The notes under the pieces: generated by a model
What the model was told of the DNA's origin: nothing
Database searches by the model: none
What the model saw: the letters and a program-made list of their open reading frames with translations, nothing else
In this document: in pieces, positions 1 to 46,376 of the stretch
Layout of the letters: the number at the start of each line of letters is the position of its first letter
How positions within the stretch are numbered: the first letter of the stretch is position 1
Program-made: the position numbers and the translations under genes
Source of the DNA: Thermoleophilia bacterium
Lineage (GTDB): Bacteria; Actinomycetota; Thermoleophilia; Gaiellales; Gaiellaceae
NCBI GenBank assembly: GCA_009694305.1
Contig: SHVL01000018.1
Coordinates: forward strand, 1-46,376
DNA length: 46,376 nucleotides
Direction: 5' to 3'

Positions 1-103
1 GCGCTCGATCGTTCGGGTGTGCTCGCAGAACGCCTGGCTGCGTAGCCCCTCCAGGGCAAGGCACGTGCACGGTCTGCGGGCCGGCGCTCTGTTGTCGGGC
101 TCC

Positions 104-139
104 TCGGCGGTGTCAGGCCCCTGGTCGGCGGTGCCAGGC
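104..139. repeat. 15-bp direct repeat, two copies
   Basis: Two copies of tcggcggtg(t/c)caggc at 104-118 and 125-139, with one mismatch and a 21-bp period. A partial third copy (tcggcggg) follows at about 142. The stretch lies downstream of the DUF3054 gene. I see no gene in positions 1-159. Confidence 0.5.
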
Positions 140-159
140 TAGTCGGCGGGAATCGTCTT

Positions 160-546
160 TCACGACCGGAGCCCCGACACCGATGAGAGAACGAGTCGGA
201 TGGCCGCGACACACACGAGTGTGAGCACGAGCGTCGTTGCCAGAAAGGCGAGCTGGCGCGGCTCATCGAGGCGTCCGAGAGCCGCCGCGCGCAGCATGAC
301 CCCTGCCAAGATCCCGAGCACCCAGGTGATCAGGAACGCCCGCAGAGACGGCCGCCTGTAGAGGCCGGTCGCCGCCGCAGCCGCGAACCATCCGACGAGC
401 AGAGGGAGAGCATCCTCGGCCACGCCGCGAATCGAGAGCCCCCCGGTGTGCGCCACGATTCCGGCCAGGGTGAACGCCAGGATCGCCAGCGCATCTGCGA
501 GGACGATGATACGAACGGAAGAGGGAGGAAACAGACGCCGGCTCAT
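160..546 (-). CDS. DUF3054 family small membrane protein
   Basis: Predicted 128-residue integral membrane protein of the DUF3054 family, whose function is unknown. Four hydrophobic segments (about residues 13-33, 43-61, 68-90 and 98-120) fill almost the whole protein, with a short basic N-terminus (MSRRLF). A longer reading frame extends upstream to 627, but its extra residues are Arg/Ala/Pro-rich and look non-coding. I therefore place the start at the internal ATG at 546, just before the first membrane helix. No strong Shine-Dalgarno sequence is visible. It lies about 260 bp downstream of mutM on the same strand and may be its own transcription unit. The family call rests on overall resemblance and the DALAILAF...GLYR pattern. 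Confidence 0.7.
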   Translation of the reverse strand: MSRRLFPPSSVRIIVLADALAILAFTLAGIVAHTGGLSIRGVAEDALPLLVGWFAAAAATGLYRRPSLRAFLITWVLGILAGVMLRAAALGRLDEPRQLAFLATTLVLTLVCVAAIRLVLSSVSGLRS

Positions 547-806
547 GGTTCGCAGCGTACGGGCGGCGGGCACGGGCCGCGCGCCCAACGGCCCGGCACA
601 CTGTGAGGCCCCACGGAGGCGACGCAAGGACCGCGCACAGGCGCGGAGCCGGGCTGGACGAATTCAACCGGTCGTCGCAACACTCCGTGACGAAGAAGTT
701 TCGATGGCTACGAGCGCGCGTTCTCGGTCGCCCTCATACGACCGGTATCGGTAGGCCTCCTGCGTCCTTGCATCGCACCCGTGCACCACTCCCGGCCGGC
801 GAATTC

Positions 807-1655
807 TCACTCCGGTTCGAGTGCCGGGCGCGGGAGCGGCTGGCAGAACGGGCAAGAGGTTGTCGTTCTGCCGCCGACGACGGTGCGCACGAGTTCGCTG
901 CCGCAACGGTCGCACGGCTCCCCGGATCGCCCGTAGGCCCGGAACTCGTTCTGCATCGAGCCAGAGCTTCCGTCAGGTCGGGCGTAGTCACGGAGCGTTG
1001 CGCCCTGACGTTCGATCCCCGTACGAAGGACGCTGCGGATCGCACGATGCAGCCGTCCGAGCTCCGCCGCGTCGAGGGCACCTGCCGGCCGGAGCGGGTG
1101 CAGGCAGCTGATCCACAGCGCCTCGTCCACGTAGATGTTCCCGAGTCCGGCAATCGTACGCTGGTCGAGCAGCGCCGCCTTGAGTGGTGTCCGACGGCCT
1201 TCGAGCCGGGCCCCGAGCCCTGCGGCCGAGAGCGAGCCGAGGGGCTCGGGCCCGAGGCGTGCAGCAAGGTACGGAGGAAGTTCACCACTCTCGAAGAGCT
1301 CCCACGTGCCGAACCGGCGGACATCGCGATAGGCGACGTCCGATCCATTGTCTAATCTGAGAACAGCACGTGTATGAGGGTCGTCGGCCAACGCTCCTCG
1401 CCTCGCGTAGCGCAACGACCCCGTCATCCGGAGGTGTACGAGCAGAGAGCGACCAGAGTCGAATCCCACAATCAGATACTTGCCACGCCGCCCCACCTCC
1501 GCCACACGCTCCCCGACGAGCTCTCCGGCAACGATGGCCGGGTCGAATGGCCGCACCAGGCGTGCATCGCGAATCTCGACGTGCTCGAGACACGCCCCTT
1601 CGAGAACGGGCGCGATGGCCCGGCGGACGGTCTCGACCTCGGGCAGCTCCGGCAC
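807..1655 (-). CDS. mutM: Formamidopyrimidine-DNA glycosylase (Fpg/MutM)
   Basis: Base-excision repair glycosylase/AP lyase that removes 8-oxoguanine and formamidopyrimidines. The 282-residue length is typical. The N-terminal PELPEVET supplies the catalytic Pro (N-terminal after Met removal) and Glu. Lys59 lies in GRRGKYL. The void-filling region HLRMTGSL is at about 74-81, and the helix-two-turn-helix AGLGNIYVDE is at about 169-178. The C-terminal zinc finger uses Cys248, Cys251, Cys268 and Cys271, with the beta-hairpin GGRTTTSCPFC. All key residues are present, so the enzyme should be active. The start codon is GTG. Upstream lies a 282-bp gap with a tandem repeat and a hairpin, so it is probably transcribed separately from deoA. 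Confidence 0.96.
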   Translation of the reverse strand: MPELPEVETVRRAIAPVLEGACLEHVEIRDARLVRPFDPAIVAGELVGERVAEVGRRGKYLIVGFDSGRSLLVHLRMTGSLRYARRGALADDPHTRAVLRLDNGSDVAYRDVRRFGTWELFESGELPPYLAARLGPEPLGSLSAAGLGARLEGRRTPLKAALLDQRTIAGLGNIYVDEALWISCLHPLRPAGALDAAELGRLHRAIRSVLRTGIERQGATLRDYARPDGSSGSMQNEFRAYGRSGEPCDRCGSELVRTVVGGRTTTSCPFCQPLPRPALEPE

Positions 1656-1747
1656 CTGTCCAGTCTAGGCGGAAGGCCGCATTCGCCCCGGGCGCAGATC
1701 GCCCAGAAGCGGGTCGCCGAGGAGTCAGTCGCCCGGCGAGGGTTGCC

Positions 1748-1789
1748 CGGGTGCTGCCGCCCGGGTGCTGCCGCCCAGGTGCTGCCGCC
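1748..1789. repeat. 14-bp tandem repeat, three units
   Basis: Three consecutive copies of cgggtgctgccgcc (the third with one G-to-A change) lie in the non-coding gap between the mutM start and the deoA stop. A 14-bp period is not a multiple of three, consistent with non-coding DNA. Length variation between strains would be expected. Confidence 0.7.
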
Positions 1790-1844
1790 CGGCGCGCGGT
1801 GATCCAGAGCGAGTCGTCCACGCGCCGTGACCCAGGGCGGGTCG

Positions 1845-1864
1845 CCCGGTGAATGGTCACCGGG
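1845..1864 (-). terminator. Hairpin downstream of deoA (possible terminator)
   Basis: Perfect 8-bp stem cccggtga/tcaccggg with a 4-nt loop, about 75 nt past the deoA stop on the minus strand. There is no clear T-tract, so termination is only inferred from position and GC-rich stem strength. Confidence 0.35.
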
Positions 1865-1937
1865 AGCGAGCTGGTCGCCCAGAGGGGGCCGCCCTCCGCA
1901 TGTTCCTCCGGAAGCGAGCCATCCGGACGAGGAGCAC

Positions 1938-3236
1938 TCAGGTGACGATTTCGAGGACGACGCTGCGCGCTACGGGGGCTTCGTCGGCGATCGTGTAGGC
2001 CGCAAGGATTGCGCCTGCGGCCACGGCAGCAGCCGCGTCGTCTCGCGCGTGCACCTCGGCTATGTCCTCGCCGGCGCTCACCATGTCACCGCGCTTGGCG
2101 AACAGGATCGCGCCGACGGCGTGGTCGACGACATCCGCCTTCGTCCGGCGACCGGCGCCGAGATCGAGCACGGCTACACCCACGGCGCGAGCTCCGAGGC
2201 GTGTGACGAAGCCGTCGCGCGGAGCCCGCACGGTGAGGCGCACGGGTGCCTCGGGAAGTGCGCGTGGGTCGGGGTCACCTCCCTGTGCCCGGACCCACCG
2301 CTCGTAGGTGGAGTACGCCGCGCCGTCGGCAATGACAGCCTTGGCGCGGCGGCGACCTTCCTCGATGCCGATCCCGAGATCGGAGTACGCGAGCAGATGC
2401 GCACAGGTCTCGAGCACGAGCTCGGTGTAGTCGGGCGGGCCCTCGCCACGAACAGTGGCGATCGCCTCGTGGATCTCGAGGGCGTTCCCGACAGCCCAGC
2501 CGAGCGGCTGGTCCATGTCCGTGAGGAGGCACGTCACCTCTTTCCCGGAGCGGCGACCGAGATCGAGCATGTCCTGCGCGAGAATCCGCGCCTCCTCGAT
2601 CGTCTTCATGAACGCCCCATCACCGACCTTGACGTCCAGCACTATCGCGTCGGCGCCCGCGGCCAGCTTCTTGGACATGATCGACGAGGCAATCAGAGGG
2701 ATGATGTCAACCGTTGCCGTTACGTCGCGGAGGGCGTAGAGCTTCTTGTCCGCGGGTACGAGTCTCTCGGTTTGACCGACGATAGCCATACCGACCTCGC
2801 GGAGCTGCGCAACCATCTCCTCGGTCGTCAGCTCGACCCGAAAACCGGGGATAGCCTCGAGCTTGTCGAGGGTGCCGCCGGTGTGTCCGAGCCCCCGACC
2901 GCTCATCTTCCCGAACGGTACGCCACAGGCGGCGACGATCGGGCCAACCGCGACCGATGTCGTGTCCCCCACACCCCCTGTCGAGTGCTTGTCAACGACC
3001 TTTCGGCCGATTGCCGCCCGAAGGTCGAGTGTCTTGCCGGAGAGAATCATCGCATCGGTGACGGCAAACGTCTCGGCCTGCGTGAGTCCCTTGAAATAGA
3101 CCGCCATGCACCAGGCAGCCATCTGGTAGTCGGGTACCTCGTCGCGCGCGTACGCCAGCACAAACTCGGAAAGCTCGGCAACGGGGATTTCCTCGCCGTC
3201 GCGCTTCCGCTCGATCAGGTCTGCGGTATGCGCCAT
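1938..3236 (-). CDS. deoA: Thymidine/pyrimidine-nucleoside phosphorylase
   Basis: Catalyses phosphorolysis of thymidine (and possibly uridine) to base plus (deoxy)ribose-1-phosphate in the cytosol. The protein has 432 residues, normal for the family. It shows the glycosyltransferase family 3 helical N-terminal domain, then the phosphate-binding signature VDKHSTGGVGDTTS (about 80-93) and the family signature SGRGLGHTGGTLDKLE. The C-terminal domain has the usual alpha/beta extension. The ATG at 3236 is followed by MAHTADLIERKRDG, a classic start for this family. deoB lies about 150 bp upstream on the same strand. DeoB converts the sugar-1-phosphate product to the 5-phosphate, so the pair forms a salvage pathway. 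Thymidine versus broad pyrimidine specificity (DeoA or Pdp) cannot be settled from the sequence. Confidence 0.94.
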   Translation of the reverse strand: MAHTADLIERKRDGEEIPVAELSEFVLAYARDEVPDYQMAAWCMAVYFKGLTQAETFAVTDAMILSGKTLDLRAAIGRKVVDKHSTGGVGDTTSVAVGPIVAACGVPFGKMSGRGLGHTGGTLDKLEAIPGFRVELTTEEMVAQLREVGMAIVGQTERLVPADKKLYALRDVTATVDIIPLIASSIMSKKLAAGADAIVLDVKVGDGAFMKTIEEARILAQDMLDLGRRSGKEVTCLLTDMDQPLGWAVGNALEIHEAIATVRGEGPPDYTELVLETCAHLLAYSDLGIGIEEGRRRAKAVIADGAAYSTYERWVRAQGGDPDPRALPEAPVRLTVRAPRDGFVTRLGARAVGVAVLDLGAGRRTKADVVDHAVGAILFAKRGDMVSAGEDIAEVHARDDAAAAVAAGAILAAYTIADEAPVARSVVLEIVT

Positions 3237-3260
3237 CGTCTCGTTCTAACACAGAGTCCT

Positions 3261-3302
3261 GCGCGCTGCGGGGCGTAAGGCTCAGGCGCGCTGCGGGGCG
3301 TA
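3261..3302. repeat. 17-bp perfect direct repeat between deoB and deoA
   Basis: gcgcgctgcggggcgta occurs at 3261-3277 and again at 3286-3302, in the 150-bp gap between the deoB stop and the deoA start. It could be slippage or a tandem operator; nothing else in the gap is recognisable. Confidence 0.6.
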
Positions 3303-3386
3303 CAAACTCACCCTCATCCCAGCCAGTACCGGGCGAACGTCAGCGGCCGCGCGACCGGATTCGCACGACATCCGGGTCGTCGCACC

Positions 3387-4556
3387 TCAGGGCTCGACGA
3401 CGGGCGTGCCGGGTGTTCCCTTCCCCGGGTGCTTCGCACCGAGCCAGGCGCACACCGTGGCCCCGACATCGCCAAACTCACCGTCCTCGTGGATGCGCCC
3501 CGCAGCGTTCCGTCCGGCTGCGTACGCGAGCAGCATCGCGTACTCGCGCGAGTGGTCGCTCGAGGACGTGGTCGGGTCACACCCATGATCCGAGGTGATG
3601 ATCAGGAGATCGCCATCATGGAGCGCCTCGAGAAGATCCGGCAGCCGGCGGTCGAAGTCCTGCAGGCACCGATGGAAGTTGACGGGGTCGTTGCGGTGGC
3701 CCCAGAGCGCATCGGTCTCGACGAGATTGGTGAAGACGAACCCCTCGTCAACGGTCTCGAGCAGCTCGATCGTGCGGTTGATCCCGTCCACGTTCGATCT
3801 CGTCGGGAACGACTGGTCGATATCACAGCCGGCGAAGATGTCGGAGATCTTGCCGACGCCATAGGTCGTCTGCCCGGCATCACGGATTGCGCTGAGATAG
3901 TTGGGACGTCGCGGCTCGAGCGAGAAGTCGTGACGATTCGGCGTGCGCTCGTACTTCCCGGGCGTTCCGGTGAATGGACGCGCGATGACCCGCCCGACCG
4001 TGTGCTTGCCCATGAGAATCTCGCGCGCCACTCGACACGCGTCGTAGAGCTCCGTCAGCGGCATGACCTCCTCGTGCGCGGCTATCTGGAACACGGAGTC
4101 GGCCGAGGTGTAGACGATCCACTTGCCCGTCTGCTGCTGTTGCTCACCGTAGGCCTGGATCACCTCGGTTCCCGAAGCCGGCCTGTTGCAGAGCACACCG
4201 CGCGCAGTGCGATTCATGAACGGGTCGATTACCTCGTCCGGGAATCCGTACGGGTACGTCGGCAACGCGACAGTCGTGACCGTGCCCATCAGCTCCCAGT
4301 GCCCCGCCGTGGTGTCCTTGCCCTTCGAGCGCTCGAGCAGCCTCCCGGCGACCGCGGGCGCACCCGGTTGCGGCGGACAGCCCTCGAGTGGCTCGACGTT
4401 CCCGAGGCCGAGTGCTTCGAGATTGGGCAGGTCGAGGCCACCCACCGCACGAGCGACGTTCCCGAGCGTGTCCGAGCCTTCGTCCCCCCACTCGGCTGCG
4501 TCCGGCAACGCACCCGCGCCGACGGCATCGAGCACGATCACACAGGCCCGCGGCAT
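3387..4556 (-). CDS. deoB: Phosphopentomutase
   Basis: Interconverts (deoxy)ribose-1-phosphate and (deoxy)ribose-5-phosphate, linking nucleoside phosphorolysis to central metabolism. The 389-residue protein belongs to the alkaline-phosphatase superfamily. It opens with the metal-binding VIVLDAVGAGALPDA. The phosphorylated Thr sits in GKDTTAGHWE (about 79-88), and the second metal site is formed by TSDHGCDPTTSSSDHSREY near the C-terminus. Length and all motifs are normal. The start at ATG 4556 gives the conserved N-terminus directly. It precedes deoA in transcription order. A short plus-strand gene starts 20 bp upstream, so a divergent promoter must fit in or overlap that space. Confidence 0.96.
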   Translation of the reverse strand: MPRACVIVLDAVGAGALPDAAEWGDEGSDTLGNVARAVGGLDLPNLEALGLGNVEPLEGCPPQPGAPAVAGRLLERSKGKDTTAGHWELMGTVTTVALPTYPYGFPDEVIDPFMNRTARGVLCNRPASGTEVIQAYGEQQQQTGKWIVYTSADSVFQIAAHEEVMPLTELYDACRVAREILMGKHTVGRVIARPFTGTPGKYERTPNRHDFSLEPRRPNYLSAIRDAGQTTYGVGKISDIFAGCDIDQSFPTRSNVDGINRTIELLETVDEGFVFTNLVETDALWGHRNDPVNFHRCLQDFDRRLPDLLEALHDGDLLIITSDHGCDPTTSSSDHSREYAMLLAYAAGRNAAGRIHEDGEFGDVGATVCAWLGAKHPGKGTPGTPVVEP

Positions 4557-4576
4557 GCCGGTAGTCTACGTGCGAT

Positions 4577-4711
4577 ATGCGAACCGTTCTCGGACTGATC
4601 GAGCTGGTGTTCTACGTCTGCTCGATCCTCGCCCTCTCCGCCGCCGTCACGTTTCTCGTGGTCAAGATCTCTCCGACAAAGACGGCGAAGAACCAGTCCG
4701 ACAAGACCTGA
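4577..4711 (+). CDS. 44-residue single-pass membrane peptide
   Basis: Short open frame of 44 codons starting with ATG, encoding one strong transmembrane helix (about residues 5-30, LGLIELVFYV...VVKI) and a basic, polar tail ending in SDKT. Codon use is strongly GC-ending like the neighbours. The hydrophobic-then-charged layout is that of a genuine small membrane protein rather than chance translation. It diverges from deoB with only 20 bp between the starts, and no good Shine-Dalgarno is visible, so a leaderless mRNA is possible. I do not recognise a family and assign no function. Confidence 0.5.
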   Translation: MRTVLGLIELVFYVCSILALSAAVTFLVVKISPTKTAKNQSDKT

Positions 4712-4789
4712 CGGCCCCGGGCCGATTGCGGGCCGCCGACATCCTGCTCACAGACGCAGGAGCAGTGGCAGCAGGAGCAACAGCAAAGC

Positions 4790-5899
4790 TCAAAGCGCGT
4801 CGGTGAGCGGCGTGTAGTCGAGGCCGTGCGCCTGCGCGACAGCCTCGTAGGTGATCTTGCCGGCCACGACGTTGACGCCTCTGGCAAGTGCCGGGTCGTC
4901 GGCAACAGCGCGGCTGACACCCCTGTCGGCAAGCGCCTCCACATACGGCAGCGTCACGTTCGTCAACGCCTTCGTCGAGGTGACAGGGACGGCCCCGGGC
5001 ATGTTCGCCACGCAGTAGTGGACGATGCCGTCTACCTCGAACACGGGGTCGTCGTGCGTCGTCGCATGCGACGTCTCGAAGCATCCTCCCTGGTCGATCG
5101 CCACGTCAACCAACACCGAACCGGGCCGCATCAGACCGAGCATCTCGCGCGTCACGAGCTTCGGCGCGATCGCACCGGGGACGAGAACGGCACCGATCAC
5201 CATGTCAGCGTCCGCCAGGACCTCCTCGATCTGCAGGCGATTCGACATCGCAAGCGTCACCCGTCCGTCGAGCGCGATCTCGAGATCGCGCATCCGCTCG
5301 ACCGATTTTTCGAGCACCCACACGTCAGCCTGCATCCCGAGGGCGATGATCGCGGAGTTGAGCCCGACCACGCCACCACCGAGGATCACGACCTTCGCCG
5401 GTGGCACGCCCGGAACACCGCCGAGCAAAATGCCACGGCCACCGTGCGCCTTCTCGAGCGACCAGGCGCCCATCTGCGGCGCGAGCCGGCCCGCGACCTC
5501 GCTCATCGGCGCAAGCAGTGGCAGCTGATGCCGGTCGTTCTCGACCGTCTCGTAGGCGATTGCCGTGATGCCCGCGTCAAGCAGAGCGCGTGTGAGCGGT
5601 TCGTTTGCGGCGATATGGAGGTAGGTGAAGAGTGTCAACCCTTCACGGAGCCGACCGTACTCCGCGGCGACCGGCTCCTTCACCTTGAGTAGCAGTTCCG
5701 CACCGGCCCAGACGTCATCGACCGCCTCGATCCGGGCACCGACAGCCTGATATGCCGCATCCGCGTATCCCGATCCCTCTCCTGCCCCCTCTTCGACGAG
5801 CACCTCATGGCCGCGGTGCACGAGCTCGAGCGCTCCGGCCGGCGTGAGGGCAACACGGTACTCGCGCTTCTTCACCTCTCTGGCAACGCCAATCTTCAT
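4790..5899 (-). CDS. ald: Alanine dehydrogenase
   Basis: NAD-dependent, reversible deamination of L-alanine to pyruvate and ammonia, in the cytosol. The protein has 369 residues. It begins MKIGVAREVKKREYRVALTPAGA, the hallmark N-terminus. Active-site Lys lies in LLLKVKEP and His in FTYLHIAANEPL. The Rossmann nucleotide fold is marked by VVILGGGVVGLNSA (about 168-181), and the MPGAVPVTST segment near the C-terminus is also typical. The frame is open to 6022, but the extra 41 residues are not family-like, so I chose ATG 5899. The AKR gene ends 49 bp upstream on the same strand, so read-through from that run is possible. Confidence 0.96.
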   Translation of the reverse strand: MKIGVAREVKKREYRVALTPAGALELVHRGHEVLVEEGAGEGSGYADAAYQAVGARIEAVDDVWAGAELLLKVKEPVAAEYGRLREGLTLFTYLHIAANEPLTRALLDAGITAIAYETVENDRHQLPLLAPMSEVAGRLAPQMGAWSLEKAHGGRGILLGGVPGVPPAKVVILGGGVVGLNSAIIALGMQADVWVLEKSVERMRDLEIALDGRVTLAMSNRLQIEEVLADADMVIGAVLVPGAIAPKLVTREMLGLMRPGSVLVDVAIDQGGCFETSHATTHDDPVFEVDGIVHYCVANMPGAVPVTSTKALTNVTLPYVEALADRGVSRAVADDPALARGVNVVAGKITYEAVAQAHGLDYTPLTDAL

Positions 5900-5948
5900 A
5901 GCGGTGGGACGGTAGCTGAACGGCCGCGCACGAATCCAACCCGAAGGC

Positions 5949-6731
5949 TCATGCGCTCGCGAGCCGTTCGACAAGCCGCCGCTCGTCAGGGCCAAATGGC
6001 GGCCCGAAGCCCGCTGCGGCATTCTCGGCAGCCCGCTCGGGCTTCGACGTCGCCGGGATCACGAGATCGACCCGGGGGTCGGCGAGGCACCACTTGAGGA
6101 GAGCCTGCGCCCATGTCTCGATGCCGAAGGGATGTAAAGGAGCCAGGGCCGCCGGCGCGGGGCCCGGACGCAGCGTCGTGTCGCGTGCGCCGCCGAGTGG
6201 TCGCATCACGATCACCGCGAGGCCGAACTCCTCGGCCAGAGGCAGGATCGTCTTCTCGCACGACCGGTCGAGCGGATTGAGCGGGATCTGCACCGCGTCG
6301 AACCCTCCGCTCCGGATCGCCTTCTCGAACTCGTCTGTCTCATCGGCATCGTAGTGGGTGACCCCGATCCGGTCGATCCGGCCCGCAGTTCGCTCCTCCT
6401 CGAGCCACGGAAGATGCTCGCGCCACGCAAGGAGGTTGTGGACCTGCTGGATCTCGACGCGACCGAAGAACCGAAGCTGGGCGTCGTACTGGCGTCGCCC
6501 CTCCTCGACCGACTCGGCCCAGATCTTCGTCGCCACCACTCCCTGGTCGCGGCGACCTTCGAGCGCCTCACCGAGCGAAGCCTCTGCCGCGCCGTACATC
6601 GGAGACGAGTCGAACACCGTCGAGCCGGCTCGAAGCGCGACATCGAGCACGTCTCGCGCGAGACTCGCGTCGTCCACGAAGGTCTTGTACGTCCCGAGGC
6701 CGACCACCGGCCCGAGTCTCCGTTCCTCCAT
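5949..6731 (-). CDS. Aldo/keto reductase family oxidoreductase
   Basis: Predicted NADPH-dependent carbonyl reductase with a TIM-barrel fold, 260 residues. The catalytic tetrad is complete: Asp in TVFDSSPMYGAAE, Tyr in the same motif, Lys in VVATKIWA and His in IQQVHNL. The C-terminal nucleotide-binding segment LVIPATSKPERAAENAAA is typical. Substrate is unknown. I chose ATG 6731, whose A is the last base of the preceding gene's TGA (TGATG), a clear translational-coupling arrangement. A longer frame upstream overlaps DUF3866 and is not credible. It is the last gene of the coupled run pyrG-M20-DUF3866-AKR. Confidence 0.9.
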   Translation of the reverse strand: MEERRLGPVVGLGTYKTFVDDASLARDVLDVALRAGSTVFDSSPMYGAAEASLGEALEGRRDQGVVATKIWAESVEEGRRQYDAQLRFFGRVEIQQVHNLLAWREHLPWLEEERTAGRIDRIGVTHYDADETDEFEKAIRSGGFDAVQIPLNPLDRSCEKTILPLAEEFGLAVIVMRPLGGARDTTLRPGPAPAALAPLHPFGIETWAQALLKWCLADPRVDLVIPATSKPERAAENAAAGFGPPFGPDERRLVERLASA

Positions 6732-7717
6732 CACTGCAGCAACGCTCTCGCGTGACGGCCCGCCGCGAAGGCGGTCGCAAAGAACCAGGGATCCTCTGCC
6801 GGCCCGCGGCCCATGTGGGCCAGCGGGATGCCCGAGCACGCTTGCTGCCAGCCGGTGACGTTGATTTCGACCACGTCGCCCACGGCGGCATAGCCGCGCA
6901 GGCCCGCAGGCCAGGCTACGTCGCGCGCGCCGAGCATCAACCCGAGTGCGGAGCGGGTGTGATGGGAGACACCACGGTGGCGCTCTCGCGGATCGGCCCC
7001 GGAGTAGCGTACGGCGATGACCGCCCTGCCACCGAGAGCCGCCGTCACGTTCGCGGCCTCGGCTACGGCGAGGCCACCGTGGCCGAGCGCCGACCCTGTC
7101 CCGACGATTCCCGGCCCGATCCCGCAGACGACGACGTCGAACCCCCGCCCCCTGGCCCAGGCGAGCGCGGAGGCGATCGTCAGCGCCTGGACATCGCCGT
7201 CGAGGCACGGTGCGATCGCGATTGCCGTCTCGAGGTAATGCCTTGCCTTCAGAGCCCGAACGGTGTCCGAAAGGGCCACAGGAAGCGCCCCACCGCCAAG
7301 CTGTGCGTACACAATCCGCACGCCAGCTCCGATGCCCGCCACGACCGGCGCTAGTTGACTATGCAATCCGCAGCAGACGACCGGCATTCCCTCGAGATCG
7401 GCCGCGAGGTCGTCATTCTCCTCGACACACACCGATGCCGCCTGCCCCGTCGTGTAGGGCAAGCTCATCACATGGGCCGACGGCAGCGGCAACAGCCCGA
7501 CCCCACGCGTCATGTTGGCGTAGAGCACATCGAAGCCACCGGAGCCGAGGCCCAGATCGCGCCCCTGCGTGTTCACGAGCACTGTGTCGCCGACCTCGAC
7601 CTGCCCGGTCTGTCGCGGGTAGGCGATGCAGTCGTTCCCGTCGACGGTGCAGTGGATCAACTCGTCGAGCCTCTGGGTCACGGCTGTCACCGTGCCCCAG
7701 CGCAACGTCAGCGCCAT
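6731..7717 (-). CDS. DUF3866 family protein
   Basis: 328-residue protein of the DUF3866 family, function unknown. Visible are an N-terminal beta-rich part (MALTLRWGTVTAVT...GDTVLVNT), a glycine-rich centre (GAGVRIVYAQLGGGALPVALSD) and two further glycine-rich segments: VVCGIGPGIVGTGSALGHGG and a GVSHHTRSALGL region. No membrane segments or signal peptide are evident. I chose ATG 7717 because it sits one base after the M20 peptidase TGA. The coupling on both sides suggests a role linked to the peptidase and reductase, but this is only contextual. Confidence 0.82.
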   Translation of the reverse strand: MALTLRWGTVTAVTQRLDELIHCTVDGNDCIAYPRQTGQVEVGDTVLVNTQGRDLGLGSGGFDVLYANMTRGVGLLPLPSAHVMSLPYTTGQAASVCVEENDDLAADLEGMPVVCCGLHSQLAPVVAGIGAGVRIVYAQLGGGALPVALSDTVRALKARHYLETAIAIAPCLDGDVQALTIASALAWARGRGFDVVVCGIGPGIVGTGSALGHGGLAVAEAANVTAALGGRAVIAVRYSGADPRERHRGVSHHTRSALGLMLGARDVAWPAGLRGYAAVGDVVEINVTGWQQACSGIPLAHMGRGPAEDPWFFATAFAAGRHARALLQ

Positions 7718-7718
7718 C

Positions 7719-11687
<3,969 letters not shown>

Positions 11688-11691
<4 letters not shown>

Positions 11692-12572
11692 CCCTGCGCC
11701 GAGGGCGGGCCAACGGGTGGCAGGATGCCGTCGTCGGCAGACTCCCCGATGCCGTATCTCCCCGGCGCGGCGCCACCGAGCAGGAGCACGAGGGCGAGGC
11801 GGCCCGGCGAGGTGTCCACCGAGTCAACCGTGGAAAGCCCGCCGACCACGAACGCGGGGAGGGCGCTCGAACCGGAGCCAGACGGCTCGACACCGATCGC
11901 CGGTGTTCCGGAGCGAGCGAGACCCGCGTAGACGCCGGCCAGGAAGTCCCTCGTGAGGCCGCGCTGGGTTCCCGCTGTGCGGACGACGACGACCGCGTCT
12001 GCCGGGGTGGCCGACGGCCCTTTGCGTTCCAGGACGATCGTCTCCCCGAGCGCATCCCAGAGCGGCGTCGTACCCCCTCGCACGACCTCGCGCGCAAGGG
12101 TGCGGCCGAGATCGTCGAGGTGCCCGACGCCCCGGAGTTGCCCGAAGACCGTTTGACGCTTCAGGACGTCCTGCACCGCCTGCGTTTCGAGCGGCACGCC
12201 GATCGAGCGTGTGCGGACGACGGTGCCACCCGCATCCCCCACCGCCTTGCCGACGCTGAAGGCAGTCCCTCCGTCGATCGGGCCGACAAACAGAACGGCG
12301 ACTCGCTTGCCACTGAGCCTGCCCGGCACAACGGTCGGGTACGTCTCGTCCGCGAAGCGGCGTAGTGCCTCCTCGACACGAGCCGCAGATCCGAGCGACT
12401 CCCGGGAAGCGTCAACGTCCTGCTGCAGGCCTGCGATCTGGCTCGTCAGATTGTCTCGTTCGGCGTCGTTGACAAAACCCTTGCCCGAGAGCCCGACACC
12501 CACGAGGATGCCCATCACGAGCGCGACGAAGACGGCAGTGAGCGAGGCGACGTGGTAGCGAAGATCGAACAC
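11688..12572 (-). CDS. MctB/SteB-like copper transporter-family membrane protein (DUF3186)
   Basis: 294 residues. It begins with the family hallmark VFDLRYHVASLTAVF and an N-terminal transmembrane helix (about 9-28), followed by a coiled-coil-like stretch (about 30-70) and a large extracytoplasmic domain ending in a Gly/Ser/Pro-rich tail. Mycobacterial MctB affects copper tolerance. The corynebacterial homologue SteB works with SteA at the division septum. Here steA lies directly upstream, so the division role fits the context better. The start is GTG 12572; upstream residues in the same frame lack the conserved N-terminus. The 59-bp gap to steA and the 4-nt overlap with the next gene indicate one operon. 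Confidence 0.82.
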
Positions 12573-12631
12573 GACAGGGAGTGTAGGGCGCGGAACGCCA
12601 CCGCTCGCCACCTTATTTCGAGGGCGATGCG

Positions 12632-13756
12632 TCAGAGGCCGAACGCGTTACCGATCGAGCGCCCGAGAGACTGGACGACATTGCGGAGCGCTGGCGAGGC
12701 AAGGACGGCTACGGCGACAGCAGCGACTCCCGCTGCCGCGAAGGCGATGAGCGGCCAGGCTCCGATACGGGGCGAAACGAGTCGTGAGACGCCCTTCGCG
12801 TCAACGAGTGACTCTCCCACCTTGAGCCGCGTCACGAACGTCGATGCCATACCGGCCCGATTCCGCTCGAGAAACTCCACGAGGTTGAAGTGCGTTCCCA
12901 CCGCGACGATCAACTCAGCACCCCGCTCGTGGGCGAGGAGCAACGCGATGTCCTCACTGATGCCGGGTGCCGAAACGGTGCCAAAGGCCAGCCCCAGGCT
13001 CTGCAGACGCTCCGAACCGGGAGCGCGGCCGTCCGAATAGGCGTGCACGAGCAACTCCGCACCCGAGGCGAGCGCCAGATCGGAGACCGAATCGAAGTCG
13101 CCGACGATGACATCTGGCCGGAGCCCTATCTCGAGGAGCGCGTCGGCGCCTCCGTCCACGGCCACGAGCACCGGCTTGAAGTTCCTGATGTACGGACGCA
13201 CGATCCGCAGATCGCTTTTGTACCCGGGCCCACGGGCGATGACAACGGCGTGACGATCGCGAAACCGCGTCTTCAGCGGCGGAAAGTCGATGCCGTTTGC
13301 GAGCAGACTCCCCTCGTCACGGAGGTGTCGCAGGGTGTTGTCGGCAAAGGCTTCGAGCGCCTCGGTGACGCGCCCCTGCTGGTCGGCCAGCGCCTGCGCG
13401 AGGGCCTCCTCGGTGAGCTCGGTTCCCTCCGCCAGACGGGTGTCGTTGCGCCAGAGGGAACCATGGCGCACGGCCACGGTCTCGCCGTCCGAGAGCTGCG
13501 CGAAGAGATCGGCGCCCGGGGCATCGACAAGACAGACGCCGGCGCGGACGAGCTCGAGCGGCCCCGGGTTCGGAAACCGCCCCGAGTTCGACTGTGAGAC
13601 GTTGACGACAGCACGCACGCCCGACTCGACGAGCTCCTCTGCCGAGACCCGGTCGAGATCGAGGTGATCGATGATCGCGAGGTCGCCCGGCCGGAGTCGC
13701 TTGACGAGGTCCTTGGTTCGCCTTCCGAGCCGTGCCGTGCCGACGACGTCGGTCAC
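12632..13756 (-). CDS. steA: Putative cytokinetic-ring protein SteA
   Basis: 374 residues. The N-terminal part (LRPGDLAIIDHLDLDRVSAEEL...AVVNVSQS) and central part match the SteA family. The centre resembles thiamine pyrophosphokinase catalytic folds: AVDGGADALLEIGLRPDVIVGDFDSVSD at about 195-222. The C-terminus has a transmembrane helix (about 338-357, WPLIAFAAAGVAAVAVAVL). In Corynebacterium, SteA and SteB act in daughter-cell separation. Start is GTG 13756, overlapping the recN TGA. The thiamine-kinase-like fold should not be read as thiamine metabolism. Confidence 0.88.
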   Translation of the reverse strand: MTDVVGTARLGRRTKDLVKRLRPGDLAIIDHLDLDRVSAEELVESGVRAVVNVSQSNSGRFPNPGPLELVRAGVCLVDAPGADLFAQLSDGETVAVRHGSLWRNDTRLAEGTELTEEALAQALADQQGRVTEALEAFADNTLRHLRDEGSLLANGIDFPPLKTRFRDRHAVVIARGPGYKSDLRIVRPYIRNFKPVLVAVDGGADALLEIGLRPDVIVGDFDSVSDLALASGAELLVHAYSDGRAPGSERLQSLGLAFGTVSAPGISEDIALLLAHERGAELIVAVGTHFNLVEFLERNRAGMASTFVTRLKVGESLVDAKGVSRLVSPRIGAWPLIAFAAAGVAAVAVAVLASPALRNVVQSLGRSIGNAFGL

Positions 13757-15393
13757 GGACGGGAGTCCGAGACGATGTCCGCGAGGAACGCTTCCCCACC
13801 GAGCATGCGCTCGAGCTCGGAGCGGCGCTCGTCGGCCGACAGCTGCTCGATCCTCGTGTGGGTCGGGTCTCCCGGCACCTTCTCGACCCGGAAGTGCCGC
13901 GCCGCGACATTCGCGATCTGGGGAAGGTGGGTGATCGTGATGACCTGCGCCCGCTCTGCAAGCCGTTCGAGCGTCTCGGCCACCCGGTGTGCCGTGACGC
14001 CTCCGATGCCGGCGTCGATCTCGTCGAAGACGAGCGTCTCGCCTCCGGCCACGACGGCCAGTGCAAGGGCGATCCGGGAGAGCTCTCCTCCGGACGCCGT
14101 CTCGGCAACCGGGCCAAACGGCATCCCCGGATTTGGCCGGATCCGGAAGACCACCTCGTCGATGCCGCTCGGCCCGGGGTCGCGGGTCCCGAGCTCGACC
14201 CGGAACTCGCCCTCCCCCATGCCGACACCCCGCAGGTTCTCGGCCACTGCCGCGGCGAACGCCTCAGCCGCAACCGTCCTCGCCTCGTGCAACGCGCTCG
14301 CATCCCGTGCGAACTGCTCCTCCGCCTGCGCGAGGGCTGCCGCCGTGGCTGCCACCTGGTCGCCGCCGGCGTCGAGCTCGGCCAGCTCGACGAGCGCGGC
14401 GTCGCGACGATCGAGCAACTCGTCGGTCGTCTGCGAGCCAAACCGGCGTCGAGCGTCGGCGATCAGATCGAGACGCTCCTCGACCGACTCGACCCGGGCA
14501 GGGTCGGCCTCGAGAGATGCGACGAACCGATGGAGGTCGCCGCCCACCTCGGACAGTCGATGGGTCAGCTCACGCAGCTCGGTCGCCGGCCCCTCGAGCT
14601 CGGGCGCAAGCCTGACCAGAGGTGCGAGCGCCCGCTCGGCGGCGGCGGCGAGCGAGGCTGCTCCGTCTCCGTCGTCAGGGGCGACGGCGGTCGTTGCCGC
14701 TGCGGCACCGGCCGCAAGCTCGGCGGCGTGACGCATCCGCTCACGCTCGCTGCGGAGCGACTCCTCCTCTCCGCGCTCGAAGCTCTCGGTGCGCTCGACG
14801 AGCTCACGCAACCCTGCCAGGCGGGCAGTCTCGGCCCCGGCATCGCTCGTGATCTCGTCGTGGCGGCGGCGGGCTGCGGTGAGCGCGCGCCACGATTGGC
14901 GGGCCTGCCGCCTCCGCAGGGCCTGCTCATCTCCGATGAACGCGTCGAGGACATCGAGCTGGTAGGCAGGACGTGCAAGTCGTCGTTGCTCGAACTGGCC
15001 CGACATCGCGATCAGCCGTTCCGTCGCTGCAGCGAGATCCTCACGAGCGATCGAGCGGCCCCACGCATAGGCCCTCGTGCGGCCGTCGGGAAACACCCTC
15101 CTGGCAAGGACGAGGCCGGGCTCGTCCTCGGGCCGCAGCTCGGCGAATGCCTCGAGCTCCACATCGTCGAAGAAACCGTCCTCGAGGTCGAACTCGGCCT
15201 CCACGTATGCCTCCTTCGCGGCGGGGCCCACGGCGCTCGCGTCACCCTTGACGCCAAGGAGAAGCCCGATCGCCTGGGCGAAGATCGTCTTCCCTGCACC
15301 TGTTTCGCCACTGAGGACGTTCAGGCCGGCCTCCAGCTCGAGCTCGGCCTCACGGATGAGCACCAGGTTCTCGATCCGGAGTCGTCGCAGCAT
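13753..15393 (-). CDS. recN: DNA repair protein RecN
   Basis: SMC-like ATPase that helps double-strand-break repair; 546 residues. Walker A is LSGETGAGKT near residue 30. A long coiled-coil region (about 150-360) has the typical high Arg/Glu/Ala content. The ABC signature ASGGELSRIALAL is at about 428-440, and Walker B with D-loop is TLVFDEIDAGIGG, followed by THLPQIANVA. All ATPase motifs are intact. The frame is open upstream to 15690, but MLRRLRIENLVLIREAELEL is the clear family start at ATG 15393. A 70-bp gap separates it from nadK. It overlaps steA by four bases. Confidence 0.96.
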   Translation of the reverse strand: MLRRLRIENLVLIREAELELEAGLNVLSGETGAGKTIFAQAIGLLLGVKGDASAVGPAAKEAYVEAEFDLEDGFFDDVELEAFAELRPEDEPGLVLARRVFPDGRTRAYAWGRSIAREDLAAATERLIAMSGQFEQRRLARPAYQLDVLDAFIGDEQALRRRQARQSWRALTAARRRHDEITSDAGAETARLAGLRELVERTESFERGEEESLRSERERMRHAAELAAGAAAATTAVAPDDGDGAASLAAAAERALAPLVRLAPELEGPATELRELTHRLSEVGGDLHRFVASLEADPARVESVEERLDLIADARRRFGSQTTDELLDRRDAALVELAELDAGGDQVAATAAALAQAEEQFARDASALHEARTVAAEAFAAAVAENLRGVGMGEGEFRVELGTRDPGPSGIDEVVFRIRPNPGMPFGPVAETASGGELSRIALALAVVAGGETLVFDEIDAGIGGVTAHRVAETLERLAERAQVITITHLPQIANVAARHFRVEKVPGDPTHTRIEQLSADERRSELERMLGGEAFLADIVSDSRP

Positions 15394-15463
15394 CCCCGTG
15401 ATCGTAGACCGCGAGCGAGCACAGCACACCTGTCCGTGGAGGACACGTGCTGGGAGTCGGGCT

Positions 15464-16261
15464 CTACGAGCTCCAGAAGCTCTGCCGGTAGCGCCGCACG
15501 AAGGTCGCGTCGGGGAGCGTGCCGAGGAGGGAGCGCTGCTCTCCGAGACCGATTGCCACGTGCTCCTGCGGCCCGGCGTCGGCAACCCGGTAGCCGTCCA
15601 CGAGCACGACGCAGCCGACGTCAGCCGTGCGGTTCCAGACGAGCAGGTCGCGCCCCCGCGGCACGACGAACGGTCGAGCGCGAAGGTCATGGGGAGCGAC
15701 GAACGTCAACGCCATCGCGTCCAGCCCCCACATCAACACCGGGCCGCCGTTCGAGAGGTTATAGGCCGTCGAGCCCGAGGGCGTCGAGCAGATCAGACCG
15801 TCGCAGGGCACGCGACCGAAGTCCTCACCACCGACCGACCATTCGAGCTCGACCATCCGGCCCAGCTCGCCGCTCGTGACGACGGCGTCGTTGACCGCTA
15901 CGAATCGCTGTTCACCGATCTGTACCTCGAGCGTCGCAAGCTCGACGACCTCGAGCTCTCCGCCGAAGACCCGTACGACTCCGATCTCGAGGTCGTCCTT
16001 CGAGATCGAGCTGAGAAAGCCGACCCGACCGAAGTTGACACCGATCACGGGAATCCCTGTCCCGAGAAATCGCTGCAGCGCTCGCAGCACCGTCCCGTCT
16101 CCTCCGAGGACGATCGCCAGCTCGACATCACCCGGCGCAATCGTGCCCTCACCTGCGACGACGAGCTCGACCCCCTCCTGCTTCGCGACCGCTTCGAGCC
16201 GTGCGAGCCCGGACCCGAGGGCCTCGGCGCGGCCATGCAAGACGACGGCAGCGCGTTTCAC
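15464..16261 (-). CDS. nadK: NAD kinase
   Basis: ATP-dependent phosphorylation of NAD to NADP. About 265 residues from the GTG at 16261, where VKRAAVVLHGR aligns with the family N-terminus. ATG 16279 (MPSGSRVKR) and GTG/ATG codons further up to 16303 are alternatives that would overlap tlyA. Signature motifs are GGDGT (in VLGGDGTVLRAL), NFGRVGFLSS and the GSTAYNLSNGGPV loop; the CDGLICSTP segment is also present. There is no strong Shine-Dalgarno for any candidate start. It follows tlyA and precedes recN, a gene order common in Gram-positive bacteria. Confidence 0.93.
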   Translation of the reverse strand: MKRAAVVLHGRAEALGSGLARLEAVAKQEGVELVVAGEGTIAPGDVELAIVLGGDGTVLRALQRFLGTGIPVIGVNFGRVGFLSSISKDDLEIGVVRVFGGELEVVELATLEVQIGEQRFVAVNDAVVTSGELGRMVELEWSVGGEDFGRVPCDGLICSTPSGSTAYNLSNGGPVLMWGLDAMALTFVAPHDLRARPFVVPRGRDLLVWNRTADVGCVVLVDGYRVADAGPQEHVAIGLGEQRSLLGTLPDATFVRRYRQSFWSS

Positions 16262-16265
16262 CCGG

Positions 16266-17027
16266 CTACCCGATGGCATCGTCGATCCAGCGTTCGAGGT
16301 CATCTGCGTCGGTCGGCTCCGTGCTGTCGGTCAGGTGGACGAGGAACTCCCGGTTTCCCTTCGGGCCCGGAAGACCCGAGTCTACGATGCCGACGACCTT
16401 CGAGCCCCACCCTGCCGTCGCCGCGCACACGTCGTGGAGCACGCGACGTCGCACCTCGGGATCGCGCACGACGCCCTTGGGTGTGTCGGCACGGCCTGCC
16501 TCGAACTGAGGCTTCACGAGAACGAGCGCCTCCCATCCGGCTGCCGCAAGACGGAGCAACGGCGGCAAGGCGGTCTTCACCGAGATGAACGAAACGTCAC
16601 AGACAACGATCTCCGGCGCGAACGGGAGGCTCGTCACGTTGCGCGCGTTGACCCGCTCGAGCACCGTGACACGATCGTCTGCCCGGAGCCGAGGATGAAG
16701 CTGGCCGTAGCCGACGTCGAGCGCGATCACGCGCGCGGCGCCGGCCTGGAGCAGGCAGTCCGTGAACCCTCCTGTCGAAGCGCCGACATCGAGACAGTCC
16801 TTGCCTGCAGGGTCGAGAAAGAGCACCTCGAGCGCATGGGCGAGCTTCTCGCCACCGCGCGAGACGAACCGCGGCAGACGTTCGACCTCGAGCGCGACCG
16901 ACTCGTCGAGCTGGGTACCCGGCTTGTCATACCCGGGAACGAGGCCGGCGATCACGAGCGCCTGCGCCTGGCTCCGCGTGGTGGCAAGGCCACGCTCCAC
17001 GAGTAGAACATCGAGCCGTTTCTTCAT
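16266..17027 (-). CDS. tlyA: TlyA family rRNA 2'-O-methyltransferase
   Basis: 253 residues. An N-terminal S4 RNA-binding domain (about 3-60, KKRLDVLLVERGLATTRSQA) is followed by a FtsJ-like SAM methyltransferase domain with LDVGASTGGFTDCLLQ (about 80-95), LDVGYGQLHPRL and the PPLLRL...LVKPQFEAGR block. TlyA proteins methylate ribosomal RNA cytidines (C1409 in 16S, and in some species C1920 in 23S) and affect capreomycin sensitivity; which site applies here is unknown. ATG start at 17027. A plus-strand methyltransferase gene diverges from it with 38 bp between, so promoters overlap there. nadK follows directly. Confidence 0.92.
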   Translation of the reverse strand: MKKRLDVLLVERGLATTRSQAQALVIAGLVPGYDKPGTQLDESVALEVERLPRFVSRGGEKLAHALEVLFLDPAGKDCLDVGASTGGFTDCLLQAGAARVIALDVGYGQLHPRLRADDRVTVLERVNARNVTSLPFAPEIVVCDVSFISVKTALPPLLRLAAAGWEALVLVKPQFEAGRADTPKGVVRDPEVRRRVLHDVCAATAGWGSKVVGIVDSGLPGPKGNREFLVHLTDSTEPTDADDLERWIDDAIG

Positions 17028-17065
17028 CCTGCTGGCAGGCTAGCCGGATACGGGAGGAACGAATC

Positions 17066-17683
17066 GTGCTGGCGGGGCGTGAACTGTCGATCTCGCGCCC
17101 GGACGATCCCGAGAGCCTGATCGACGAGAGCCGCTTCGACGAGGACGAGTATCTCCCCTACTGGACCGAGCTGTGGCCGGGCGGGATCGCCCTCGCGCAG
17201 CACGTCGCGGAAATCCAGATCGATGGAGCGCGCGTCCTCGAGCTGGGGTGTGGTCTCGCGCTTTCCTCCTTCGCCGCCGCCCTTGCCGGTGCCCGGGTGC
17301 TGGCCACCGACTGGGCGCCGGAATGTCTGGATCTCGTCGAGCGAAATGCAGCAACTACCGGGCTCGCCGTCGGCGTGGCGGCGCTCGACCGGATTGCACC
17401 GAGGAGCCCGGGGTCGAAGGGCTACGACCTCGGCGTCGCCGCCGACGTGCTCTACGAGGAGCGCAACGCCGAGCCGCTCGCGAGGATGCTCGGCGAGACC
17501 GTCTCACCCGGCGGCGCTGATCGCGGATCCTGGCCGGCGGCACGCGGCGGCACGCGGCGGCACGCTGCGGCATTCTTCGGCCGTGTACGAGCAGAAGGCT
17601 GGTCGGTCGAGCGCACACGGGTCGCAGCACTTCCCGCCGGAGGAATCCTCCGGCTGTGGCGTCAAACCCGGAAGACAGGCTGA
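17066..17683 (+). CDS. SAM-dependent methyltransferase with a doubly frameshifted internal stretch
   Basis: 205-codon frame with a good GGGAGG eight bases before the GTG start. The N-terminal half is a clean class I methyltransferase (DEDEYLPYWTELWPGG, then VLELGCGLALSSFAAA and ATDWAPECLD), resembling the nicotinamide N-methyltransferase/protein-lysine-methyltransferase group. Around 17512-17570 the translation turns into nonsense (DRGSWPAARGGTRRH). Reading +1 there restores LIADPGRRHAA. Removing two of three 10-bp repeat units at 17541-17570 returns to the original frame at AFFGRVRAEGWSVER. The net effect is in frame, with about 16 aberrant residues in place of a conserved strand. Activity is doubtful. 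Alternatives are real mutation, repeat-length variation or assembly error. It is convergent with the prenyl transferase gene. Confidence 0.72.
   Translation: MLAGRELSISRPDDPESLIDESRFDEDEYLPYWTELWPGGIALAQHVAEIQIDGARVLELGCGLALSSFAAALAGARVLATDWAPECLDLVERNAATTGLAVGVAALDRIAPRSPGSKGYDLGVAADVLYEERNAEPLARMLGETVSPGGADRGSWPAARGGTRRHAAAFFGRVRAEGWSVERTRVAALPAGGILRLWRQTRKTG
17541..17570 (+). repeat. 10-bp tandem repeat inside the methyltransferase gene
   Basis: Three units: cacgcggcgg, cacgcggcgg, cacgctgcgg. Deleting the first two units joins ADPGRRH to AAAFFGRVRAEGW in a continuous family-like reading frame. That indicates a 20-bp expansion of an ancestral single unit. Confidence 0.85.
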
Positions 17684-17706
17684 AGCCTGGATCCACCATC
17701 GCAGGG

Positions 17707-18474
17707 CTAGGCGGTTCGGACGACCAGATCCTCGACGATTGCTCGGAGGACAGACGTGTCGGCCGGGATCTCCTCCAGAGCGCTGTGAGCGCGCTCGGCG
17801 GCATCACGCGCGAGGTCCCGCGCCGCGTCGGGTCCCAGCCGCTCCGCGTACCCATCGCCGTCGAGCACGTCGTCCACGATCTGGAACAGCAGCCCCAGCT
17901 CCTCTCCGAAGGCGCGCCACGGAAGCTGCGAGGGGCCCGGCACGTCGGCGACCCACAGAGCCAGGCCGACCGAGGCGGCGAACAGCCTGCCCGTCTTGAG
18001 CCGGTGGACATCTGCGAGGTCTTCGTGGTCGCCGACGATATCGAGGTACTGCCCACCGATCATGCCGAGGGTGGCCTCCGCGAGCTCGCGCGCCGGTGCT
18101 GTCGTCGGATACGTCAAGGCAAGCCGAAACGCTTCCGCGAGCAATGCGTCACCCGCGAGCAGAGCGACTCCCTCACCGAAGGCAACGTGCGCGCTCGGGC
18201 GGCCTCGCCGTTCGTCGTCGTCGTCGAGTGCGGGTAGGTCGTCATGGACGAGCGAGAAGGCATGGACGAGCTCGAGTGCTGCGGCAGCCGGCAGGGCGGC
18301 CTCGGGCTCGCAGCCTGCCGCCTCGGCCGTGGCGAGACAGATGACGGCCCTGATCCGCTTCCCACCCTCGAGCGCATAGCGCATCGATTGCTGCTGGGCG
18401 CCGAGGTCGCGCGTCAGCTCGAGGTCGTCAAGATACGCCTCCGCCAGACCGAAGAGCGCGTCAGGCGCCTGCAT
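17707..18474 (-). CDS. ispA: Polyprenyl (farnesyl/geranylgeranyl) diphosphate synthase
   Basis: Condenses isopentenyl diphosphate with allylic diphosphates; 255 residues, slightly short for the family. It has GGKRIRAVICLA (substrate Lys/Arg), the first Asp-rich motif in HDDLPALDDDDERRG (about 86-100, bacterial DDxxxxD form), KTGRLF, and the second motif in FQIVDDVLD. The HAFSLVHDD context is as in bacterial type farnesyl synthases, but product length cannot be fixed from sequence. I chose ATG 18474 (MQAPDALFGLAE), which overlaps the upstream short gene by 14 bases; the longer frame adds an Arg/Ser-rich, non-family stretch. It is the last gene of the accC-nusB run. No dxs follows in this window. 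Confidence 0.88.
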   Translation of the reverse strand: MQAPDALFGLAEAYLDDLELTRDLGAQQQSMRYALEGGKRIRAVICLATAEAAGCEPEAALPAAAALELVHAFSLVHDDLPALDDDDERRGRPSAHVAFGEGVALLAGDALLAEAFRLALTYPTTAPARELAEATLGMIGGQYLDIVGDHEDLADVHRLKTGRLFAASVGLALWVADVPGPSQLPWRAFGEELGLLFQIVDDVLDGDGYAERLGPDAARDLARDAAERAHSALEEIPADTSVLRAIVEDLVVRTA

Positions 18475-18658
18475 CGGCACTCGCGCGGGCCCTCTGCACC
18501 TCTGCCTCGATCTGCTTCGCGAGTTCCGCGATCTCGGCGAGATCGTCCACGGCCGCGTCAACGTCTCCTGCCTCGGCCAGGCGCTCGAGGTTCTCGAGCC
18601 TCGCGCGGAGCCGTTCGGCGAGCTCCTGTGCGCGCCCGAGGCTCTCGTTCGCGCTCAT
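18461..18658 (-). CDS. 65-residue helical protein in the xseB position
   Basis: Short gene of 65 codons. The ATG at 18658 overlaps the nusB stop (ATGA), and the 3' end overlaps the prenyl transferase start. The product is one or two amphipathic helices rich in Glu, Ala, Arg and Leu (ESLGRAQELAERLRARLENL...LAKQIEAEVQRARA). Its length and location between nusB and ispA match exodeoxyribonuclease VII small subunit XseB, and the pattern is loosely similar. The typical XseB core (LExGxLxLEEAL) is not clearly present, and no xseA is nearby. The coding call is solid from the coupling; the XseB identity is tentative. Confidence 0.65.
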   Translation of the reverse strand: MSANESLGRAQELAERLRARLENLERLAEAGDVDAAVDDLAEIAELAKQIEAEVQRARASADAGA

Positions 18659-19044
18659 GACGCCCCCTCGCGCTGAATCCGGCCGAGGATCCCGTTCACG
18701 AGCCGCGCCGCCTCCTCCGTTGCGTATCGCTTCGCAAGCACGACAGCTTCGTTGATCGCCACTTCGGCAGGCACCGTCCCCTCCTCCAACTCGTAGACCC
18801 CGATCCGCAAGACGTTGCGCTCGAGCGTACCGAGCCGGTCGGCCGCCCACGCGTCTGACGCCGCCGTGATGCGCTCGTCGAGCACGGTCGCCCGTTCGGC
18901 GACGGCCTCGGCAAGGCCGAGCGCGAAGTCGTCGGGTGTGCCGTCGTAGAGCGAAGCAAGCGGCTGGCCGGTGAGGTCCCACTGGTAGAGAAGAAAGAGA
19001 GCGGTGCGACGCGACTGGCGCCTGCCGACCCTGACGACGGTCAT
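18655..19044 (-). CDS. nusB: Transcription antitermination factor NusB
   Basis: All-helical RNA-binding protein that joins NusE/S10 on boxA RNA in rRNA antitermination. The 129-residue length is normal. Family features are the Arg-rich start GRRQSRRTALFLLYQWD, the Leu-rich central helices, ERNVLRIGVYEL and the C-terminal VAINEAVVLAKRYATEEAARLVNGILGRI pattern (about 93-123). The ATG at 19044 overlaps the accC stop (ATGA). Its placement between accC and the short helical gene is common in Gram-positive chromosomes. Confidence 0.95.
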   Translation of the reverse strand: MTVVRVGRRQSRRTALFLLYQWDLTGQPLASLYDGTPDDFALGLAEAVAERATVLDERITAASDAWAADRLGTLERNVLRIGVYELEEGTVPAEVAINEAVVLAKRYATEEAARLVNGILGRIQREGAS

Positions 19045-20405
19045 CGGGGCCCGGCAGACAGGGCGGGTAGGCGACCTTCCATCTCGGCAAGGTAGCTGGT
19101 CGAGTAGTCGCCTCCACGAAACTCACGCGAGCGCAGGATGTCGAGTGCCAGCTCACGGGTGGTCGGGATCCCCTCGATCTCGAGCTCCTCGAGCGCCCTC
19201 ACCGCGCGGGCGATGGCTGCGTCACGGTCGGCGTCATGCACGATCACCTTCCCGATCATCGAGTCGTAGAACGGAGGGATCACAGCCCCCTCGATCAGGG
19301 CGGTGTCCATTCGCACTCCCGGGCCGAGTGGCGGCCGGAACCGCGTGATCGTCCCTGCGGCGGGTGCGAAGTCGCGCCGCGGATCCTCGGCGTTGATCCT
19401 GATCTCGATCGCGTGGCCCGAACGCGGTGCCCGCCCGGTGATCGAGAGTCTCTCTCCCGCGGCGATCCGGAGTTGCTCGCGCACGATGTCGATTCCCGTC
19501 GTCATCTCGGTGACGGGATGCTCGACCTGAAGGCGGCAGTTCACCTCGATGAACGAAGGTGAGCCATCCGGTCCGAGGAGAAACTCGAACGTGCCGGCGT
19601 TGACGTAGTCGAGCTGGCGGCAGGCCCGCTCCACGGACGCCTCCATCTCCTCGAGGGTCTCCGGCGTGAGCGCCTGCGAGGGCGACTCCTCGATCAGCTT
19701 CTGGTGGCGGCGCTGGATCGAGCACTCTCGCTCGCCCAGCGTGAGCACGCCCCCGAAACCGTCGCAGAGCACCTGGATCTCGACATGTCGGGCGGGCACG
19801 ATCGCCCGCTCGAGGTAGAGCGAGCCGTCGCCGAACGCCGCCTCCGCTTCGGCACACGCGGCCCGGTAGGCGGCCTCGAGCCCGTCGGGGCCCGCAACAG
19901 TCCGCATCCCCTTTCCTCCACCGCCGGCGGTTGCCTTGAGCAGGACGGGAAAACCAACCTCTGCCGCGACGGCGTGCATCCCCGCAAGCGTTGCAACTCC
20001 GTCGCTTCCGGGGACGAGTGGCATTCCGGCAGTACGCATCTCGACCTTCGCACGCGCCTTGTCACCGGTCTTCTCCATCACCTCCGCCGACGGCCCCACA
20101 AAGACGAGGTCGTTCTCGATACAGGCACGAACGAAATCCGGGTTTTCCGAGAGGAACCCGAAGCCCGGATGAACGGCCTCGCACCCGGTTGTATCCGCAG
20201 CGGCGATCACGTTCGGGATGCGAAGGTAGCTGTCGGTTGCCGACGGAGGGCCGATGCACACGGCTCTGTCGGCCATCCGCACGTGCAGCGCCTCGCGGTC
20301 GGCAGTCGAGTACACGGCGACCGCTTCGACTCCGAGCTCGTGGAGAGTCCGGATGATGCGCACCGCTATCTCACCCCGGTTCGCGACGAGCACGCGGGAG
20401 AACAT
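19041..20405 (-). CDS. accC: Biotin carboxylase (acetyl-CoA carboxylase subunit)
   Basis: ATP-dependent carboxylation of the biotin on its carrier protein. 454 residues, the standard length. ATP-grasp motifs are intact: the glycine loop TAGGGGKGMR, HVEIQVLCDG, RECSIQRRHQKLIEE with its catalytic Lys, and the active-site segment SFIEVNCRLQVEHPVTEM carrying the Glu, Asn, Arg, Gln and Glu needed for metal, bicarbonate and biotin. This subunit should be fully active. The ATG start at 20405 is 16 bp downstream of the CT-AccB fusion gene, so the two are probably co-expressed and the fusion's biotin domain is the likely partner. Confidence 0.96.
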   Translation of the reverse strand: MFSRVLVANRGEIAVRIIRTLHELGVEAVAVYSTADREALHVRMADRAVCIGPPSATDSYLRIPNVIAAADTTGCEAVHPGFGFLSENPDFVRACIENDLVFVGPSAEVMEKTGDKARAKVEMRTAGMPLVPGSDGVATLAGMHAVAAEVGFPVLLKATAGGGGKGMRTVAGPDGLEAAYRAACAEAEAAFGDGSLYLERAIVPARHVEIQVLCDGFGGVLTLGERECSIQRRHQKLIEESPSQALTPETLEEMEASVERACRQLDYVNAGTFEFLLGPDGSPSFIEVNCRLQVEHPVTEMTTGIDIVREQLRIAAGERLSITGRAPRSGHAIEIRINAEDPRRDFAPAAGTITRFRPPLGPGVRMDTALIEGAVIPPFYDSMIGKVIVHDADRDAAIARAVRALEELEIEGIPTTRELALDILRSREFRGGDYSTSYLAEMEGRLPALSAGPR

Positions 20406-20421
20406 CGTCAGGGCCGCTCCA

Positions 20422-22224
20422 CTAGACGATCGGCTGAACGTCGACCGGATCGAGCTCGAAGAGGATCTGTCCGAACTCGACGGGCTGCCCGCTCTCGACG
20501 TGAATCGCCTTCACCCGGCCCTCGTGCTCGGCCTTGAGCTCGTTGAACAGCTTCATTGCCTCGAGCAGGCACAGCGTCTGCCCGACGGCGATCACGTCTC
20601 CCACCTCGACGAACGCGGGTGTCCCGGGCGACGAGGAGCGGTAGAAGATGCCGACCATCGGTGACTCGACGCGGACGCCGTCCCGCAGGGGTGTCCGCGG
20701 CACCTCTCCGTCCGGGGCCTCGGCCGGCGCTGCGAGGGACGCGACCGCGACACCCGTCTCATCTGCCCTGCGAACCGACACCCGCATCCCGTTGTCCTCG
20801 ATCTCGATCTCGCCGACCCCGGACTCCTGCACGATCTTCACGAGCTCTCGGATCCGTTCCGCGCGGCCTGCGTCCACGTTGCCGAGCAGCAACGACGACT
20901 CCCGCGAGTGCCGCTGCCGGATCGACTGCAGCAGAGCCTCGACCTCCTCGCCGAACATTGCGAGGAGCACGAGATCCTCCTCGCTCGCCGCGAGGCCTTC
21001 GGCGGCGACGCGGACGTCTTCGGCGCTCGGCGGATCCTCGAGAAGGGCGGTAGCGGGGCCCTTCACGAGCCCGACGGCACGGGACACGGACTCCTCGATC
21101 GGCACGGGCGTGGTGCCGTAGTGTCCCTCGACGAGCATCCTGAACTCGTCGAGCACCGTTCCGTAGCGGCGAGCCGAGAGGATATTGAGCAGAGCCTGAG
21201 AGGCAAGGATCTGGCCGATCGGCGAGGCGAGCGGCGGCCACCCGGACTCTGCCCGGATACGGGATACCTCGGCCAGCGTGTCGAGCAGCCTGTCACCTGC
21301 AGCGTTCGCGCGAAGGTGGAGGTCGAGCGCGGCGACGAGCCCCGCCGGCAGGTCGTATTCCGCTGCCCGCACGGAGATTCTCGGTGCCATCGGCGCCACG
21401 GGCTCGTCACCGATGTGCTCGTCGATCAGGTCGGCAGCCTCCCACAATAGCCCCGGGTCAACGCCGGTCTCGCGGCCAAGCCCGTGCAGCGCGTTCACCA
21501 GGGACTCGCCCGAGATCCGGTGTAGCGTCAGAGCCAGTGGATAGACGGCGGTGGCGATGAGGTCGGCCCCGACCCGGGTGGCGACGACCGCGTTCAGAAG
21601 CCCCGTGCCCGCTGCCCCCTGCACGAAGAGCCCGACCGGAAGCCCCGTGGCCTCACGGATGCGCTCGACGAGCTCCTCCGTGAGGTGCGGGAGCAGGGCA
21701 TCGGTCGGGTCGTTGATGATCACCCGCGTTGCGCCGAGAGCGGGAATCTGCCGGGAGCGCTCGACGAGAGCGTCGATCTCACCGACCCGACCGGCGCTGT
21801 AGACGAGCCCAACGTGGAACTCCTTGCCCGCATCGACGATCGCCTCACCCGCCCCCTTCAGGTTCGAGACGTCGTTCAGCGGGTCGTGGAGCCTGAAGAC
21901 GTCGATGCCGTTGTCCGACGCGCAGGAGATGAAGCGCCGCACGATATCCCCGGAGACCGGCTTCGAGCCGACGAGGAAACGGCCGCGCAGGGCGAGCCCC
22001 AGGGGCGTCGTCGTTCGTGCGTCGATGGCGCGGATGCGCTCCCACGGGCTCTCCACGGCACGGCGTACGGCCGAGTCGAAGACGCCGCCGCCCGAGATCT
22101 CCAGGTAGGCGAATCCTGCGCGGTCGAGAATCTCCGCGATCCGCAGCACTTCGCCCGTCGGGAGCTTGCCGGCGAGCGGGTCCTGCGAGAGCAGGCGAAT
22201 GGTGGTGTCAACGATCTGTGGCAT
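20422..22224 (-). CDS. Degenerate carboxyltransferase domain fused to a biotin carboxyl carrier (AccB) domain
   Basis: 600 residues. Residues 1-390 follow the OadA/PycB/5S carboxyltransferase fold closely (DTTIR start, LEISGGGVFDSA, SPWERIRAI, IDVFRLHDPLND, SPIGQILASQALLNIL). All four metal ligands are changed: Asp to Leu11, the carbamylated Lys to Asn171, and the two His to Phe200 and Gln202. The catalytic Thr is Ala298. Residues 455-487 look like an AccB N-terminus (IRELVKIVQESGVGEIEIEDNG). Residues 515-593 are a biotinyl domain with intact EAMK (Lys558). The position efp-this-accC-nusB is that of accB. It probably acts as the carrier subunit with a non-catalytic barrel. An automatic label such as pyruvate carboxylase subunit B would mislead. 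Confidence 0.85.
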   Translation of the reverse strand: MPQIVDTTIRLLSQDPLAGKLPTGEVLRIAEILDRAGFAYLEISGGGVFDSAVRRAVESPWERIRAIDARTTTPLGLALRGRFLVGSKPVSGDIVRRFISCASDNGIDVFRLHDPLNDVSNLKGAGEAIVDAGKEFHVGLVYSAGRVGEIDALVERSRQIPALGATRVIINDPTDALLPHLTEELVERIREATGLPVGLFVQGAAGTGLLNAVVATRVGADLIATAVYPLALTLHRISGESLVNALHGLGRETGVDPGLLWEAADLIDEHIGDEPVAPMAPRISVRAAEYDLPAGLVAALDLHLRANAAGDRLLDTLAEVSRIRAESGWPPLASPIGQILASQALLNILSARRYGTVLDEFRMLVEGHYGTTPVPIEESVSRAVGLVKGPATALLEDPPSAEDVRVAAEGLAASEEDLVLLAMFGEEVEALLQSIRQRHSRESSLLLGNVDAGRAERIRELVKIVQESGVGEIEIEDNGMRVSVRRADETGVAVASLAAPAEAPDGEVPRTPLRDGVRVESPMVGIFYRSSSPGTPAFVEVGDVIAVGQTLCLLEAMKLFNELKAEHEGRVKAIHVESGQPVEFGQILFELDPVDVQPIV

Positions 22225-22274
22225 ATCGAGGTAGGACCTTACCGTCGCCTCCGGCGCGAGGCGTCGGTGGAGGC

Positions 22275-22841
22275 CTAGGCGCGCGAGATGTAGCGCGCCT
22301 CGCTCGGATCGACCTTGATCCGGTCGCCCACGTTGACAAAGAGCGGCACCTGGACGACGGCGCCCGTCTCGAGGGTCGCGGCCTTCGTCACGTTCGAGAC
22401 CGTGTCACCCTTGACGCCCGGCTCGGTCTCCGAGACGGCCAACTCCACGGACGAGGGAAGCTGGATGGCGGTTGGCTTGCCGTTGACGGCGAGGATCTGC
22501 ACGATCGACGAGGGCAGGATGTAGGTGAGCTCCTCCTCGACTTCCGACCGTGGCAGGGCGAACTGCTCGTAGGTCTGCTCGTCCATGAAATGTGCGTCCG
22601 TGCCGTCGTCGTAGAGAAACTGAACGTTCTTCGTCTCCGTGTGCACCCTCGCGAACTTCTCGCCTGCGCGGAACGTCTCGTCGATCACGGCGCCCGTCTC
22701 GAGGTTCTTCAGCTTCGTCCGCACGAACGCGCCGCCCTTGCCCGGCTTCACGTGCTGGAAGTCCACGATGCGCCACATCCCACCGCGATGCTCGATGTGC
22801 ATACCCGTCTTGAACTGATTGGTGCTGATGATGTCGGCCAT
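22275..22841 (-). CDS. efp: Elongation factor P
   Basis: Rescues ribosomes stalled at polyproline stretches. 188 residues with the three beta-barrel domains of EF-P. The tip of domain I is VKPGKGGAF, giving Lys35 at the position of the modified residue (Lys34 in E. coli), so this is the lysine-type rather than arginine-type factor. No epmA, epmB or other modification gene is visible in the window. I chose ATG 22841 (MADIISTNQFKTG), the family start, over the ATG four codons earlier. It lies between the M24 peptidase and the CT-AccB gene, matching the common pepP-efp-accB-accC order. Confidence 0.96.
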   Translation of the reverse strand: MADIISTNQFKTGMHIEHRGGMWRIVDFQHVKPGKGGAFVRTKLKNLETGAVIDETFRAGEKFARVHTETKNVQFLYDDGTDAHFMDEQTYEQFALPRSEVEEELTYILPSSIVQILAVNGKPTAIQLPSSVELAVSETEPGVKGDTVSNVTKAATLETGAVVQVPLFVNVGDRIKVDPSEARYISRA

Positions 22842-22892
22842 CCGGCGGTGCACGATACCTGTCGCCGGCGCGAACGACGCGCGCTGCGGTGC

Positions 22893-23933
22893 CTACGCGA
22901 GGGTCAGCATTTCCTTCGTGAACGACGTGAGGATCTCGCAGCCTGCCTCGGTGACGACGACCAGGTCCTCGATCCGGCAGCCCCCGACGCCCGGCAAGTA
23001 GAGACCGGGCTCGACCGTGACGACGTTCCGGGCAGCGAGGACATCGGTGGATTCGGGCCGCAGCACCGGTGCTTCGTGCACCTCGAGTCCGAGCCCGTGA
23101 CCGAGTCCGTGACCGTAGTGCTCCGCCATCTGCGCCTCCGTGATGGCCGTCCGCGACGCCGCGTCCACGTCGTACCCGGTCGCGCCTGCGCGCACGGCGG
23201 CGAGTCCGTCGAGTTGCGCCCGCGCGACCAGGTCGTAGACCTCGGCGAGCTCCGCGGAGATCTCACCGACGGCAAAGGTGCGCGTGCAGTCGGAGCAGTA
23301 GCCGCCAACGACGCATCCCGCATCGACCGTCAGGAGAACGCCCTCTGCGATCACGTTATCGCCCGGATGTGCGTGCGGTGAGGCCCCGTTCAGACCGGCC
23401 GCGACGATGGAGTCGAAGGCGAGCCCGTCGGCACCGAGCTCACGGAATGTCCGTTCGACCCACCAGGCGAGCTCCTTCTCCGACCGTCCGACGACGCGTT
23501 CGTTCGAGAGCGCCTCATAGAGGTCGTCGGAGATGGCCGCGGCGCTACGGATCGCGTCGAGCTCGACCTCGTCCTTGACGATGCGGAGCGATTCGACGAC
23601 TCCCCGGGTCGCCACGAGATCGGCTCCGCCCGCCGCAATCGTCTCCCACTGTGCGTACGAGATGCGCGACGCCTCGAACCCGACCCGCCGGCCTGCGAGC
23701 AGGTCGGCGAGCGCACCCGCTACGTCACGGCGTGTCTGGACGAGCTCGACCCCTTCGACGGCGCGGGCCGCCTCGAGGTAGCGAAAATCGGTGAAGAGGG
23801 TTACCGCGGCGTCCGGTTCGACGAGCAGAGCGCAGTTCGAGCTCTGGAACCCCGAGAGGTAGCGGACGTTGACCTCGTCGGTCACGAGCAGGGGGTCTGT
23901 GAGACCGGCTGCAAGTAGATCGAGGCGACTCAC
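22893..23933 (-). CDS. M24 family Xaa-Pro aminopeptidase
   Basis: Metallopeptidase that removes N-terminal residues before proline, 346 residues. The N-terminal creatinase-like domain (about 1-115) is followed by the pita-bread catalytic domain. All five metal ligands are present: Asp in LTVDAGC and Asp in YCSDCTRTF, His in GHGLGHGLGLEVHEAP, Glu in VTVEPGLY and Glu in RIEDLVVV. Start is GTG 23933, overlapping the aroQ TGA (GTGA); the frame further upstream is Arg/Gly-rich and unlikely. PepQ-type dipeptidase specificity cannot be excluded, so no symbol is given. Confidence 0.92.
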   Translation of the reverse strand: MSRLDLLAAGLTDPLLVTDEVNVRYLSGFQSSNCALLVEPDAAVTLFTDFRYLEAARAVEGVELVQTRRDVAGALADLLAGRRVGFEASRISYAQWETIAAGGADLVATRGVVESLRIVKDEVELDAIRSAAAISDDLYEALSNERVVGRSEKELAWWVERTFRELGADGLAFDSIVAAGLNGASPHAHPGDNVIAEGVLLTVDAGCVVGGYCSDCTRTFAVGEISAELAEVYDLVARAQLDGLAAVRAGATGYDVDAASRTAITEAQMAEHYGHGLGHGLGLEVHEAPVLRPESTDVLAARNVVTVEPGLYLPGVGGCRIEDLVVVTEAGCEILTSFTKEMLTLA

Positions 23934-24361
23934 GTCCGTCGCTCTGCGAGAAGGCCGAGCGCCTCGCGGTAGCCCTCGAATCCCTTGCCGACGACCCGCA
24001 TCCCCCCGAGGCCGGTCAGCACCGAATGCCGACGCCATTCCTCTCGCTCATCGACGTTGGAGAGATGCACCTCGACGAACGGTGCCGTGAAGGGCTCGAG
24101 CGCATCGCGGATCGCCCAGGAATAGTGCGTCCACGCGCCGGGGTTGACGATGAGCGCGTCGGCCGTCCCGAGTGCCTGGTGCAGGAACCCGACGTACTCG
24201 CCCTCGTGGTTTGTCTGCCGACAGCGCACCTGCAGGTCGAGCTCGCGCGCCCAGGCGTACACCTGGGTCTCGAGGTCATGGATCGACTGGGCACCGTAGA
24301 CCGACTGGTCTCGCCGCCCGAGGAGATTGAGGTTGACACCGTTGAGGACATCGATCCGCAC
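23930..24361 (-). CDS. aroQ: Type II 3-dehydroquinate dehydratase
   Basis: Third step of the shikimate pathway (3-dehydroquinate to 3-dehydroshikimate); dodecameric flavodoxin-like fold. 143 residues. Motifs are LNGVNLNLLGRRDQSVYG with the active-site Arg and Tyr, RQTNHEGEYVGFLHQA, ALIVNPGAWTHYSWAIRDAL and FVEVHLSNVDERE. In the loop the usual REP is RRD, which is tolerated in some homologues. GTG start at 24361, nine bases after the aroKB stop. It overlaps the M24 peptidase gene by four bases. Confidence 0.95.
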   Translation of the reverse strand: MRIDVLNGVNLNLLGRRDQSVYGAQSIHDLETQVYAWARELDLQVRCRQTNHEGEYVGFLHQALGTADALIVNPGAWTHYSWAIRDALEPFTAPFVEVHLSNVDEREEWRRHSVLTGLGGMRVVGKGFEGYREALGLLAERRT

Positions 24362-24370
24362 GGCTCGACT

Positions 24371-25807
24371 CTAGTCGGCGATGAGGCTGTCGAGCGCCGA
24401 TCGGATGTCGGCTGCCGGGGCCTCGTTGCCCCACGTCGGCATCCCCGGCTTTTCGAGGAGCACGAGACGGGGCACGCCACCGACGGATTTCTTGTCGCGC
24501 GCGAGAGCAGCCCAGGCGGCCTCCCGATCGACCCTGACCGGCTTCGGGCCGAGCTCGCTCCTCACGACGGCGACCGCCTCGTCGTTCCCCGACAGCCGTA
24601 GCGCGGCAAGAAGCCCGAGAGCAACGGCCTCGCCGTGGGGAAGGTCATACCCTGCGGCGGCCTCGAGTGCGTGCGCGAAGGTGTGTCCCAGATTGAGCTG
24701 GTTGCGCGGCCCGCGGTCGTGCGGGTCGCCGAGGCACACAGCGGCCTTGAACGAGGCACAGCGGCGGACGAGCTCGGCGAGCGGCAGCTCCCAGACGTTG
24801 CTTCCCATCAGGAGCCCCGTCTTGACGGCCTCCGCCATCCCGTTGCGGAGCTCTGCCTCCGGAAGCGTGTCGAGCGTACCGGGGTCGATAACGACACGGG
24901 CCGGCCAGTGGAACGCGCCGACGAGGTTCTTGCCACCGGGAAGGTCAACGGCAGTCTTGCCGCCGATCGCTGCGTCCACCTGACCGACGAGCGTCGTCGG
25001 TACCGCCGTCCAGGGGATGCCGCGCATCCAGGTCGCCGCGGCAAAACCTGCGAGGTCGGTCGTGCATCCACCTCCGAGCGCCACGATCATCCCGTCTCGT
25101 CCCACACGAAGCGAGCGCCAGAGGCGGTCGAGCACCGCGATCGCCTTGGCCGCTTCACCTGCCGGCACCTCGTGGGTGGAGGCGTCACGGGAGCCGAGAG
25201 CAAGCTGCACGGCGACCCCATGGATGCCGGCCACGGTGGCATCGGCGATGATCTCGATCGGCCCCGATCCCGGTACGAGCTCGCCGAGGAGGTCGAGCGC
25301 GCCGGCCTGGACGTCGATTCCGGCAGCGGCGAGCACGATCCCGTCGAGGTCACGGGCGCGGGCGTCGGCGGTCTCCTCGTAGACCGGCCGTCGCTCGCGG
25401 AACAACGCAAGGAACGCATCCTCGTCTGCCGCGAGCGGGCGGGCTGTCCGGGAGGCACGCTCCCAGGCGGTTCCCGGATCGACGTCGAGGAGGACGGTGA
25501 ATGCACGCTGCTGCAGTCGCTCACGCGTGCCCGCAGAGAGAACGGCGCCACCCCCGAGAGCGACCACGGCGGGCTCCGCGGCAGCGAGCACGGAGGCGGC
25601 CACGGTCTCCTCGATCGCCCGGAACCCTGCCTCTCCGTCGCGGGCGAACAGCTCCTTGACCGTGGCGCCCGCCTGCGCTTCGATCTGGCGGTCGAGGTCG
25701 ATGAACCCGCGGCCCAACCGACGGGCGACCTGCGCACCGAACGTGGATTTTCCTGCACCCATGAACCCGGTGAGCGCAAGGTGGCGTCCTAGAGCGTGCG
25801 AGGCCAC
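24371..25807 (-). CDS. aroKB: Bifunctional shikimate kinase / 3-dehydroquinate synthase
   Basis: 478-residue fusion catalysing two steps of chorismate synthesis. Residues 5-160 are shikimate kinase (AroK): P-loop GAGKST at 17-22, the DLDRQIEAQAG metal/substrate segment and the VALGGGAVL loop. Residues about 170-478 are dehydroquinate synthase (AroB): ALGGGCTTDLAGFAAATWMRG, PTTLVGQVDAAIGGKTAVDL, NGMAEAVKTGL and the zinc ligands in LNLGHTFAHALE and LPHGEAVALGL. The AroB part is slightly short at its N-terminus. Start GTG 25807 overlaps aroC by 19 bases. Step order in the gene cluster is aroC-aroKB-aroQ. Confidence 0.94.
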   Translation of the reverse strand: MASHALGRHLALTGFMGAGKSTFGAQVARRLGRGFIDLDRQIEAQAGATVKELFARDGEAGFRAIEETVAASVLAAAEPAVVALGGGAVLSAGTRERLQQRAFTVLLDVDPGTAWERASRTARPLAADEDAFLALFRERRPVYEETADARARDLDGIVLAAAGIDVQAGALDLLGELVPGSGPIEIIADATVAGIHGVAVQLALGSRDASTHEVPAGEAAKAIAVLDRLWRSLRVGRDGMIVALGGGCTTDLAGFAAATWMRGIPWTAVPTTLVGQVDAAIGGKTAVDLPGGKNLVGAFHWPARVVIDPGTLDTLPEAELRNGMAEAVKTGLLMGSNVWELPLAELVRRCASFKAAVCLGDPHDRGPRNQLNLGHTFAHALEAAAGYDLPHGEAVALGLLAALRLSGNDEAVAVVRSELGPKPVRVDREAAWAALARDKKSVGGVPRLVLLEKPGMPTWGNEAPAADIRSALDSLIAD

Positions 25808-26883
25808 CGGATGCGCTCGAGATAGGCCGCGTGGGCTCCGACGAAATCGGCGATCGCGTCGCCGCCAAACTTGTCTTTCGCACTCACCGCAAGCTCCCAG
25901 GCGACCGCCGCCTCGGCGACGACCGCGAGCGCCTCGACCGCCTGGACGTCGCTGCGCTCGACGAGAGCCTGCGCCGCCTCGCCCGTTTCGAGATCGACCG
26001 AGTCGAGCGGCTTCATCAGGGTGGGAAGCGGCTTCATCGCGGCGCGCACGATGACAGGCTCGCCGTTCGTGATTCCGGCCTCGAGCCCACCTGCGTGGTT
26101 CGTCCGGCGCACGAGACCCGGGTCGATCTCGTCGTGGGCCTCCGAGCCACGAACACGGGCGAGCGCGAAGCCGTCACCGATCTCCACGCCCTTGACCGCC
26201 TGGATCCCCATCAGCGCGAACGCGAAACGGGCGTCGAGCCGGTCGGCCTTCTCTGCGTAGGAGCCGAGACCCGGCGGACACCCTTCCACGACGACCTCGA
26301 CGATGCCTCCGAGTGTGTCGCGGTCCTTTCGAGCAGCATCTGTTGCCTCGCGCATGCCGTCGTCGCCGCTCGCGCCGCCGACCTCGAGTGGCCTGCCCGC
26401 GACCGTGATTCCGATCGTCGCAAGAAGTGCCTTGGCCACCGCTCCCGCCGCGACATGGGTGGCGGTGTGGCGAGCACTCGCGCGCTCGAGCGCGTTGCGT
26501 ACGTCGTCGTGTCCGTACTTGAGCACCCCCGCGAGGTCGGCATGACCGGGCCGCGGGAGCGTCACGACCTTGACGCCCTTGCCCTGCGGCTCACCTCCCG
26601 GCTCGAAGGGGCTCATTCCCCACGTCCAGTTCTTGTGATCGAGATTGCGGACGACGAGCGTCAACGGTGTGCCAAGCGTCCGGCCCTGGCGCAGGCCAGA
26701 GAGCACCTCGACCGTGTCCGTCTCGAGTTGCTGCCGCGGGCTGCGGCCGTACCCGAGCTGGCGGCGTCGCAGGTCGGCGTCGATTGAGGCTCTCTCGAGC
26801 AGCAGCCCTGCCGGCAGGCCGGTGAGAACCGCCACGATTGCGGGGCCGTGCGACTCTCCTGCGGTGACAAGACCAAGGGGCAT
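25789..26883 (-). CDS. aroC: Chorismate synthase
   Basis: FMN-dependent last step of the shikimate pathway. 364 residues, normal. It begins PLGLVTAGESHGPAIVAVLTGLPAGL, then GYGRSPRQQLETD (flavin and substrate binding), RPGHADLAGVLKYGHDDVRNALERASARHTA and the C-terminal TNHAGGLEAGITNGEPVIVRAAMKPL region. Active-site His and Arg residues are kept. ATG start at 26883, first gene of a minus-strand run that reaches ispA. A plus-strand GST-like gene diverges with 109 bp between starts. Confidence 0.96.
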   Translation of the reverse strand: MPLGLVTAGESHGPAIVAVLTGLPAGLLLERASIDADLRRRQLGYGRSPRQQLETDTVEVLSGLRQGRTLGTPLTLVVRNLDHKNWTWGMSPFEPGGEPQGKGVKVVTLPRPGHADLAGVLKYGHDDVRNALERASARHTATHVAAGAVAKALLATIGITVAGRPLEVGGASGDDGMREATDAARKDRDTLGGIVEVVVEGCPPGLGSYAEKADRLDARFAFALMGIQAVKGVEIGDGFALARVRGSEAHDEIDPGLVRRTNHAGGLEAGITNGEPVIVRAAMKPLPTLMKPLDSVDLETGEAAQALVERSDVQAVEALAVVAEAAVAWELAVSAKDKFGGDAIADFVGAHAAYLERIRWPRTL

Positions 26884-26934
26884 GACGGTGATTCTAGCCG
26901 CCGCTACCGGCCGGGGTCGCTACCCTGCGGTAGT

Positions 26935-26963
26935 CGGCTTGCCCGCGAGAAACCAGATATCCT
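26935..26963 (+). promoter_or_regulatory. Possible promoter of the GST-like gene
   Basis: cggctt (26935-26940) and tatcct (26958-26963) are separated by 17 bases. They would place the transcript start about 20 nt before the GTG. The -35 match is weak. Confidence 0.3.
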
Positions 26964-26992
26964 CATGCCTCAACCTACCCTGGGAGGCCAGC

Positions 26993-27679
26993 GTGTCCCT
27001 GAAACTGAACATGTTGCCGCCGAGCGTCAACAATCTTCCGATTCGCGTCTTCGTGCGGGCCGCCGGGCTCTCCTTCGAGGAGCAGAACGTGTGGGGCACG
27101 ACGAAGCTCGAGGAGTACACGGCCAAATGCCCCTCGCAGCTGACGCCTTCGATCGAGACCGGGGAACTGCCGAGGGGCCTGCTCTGGGAGAGTTGCGCGG
27201 TGATGATGTATCTCGCGAACCGCGACGGGCTCACCGGGCTGTACCCGACCGACCCGGCCAGCCGCGCGATGATCGACAGCGCAAACTTCTACGGGGTGGG
27301 CTCACTCTACCCGGCCGTGGCGCGTGCGACCTACCCGCGAGCCGGTTTCGGCGGCGCCCCCGGAGAGGTCTCTGCGTCGAACGCCTCGGATGAGGAGAAG
27401 GAGAGCGGCCGCAGAGCCGCCGAGGAGTCGATTCCCCGCCTGCTGGAGGTGTACCGTGACTTCTTCCTCACCGACGCGGGGTTCATCGGTAACGACGAGC
27501 CGACGATCGCCGACATCCGGTTTGCGAGCACGCTGGAGTTCGTCCCGCTCACGGACATCGAGCTTCCGGGGTGGGTGACCGACTACCTGCAGCGGGTCGA
27601 GTCCGCGCTCGGCGACGCCTACAGCGAGCCGGTTGCCGATGTCCGCGGCTTCATCGCGCAGGTGAAGAGCAAGGCCTAG
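26993..27679 (+). CDS. Glutathione S-transferase-like protein
   Basis: 228 residues. The N-terminal part (about 1-75) has a thioredoxin-like GST pattern: PSVNNLPIRVFVRAAGLSFEE, then KLEEYTAKCPSQLTPSIETGELP with the cis-Pro, then LWESCAVMMYLANRDG with the Glu-Ser glutathione-binding pair. The C-terminal helical domain has DEPTIADIRFAST, the usual capping-box region. GTG 26993 is preceded by GGGAGG with a 5-nt spacer, which decides the start; the open frame further upstream overlaps aroC antisense. Actinobacteria generally lack glutathione, so the thiol partner is open. It and the carbonic anhydrase interrupt the run from aroE to aroC and point toward each other. Confidence 0.82.
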   Translation: MSLKLNMLPPSVNNLPIRVFVRAAGLSFEEQNVWGTTKLEEYTAKCPSQLTPSIETGELPRGLLWESCAVMMYLANRDGLTGLYPTDPASRAMIDSANFYGVGSLYPAVARATYPRAGFGGAPGEVSASNASDEEKESGRRAAEESIPRLLEVYRDFFLTDAGFIGNDEPTIADIRFASTLEFVPLTDIELPGWVTDYLQRVESALGDAYSEPVADVRGFIAQVKSKA

Positions 27680-27696
27680 ATGGAGACCGGGGCCGC

Positions 27697-27722
27697 GCCT
27701 GCGTGCTTCCGGAAACGCAGGC
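27697..27722. terminator. Bidirectional terminator-like hairpin
   Basis: Perfect 8-bp stem gcctgcgt/acgcaggc with a 10-nt loop, centred in the 57-bp gap between the convergent GST-like and carbonic anhydrase genes. Placement fits a shared terminator; no T-tract is visible. Confidence 0.55.
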
Positions 27723-27736
27723 CCGCGTGCTACCCC

Positions 27737-28315
27737 TCAGCCGGCGCGACCGACCCTCGTCGCTTCGGCCACTTCCTCGAGGCCACCCGTGTGCACGTTG
27801 TAGACGTACCCGTAGATCGGGATGCGTGCCGGAACGAGCGGATGGTTGCGAATGCGGCGCACGTCGTCCACGACACTCTGCTCTCGATCGGAGATCGTCA
27901 ACCACTCGACATTTTTGCCGGCACTCGAACCGGGGCCTGTGCCCACGTCGTAGAAGCCGTCTGCTCCGATCGCCGCCGTCTCGAGGCTCTTCTCGAGCAG
28001 ATCGCCCATGACCTCGTCGGTGAAGTACTCCATTCCGCAGTCGGAGTGGTGAACGACGAACCATTCTGCGGTGCCGAGAAGCTTGTAGGAGATCACGAGG
28101 GAGCGGATCGCGTCGTCGCTCGCACGGCCCCCGGCGTTGCGAATCACGTGGGCGTCCCCCTCACTCAGTCCCGCATATCCGGCGGGGTCGAGTCGGGCGT
28201 CCATGCAGGTGAGAATTGCAAAGTGTCGTGCGGGTGGCAGCGCCAGTTCGCTCTTGGCGCCAAATGTCCGAACGTACTCCGTGTTTGCGGCAACGACTTC
28301 GTCGAGAACGGGCAT
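27737..28315 (-). CDS. Beta-class carbonic anhydrase
   Basis: Reversible hydration of CO2, probably cytosolic. 192 residues, resembling the mycobacterial Rv1284 clade. Zinc ligands are Cys37 (in TCMDARLD), His90 and Cys93 (in HHSDCGM), with the Asp39/Arg41 dyad intact. The [17 protein letters not shown] and KLLGT segments are conserved. ATG 28315 has AAAGGAG seven bases upstream, which fixes the start; the longer frame to 28657 is spurious. It has its own AT-rich promoter region and lies opposite the GST-like gene, apart from the aro operon on either side. Confidence 0.93.
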
Positions 28316-28349
28316 CGAACGCTCCTTTTCCGAGGGACCACGAGCCTTT

Positions 28350-28378
28350 AGTATACAAATTGAAGCGACTATGTAATC
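28350..28378 (-). promoter_or_regulatory. Candidate promoter of the carbonic anhydrase gene
   Basis: On the minus strand gattac (28378-28373) and tatact (28355-28350) are 17 bases apart, in the most AT-rich patch of the area. A start near 28342 would give a leader of about 27 nt containing the AAAGGAG site. Confidence 0.5.
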
Positions 28379-28467
28379 CATAGTGTCACGTGGTCGGAGG
28401 ATCGTCCTCGCTCGTGCCCGCGATGCAGGCACTTTCGGGATGACCCTTCTGTCTCGCGAATGGCACT

Positions 28468-28494
28468 CTGCGGGGAAATGCTGCAGGCCCGCAG
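28468..28494 (-). terminator. Hairpin just after aroE
   Basis: 7-bp stem ctgcggg/cccgcag with a 13-nt loop, starting six bases past the aroE TAG on the minus strand. Probably ends the alaS-aroE transcript; no T-tract. Confidence 0.45.
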
Positions 28495-28499
28495 ATCCG

Positions 28500-29243
28500 C
28501 TAGTGGGCGTGGAGCGCGTCGCGCATCGCATCGAGCGGAGCCGCCAGGCCCGTCCAGCGCTCGAACGCTGCTGCGCCCTGAAACAGGAGCACGTCGAGTC
28601 CGTCCACCACGGACTCGCAACCGCAACGTCGTGCTGCTGCAACGAGTGCCGTTTCACGCCCGTCCCGGAGATAGGCGAGATCGACGACCTGCATGCTCCG
28701 GTGCGGCGCCACGATCAACTCCTCCTTGACGGGCGTGGCGTTGACGAGCACGTCGTAGCCCTCCGGCGAGGGAGGCCAACCCGGCTCACGGCGGATCGCC
28801 ATCGTCACCTCGGCACCTGCACGCTCGAGCGCCTCGACGGCCGCGAGGGCAGACCCACCTCCTCCCAGCACGAGAGCGCTCCGGCCCTGCGCATCGATCT
28901 GCGCGGTGACGGCATCTCCGTCGGTCGAGGCCCCAAGGACGCGACCGTCGTCGAAGACGAGCGTGTTGACCGAGCCGGCCGCGCGCGCAACGTCGTCGAG
29001 CTCGTCGCACAGACCGACCACTGCCTGCTTGTGGGGGATCGTCACGTTCGCTCCCGCGAAGCCCATCGCCCCGAGCCCACGGACGGCCTCAGCGAGTAGC
29101 TCGGGCGGCGTGGGCAGAGGCACGTAGGCCCAGTCGAGGCCAAGCGCCGCGAAGCCGGCGTTCTGCATCGGCGGCGAGAGCGAATGGGACGTCGGCCAGC
29201 CGAGCAGGCCCACGAGGGTGGTGGTGCCACGGATCTCGATCAT
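28500..29243 (-). CDS. aroE: Shikimate dehydrogenase
   Basis: NADPH-dependent reduction of 3-dehydroshikimate. 247 residues, slightly short. Substrate domain: [21 protein letters not shown] and [10 protein letters not shown] with the catalytic Lys. The catalytic Asp is in GASTDGDAV, where the usual Asn before Thr-Asp is Ser. Nucleotide loop: [17 protein letters not shown]-terminal [20 protein letters not shown] is a strong family signature. ATG start at 29243. A 156-bp gap separates it from mltG; a 34-codon minus-strand frame there ends overlapping this start, but I cannot support it as a gene. The rest of the aro genes are 1.6 kb away, beyond the GST/carbonic anhydrase pair. Confidence 0.94.
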
Positions 29244-29399
29244 GCGGCCACCGGAACGCCGTCGCGCTCGATCAGAGTGGGCATACCGACGAGGCGTTGC
29301 CGGTCGGAGGTCGGTGCGGTTCGGTCGCAGGAAAAGCTCGCCATCCCCGGAGTATCGCGGGAACAGCCGACGGCCTGCCGATGCGAGCCGTTGGTGGCG

Positions 29400-30233
29400 C
29401 TAGCTGCAGGCGTATCCGAACTCGCACACCTTCCGGAGGAACTCGCTCTCGCTCGCCGTGAAGAAGTGCCGCTTCGTCCCGGGAATCCGCACGTAGTAGA
29501 GATAGTCAACGGCTGCCGGATGGGCCGCAGCCCTGATCGAAGCAAGGCCCGGGTTCGCGACCGGTGTGGGAGGCAGTCCCGGAAAGCGCCGGCTGTTGTA
29601 CGGGTTGCCACTCGCGATCGCCACTTTCGTAAGCGATTTCGTCGCAGGGATACGCAGCCCGTAACGAATCGTCGCGTCGATCCCGAGTGGCATCCTGTTG
29701 CGCAGCCGGTTGTAGATGACAGCAGAGACGAGCTTCCGTTCGGCCGGGGCGGCGGTCTCCTTCTCGACCATCGAGGCGACCCTGAGCACGTCGTAGGGCG
29801 TCAGGTTCTTCGAACGCGCGTACGACAGGTTGACGCGCGCGAACGCTTTACGGAATGCCGTCAGCTGGTCGGAGACGAGCTCCTCCCCGCTCGTGAACTG
29901 GGTGAACTCGTACAGCGCCGGGAAGAGGAACCCTTCCATCGAGCCGCGCTTCCAGTCGGCGAGAAACGGCTTCGGTGGCTTCGCCCGGGCCACGGCACCG
30001 AGATAGCGCTTGCGCGTCAGCTTCGGCGTCACGCCGCGCTTTGCGATAGCGATCTCGCGTACCGCCGCGACGCGATCGCCCATCTCGCGCACGTTGAGCC
30101 CCTCGGGAAAAATGATCTTGAGGCGCTCGACGGCGGGTGTGCTCTCGGGTGGCACCGACGGTGATGAGCTGCCGCCGCAGCCCGCGACGAGCAGCAGGGC
30201 CGTGGAGAGCGCCACGAGGGCGAGTCGTCTCAT
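29400..30233 (-). CDS. mltG: MltG-like endolytic murein transglycosylase, predicted lipoprotein
   Basis: YceG/MltG family, which cleaves nascent glycan strands and sets their length. 277 residues. Signal: MRRLALVALSTALLLVAGC, where VAGC at 16-19 is a lipobox, so the mature protein would start at Cys19 and be lipid-anchored, instead of the usual uncleaved helix. The catalytic domain has MEGFLFPALYEF, ASMVEKET (Glu157/Glu159), VIYNRLRNRMPLGIDATIRYGL, GNPYNSRRFPGLPPTPVANPG and the C-terminal YLYYVRIPGTKRHFFTASESE. The start ATG 30233 overlaps the ruvX stop (ATGA). Order alaS-ruvX-mltG-aroE is common in Gram-positive bacteria. Confidence 0.92.
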   Translation of the reverse strand: MRRLALVALSTALLLVAGCGGSSSPSVPPESTPAVERLKIIFPEGLNVREMGDRVAAVREIAIAKRGVTPKLTRKRYLGAVARAKPPKPFLADWKRGSMEGFLFPALYEFTQFTSGEELVSDQLTAFRKAFARVNLSYARSKNLTPYDVLRVASMVEKETAAPAERKLVSAVIYNRLRNRMPLGIDATIRYGLRIPATKSLTKVAIASGNPYNSRRFPGLPPTPVANPGLASIRAAAHPAAVDYLYYVRIPGTKRHFFTASESEFLRKVCEFGYACS

Positions 30234-30646
30234 CGACGCGCCTCCGCGTCGAGCCAGCCCTGCAGCAGATGGGCTGCAGCCACCGCGTCTTCGGGCGCCT
30301 TGCCGCCGAACCTCTGCGCCAGAGCGGTCGTGAACCTCTCGTCCGCCGTCTCGACCGGAACTGCGACGAGGGCGCGCAGAGCAATCACGAACAGCTCCGT
30401 TTCGGCGGCCTGCTTGCCGTGCTCTCCCCGCAACGTGAGCGGGAGGCCGACGACGATGTGCTCGACCTCGTTCTCGATGACGAGGCCGGCCACCTCGGCC
30501 AGTCCCTTCTCGGTCGCTGCCTTCCGGACGACGCAGACCGGGCGCGCAAGGGTGCCGCTTGCGTCGGAGATCGCGACGCCGGTGCGCGCGGAGCCGTAGT
30601 CGAGGGCTAGAACACGCAAGGTCAGGCTTGTATCCTCGGGCGGCAA
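30230..30646 (-). CDS. ruvX: RuvX/YqgF family Holliday-junction resolvase-like protein
   Basis: RNase H-like nuclease family linked to pre-16S rRNA 5'-end processing or junction resolution. 138 residues. It has LRVLALDYGSARTGVAISD with the metal-binding Asp, the VVGLPLTLRGEHGKQA loop, and ADERFTT with the conserved Asp-Glu-Arg. The longest frame starts at a TTG at 30646. Another TTG at 30619 (LRVLALDYG) is closer to the family start. Neither has an ideal Shine-Dalgarno (GGGAG lies 11 bases before the first). It follows alaS by 20 bp. Confidence 0.9.
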   Translation of the reverse strand: MPPEDTSLTLRVLALDYGSARTGVAISDASGTLARPVCVVRKAATEKGLAEVAGLVIENEVEHIVVGLPLTLRGEHGKQAAETELFVIALRALVAVPVETADERFTTALAQRFGGKAPEDAVAAAHLLQGWLDAEARR

Positions 30647-30666
30647 CGCATCAGGTCTCCCGGCCC

Positions 30667-33216
30667 TCAGAGAGCAGTGAGGATCATGCGCTCGGCTTCG
30701 GCAAGCGCGTCCGGGAGCCTGTCGGGCAGATTGCCTCCGGCGCGAGCCATGGTGCGCCTGCCACCGCCACCGCCACCGACGAGAGCGGCGGCTCCCTTGA
30801 CGACATCCGCCGCGCTGACCCGCTCGGCGACCGCGTCGTCGAAGTTGGCGATCAGGGTGACCTTGCCGTCGTCGCCAACGCCGCCGAGCACGACAGCCGC
30901 CGGGCTATGCCGTTGCTTGAACCGGTCGGAGAGGTCGAGCAGTGCGTCGCCGTCGAGCCCCGGCACCGCCTGCACGATCAGACTGACGCCGCTTTCGACG
31001 CGCACCTCGGCTTCGAGGTCTCCCCCACCTCCACCCTGCGTCGGCTTGCGCTTCAGCTCTCTCCGCACCTCGTCGAGCTCGGCGCGCAGCACCTCGAGCT
31101 CGCGCGAGCGGCCATGGAGGAGCGCCCACGCCTCACCCGAGGTGACCGCTTCGATCCGCCGCGCCCCCGACCCGACCGAGCCCTCGGAAAGGATCGCGAA
31201 CGCTCCGATCTCGGCCGTCGTGCGCACGTGCGTTCCGCCACAGAGCTCGCGCGAGACACCCTCGATCTCGACGACGCGGACGATGTCACCGTACTTCTCG
31301 CCGAACAGCATCATTGCGCCAAGCTTGCGTGCCTCGTCGATCGGCGTTTCGAAGATGTGCAGCGGATGGTTCTCGAAGATCGCCCGGTTCACGCGATGCT
31401 CGATCTGGTCTCGTTCGGCGGCGGTGAGCTGCCGGGTGTGCGTGAAATCGAACCGGAGCTTGTCCGGCCTGACAGCCGAGCCGGCCTGCTTGACATGCTC
31501 GCCGAGGACATCGCGCAGCGCCTCCTGCAGGAGATGCGTGGCGGTGTGGTTTGCCATCGTCGGGAACCGGACACTCCACGAGACAACGGCCCGGACGCGC
31601 GCGCCCGCGGCGAAGCCCTCCCCGCGAAACACGAGCACCTGATCGTCTCCCACCCGATATGCCTGCACGAGCTCGGCACGCGTCGCCGGGTCGCCGTCGA
31701 GCTCGATGACTCCCTGGTCTGACACCTGGCCGCCGCCGGCCGCGTAGAACGGCGACTCTCTGAGCTTGGCAAGGAACGTGGTGTCTCCGAGATCCTCGAA
31801 GGCGTGAAGCTCGGTCAGCACGTCGGTCTTCTGGAAGCCGACGAACGTGGACGCATCTGCCGCCCGGGCAAAATCGGTGGCTCGCTGGGTGTCGGACTCC
31901 CCGCCGGCACGCGAGATCTCCCGGTGCTCCAGCATCCGGGCGCGATAGTCGTCCACGTCAACGGGCTGGCCACGCTCTCCGGCGAGCTCGACTGTGAGCT
32001 CCAGCGGGAAGCCGTATGTCGCTGCGAGGGTGAACGCCTCCTCGCCCGAGATCGAATCCTGGCCGGCGAGGTCGTCGAACACCTTCATTCCACGCTCGAG
32101 GGTCTCGCCGAACCGCTCCTCCTCGGCCCTGACGACCCGCTCGATCTCGGCCGTCTGCTCGACGAGGGCGGGGAAAGCGTCAGCGAGCTGACCGATCACG
32201 ATTGTGGGCAGCCGATGGACATCGGTGAGCCCGATTCTGCTGCCCTGCTGCACCGCCCTGCGGATCAGCCGGCGCACGATGTAGCCGCGCCCCTCGTTCG
32301 ACGGCATGATCCCCTCGGAGATCAGAAAGACCATCGCGCGGCCGTGGTCGGCGAGGACACGATGCGCCTTCGTCGCCTGCTCGGAGTCGCCGTATGCGAC
32401 CCCGGACTCCTCTGCCACCCACCGCATGATCGCCTGGTAGCCGTCGGTATCGAAGATCGAACCGACGTCCTGCAGCAGCATCGCGCCACGCTCGAGCCCG
32501 AGGCCCGTGTCGATGTTTTGCCGCGGAAGCGGTGTCAACGCTCCGTCGGCGGAGAGGTCGTACTCCATGAAGACGAGGTTCCAGAACTCGAGATACCGCT
32601 CACAGCTCTCGCAGTTCGGCCCGCAGGCCGGACTGCCACAGCCGTGCTCTGCCCCGCGGTCGTAGAAGACCTCCGAGCACGGGCCGCACGGCCCCGTGTC
32701 GGCTGCCTGCCAGAAGTTCTCGGAGCGCGGCTGCCCGACGATTCGCTCGCGGGGCAGGCCGACGTCGAGCCACCCCTGCACGGCCACGTCGTCCTCGCCG
32801 ACCCCGAGCTCGGGGTCGCCCGCGAAGACGGTCGCCCAGAGGCGGTCGGGGTCGAAACCCATCTGCCGCGTGACGAACTCCCAGGCAAACGGGATTGCGT
32901 CGCTCTTGAAGTAGTCGCCGAAAGAGAAGTTGCCGAGCATCTCGAAGAACGAGGCGTGCCGCGCGGTCGAGCCGACGTCGTCGAGGTCGGCGTGCTTGCC
33001 ACCCGCGCGCATCACCTTCTGGGAGGTGACGACGCGCTGGGCCGGCGGCGCTTCGGCTCCGAGGAACCAGCGCTTCATCGGCTGCATCCCGGCAACGATG
33101 AACAGGGTGGACGGATCGTCGGCGGGAGGAATCAGCGGCGCCGACGGTAGTCGAAGGTGCCCCTTCGACTCGAAGTAGGAGAGGAAGCCCTCACGGAGCT
33201 CGGCGGTCGTGCGCAT
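30667..33216 (-). CDS. alaS: Alanyl-tRNA synthetase
   Basis: Class II synthetase of 849 residues with all domains. The catalytic core starts MRTTAELREGFLSYFESKGHLRLPSAPLIP, followed by GMQPMKRWFLG and the motif regions, and a cysteine-rich insertion (CGSPACGPNCESCERY). Editing domain: NHTATHLLQEALR with the HxxxH zinc ligands and LCGGTHVRTTAEIG. The C-terminal C-Ala domain ends in GGGGGGRRTMARAGG. I chose ATG 33216; the frame continues up to 33360 with an implausible Arg-rich stretch that lies in a repeat element. No T-box or other leader is visible. Confidence 0.97.
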   Translation of the reverse strand: MRTTAELREGFLSYFESKGHLRLPSAPLIPPADDPSTLFIVAGMQPMKRWFLGAEAPPAQRVVTSQKVMRAGGKHADLDDVGSTARHASFFEMLGNFSFGDYFKSDAIPFAWEFVTRQMGFDPDRLWATVFAGDPELGVGEDDVAVQGWLDVGLPRERIVGQPRSENFWQAADTGPCGPCSEVFYDRGAEHGCGSPACGPNCESCERYLEFWNLVFMEYDLSADGALTPLPRQNIDTGLGLERGAMLLQDVGSIFDTDGYQAIMRWVAEESGVAYGDSEQATKAHRVLADHGRAMVFLISEGIMPSNEGRGYIVRRLIRRAVQQGSRIGLTDVHRLPTIVIGQLADAFPALVEQTAEIERVVRAEEERFGETLERGMKVFDDLAGQDSISGEEAFTLAATYGFPLELTVELAGERGQPVDVDDYRARMLEHREISRAGGESDTQRATDFARAADASTFVGFQKTDVLTELHAFEDLGDTTFLAKLRESPFYAAGGGQVSDQGVIELDGDPATRAELVQAYRVGDDQVLVFRGEGFAAGARVRAVVSWSVRFPTMANHTATHLLQEALRDVLGEHVKQAGSAVRPDKLRFDFTHTRQLTAAERDQIEHRVNRAIFENHPLHIFETPIDEARKLGAMMLFGEKYGDIVRVVEIEGVSRELCGGTHVRTTAEIGAFAILSEGSVGSGARRIEAVTSGEAWALLHGRSRELEVLRAELDEVRRELKRKPTQGGGGGDLEAEVRVESGVSLIVQAVPGLDGDALLDLSDRFKQRHSPAAVVLGGVGDDGKVTLIANFDDAVAERVSAADVVKGAAALVGGGGGGRRTMARAGGNLPDRLPDALAEAERMILTAL

Positions 33217-33281
33217 CACACGATCGTAGCGGCGGCCCGGAGGAGCGCACGACGATCGCGCACGACGGTGGGCTCGGGCCT

Positions 33282-33446
33282 GGAATGCGCCTCGAAGCAA
33301 CATCCTGGGCCGCCGGAACGCGCCGCTCGACACGCTGCTTCGTCCTCGGTCGCCCCGCACTGTCCCATCTCGGCGGCCCCCTGCGTCTGCGCTTCGCTCT
33401 CGCGCATCACGTCCCGTCGCCGAACCGTCATTCCGATTCGCGTTCC
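33282..33446 (-). repeat. MITE-like palindromic element, copy B (165 bp)
   Basis: Read on the minus strand, this shares ordered blocks with copy A at 35737-35846: gaatgacggttcg, cgtgatg(g/c)gcgag, aggacgaagcagcgtg and gcgcgtt..ggcggc.ca. Its ends are imperfect inverted repeats: ggaacgcgaatcggaatga at one end, ggaatgcgcctcgaagc at the other. Relative to copy A it carries about 55 extra bases in the middle. It fills the gap between alaS and the DUF948 gene. Confidence 0.75.
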
Positions 33447-33461
33447 GAGCCGCCGGCCGAC

Positions 33462-34055
33462 CTACGCAGCGGTCGGTTCGTCGGGTGGCTCGGGCACGGG
33501 CTCCGGCTTCGGTACATCCACCGGGCGCGGCCAGGGGTCGGGCTTCGGCTGTTCGCTCGGCCGCGGCTGCGCAGCCGGCCGATCTGTCTCCATCGGCGTG
33601 CGGCCGGCTGTCCGCAGGTCGTCTCGGAGATCTGCCTCGCGCTGACGTGCCGCCGCGCGGGCGGCCGTTGCCGCGTCCCCGAAGTTCTTCGACTTGCGGA
33701 AATGGGAGAAGCCGTGGGTGATTCCCGCAGCGAGGCCCGAGACCTTCTCGACCGGCGTCGCGATGGCCGTGGAGATGGCGCGCACGGCCGTGTCGGCGCT
33801 GTCGGCCATCGAGACGGCGCTGTCGGTGACGGTGTCGGCCTTGTCGAGCTGGTAGTTGACGCGATCGACGGTGGCTCCCGTCTTGACGATCACGGGCAGA
33901 AGATCGCGCTCGGTGCCCTTGATAAAGGACGAGAGGCGTTCGAAGGCCTGCCCGAGTCGGAGCAGCATGTAGGCAGCCGCGAGGCCGATGGCAACGAGAA
34001 ATATCGCGAGGCCCCAGTAGGCGGCATCGCCGGCGGTGACAGCAAGCAATCTCAT
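33462..34055 (-). CDS. DUF948-like membrane protein
   Basis: 197 residues. One N-terminal transmembrane helix (about 13-33, AAYWGLAIFLVAIGLAAAYML) is followed by a coiled-coil-like amphipathic segment of DUF948 type (about 34-105, with repeated TVDRVNYQLDKADTVTDSAVSMADSAD). After that come a basic linker (FRKSKNF...AARAAARQREADLRDDL) and a Pro-rich C-terminal tail (about 155-197). Probably an envelope-associated scaffold; the function of the family is unknown. ATG start at 34055, ten bases downstream of the mnmA stop, so co-transcribed. Its end abuts repeat copy B. Confidence 0.82.
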   Translation of the reverse strand: MRLLAVTAGDAAYWGLAIFLVAIGLAAAYMLLRLGQAFERLSSFIKGTERDLLPVIVKTGATVDRVNYQLDKADTVTDSAVSMADSADTAVRAISTAIATPVEKVSGLAAGITHGFSHFRKSKNFGDAATAARAAARQREADLRDDLRTAGRTPMETDRPAAQPRPSEQPKPDPWPRPVDVPKPEPVPEPPDEPTAA

Positions 34056-34065
34056 GGCCGATATC

Positions 34066-35328
34066 CTACCCGGTCGAGCCGACGATCACACCGGCTCCTA
34101 CGATTGCGCCGTCAACATAGAGAACGGCTACCTGGCCAGGCGCAACAGCGTGTGCCGGTCGGTCGAGCGTGAGAGCGAAGCCGTCCCCGGTTGCTTCGAC
34201 ACCGGTAAGGATCGCACCCGACCGATAGCGCAGCTTTACCTCTGCGCGCCGGACAGGCAGGTACAGCCGCCCGCGCACGGCAATCTGTCGTGCCTCGAGA
34301 GCGTCGTGCGGGCCCACCACCAGCGTGTTCGTGGCCGCGTCGGAGCGCAGGGCATAGACCGGCGCCGGCGCAGCGAGGCCGATTCCGCGGCGCTGTCCCG
34401 GCGTGTAGCGCCAGACACCGTCGTGGCTGCCGAGCACCGTTCCCTCCTCGTTGACGATCGGCCCGGGTTGGCGGTCGAGCCCCTGCCGTTCGAGGAAGCT
34501 GCGGTAGTCGTCACCCGCGAGAAAACACGCCTCCTGGCTCTCGGCACGCTCGGCAACTGCGAGGCCTGCCGCCGCAGCCTCGTCACGGGTGCTGCGCTTT
34601 CCCTGGTCGCCGAGCGGAAAGGCGACACGGTCGAGCAGTGCGGGATCGACGGTCGCAAGCATGTACGACTGATCCTTCGCATCATCACTGCCGCGAGCGA
34701 TCAGCCGGAGCCCGTCGCGCTCGACGATGCGCGCGTAGTGGCCCGTCCAGAGAACGTCCGCGCCTGCACGCTCCGTGAAGTCTACGAGTGCGTCGAAGCG
34801 GAAGCGGCCATTGCAGCGCATGCAGGGATTGGGCGTCAGACCCTCGGCGTAGCCGTTGACGAACGGCTGCACGACGATCGCCCGGAACGCATCTCGGAGG
34901 TCGAGGGTGACGTGAGGAAGCCCGAGCCGATGACAGGTCTCGCGGGCTGCGATGACGGCGTCCGGGGAGCAGCAGGCGCGCTCTGCACTCGGCCCGGCAG
35001 GGTCGAGCCAGAGGCGCAAGGTGACGCCGATCGCGTTCGGTGCTGCACGGAGCAGGGCGACCGCGCTGTCCACACCGCCGCTCATCGCAACCGCTATCCG
35101 ACCGGCTCTGCGAGTTGCCGTGAAGACCGGAGCGATCGCGTTCGCGAGTGCGTCCGCGGCAAGCATCTCACCAGGGACTGCAGCCGCCTCGAGCAGCGAC
35201 AGCCCTTCGAGTGAGCGATCGAGGCCGGGCGCGTCCGCAGCGACGATGCGATCTCCGTCCAGAGTGAGTCGCACGGCTGCGTACTCCTCGCCGCGGGCGG
35301 AGTCTCCGATCAGCTCCCGGTAGGCCAC
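34066..35328 (-). CDS. mnmA: tRNA 2-thiouridylase MnmA with an N-terminal IscU-like extension
   Basis: Thiolates U34 of tRNA-Lys, -Glu and -Gln. Residues 77-420 are MnmA: PP-loop AMSGGVDSAVALL (SGGVDS 83-88), the catalytic Cys pair in TPNPCMRCN (Cys172) and SQEACFL (Cys268), WTGHYARI, DQSYMLATV and the C-terminal beta-barrel. Residues 1-72 are extra. They align with the IscU/NifU scaffold pattern (RLTLDGDRIVAAD near the start and MLAADALANAIAPV like the IscU C-terminal helix) but contain no Cys, so no Fe-S cluster could be built there. GTG start at 35328. It heads a transcript with DUF948 and lies downstream of the RNA/repeat-rich gap. Confidence 0.92.
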   Translation of the reverse strand: MAYRELIGDSARGEEYAAVRLTLDGDRIVAADAPGLDRSLEGLSLLEAAAVPGEMLAADALANAIAPVFTATRRAGRIAVAMSGGVDSAVALLRAAPNAIGVTLRLWLDPAGPSAERACCSPDAVIAARETCHRLGLPHVTLDLRDAFRAIVVQPFVNGYAEGLTPNPCMRCNGRFRFDALVDFTERAGADVLWTGHYARIVERDGLRLIARGSDDAKDQSYMLATVDPALLDRVAFPLGDQGKRSTRDEAAAAGLAVAERAESQEACFLAGDDYRSFLERQGLDRQPGPIVNEEGTVLGSHDGVWRYTPGQRRGIGLAAPAPVYALRSDAATNTLVVGPHDALEARQIAVRGRLYLPVRRAEVKLRYRSGAILTGVEATGDGFALTLDRPAHAVAPGQVAVLYVDGAIVGAGVIVGSTG

Positions 35329-35496
35329 ACCCGGAGGCTACCGACAGGGTGTGGAGGGACTCGTCGCGGCTCCGGCCTGCGGGCTTCGGCCTCTCCCTTC
35401 AACTCCGGCGAGACCGTTTGCCTACGCGCCCCCAACCTCCCCCAGGGGGGCACCGAGATGCCCTGAAGGAACGGTACCGGAAGGGTTGTGACGCGC

Positions 35497-35529
35497 CTGT
35501 GCCGGATCTGTGCCGGATCTGTGCCGGGT
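35497..35529. repeat. 11-bp tandem repeat, three units
   Basis: ctgtgccggat twice and ctgtgccgggt once, in the non-coding 35329-36157 gap upstream of mnmA. An 11-bp period matches one helical turn and is not frame-preserving. Confidence 0.75.
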
Positions 35530-35543
35530 GCGGCTGTTATGAC

Positions 35544-35570
35544 GGGTACTCCGGGTACTCCGGGTACTCC
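35544..35570. repeat. 9-bp tandem repeat, three units plus a partial
   Basis: gggtactcc three times, then gggta. In one plus-strand frame it reads Gly-Thr-Pro repeats and on the minus strand Gly-Val-Pro, but the surrounding frames have low GC3 for this genome, so I do not call a gene. Confidence 0.75.
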
Positions 35571-35736
35571 GGGTATGACGGTTGGGCCACCTGCGACCGG
35601 ACTGAATGAAAAGCCAGGTGCAACGAATGCGCCGGGCATGGCGACGTACGCCGTCGTGCCAGAGGAAATGCGCGCGGTGAAATACGGCCTGGGTCGAGTT
35701 GTTCGACGTGCCGCCGTACCTGACCGGGCTGCCCTA

Positions 35737-35846
35737 AGAACTCGAATCAGAATGACGGTTCGTCGCTGGGGCGTGATGGGCGAGGACGAAGCAGCGTGCC
35801 GCCCAGCGCGTTTTGGCGGCACAAGTCTCATTTTGATTCGAGTTCT
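35737..35846 (+). repeat. MITE-like palindromic element, copy A (110 bp)
   Basis: Bounded by 19-bp terminal inverted repeats (agaactcgaatcagaatga at 35737-35755; its complement at 35828-35846, 18 of 19 matching). The interior shares gaatgacggttcg, gcgtgatgggcgag, aggacgaagcagcgtg and a gcgcgtt/ggcggc block with copy B 2.3 kb away in the opposite orientation. There is no coding capacity. This is what a small non-autonomous transposon or REP-type element looks like. Confidence 0.8.
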
Positions 35847-35895
35847 AAGTGCCACAGCTCTCGACCGCGCAAGCGCGCCACCCGGACGGCGCTAC

Positions 35896-35924
35896 ATCGG
35901 TGCGGCAGTGTGCCGATGCCGCAC
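35896..35924. other. Two overlapping, mutually exclusive hairpins
   Basis: catcgg (35896-35901) can pair with ccgatg (35913-35918), and gtgcggca (35900-35907) with tgccgcac (35917-35924). The two stems share bases, so only one can form at a time. On the minus strand they lie about 50 nt past the 6S-like RNA candidate and could act as its terminator region. Confidence 0.5.
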
Positions 35925-35971
35925 TGCGCCACGCCGGCAGAGAGGCATCGAGGTCGCCCCACCCTGCCGAT

Positions 35972-36118
35972 GAATCCCGGAGCCAATTGAGAACCTGGCG
36001 AACCAGGTGGGTGCGCTGCCGGCCTCTGGCAAAGCCTCCGCCGGACACACGCTCCCTTGATGAGACTCGGTTCACGTTGAAACTCCGGGCCACGCACAGG
36101 GTCGAGCACCCCGGATTC
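35972..36118 (-). ncRNA. Rod-like structured RNA candidate, resembling 6S RNA
   Basis: On the minus strand, gaatcc (36118-36113) pairs with ggattc (35977-35972) to close a 147-nt element. Inside, gtgtgtccggc (36050-36040) pairs with gccggcagcgcac (36023-36011, small bulge) as an apical stem. The 3' strand carries a perfect acctgg-ttcg-ccaggt hairpin (36008-35993) preceded by cgcaccc and followed by tctcaa. A long rod with a 3' cacc(c)acct...aggt hairpin and a 5' ggtgctcg segment is how I know 6S RNA. It sits in a gap with no supported gene between mnmA and the RlpA-like gene. A -10-like tagaat lies at 36120-36115. The identity is tentative. Confidence 0.42.
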
Positions 36119-36157
36119 TAGACGATCGGCGGCGAAGACTGGCCGGAGAGCGAGTCT

Positions 36158-36592
36158 CTAGCTCTCCGGGCTCGCGGCAAAGCGCCAGTCGATCTCCTGG
36201 ATGCCGTCGAGGCCGATCTCGCGGGCAAGGCGATCCGTGAACTCGAACTGGCGGCCCGCGCTCTTCAGCCTGTTGTCGATCACCTCGGTGAAGACGATCC
36301 GATCACCGAATCGAATGAGCAGCTTCGCTCCACATGGCAGAACCGGGTGCGAGACACCGTAGGAGTTGCCGGTCAGGATCTGGCCACAGGTCGTGCGCTC
36401 CGCGTCCCCGGCCTGCCCCCGAGAGCCTGCGAGCCCCTCATACCAACCGCCACCCGCCGCAGCGGAACCCTCCGGCGTGGGAGTAGCGGCTGCGTCGTCG
36501 CCCTGCCGCTCGATCACGGCGAGCGCGACCACCCCTCCGAGCAGCGCAACCGCAGCGAGGCAGAGCAGCCGCTGTGCGACGGCGGCCTGCAC
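36158..36592 (-). CDS. RlpA-like double-psi beta-barrel protein, membrane-anchored
   Basis: 144 residues. An N-terminal hydrophobic helix (about 7-28, QRLLCLAAVALLGGVVALAVI) anchors or secretes the protein. A Gly/Ala/Pro linker follows, then a double-psi beta-barrel domain of about 80 residues with TTCGQILTGNSYGVSHPVLPCGAKLLIRF and VIDNRLKSAGRQFEFTDRLAREIG. Such domains bind or cleave peptidoglycan (RlpA, expansin-like). Two Cys could form a disulphide. The start is GTG 36592, with GGGAGG five bases upstream; the stop of aspS is one base away. It is cotranscribed with hisS-aspS. Confidence 0.8.
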   Translation of the reverse strand: MQAAVAQRLLCLAAVALLGGVVALAVIERQGDDAAATPTPEGSAAAGGGWYEGLAGSRGQAGDAERTTCGQILTGNSYGVSHPVLPCGAKLLIRFGDRIVFTEVIDNRLKSAGRQFEFTDRLAREIGLDGIQEIDWRFAASPES

Positions 36593-36593
36593 G

Positions 36594-38345
36594 TCAGCCT
36601 CCCGATGCCGTCGGAGGCTCGACGACCCGGAGCCCGAGCTCCGCAAGCTGGAGGTCGGTGATCTCCGAAGGTGCTCCGCTCATCGGATCGAGGCCCGCCT
36701 GATTCTTGGGGAAGGCGATCACGTCGCGCAGGTTTGCTTCGCCCGCGAGCACCATGGTCATGCGGTCGATCCCGAGTGCGATACCTCCGTGCGGAGGCGC
36801 GCCCATCGCGAGAGCATCCAGAAGGAATCCGAACTTCGTGCGCTGGTCTTCGGGGTTCATCGCCAGGAGGTCGAAGACCTTCGCCTGGACGTCGGGCTCG
36901 TGGATCCGGAATGACCCGCCGCCGAGCTCGTTGCCGTTGACGATCAGGTCGTAGGCGTATGCGAGTGCGTTGCCGGGATCGTCGGCGAACGTCTCGAGCC
37001 ACTCATCGGTTGGCCGCGTGAACGGATGATGCACCGCCGTCCAACGCGACTCGTCCTCGTTCCACTCGAACATCGGAAAGTCGGTCACCCAGAGGAACGT
37101 GAAGACGCTGTCGTCGATCAGACCGAGGTCGTTGCCGAGCTGGATCCGTAGCGCACCAAGAACTCGCGAGGTCATCGCGCGGGTATCGGCGGCGAAGAGC
37201 AGCGTCTCGCCCGCAGCGGGAGCGAGCGCCTCGATCTCCCCCTGCGAAAGGAACTTCGCGATCGGCGAGCGGGTCTCGCCCACCTCGTCACAGATCACGT
37301 AGGCAAGGCCCTTGGCGCCGAGCTCCTTGGCGCGTTCCTCCAGGGTTGCGACCTCCGACCGGGAGAACACGCGAGGGACGCGCAGGTACCGAACGGCTTC
37401 TGCGCCTGCGAAGACGCCGAACTCCGACCCACGTGTCGCTTCGGTCGCATCCTCGATCTCGAGCGCGAAGCGGGTATCCGGCTTGTCCGAGCCGTAGCGG
37501 CGGTCGGCCTCCGCGTGTGTCATGTGGGGAAACGGGCGCGGGATCTCGATCCCGAGGCATTCGCTCCACACGGTCGCGAAGGTGTCCTCCATGAGCAGAA
37601 ACATCTCGTCGCGGTCGGGGAACGCCGTCTCCACGTCGAGCTGGGTGATCTCCTGAACCCGGTCGGCGCGGAGATCCTCGTCCCGGAAGCAGATCGCAAT
37701 CTGGTAGTACCGGTCGAACCCGGCGATCATCAGCAGCTGCTTCAGCAGCTGAGGGCTCTGCGGGAGGGCAAAGAACGAGCCCTTGTGCAGCCTGCTCGGG
37801 ACGACGAAGTCCCTTGCGCCCTCGGGCGTTGACTTGTAGAGCAGCGGCGTCTGGATGTCGAGAAAGCTCGCCGCCTCCATCTTGCGCCGGATGATCCCGA
37901 CCATCTGCGCACGGAGGCCGATGTTGCGCTGCAGCTTCTCGCGCCGCAGGTCGAGCCAGCGGTAGCGCAGGCGGAGCGTCTCGTCCACGTTCTCGTCGTC
38001 GAGCTGAAACGGCAGGGGGGTCGAGCGAGAGACGATCCGCAGCGTCGTCACCTGGATCTCCACGGCACCCGTCGGGAGGTTCGGGTTGACGGCATCGGCG
38101 GCGCGGGCAACGACCTCGCCCTCGGCCTGGAGTACGAACTCGTTACGAAGCTCCTTCGCGAGCTCGGCGGCCTCGGGTGCGTGCTCGGGGTTGATCACGA
38201 GCTGCGTGATGCCGCTGCGGTCGCGCAGGTCAACGAAGATGAGGCCACCGTGGTCGCGGCGACGCGCGATCCAACCCGCGAGGGTTGTGCGCGATCCGAC
38301 GTGCTCCGGGCGGAGCTCGCCGCACATCATGTCGCGCCAGCTCAT
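36594..38345 (-). CDS. aspS: Aspartyl-tRNA synthetase
   Basis: Class IIb synthetase of 583 residues, the bacterial long form. N-terminal OB-fold anticodon-binding domain: LAGWIARRRDHGGLIFVDLRDRSGITQLV. Motif 2 region: FRDEDLRADRVQEITQLDVE. A GAD insertion domain lies at about 285-420. Motif 3: GIALGIDRMTMVLAGEANLRDVIAFPKN. I chose ATG 38345 (MSWRDMMCGELRPEHVG), overlapping the hisS TGA (ATGA); the frame upstream is hisS antisense noise. ATG five codons later is also possible. Whether it also charges tRNA-Asn is not decided here, as no gatCAB genes are in the window. Confidence 0.97.
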   Translation of the reverse strand: MSWRDMMCGELRPEHVGSRTTLAGWIARRRDHGGLIFVDLRDRSGITQLVINPEHAPEAAELAKELRNEFVLQAEGEVVARAADAVNPNLPTGAVEIQVTTLRIVSRSTPLPFQLDDENVDETLRLRYRWLDLRREKLQRNIGLRAQMVGIIRRKMEAASFLDIQTPLLYKSTPEGARDFVVPSRLHKGSFFALPQSPQLLKQLLMIAGFDRYYQIAICFRDEDLRADRVQEITQLDVETAFPDRDEMFLLMEDTFATVWSECLGIEIPRPFPHMTHAEADRRYGSDKPDTRFALEIEDATEATRGSEFGVFAGAEAVRYLRVPRVFSRSEVATLEERAKELGAKGLAYVICDEVGETRSPIAKFLSQGEIEALAPAAGETLLFAADTRAMTSRVLGALRIQLGNDLGLIDDSVFTFLWVTDFPMFEWNEDESRWTAVHHPFTRPTDEWLETFADDPGNALAYAYDLIVNGNELGGGSFRIHEPDVQAKVFDLLAMNPEDQRTKFGFLLDALAMGAPPHGGIALGIDRMTMVLAGEANLRDVIAFPKNQAGLDPMSGAPSEITDLQLAELGLRVVEPPTASGG

Positions 38346-39589
38346 GCAGACAGTCTGCCGACGACGTCGGCATGGGCGAGCAGTTCGTCGGCCCGCCCGT
38401 GGCGCCGCAAGCCCACACCGTCGAGCCCCACGATCACCGTGACAGCTGCTCCGAGGCGGGCCGCCTGCGTGAGCTGGCCCTTCAGCGACCGGCCTGCGTA
38501 GTCGGTGTCGGCCGCGATACCACGTCGTCGAAGCTCTGCCAGCCACCCCGTCACCTCACGCCGCGGCGCTCCGTCATCGAGTACGAAGAAGACGTCGAGC
38601 GAGGGTGGCTCGGCCGTCGCACCGGCGTCTTCCATCGCGATCAGCAGTCGCTCGAACCCGGCACCGAAGCCGACACCGGGGGTCGGCGGGCCGCCGATCT
38701 CCTCGACGAGACCGTCGTAGCGCCCACCGCCAGAGATCGTCGAGTTCTCGTTCTCCATCGGCCCGATGAACTCCCATGTCGTGCGTGTGTAGTAGTCGAG
38801 ACCCCGCACCAGCGTCGGGACGAGGTCGTAGGCAACGCCCGTTGCGTCCAGGTCTGCACGCACCGCCGCAAAATGGGCAACGCACTCCTCGCACAACGAT
38901 TCACCGATCCTGGGGGCCTCGCCGAGGGCTACACGTACTGTCTCAGGCTTGGCGAGGTAGTTGTCGAACACCCGCAACGGGCTCGTCGCGACCTTTGCAC
39001 GGGTGTCTGCGTCGAGCCGCTGCTCGTTTTCGGTGAGCCACGTGCCCAGCGTCTCGAGGTAGGCGGGGCGGCAGGTACGGCAGCCGATCGAGTTGAGCTC
39101 GAGGTGGTATGCAGAAACTCCGAGGCGATGGAGCAAGGTGTCGTAGAGCTGGATCAGCTCGGCATCGATCGCCGGGTCGTCCGAGCCGATTGCTTCCACG
39201 GAGGCCTGCCAGTGCTCCCGATATCGCCCCTTGCCGGGAGCGCCGTAGCGGTACATCGGCGCGATCGTGAAGACCTTCACCGGCTGCGGATCACGGTGCA
39301 TCCCGTGTTCGACGTAGGCACGGCAGATCGGTGCCGTGCCCTCGGGGCGCAGCGTCAGTGGCCTGTCGGAGCGATCCGTGAAGCTGTACATCTCTTTCCG
39401 CACGACATCCGAGCCCTGCCCTGCGGTGCGGGCAAACAGGGCCGTGTCCTCGAAGACCGGTGTCAGGATGTTGCGATAGCCGTACAACCCGCAGAGTCGT
39501 GCTACCTCACCCGTCACCCGCTGCCAGAGCGGCATCTCGGCCGGGACGACGTCGTGGGTTCCCTTTGGCCGCTCGATCTTGCCGCTCAT
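38342..39589 (-). CDS. hisS: Histidyl-tRNA synthetase
   Basis: Class IIa synthetase of 415 residues. Motif 1 region: KGTHDVVPAEMPLWQRV. Motif 2: LTLRPEGTAPICRAYVEHG. Histidine-specific block: LVRGLDYYTRTTWEFIG. Motif 3: GVGFGAGFERLLIAM. The C-terminal anticodon domain contains DVFFVLDDGAPR and GRSLKGQLTQA. ATG 39589 overlaps the metallo-beta-lactamase TGA. It heads a run with aspS, matching the usual hisS-aspS order. Confidence 0.97.
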   Translation of the reverse strand: MSGKIERPKGTHDVVPAEMPLWQRVTGEVARLCGLYGYRNILTPVFEDTALFARTAGQGSDVVRKEMYSFTDRSDRPLTLRPEGTAPICRAYVEHGMHRDPQPVKVFTIAPMYRYGAPGKGRYREHWQASVEAIGSDDPAIDAELIQLYDTLLHRLGVSAYHLELNSIGCRTCRPAYLETLGTWLTENEQRLDADTRAKVATSPLRVFDNYLAKPETVRVALGEAPRIGESLCEECVAHFAAVRADLDATGVAYDLVPTLVRGLDYYTRTTWEFIGPMENENSTISGGGRYDGLVEEIGGPPTPGVGFGAGFERLLIAMEDAGATAEPPSLDVFFVLDDGAPRREVTGWLAELRRRGIAADTDYAGRSLKGQLTQAARLGAAVTVIVGLDGVGLRRHGRADELLAHADVVGRLSA

Positions 39590-40236
39590 CCGGAGGCCCG
39601 GGCTGCGCGGAGGCGGTCCAGGTAAGGGTTCGACTCGAGCTCGGCGGCGAGCGTGGTGTCGGGGCCGTGTCCGGGGTGCACGATGGTCGCGGCGGGGTAT
39701 GCCTCGAGAAGCGAGTCGATCGACGCCTCGAGCATGGCCCAGTCGGCTCCCTGGAGGTCGGTACGCCCGACCGAGCCTGCAAAGAGCACGTCACCCGAGA
39801 ACAGTTCGCCCTCCGCGAAGTACGCGACGTGTGCGGGTGAGTGCCCCGGAACAGATGTCACCGCGAACGAGATTCCTGCTGCGTCGATCGTCTCGCCGCC
39901 GTCGAGCCAGACGTCTGCCGTCGCCGGAGGCACCGTGATCCCGGAGGGTGAGAATGCACCCGGATCCTCGAGCAGGACTCGCTCACCGGCAGGCGCGTAC
40001 ACCGGGGCGCCTGATGCCCCCGCGAGGTCGGCGAGGCTGACGATGTGATCGAAATGTCCATGGGTGACAAGGATCGCAACGCACCGGGCACCGACTGCAT
40101 CAAGCTGCCGCTGGATCGTCGCCGCATCGCCGCTCGGATCGATCACGACGGCCTCGGTAGCGGCCACGGAAGCCCGAACGAGGTAGGTGTTGGTTCCGAT
40201 CGGCCCGAGCTCGAGCTGGTCGATGGCAAGTTGCAT
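39586..40236 (-). CDS. Metallo-beta-lactamase fold hydrolase (glyoxalase II-like)
   Basis: 216 residues. The zinc-binding motif is VTHGHFDHIVSLADL; further ligands are His in VPGHSPAHVAYF, Asp in LFSGDVLFAGSVGRTD and His in IVHPGHGPDTTL. This is the compact hydroxyacylglutathione-hydrolase-like subgroup often found upstream of hisS in Gram-positive bacteria. The physiological substrate is unknown and glutathione is not expected in this lineage, so the name glyoxalase II is only structural. ATG at 40236. Confidence 0.92.
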   Translation of the reverse strand: MQLAIDQLELGPIGTNTYLVRASVAATEAVVIDPSGDAATIQRQLDAVGARCVAILVTHGHFDHIVSLADLAGASGAPVYAPAGERVLLEDPGAFSPSGITVPPATADVWLDGGETIDAAGISFAVTSVPGHSPAHVAYFAEGELFSGDVLFAGSVGRTDLQGADWAMLEASIDSLLEAYPAATIVHPGHGPDTTLAAELESNPYLDRLRAARASG

Positions 40237-40294
40237 CGTCGTCGAGTGTAGAGGCTCGGAGAGGAACGGTAGCGAAACGACCGGCCGGCGCCGA

Positions 40295-40711
40295 CTATCC
40301 CCTGTTGAGCCGCTTCTGCTGCTGACGGTAGACGACCCGGTCCATGAAATAGCTGAACGGGATGAACACCGCTATCAACAGCGACGCCTGGACGAATGCG
40401 CTCGCGAAGTTCATCTTGTCACCCCCGAGGAGCATGACCGTCGCGAAGAAGATCGGGGCAAAGATGGCGCCACGCTTCATCACCTTGCGCCACGAGGGCG
40501 GTTGCACCTCGCGGCCACGCCCTTTCCCTTTGCCGGCCGACCGGCTCTTCTGGGCGCTCACGGTGCTGGCTTTACTGCCCCGACCCACGGGCTTTCGCGG
40601 GGCCTCCTCCCGCTCGACCGGCCGCTCGACACCCTCCTCGTCAACGTAGACGAGGTCGTAGTCGTGCCTCTTTTCCTTGGCGCGCCGCTTGCGCTGTTTC
40701 TGCGTAGCCAT
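40295..40711 (-). CDS. Uncharacterised membrane protein with basic N-terminus
   Basis: 138 residues. The first 75 are very Lys/Arg-rich (TQKQRKRRAKEKRHDYD...SAGKGKGRGRE). Two transmembrane helices follow (about 82-97 and 103-122, AIFAPIFFATVMLL and SAFVQASLLIAVFIPFSYFM), with a basic C-terminus. The layout suggests a cytosolic, possibly RNA- or lipid-headgroup-contacting tail. I recognise no named family. Its ATG shares a base with the TGA ending the hutI remnant (TGATG), so it may once have been coupled to that gene. Confidence 0.75.
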   Translation of the reverse strand: MATQKQRKRRAKEKRHDYDLVYVDEEGVERPVEREEAPRKPVGRGSKASTVSAQKSRSAGKGKGRGREVQPPSWRKVMKRGAIFAPIFFATVMLLGGDKMNFASAFVQASLLIAVFIPFSYFMDRVVYRQQQKRLNRG

Positions 40712-40992
40712 CAGACAGAGTATGCCGTGCGTCGGAACACGACTGCGCCACCTTCGATCAGGGTGTGCACGGCATCACCCGCGAGGCGATAGGTGATGTG
40801 GTGTCGATTACGAGCGTCGAGGGCAAGGTATCGACCGCAAACCCGGGTACGAGGCGACCGATGCGGTCGGCCCGGCGCGCACGTGTGCCGCGTTGACCAT
40901 CGCCGCGACGAGTGCCTCCCCGGGCGTAAGGTGCAGCTGCGCCCAGGCCGGCGTCGCGACAGGCCTCGAGAGACTATGGTGCCCGGGCTGCA
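40711..40992 (-). pseudogene. hutI: 3' remnant of imidazolonepropionase (hutI)
   Basis: Three family segments occur in order but in different frames: SPGTIVS (near 40980), AQLHLTPGEALVAAMVNAAHV (about 40910-40970) and HHITYRLAGDAVHTLIEGGAVVFRR (about 40720-40800). These match the HutI C-terminus, where histidine-degradation enzymes have NPGT..., LTPxEAL.AxTxNAA and ...V.TVI..G.VV. At least two frameshifts separate them, and the N-terminal two thirds of the enzyme is missing. The remaining frame, which could start at ATG 41142, ends in TGA at 40711. Confidence 0.75.
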
Positions 40993-41138
40993 GCGAACGA
41001 CCCGCCTGCGAGAAAGACATCGTCTTCCCCGGCAATCTCTGCCGCCTCGGGCAGCCCGTCGGAGAACAGCGCGTCGAGGGAGCTGGCTGCCTCCAGCCAG
41101 GTTGCCGGAGGGCGCCTCTCCCCGTTCGTCCACATCCG

Positions 41139-41462
41139 TCATGGGGCTCCCTCGTCTTGCCCTTTGGTGGAGACCACGCTATGCGGCTTGCCATGTACGG
41201 GCCCGCCCTCCCCCTGCTGCGCAGCAGCGGCGGCCAGCGCCACCTCGCGCTCCCTGATCCGCGCCCTGAACTTCCACGAGCTCCACGCTGTCGCGAGAAC
41301 GAAGAACAGCGCCGCCGCTGCAAGGGACTTCGGCAGGTTGCCGCCGGTCAACACCGCTACAACGACGAGTACCGCGGCCATCACCCCGTACACGAGCACT
41401 GTGTCGCGGTACGGATGGGCCGGGATAGGCCGGTCGTCGCGTCGTCGGGTACGCACCGTCAC
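41139..41462 (-). CDS. Small two-helix membrane protein
   Basis: 107 residues from GTG 41462 (VTVRTRRRDDRPIPAHPYRD); a second GTG two codons later is possible. Two transmembrane helices (about 22-42, TVLVYGVMAAVLVVVAVLTGG, and 47-62, SLAAAALFFVLATAWS) are followed by a basic stretch (KFRARIRERE) and a polar tail. The stop overlaps an ATG at 41142 in the decayed downstream region (ATGA). GC3 and hydrophobicity support a real gene. No family recognised. It lies between the hutH and hutI remnants, so either it was once part of that operon or it was brought next to it by a deletion. Confidence 0.6.
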   Translation of the reverse strand: MTVRTRRRDDRPIPAHPYRDTVLVYGVMAAVLVVVAVLTGGNLPKSLAAAALFFVLATAWSSWKFRARIREREVALAAAAAQQGEGGPVHGKPHSVVSTKGQDEGAP

Positions 41463-41684
41463 CGGATTATCCCAAGATGGTCGGCGGCGCGGTGCCACAA
41501 AGCGTGCTCGGGCAAGCAGTTGCGCAAGATGACGAGCAGGACGCTGATGGCCCCGCGTACGGAGCCCGCGCCCAAGATGCTCCGGAAGGACTGTCCTCTC
41601 AGGCTCGATGACGTGGTGTGCGGATCGGTAGCGAAGGGAAAGCTCGAACCGGCCGGGGTGACGGCGCCGATGACGGCGAAGGCG

Positions 41685-41961
41685 ACCGCAGGCATGACCG
41701 CACAGGAGCCGCAGCTGGTGCTGGTGCTGCTCGGCCCGATCGCCGTGTATCGACTCCGAAACGAATCGTGCAAAGCACGTGCTGGCACCGCGGGTGTGCT
41801 CGCAACACCGGTCGTCGAGCATTGCACGCGCGCAGAGCACGCGAACGACGGATCCTGTCTGCGGCATCCGCTGGGAACTCCGCTTTCCGCCCGTCGATCC
41901 CGACCCCCCGGCCGGTGGCAACCGTGAGGTCGTCGCCGGTCAGGAGAAGAGGAAGGGTCAT
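41685..41961 (-). pseudogene. hutH: 5' remnant of histidine ammonia-lyase (hutH)
   Basis: From ATG 41961 the minus strand reads MTLPLLLTGDDLTVA and later AADRIRRSRAL, the usual HutH N-terminus. After a frame change it continues ARAMLDDRC... and GDRAEQHQHQLRLLCGHACG, matching the HutH segment that ends LLRSHACG. The MIO-forming Ala-Ser-Gly region and the remaining 1.2 kb are not recognisable. With intact ftcD 80 bp upstream this is a decayed histidine-degradation operon. Apart from this remnant I see nothing in 41463-42043. Confidence 0.7.
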
Positions 41962-42043
41962 CGTAGAGACTCCACTCCTGATCGACGTACCCGTGGAGGA
42001 GGGCCAGAACCGCGTCCAAAAGCAGATCTTCTTGCACCCGGCG

Positions 42044-42910
42044 TCAGAGCCGGCGCTCGAGCACGCGGTCGTCGGCGAGCGCCGCAAGCCCAAGCGCAGC
42101 GGGGTCGCCTGCAGCGACTTCCGGCAAGAGGCCCACGAGCTCACTCGCGCCCACCTCTACCCCACGCTCGGCAGCAGCCTCGCGCACACGAGCGACGACG
42201 TCCCCGAGGGGCGCCGCCTCGACATCGATCACGTTGATCGAGACCTGGATGCGCGCGCTCGCAGGAAGGAAGAGGCCGAGGGCCTGCACGCCGGGCATGC
42301 CTCCGCTCGACCCCCGTACCGTGGCGGCGATCGCGTGTGCGTCGGCGAGGTCTCCGGACGCGAGGTCAACGTTGAAGGCAATGAGGAGAGGGCGTGCGCC
42401 GATCAGGACACCGCCTGCGCTGGGGTCAAGACGTGCGGGCCCGAACGAGGGTCGAATCTCGCCCACGTCCATGCGGCGCTGCAACTCCGCCGGGCCTCCG
42501 CGACGGAAGAAGGCCGGTCGTCGCCCGCCTCCACTGACGCCGTAGAGGAAGACCGGCAGCCCGAGCTCGTCTCCCACGCGCCGCCCGAGCACGAGCGCCA
42601 CGTCCTCGGCCACCTCCATTTCGCCGCTGCGAATCGGCACCACCGGAACGACATCCGCGGCCCCGATGCGCGGGTGAATGCCGTCATGGGCTCGAAGGTC
42701 TACGAGTTCCGCTGCTCGCGCAATGCCGGCAAGCAGGGCCTCCACCAGATCCCCTTCCCCGGCGACGATCGTGAAAACGGAGCGGTGGTGGTCGGCGTCG
42801 GAGTGGATGTCGAGCACCCGCCCGTGCCCTCGAAATGCCTGCGCGACGGCCTCGATGACCGCGAGATCTCGCCCCTCGGAGATATTCGGTACGGATTCGA
42901 GCAGAGCCAT
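42044..42910 (-). CDS. ftcD: Glutamate formimidoyltransferase
   Basis: Transfers the formimino group of formiminoglutamate (a histidine breakdown product) to tetrahydrofolate. 288 residues, the stand-alone transferase domain without the cyclodeaminase. It begins LLESVPNISEGRDLAVIEAVA; the active-site His is in HSDADHHRSVFTIVG-like sequence, with DLRAHDGIHPRIGAADVVP and VFLYG also conserved. The reading frame is intact. It starts 24 bp from the divergent UDG gene. The upstream-pathway genes next to it (hutH, hutI) are fragments, so its substrate may come from elsewhere or the gene may be on its way to loss. Confidence 0.93.
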   Translation of the reverse strand: MALLESVPNISEGRDLAVIEAVAQAFRGHGRVLDIHSDADHHRSVFTIVAGEGDLVEALLAGIARAAELVDLRAHDGIHPRIGAADVVPVVPIRSGEMEVAEDVALVLGRRVGDELGLPVFLYGVSGGGRRPAFFRRGGPAELQRRMDVGEIRPSFGPARLDPSAGGVLIGARPLLIAFNVDLASGDLADAHAIAATVRGSSGGMPGVQALGLFLPASARIQVSINVIDVEAAPLGDVVARVREAAAERGVEVGASELVGLLPEVAAGDPAALGLAALADDRVLERRL

Positions 42911-42934
42911 GGGCGTACTCTACGGTGCAGCGAT

Positions 42935-43570
42935 ATGAGATCGAACACCACCGAGACGTCGCCGGAGCCGCCCGCGAGCTACTCCTCAATCGCATCGCTC
43001 CACCGCGGCCTCGCGGCATGCCGACGCTGTGCAGACGCAGGATTTCCGATCGAGTCGCTTCCGGTCGTCCAGGGTGCCGCGGGCCGGCGTGCGTATCTGT
43101 ACGGCCAGGCACCGGGCATCGTCGAAGGGGTCGCGGGAGCACCCTGGCAGGGCCGTGCGGGCCAGACGCTTCGGCGCTGGCTCGAACTCGACGAGCACAC
43201 GTTCGATGCGACGTTCTACTGCGCCTCGGTGACCCGCTGCTATCCGGGCCGGGACTCCGGCCGGGGTGACCGGACGCCGTCACCGGCAGAGAGGCGCCTC
43301 TGCACGTCCTGGAGAAGCGAGGAACTGCGGCTGCTCCGCCCCACCCTCATTCTCACCGTAGGCGGCCTTGCTGCGAAGGCGATCGTCGGTGCAACGACGC
43401 TCACCGCTTGTGTCGGTAAGAGCTACCTCGTGAACGAGGCAGTCGTGATCCCCCTCCCCCATCCCTCGGGCGCGAGCGCATGGCTCAACGAGGCGACAAA
43501 CCGACGGCGACTCGGCAAGGCACTCACCCACGCTCGGCGCGAGATCGGGCGTCTCCACGATGCACGCTGA
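42935..43570 (+). CDS. Uracil-DNA glycosylase superfamily protein
   Basis: 211 residues. The motif YGQAPGIVEGVAGAPWQGRAGQTL (about 56-79) matches the family 4/5 uracil-DNA glycosylase motif A (GxAPGxxE...G.PF.GRAG), and PLPHPSGASAWL (about 174-185) is motif B. Cys29, Cys32, Cys96, Cys102 and Cys123 could hold an Fe-S cluster as in those families. It lacks the strict catalytic Asp/Asn of family 1, and its exact subfamily is unclear. The ATG at 42935 has no obvious Shine-Dalgarno. It diverges from ftcD with 24 bp between the starts. Confidence 0.85.
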   Translation: MRSNTTETSPEPPASYSSIASLHRGLAACRRCADAGFPIESLPVVQGAAGRRAYLYGQAPGIVEGVAGAPWQGRAGQTLRRWLELDEHTFDATFYCASVTRCYPGRDSGRGDRTPSPAERRLCTSWRSEELRLLRPTLILTVGGLAAKAIVGATTLTACVGKSYLVNEAVVIPLPHPSGASAWLNEATNRRRLGKALTHARREIGRLHDAR

Positions 43571-43666
43571 CCGACTCTGCCCGGATGTGGCCGACTCTGA
43601 TCGTCTACGCCCGAATATGCCACGATGGTGCGTGATGCCTGCCTCACTGCCACCCGGAGAACACCG

Positions 43667-44548
43667 GTGAGCCCGCTCGACCCCGAGATACAGAAACGGA
43701 TCGACGCCCCGGTCTCGGCCGAGGCTCTACGCGAGACGCGCCTCACGCCGGCCGAAGCGATCGCCGGCATGCGCATTCGCGTACCGGAACGGGGAAACCG
43801 AATCCTCCACCGTGTCCTCGAGCGGGCGAACGGAGATCAGCAGCTGAAGGCGTGGTGGCACGTCTCGAACGTCAATGCCGTTGCTCGGATGCAGATCAAC
43901 GACCACTCGTGGGTACATATCCAGATCGTCGTCAACATCGCGCTCAAGCTGCTCCGACAGCTGACAAAGCACGGCGTCGATCCCTCGGCAGTGCGCGACT
44001 ACGGGATGACGAACGAGGACGCCGAGGTGATTGTCGTCCTCTCGGCTCTCATGCACTGCGTCGGCATGTCGGTGCACCGGCACGGCCATGAGGACTTCGG
44101 CCTCTTCCTGTCGGAGCCGAAGATGCGTGAACTGCTCGGGGGAATCTACGACGAGCCCGAGCGGACGGTCATCATCTCGGAGGTGCTGCAGGCGATCACG
44201 AGCCACCGTTCAGACGGAGAGCCGCTCGCCCTCGAGGCGGGCATTCTCAGGGTCGCCGACGCGCTCGACATGGCGAAGGGCCGATCCCGCATCCTCTTCG
44301 AGGCCGGCTCCGTTTCGATGCACTCCCTCTCCGCAGCCGCAATCGAGGAGGTCTCGATCGAGGACGGCGACGAGAGACCCGTCAGGATCGGGATCCTGAT
44401 GAACAACTCCTCGGGCCTCTTCCAGGTGGACGGCCTCCTCAAGGCCAAGTTGCGCGGCTCTGGCCTCGAGCCGTATGTCGAGGTGGTAGCCCACATCGAC
44501 ACCGAGAGCGAGAAGCGACTCGTCTCCGTGTATCGACTCGACCTCTGA
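43667..44548 (+). CDS. HD-domain-like phosphohydrolase with an altered HD dyad
   Basis: 293 residues. Helices typical of the HD superfamily carry His84 (HSWVHIQIVV), the dyad region ALMHCVGMSVHRHGHEDFG at 127-145 and a late Asp in LRVADALDMAKGR. The expected His-Asp is His130-Cys131, so one metal ligand is lost. The rest of the fold looks well conserved, with a C-terminal alpha/beta domain (RIGILMNNSSGLFQVDGLL...). GTG 43667 has GGAGA seven bases upstream, which decides the start over ATG 43625. Enzyme activity is uncertain. Confidence 0.82.
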   Translation: MSPLDPEIQKRIDAPVSAEALRETRLTPAEAIAGMRIRVPERGNRILHRVLERANGDQQLKAWWHVSNVNAVARMQINDHSWVHIQIVVNIALKLLRQLTKHGVDPSAVRDYGMTNEDAEVIVVLSALMHCVGMSVHRHGHEDFGLFLSEPKMRELLGGIYDEPERTVIISEVLQAITSHRSDGEPLALEAGILRVADALDMAKGRSRILFEAGSVSMHSLSAAAIEEVSIEDGDERPVRIGILMNNSSGLFQVDGLLKAKLRGSGLEPYVEVVAHIDTESEKRLVSVYRLDL

Positions 44549-44613
44549 CGGCGGGGAGAGACGGGCCGAGACAGCCGGCCGCGGACGAGGTTGCTACCAT
44601 CGTGCGCGCACCC

Positions 44614-44684
44614 TGCGGGATCGTCTAATGGTAGGACGCCGGATTCTGGTTCCGGAAGTTGGGGTTCGAGTCCCTGTCCCGCAG
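44614..44684 (+). tRNA. tRNA-Gln (anticodon CUG)
   Basis: Acceptor tgcggga/tcccgca, D-arm gtc...gac, anticodon stem ccgga/tccgg with loop ttctggt (anticodon ctg), T-loop ttcgagt with stem tgggg/ccctg (two wobble pairs). 71 nt; CCA is not encoded. Confidence 0.93.
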
Positions 44685-44885
44685 CTACCAGCTTGCCTTC
44701 TCCGCCCTCGAGCGACGTCCGGCCTGTTGTTTCGGAAGGCAACGTCGATTCGCTCAATTCCAAGGGTTTTGTAAGGATTTCTCCTCCGGTTCGTGCACGG
44801 TTCGCTACGGTGTTGCCAGCGAGAGACACGAGCGGCCCGCTTTCGCGCGGAGCCGTGAGCCCTGTCCCCGAGATGGAGGTCAGAT
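44685..44885 (+). other. About 200-bp leader between tRNA-Gln and the lysozyme-fold gene
   Basis: No gene is supported. Secreted cell-wall hydrolase genes in actinobacteria often carry c-di-AMP (ydaO-type) riboswitches; I looked for the ydaO core here and did not find it. A relatively AT-rich patch at about 44755-44785 could hold the promoter. Confidence 0.3.
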
Positions 44886-44900
44886 CTGAGAAACCTAGCG

Positions 44901-45446
44901 ATGGGTGCGTGCGCCCTGATTCTGTTGTTCCTGCCGGCGACAGCCCGGTCACAGTCCAATGCAGAGTCGGGTGCGCAACTGGCGCGCCATCTGAGCACCA
45001 TGAAGCGCGATCGACAGGTACTGCGCTTCTTCGAAGCCCATGCATGGCTTCTGAGCGACCCTCGCTTCGCCATCGAGGCAAAGCGCCAGCTCCACGTACA
45101 CACGCTGAGCCTGAGGCGAGCCGAACGTAGGGCTTCCGCTGCGCGGATCACACTCGTGCGACGGATGAAGGAGCGCCGGCTTGCCGCCGTCGTGGCCGCG
45201 AGCCCTCCGAAGGTCATCTGCCGTGTCTTTGGCTCCTACTGCAGGGAGGCACTCGCTGTCTCTCGGTGTGAGTCCGGCCTGCAGACGGATGCACGGAACG
45301 GCCAGTATCTCGGCCTGTTCCAGATGGGCTCCCGCGAGCGACGCATCTTCGGACACGGCGTATCCGCGACCGATCAGGCCGTGGCCGCGCACCGGTACTT
45401 CGTCGCATCCGGCCGCGACTGGAGTCCATGGTCCTGCAAGCCATAA
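44901..45446 (+). CDS. Secreted lysozyme-fold (transglycosylase/Rpf-like) protein
   Basis: 181 residues from ATG 44901. A hydrophobic signal (GACALILLFLPATARSQS) leads to a helical, Arg-rich middle (about 25-105). The C-terminal lysozyme-like domain has Cys108, Cys115, the catalytic-type Glu in SRCESGLQTDARNGQYLGLFQMG and the ending SGRDWSPWSCKP, as in Rpf/SLT-like muralytic proteins. The better Shine-Dalgarno (ggagg at 44875-44879) is six bases before an in-frame CTG at 44886, which would add LRNLA and give the signal peptide a positive charge; ATG 44901 lacks a site. Translation may therefore start at CTG. Confidence 0.82.
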   Translation: MGACALILLFLPATARSQSNAESGAQLARHLSTMKRDRQVLRFFEAHAWLLSDPRFAIEAKRQLHVHTLSLRRAERRASAARITLVRRMKERRLAAVVAASPPKVICRVFGSYCREALAVSRCESGLQTDARNGQYLGLFQMGSRERRIFGHGVSATDQAVAAHRYFVASGRDWSPWSCKP

Positions 45447-45476
45447 AGAGAGACGAACGTTTCTTCTGCAAAGTGC

Positions 45477-45502
45477 GGAACCCCGATCCAGGGTTGGGTT
45501 CC
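45477..45502 (+). terminator. Hairpin after the lysozyme-fold gene
   Basis: 7-bp stem ggaaccc/gggttcc with a 12-nt loop, 30 bases past the stop. No T-tract follows. Confidence 0.4.
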
Positions 45503-45534
45503 CATGCGGGTCCGAACGTGGTAGGTGTCTCTGG

Positions 45535-45780
45535 GTGACATGGCTTCGGCGGACGAGTGAACGCCTGACGCCGCTCGATGAGGCGGCGGCCTACGCACGC
45601 TGTCACGGATATCGCGACGAGTCCGTGCGGATCGTCAAACTGCCCCCGCGTCGCGCCCGGTACGAGGCGCTCCTGACGACCGGCGAAGAGATTCGCCGCG
45701 GTCTCGAGGCCAGGCTCGACGGCCGGGAAGGTGATAGTGGGCCAGTTCCGACACCGCAGGTGGATCGGGCGCCGGGGTAG
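45535..45780 (+). CDS. Uncharacterised 81-residue protein
   Basis: Frame from GTG 45535 to TAG 45780. The product is polar and mixed-charge (TWLRRTSERLTPLDEAAAYARCHGYRDESVRIVKLPPRRARYE...GEEIRRGLEARLDGRE), with no membrane or signal segment. GC3 is high as in real genes, and the regular Arg/Glu spacing suggests a folded helical protein. There is no strong Shine-Dalgarno. No family recognised. It lies between the lysozyme-fold gene and tRNA-Glu. Confidence 0.5.
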   Translation: MTWLRRTSERLTPLDEAAAYARCHGYRDESVRIVKLPPRRARYEALLTTGEEIRRGLEARLDGREGDSGPVPTPQVDRAPG

Positions 45781-45824
45781 TGCAAGAGGAAACCCGCGCA
45801 GTTCGGTAGACTCCCTCGCCGCAC

Positions 45825-45897
45825 GGCCCATTCGTCTAGCGGCCTAGGACACTGCCCTCTCACGGCGGCGGCACGGGTTCGAATCCCGTATGGGCTA
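45825..45897 (+). tRNA. tRNA-Glu (anticodon CUC)
   Basis: Acceptor ggcccat/atgggct (first pair G-U), anticodon stem ctgcc/ggcgg with loop ctctcac (anticodon ctc), T-arm acggg-ttcgaat-cccgt, discriminator A. 73 nt; CCA not encoded. Confidence 0.94.
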
Positions 45898-45924
45898 TAG
45901 GACGGCGCATTCCGGAAGAACCGC

Positions 45925-45947
45925 AAACCCGCTGAAATGGCGGGTTT
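45925..45947 (+). terminator. Terminator after tRNA-Glu
   Basis: Perfect 8-bp stem aaacccgc/gcgggttt with a 7-nt loop, 28 bases past the tRNA. The A-rich/T-rich stem base makes it a plausible intrinsic terminator. Confidence 0.65.
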
Positions 45948-46061
45948 CGGCTTGTACAAGGCGCTCGCGGTGCGTTCGGCGACCTTGTCCGTTCGTGCCA
46001 GAAATGCCGGAAACGAGCACCCCGTGCTACCCCCCGTAATCCGCCCGATACCCTCGAGGTC

Positions 46062-46250
46062 GTGCTTCGGATTCTCGGTATCCCGATCTCTGACGGCGGC
46101 GCGCGTGGTCGCGACGAGACCACGCTCGTCGAGGGAACCCCGGACGCTCTGAGCGCGGCCGCGATGCTCTCGAAGGGCGTTGACCGGGAGCCCTATGCGA
46201 TCGCCCTGACTCGTGCCGAGCGGACGGCGAGGTTGTCCCGTAGCTCGTAG
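46062..46250 (+). CDS. Possible short or remnant ORF
   Basis: GTG-initiated frame of 62 codons (LRILGIPISDGG...LVEGTPDALSAAAMLSKGVDREPY...), with GC-ending codons but a poorly spaced Shine-Dalgarno and an open frame further upstream. The VEGTPDAL stretch recalls Toprim-type cores but is too little to name a function. It could be the tail of a gene broken next to tRNA-Glu. Apart from this and the terminator I see nothing in 45898-46262. Confidence 0.28.
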   Translation: MLRILGIPISDGGARGRDETTLVEGTPDALSAAAMLSKGVDREPYAIALTRAERTARLSRSS

Positions 46251-46262
46251 AACTTTGTAGGC

Positions 46263-46339
46263 GGCGGTCCCTCCTGCCTCGTCCGCTCTGGTTGGGAGCG
46301 TTCGGGGTGATCCATCCAAAGATCGAAGGAGGAACCGCC
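46263..46339 (+). promoter_or_regulatory. Leader able to fold over the next gene's ribosome binding site
   Basis: ggcggtccctcct (46263-46275) is complementary to aggaggaaccgcc (46327-46339) at 12 of 13 positions. The second arm contains the Shine-Dalgarno AAGGAGG and ends exactly at the GTG start. The loop is 51 nt. This hairpin would block translation unless opened, as in translation-regulating leaders; the alternative is the inverted end of a mobile element. Confidence 0.5.
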
Positions 46340-46376
46340 GTGAGGAAGACCGTATCGGTTGCGCAGGCGACCGCCC
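46340..46376 (+). CDS. Start of a gene cut by the window end
   Basis: GTG at 46340, seven bases after a strong AAGGAGG (46326-46332), opens a frame reading MRKTVSVAQATA up to the window edge. Only 12 codons are visible, so no function can be given. The site is embedded in the leader hairpin. Confidence 0.6.
   Translation, partial: MRKTVSVAQATA

Follow-up and report, generated by a model that had tools for sequence, protein, structure and literature searches.

The closest described systems are the PycB, OadA, transcarboxylase 5S, and AccB proteins of biotin-dependent enzymes. PycB (5ks8, Methylobacillus flagellatus; PMC5059739) carries a carboxyltransferase (CT) barrel, a PYC_OADA domain, and a C-terminal biotinyl domain in one chain, and its biotin carboxylase (BC) is a separate subunit. 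The CT dimer is one of the main architectural units of this two-subunit pyruvate carboxylase, and a C-terminal helix is the mark that separates its BC, PycA, from the BC of acetyl-CoA carboxylase (ACC) (PMC5059739). Non-catalytic assembly subunits are known in acyl-CoA carboxylases, such as AccE in actinobacteria and BADC in plants (PMC7835884). In addition, a survey found none of its sampled Actinobacteria to have an ACC-type BC domain (PMC3199775).

We analyzed a 46,376-nucleotide stretch of DNA (the window; contig SHVL01000018.1) from a Thermoleophilia bacterium of the Gaiellaceae, in which a CT barrel is fused to an AccB-type carrier. The fusion resembles PycB in the one-chain arrangement of CT barrel, PYC_OADA domain, and biotinyl domain beside a separate BC, but it lacks the metal ligands and the catalytic Thr, and an AccB N-terminal region takes the place of the BT-like domain with its HGE motif. 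Compared with two-subunit pyruvate carboxylase, its BC partner is without the PycA C-terminal helix. The CT fold is shared with OadA (2nx9) and 5S (1rqb), from which the fusion differs by its dead active site, its adjacent BC subunit, and its AccB-type tail. Like bacterial AccB (TIGR00531; 4hr7, 1bdo), it has an N-terminal region and a biotinyl domain that score over the family cut-off, and it lies beside accC; unlike bacterial AccB, it has a 440-residue pseudo-CT domain in front. AccE and BADC offer a precedent for non-catalytic parts that aid holoenzyme assembly, but they are not dead CT barrels. Intact CT-AccB fusions from other Thermoleophilia and Actinomycetota families (for example, at loci L061, L191, and L223) have the orthologous architecture, and the same gene order where efp is in the flank, but they keep the Asp, Lys, His, and His metal ligands and the catalytic Ser (D/K/H/H/S). 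The fold and the parts of the fusion are already known. In our literature search, which covered few subscription papers, we found no description of a CT-AccB fusion or of a dead CT within one; the repeated conversion of the fused CT to a retained pseudoenzyme is a second point for which no description was found there.

Architecture and family assignment of the fusion

The features of the locus are collected in Table 1, in which residue positions were read from an alignment with the solved PycB (5ks8) and OadA (2nx9). A complete accC begins 16 nt downstream of the fusion gene. The CT barrel and the PYC_OADA fold are present according to Pfam, the predicted structure, and the match to PDB entries, with an HMGL-like match of 32 bits at residues 2-267. 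The similarity to PycB has an E-value of 1e-69 and the open frame is kept in ~80 other Gaiellales records, and therefore chance similarity and an assembly or frameshift artefact were both ruled out.

Table 1. Features of the fusion gene and its neighbors, with positions in the window
Feature	Position	Strand	Basis
Fusion gene, pseudo-carboxyltransferase + AccB, 600 aa from ATG	20422..22224	-	ORF, Pfam + NCBIfam
CT TIM barrel, residues 1-275, catalytic residues lost	21400..22224	-	Pfam HMGL-like 2-267; AlphaFold2 pLDDT mostly >90
PYC_OADA helical domain, residues 276-440	20905..21399	-	Pfam PYC_OADA 289-438
AccB N-terminal region, residues 454-490, helix and two strands, replacing the BT-like domain of PycB	20755..20865	-	TIGR00531 457-591; without HGE motif
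Biotinyl domain, residues 516-594	20443..20679	-	Pfam Biotin_lipoyl 519-591
Biotinyl Lys558 in EAMK	20551..20553	-	Alignment
Leu11 where metal ligand Asp is expected	22192..22194	-	Alignment
Asn171 where metal ligand Lys is expected	21712..21714	-	Alignment
Phe200 (Tyr in most Gaiellales) where metal ligand His is expected	21625..21627	-	Alignment
Gln202 where metal ligand His is expected	21619..21621	-	Alignment
Ala298 where catalytic Thr/Ser is expected	21331..21333	-	Alignment
accC, biotin carboxylase, 454 aa, ACC type	19041..20405	-	Pfam + NCBIfam; PycA C-terminal helix absent
nusB, 4-nt overlap with the accC end	18655..19044	-	ORF + synteny; name from the earlier note and sequence reading
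efp, elongation factor P	22275..22853	-	Pfam + synteny
Xaa-Pro peptidase-like gene, member of the conserved gene order	22893..24038	-	Synteny; name from sequence reading only

An earlier note on this DNA gave exact coordinates for the gene, though no strand, and named Leu11, Asn171, Phe200, Gln202, and Ala298 as standing in for the four metal ligands and the catalytic Thr. The comparison with 5ks8 and 2nx9 bears this out, as it does the intact biotinyl Lys558; the neighboring AccC is complete, as the note had said. Its statement that the N-terminal part follows OadA/PycB closely was too strong, the identity to PycB/OadA being ~28-32%. The NCBIfam equivalog model of AccB, TIGR00531, gives the Gaiellales fusion 126.6 bits against a cut-off of 115.2, and its match, at residues 457-591, takes in the AccB N-terminal region as well, again as claimed. 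The PycB model, PRK09282, gives 367.5, under its cut-off of 402. By contrast, intact relatives reach 825 bits against the same cut-off, and the three intact fusions that we scored all exceed the PycB cut-off as well as that of AccB. The note's expectation that such proteins are usually mis-annotated as PycB thus stands for the intact relatives but not for the Gaiellales, whose fusion is under the PycB cut-off and over that of AccB.

Loss of the active site across the Gaiellales

The Gaiellales are soil bacteria, and we scored the active-site columns in 81 of their fusion sequences. The D/K/H/H metal set is absent from all 81: position 202 is Gln in every copy, position 200 is Tyr in 71, position 11 is Leu or Val throughout, and position 171 is His, Asn, Asp, or Leu instead of Lys. 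The catalytic position 298 is Ala in 70 of the 81. The biotinyl region is included in 74 copies, and every one of these has the biotinyl Lys. For the dead CT, dN/dS ranges from 0.04-0.20 across ten pairs of closely related Gaiellales, close to that of accC (0.05-0.16 where measurable) and usually lower than that of the AccB part. The full-length CT domain occurs in ~80 diverse Gaiellales records, down to ~45% identity, and we saw no fusion-free AccB at this locus in the Gaiellales. With the D/K/H/H set gone and the dN/dS low, the barrel is, on all sequence criteria, a dead CT that has nevertheless been kept: the loss of residues is fixed across the clade, and the predicted fold is under purifying selection. 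The Gaiellales fusion is, by sequence criteria, a real, clade-wide pseudoenzyme, in agreement with the earlier note, and scoring its five sites across homologues showed the loss of the metal set to be universal in the order. Homologues that keep D/K/H/H, which the note had named as a possible refutation, do exist at the class and phylum level, with none among the 81 Gaiellales, and they leave the pseudoenzyme unrefuted.

Hereafter, f1-f75 are family codes, L-numbers loci, and G-numbers genomes. One dead fusion, L040:2425-4191 (G021, family f3), has an in-frame stop or stops in its assembly. Two records titled Acidobacteriota and Burkholderiales (L136 and L159) carry Gaiellales-type fusions and are probably mislabeled metagenome bins.

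Presumed partners and other biotin enzymes of the source genome

Only two biotinyl domains are encoded in the source genome, in the fusion and in a BC-BCCP chain on contig 84. A second AccB was ruled out, as direct reading assigns the other five Biotin_lipoyl matches to lipoyl domains. Contig 37 encodes AccD and AccA, and contig 80 encodes a beta chain of the propionyl-CoA carboxylase type. The adjacent AccC has no Ala-rich helix of the PycA kind at its C-terminus, and the HGE motif of the BT-like domain of PycB was not found in the fusion. In L221, a probable two-subunit pair within the phylum, the BC C-terminus is longer and Ala-rich, which suggests that the PycA-helix test discriminates. 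Because the fusion is the only AccB, AccA and AccD are present, AccC is of the ACC type, and the HGE motif is missing, the fusion is best read as the AccB of an AccABCD-type ACC, the enzyme of the first step in fatty-acid synthesis. The proposal that the gene serves as accB is thereby upheld at the level of sequence, and since accA and accD lie on another contig, the pairing with their products is a presumed one. The lineages with the fusion hold an ACC form that the survey of Actinobacteria (PMC3199775) missed.

Intact and dead orthologues

The gene order aroBK-aroQ-pepP-efp-fusion-accC-nusB occurs in most fusion-bearing loci of the class Thermoleophilia; in family f6, only the adjacent accC is missing from it. 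Within the class, fusions beside efp with an intact D/K/H/H/S set and an AccB-type tail are found in f6, f9, and most f7 genomes having the fusion, and intact fusions with the AccB tail also occur in many further Actinomycetota families. Besides the Gaiellales, four dead groups keep the fusion. The f5 fusion has lost Lys and both His residues and retains Asp11; in two f7 genera (L073 and L074), Asp is replaced by Ser and both His residues by Asp; in f16 (L207-L214), both His residues are lost, with Lys kept and Asp mostly kept; and in f34 (L217-L218, genomes of 1.0-1.4 Mb), Lys is replaced by Met and both His residues remain.

A tree of neighbor genes requires at least three changes between the active and dead states, with the dead L073 and L074 nested in intact f7, the Gaiellales and f5 in one group, and f16 and f34 in another. 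The CT tree has two changes, with the dead rows of the class clustering on long branches, so the exact count of losses is uncertain. A single loss of activity was rejected, as the neighbor-gene tree needs three changes and the two in the CT tree may reflect long-branch attraction. Because the sets of lost residues differ (f5 keeps Asp11 and f34 both His residues), separate inactivations may exceed three. Together with the intact orthologues at the class and phylum level, the neighbor-gene trees suggest that the active form came first and that at least three independent inactivations followed in some lineages.

In six intact f9 genomes (G105, G115, G120, G140, G160, and G178), the fusion is the one AccB over the cut-off, and no CoA-type carboxyltransferase other than AccA/AccD was found. 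Neither a full-length PEPC nor a single-chain pyruvate carboxylase was found in any f6 or f9 genome. The simplest reading of f9 is that one AccC-AccB pair would supply two sites of carboxyl transfer, with pyruvate as the substrate of its own barrel and acetyl-CoA as that of AccA/AccD. Since the fusion is there the sole AccB and the sole CT besides AccA/AccD, the ancestor probably served both substrates in the same way, with one AccC and one CT-AccB; the CT chemistry would later have been lost in several lineages and the domain retained. A CT-AccB fusion, common in several Actinomycetota families, would let one BC/BCCP pair serve the carboxylation of both pyruvate and acetyl-CoA. Single-chain pyruvate carboxylase is present in seven f5 genomes, and PEPC matches, some of them fragments, in 13 f1 genomes. 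A clean match between CT loss and the gain of either enzyme was rejected, the match being only partial, with many Gaiellales having neither.

In the single-contig genome G106 (f5), the fusion is split by a frame change that cuts the biotinyl domain off from the AccB N-terminal region (L092:4778-6513); G199, from the same genus, has an uninterrupted frame, and the split is either an error or a true fission. In G004, G008, and G016 (f4, in the same order as the source genome) and in f8, f10, f11, and f12, CT-AccB matches are none or weak, and the best AccC-like matches in these five families lie mostly in frames of ~600 aa, probably BC-BCCP chains. Three f26 loci (L215, L219, and L220) encode intact CT chains, of an architecture unlike the main fusion, in which the linker before the biotinyl domain does not look AccB-like, as seen for L220.

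Predicted structure and role of the dead barrel

The AlphaFold2 model of the fusion, built from 46 Gaiellales sequences, has a mean pLDDT of 84.8, with the barrel mostly above 90; confidence is low in the linkers, at the C-terminal tip, and in parts of the AccB N-terminal region. The structure prediction proposed in the earlier note thus finds the fold kept, with a Z-score of 44.3 and an rmsd of 2.6 over 428 residues against OadA (2nx9) and a Z-score of 43 against transcarboxylase 5S (1rqb). Dead and intact forms have many conserved columns in common, a good share of them Gly, Pro, and other likely structural residues. A scaffold role fits, because such structural-type columns are shared by both forms and the CT dimer is architectural in two-subunit pyruvate carboxylase.

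Our main reading, with a probability of about 0.6, is that the fusion is the AccB of a four-subunit ACC and that its dead N-terminal CT barrel of 440 residues, derived from pyruvate carboxylase or oxaloacetate decarboxylase, is kept as a platform. AccC would carboxylate the biotin on the C-terminal domain of the fusion, and the biotinyl domain would hand the carboxyl group to AccD/AccA, whose genes lie elsewhere. The barrel, presumably dimeric like its relatives, would hold the carrier and AccC together, and by analogy with these relatives it may dimerize or make contact with AccC, AccA, or AccD. The best explanation of its altered residues is that it would no longer be able to bind the catalytic metal or transfer a carboxyl group.

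A scaffold is the first reading of the dead barrel and a ligand sensor the second, in which the former active site would bind a small carboxylate or some other metabolite and so tune ACC; we consider the sensor possible, though on balance unlikely. Arg80 and Gln14, which we take to be the positions of the Arg that binds pyruvate and of the active-site Gln in the numbering of R. etli pyruvate carboxylase, are each kept in 81 of the 81 Gaiellales copies, and other pocket positions are fixed anew without drift (D11L, Q82R, F113H, and H202Q, with His200 replaced by Tyr in most). The mean entropy of the Gaiellales pocket columns is 0.55, compared with 1.22 for the domain, a difference that is suggestive only because the columns were hand-picked, some after their conservation was seen. 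Conservation of the pocket beyond that of the remaining domain counts against a pure scaffold, which would not need it. However, the dead f5 lineage has lost both Gln14 and Arg80 and shows no clear pocket conservation (p 0.055); sensing is therefore not general. The conserved polar residues of the Gaiellales pocket (Arg10, Gln14, Arg80, Asp114, Asn117, Asp172, Arg236, and Glu240) could also point to a different catalysis, independent of both the metal site and the Thr. Such a gain appears improbable: the residues lost differ among the dead lineages, which counts against one new reaction, and no HMGL-like/DRE-TIM enzyme is known to us to act once its metal site is gone. Very improbable is a useless passenger whose deletion is still to come, as might be suggested by the apparent absence of the locus from f4 and other families of the class; the low dN/dS in Gaiellales pairs, the full-length domain across diverse records, and the lack of any fusion-free AccB seen at the Gaiellales locus all argue against it. 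Finally, a fusion still active as a subunit of pyruvate carboxylase or oxaloacetate decarboxylase is hardly credible despite its overall likeness to PycB/OadA, with the four metal-site residues and the catalytic Thr gone, an AccC partner of the ACC type, and a score under the PycB cut-off.

In a wider and rather doubtful scenario, an ancestral Actinomycetota BC and CT-AccB were of dual use, the CT was switched off on at least three independent occasions with the dependence of ACC keeping the barrel in place, and the Gaiellales pocket was rebuilt to regulate fatty-acid synthesis. With both intact and dead orthologues available, the role of a dead catalytic domain in ACC becomes directly testable. 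Some Gaiellaceae-type genomes also have a second locus (L051:729-2512, L052:6418-8108, and L053:69-1482), in which a separate AccB-like carrier lies beside a 5S-type CT with an intact D/K/H/H set.
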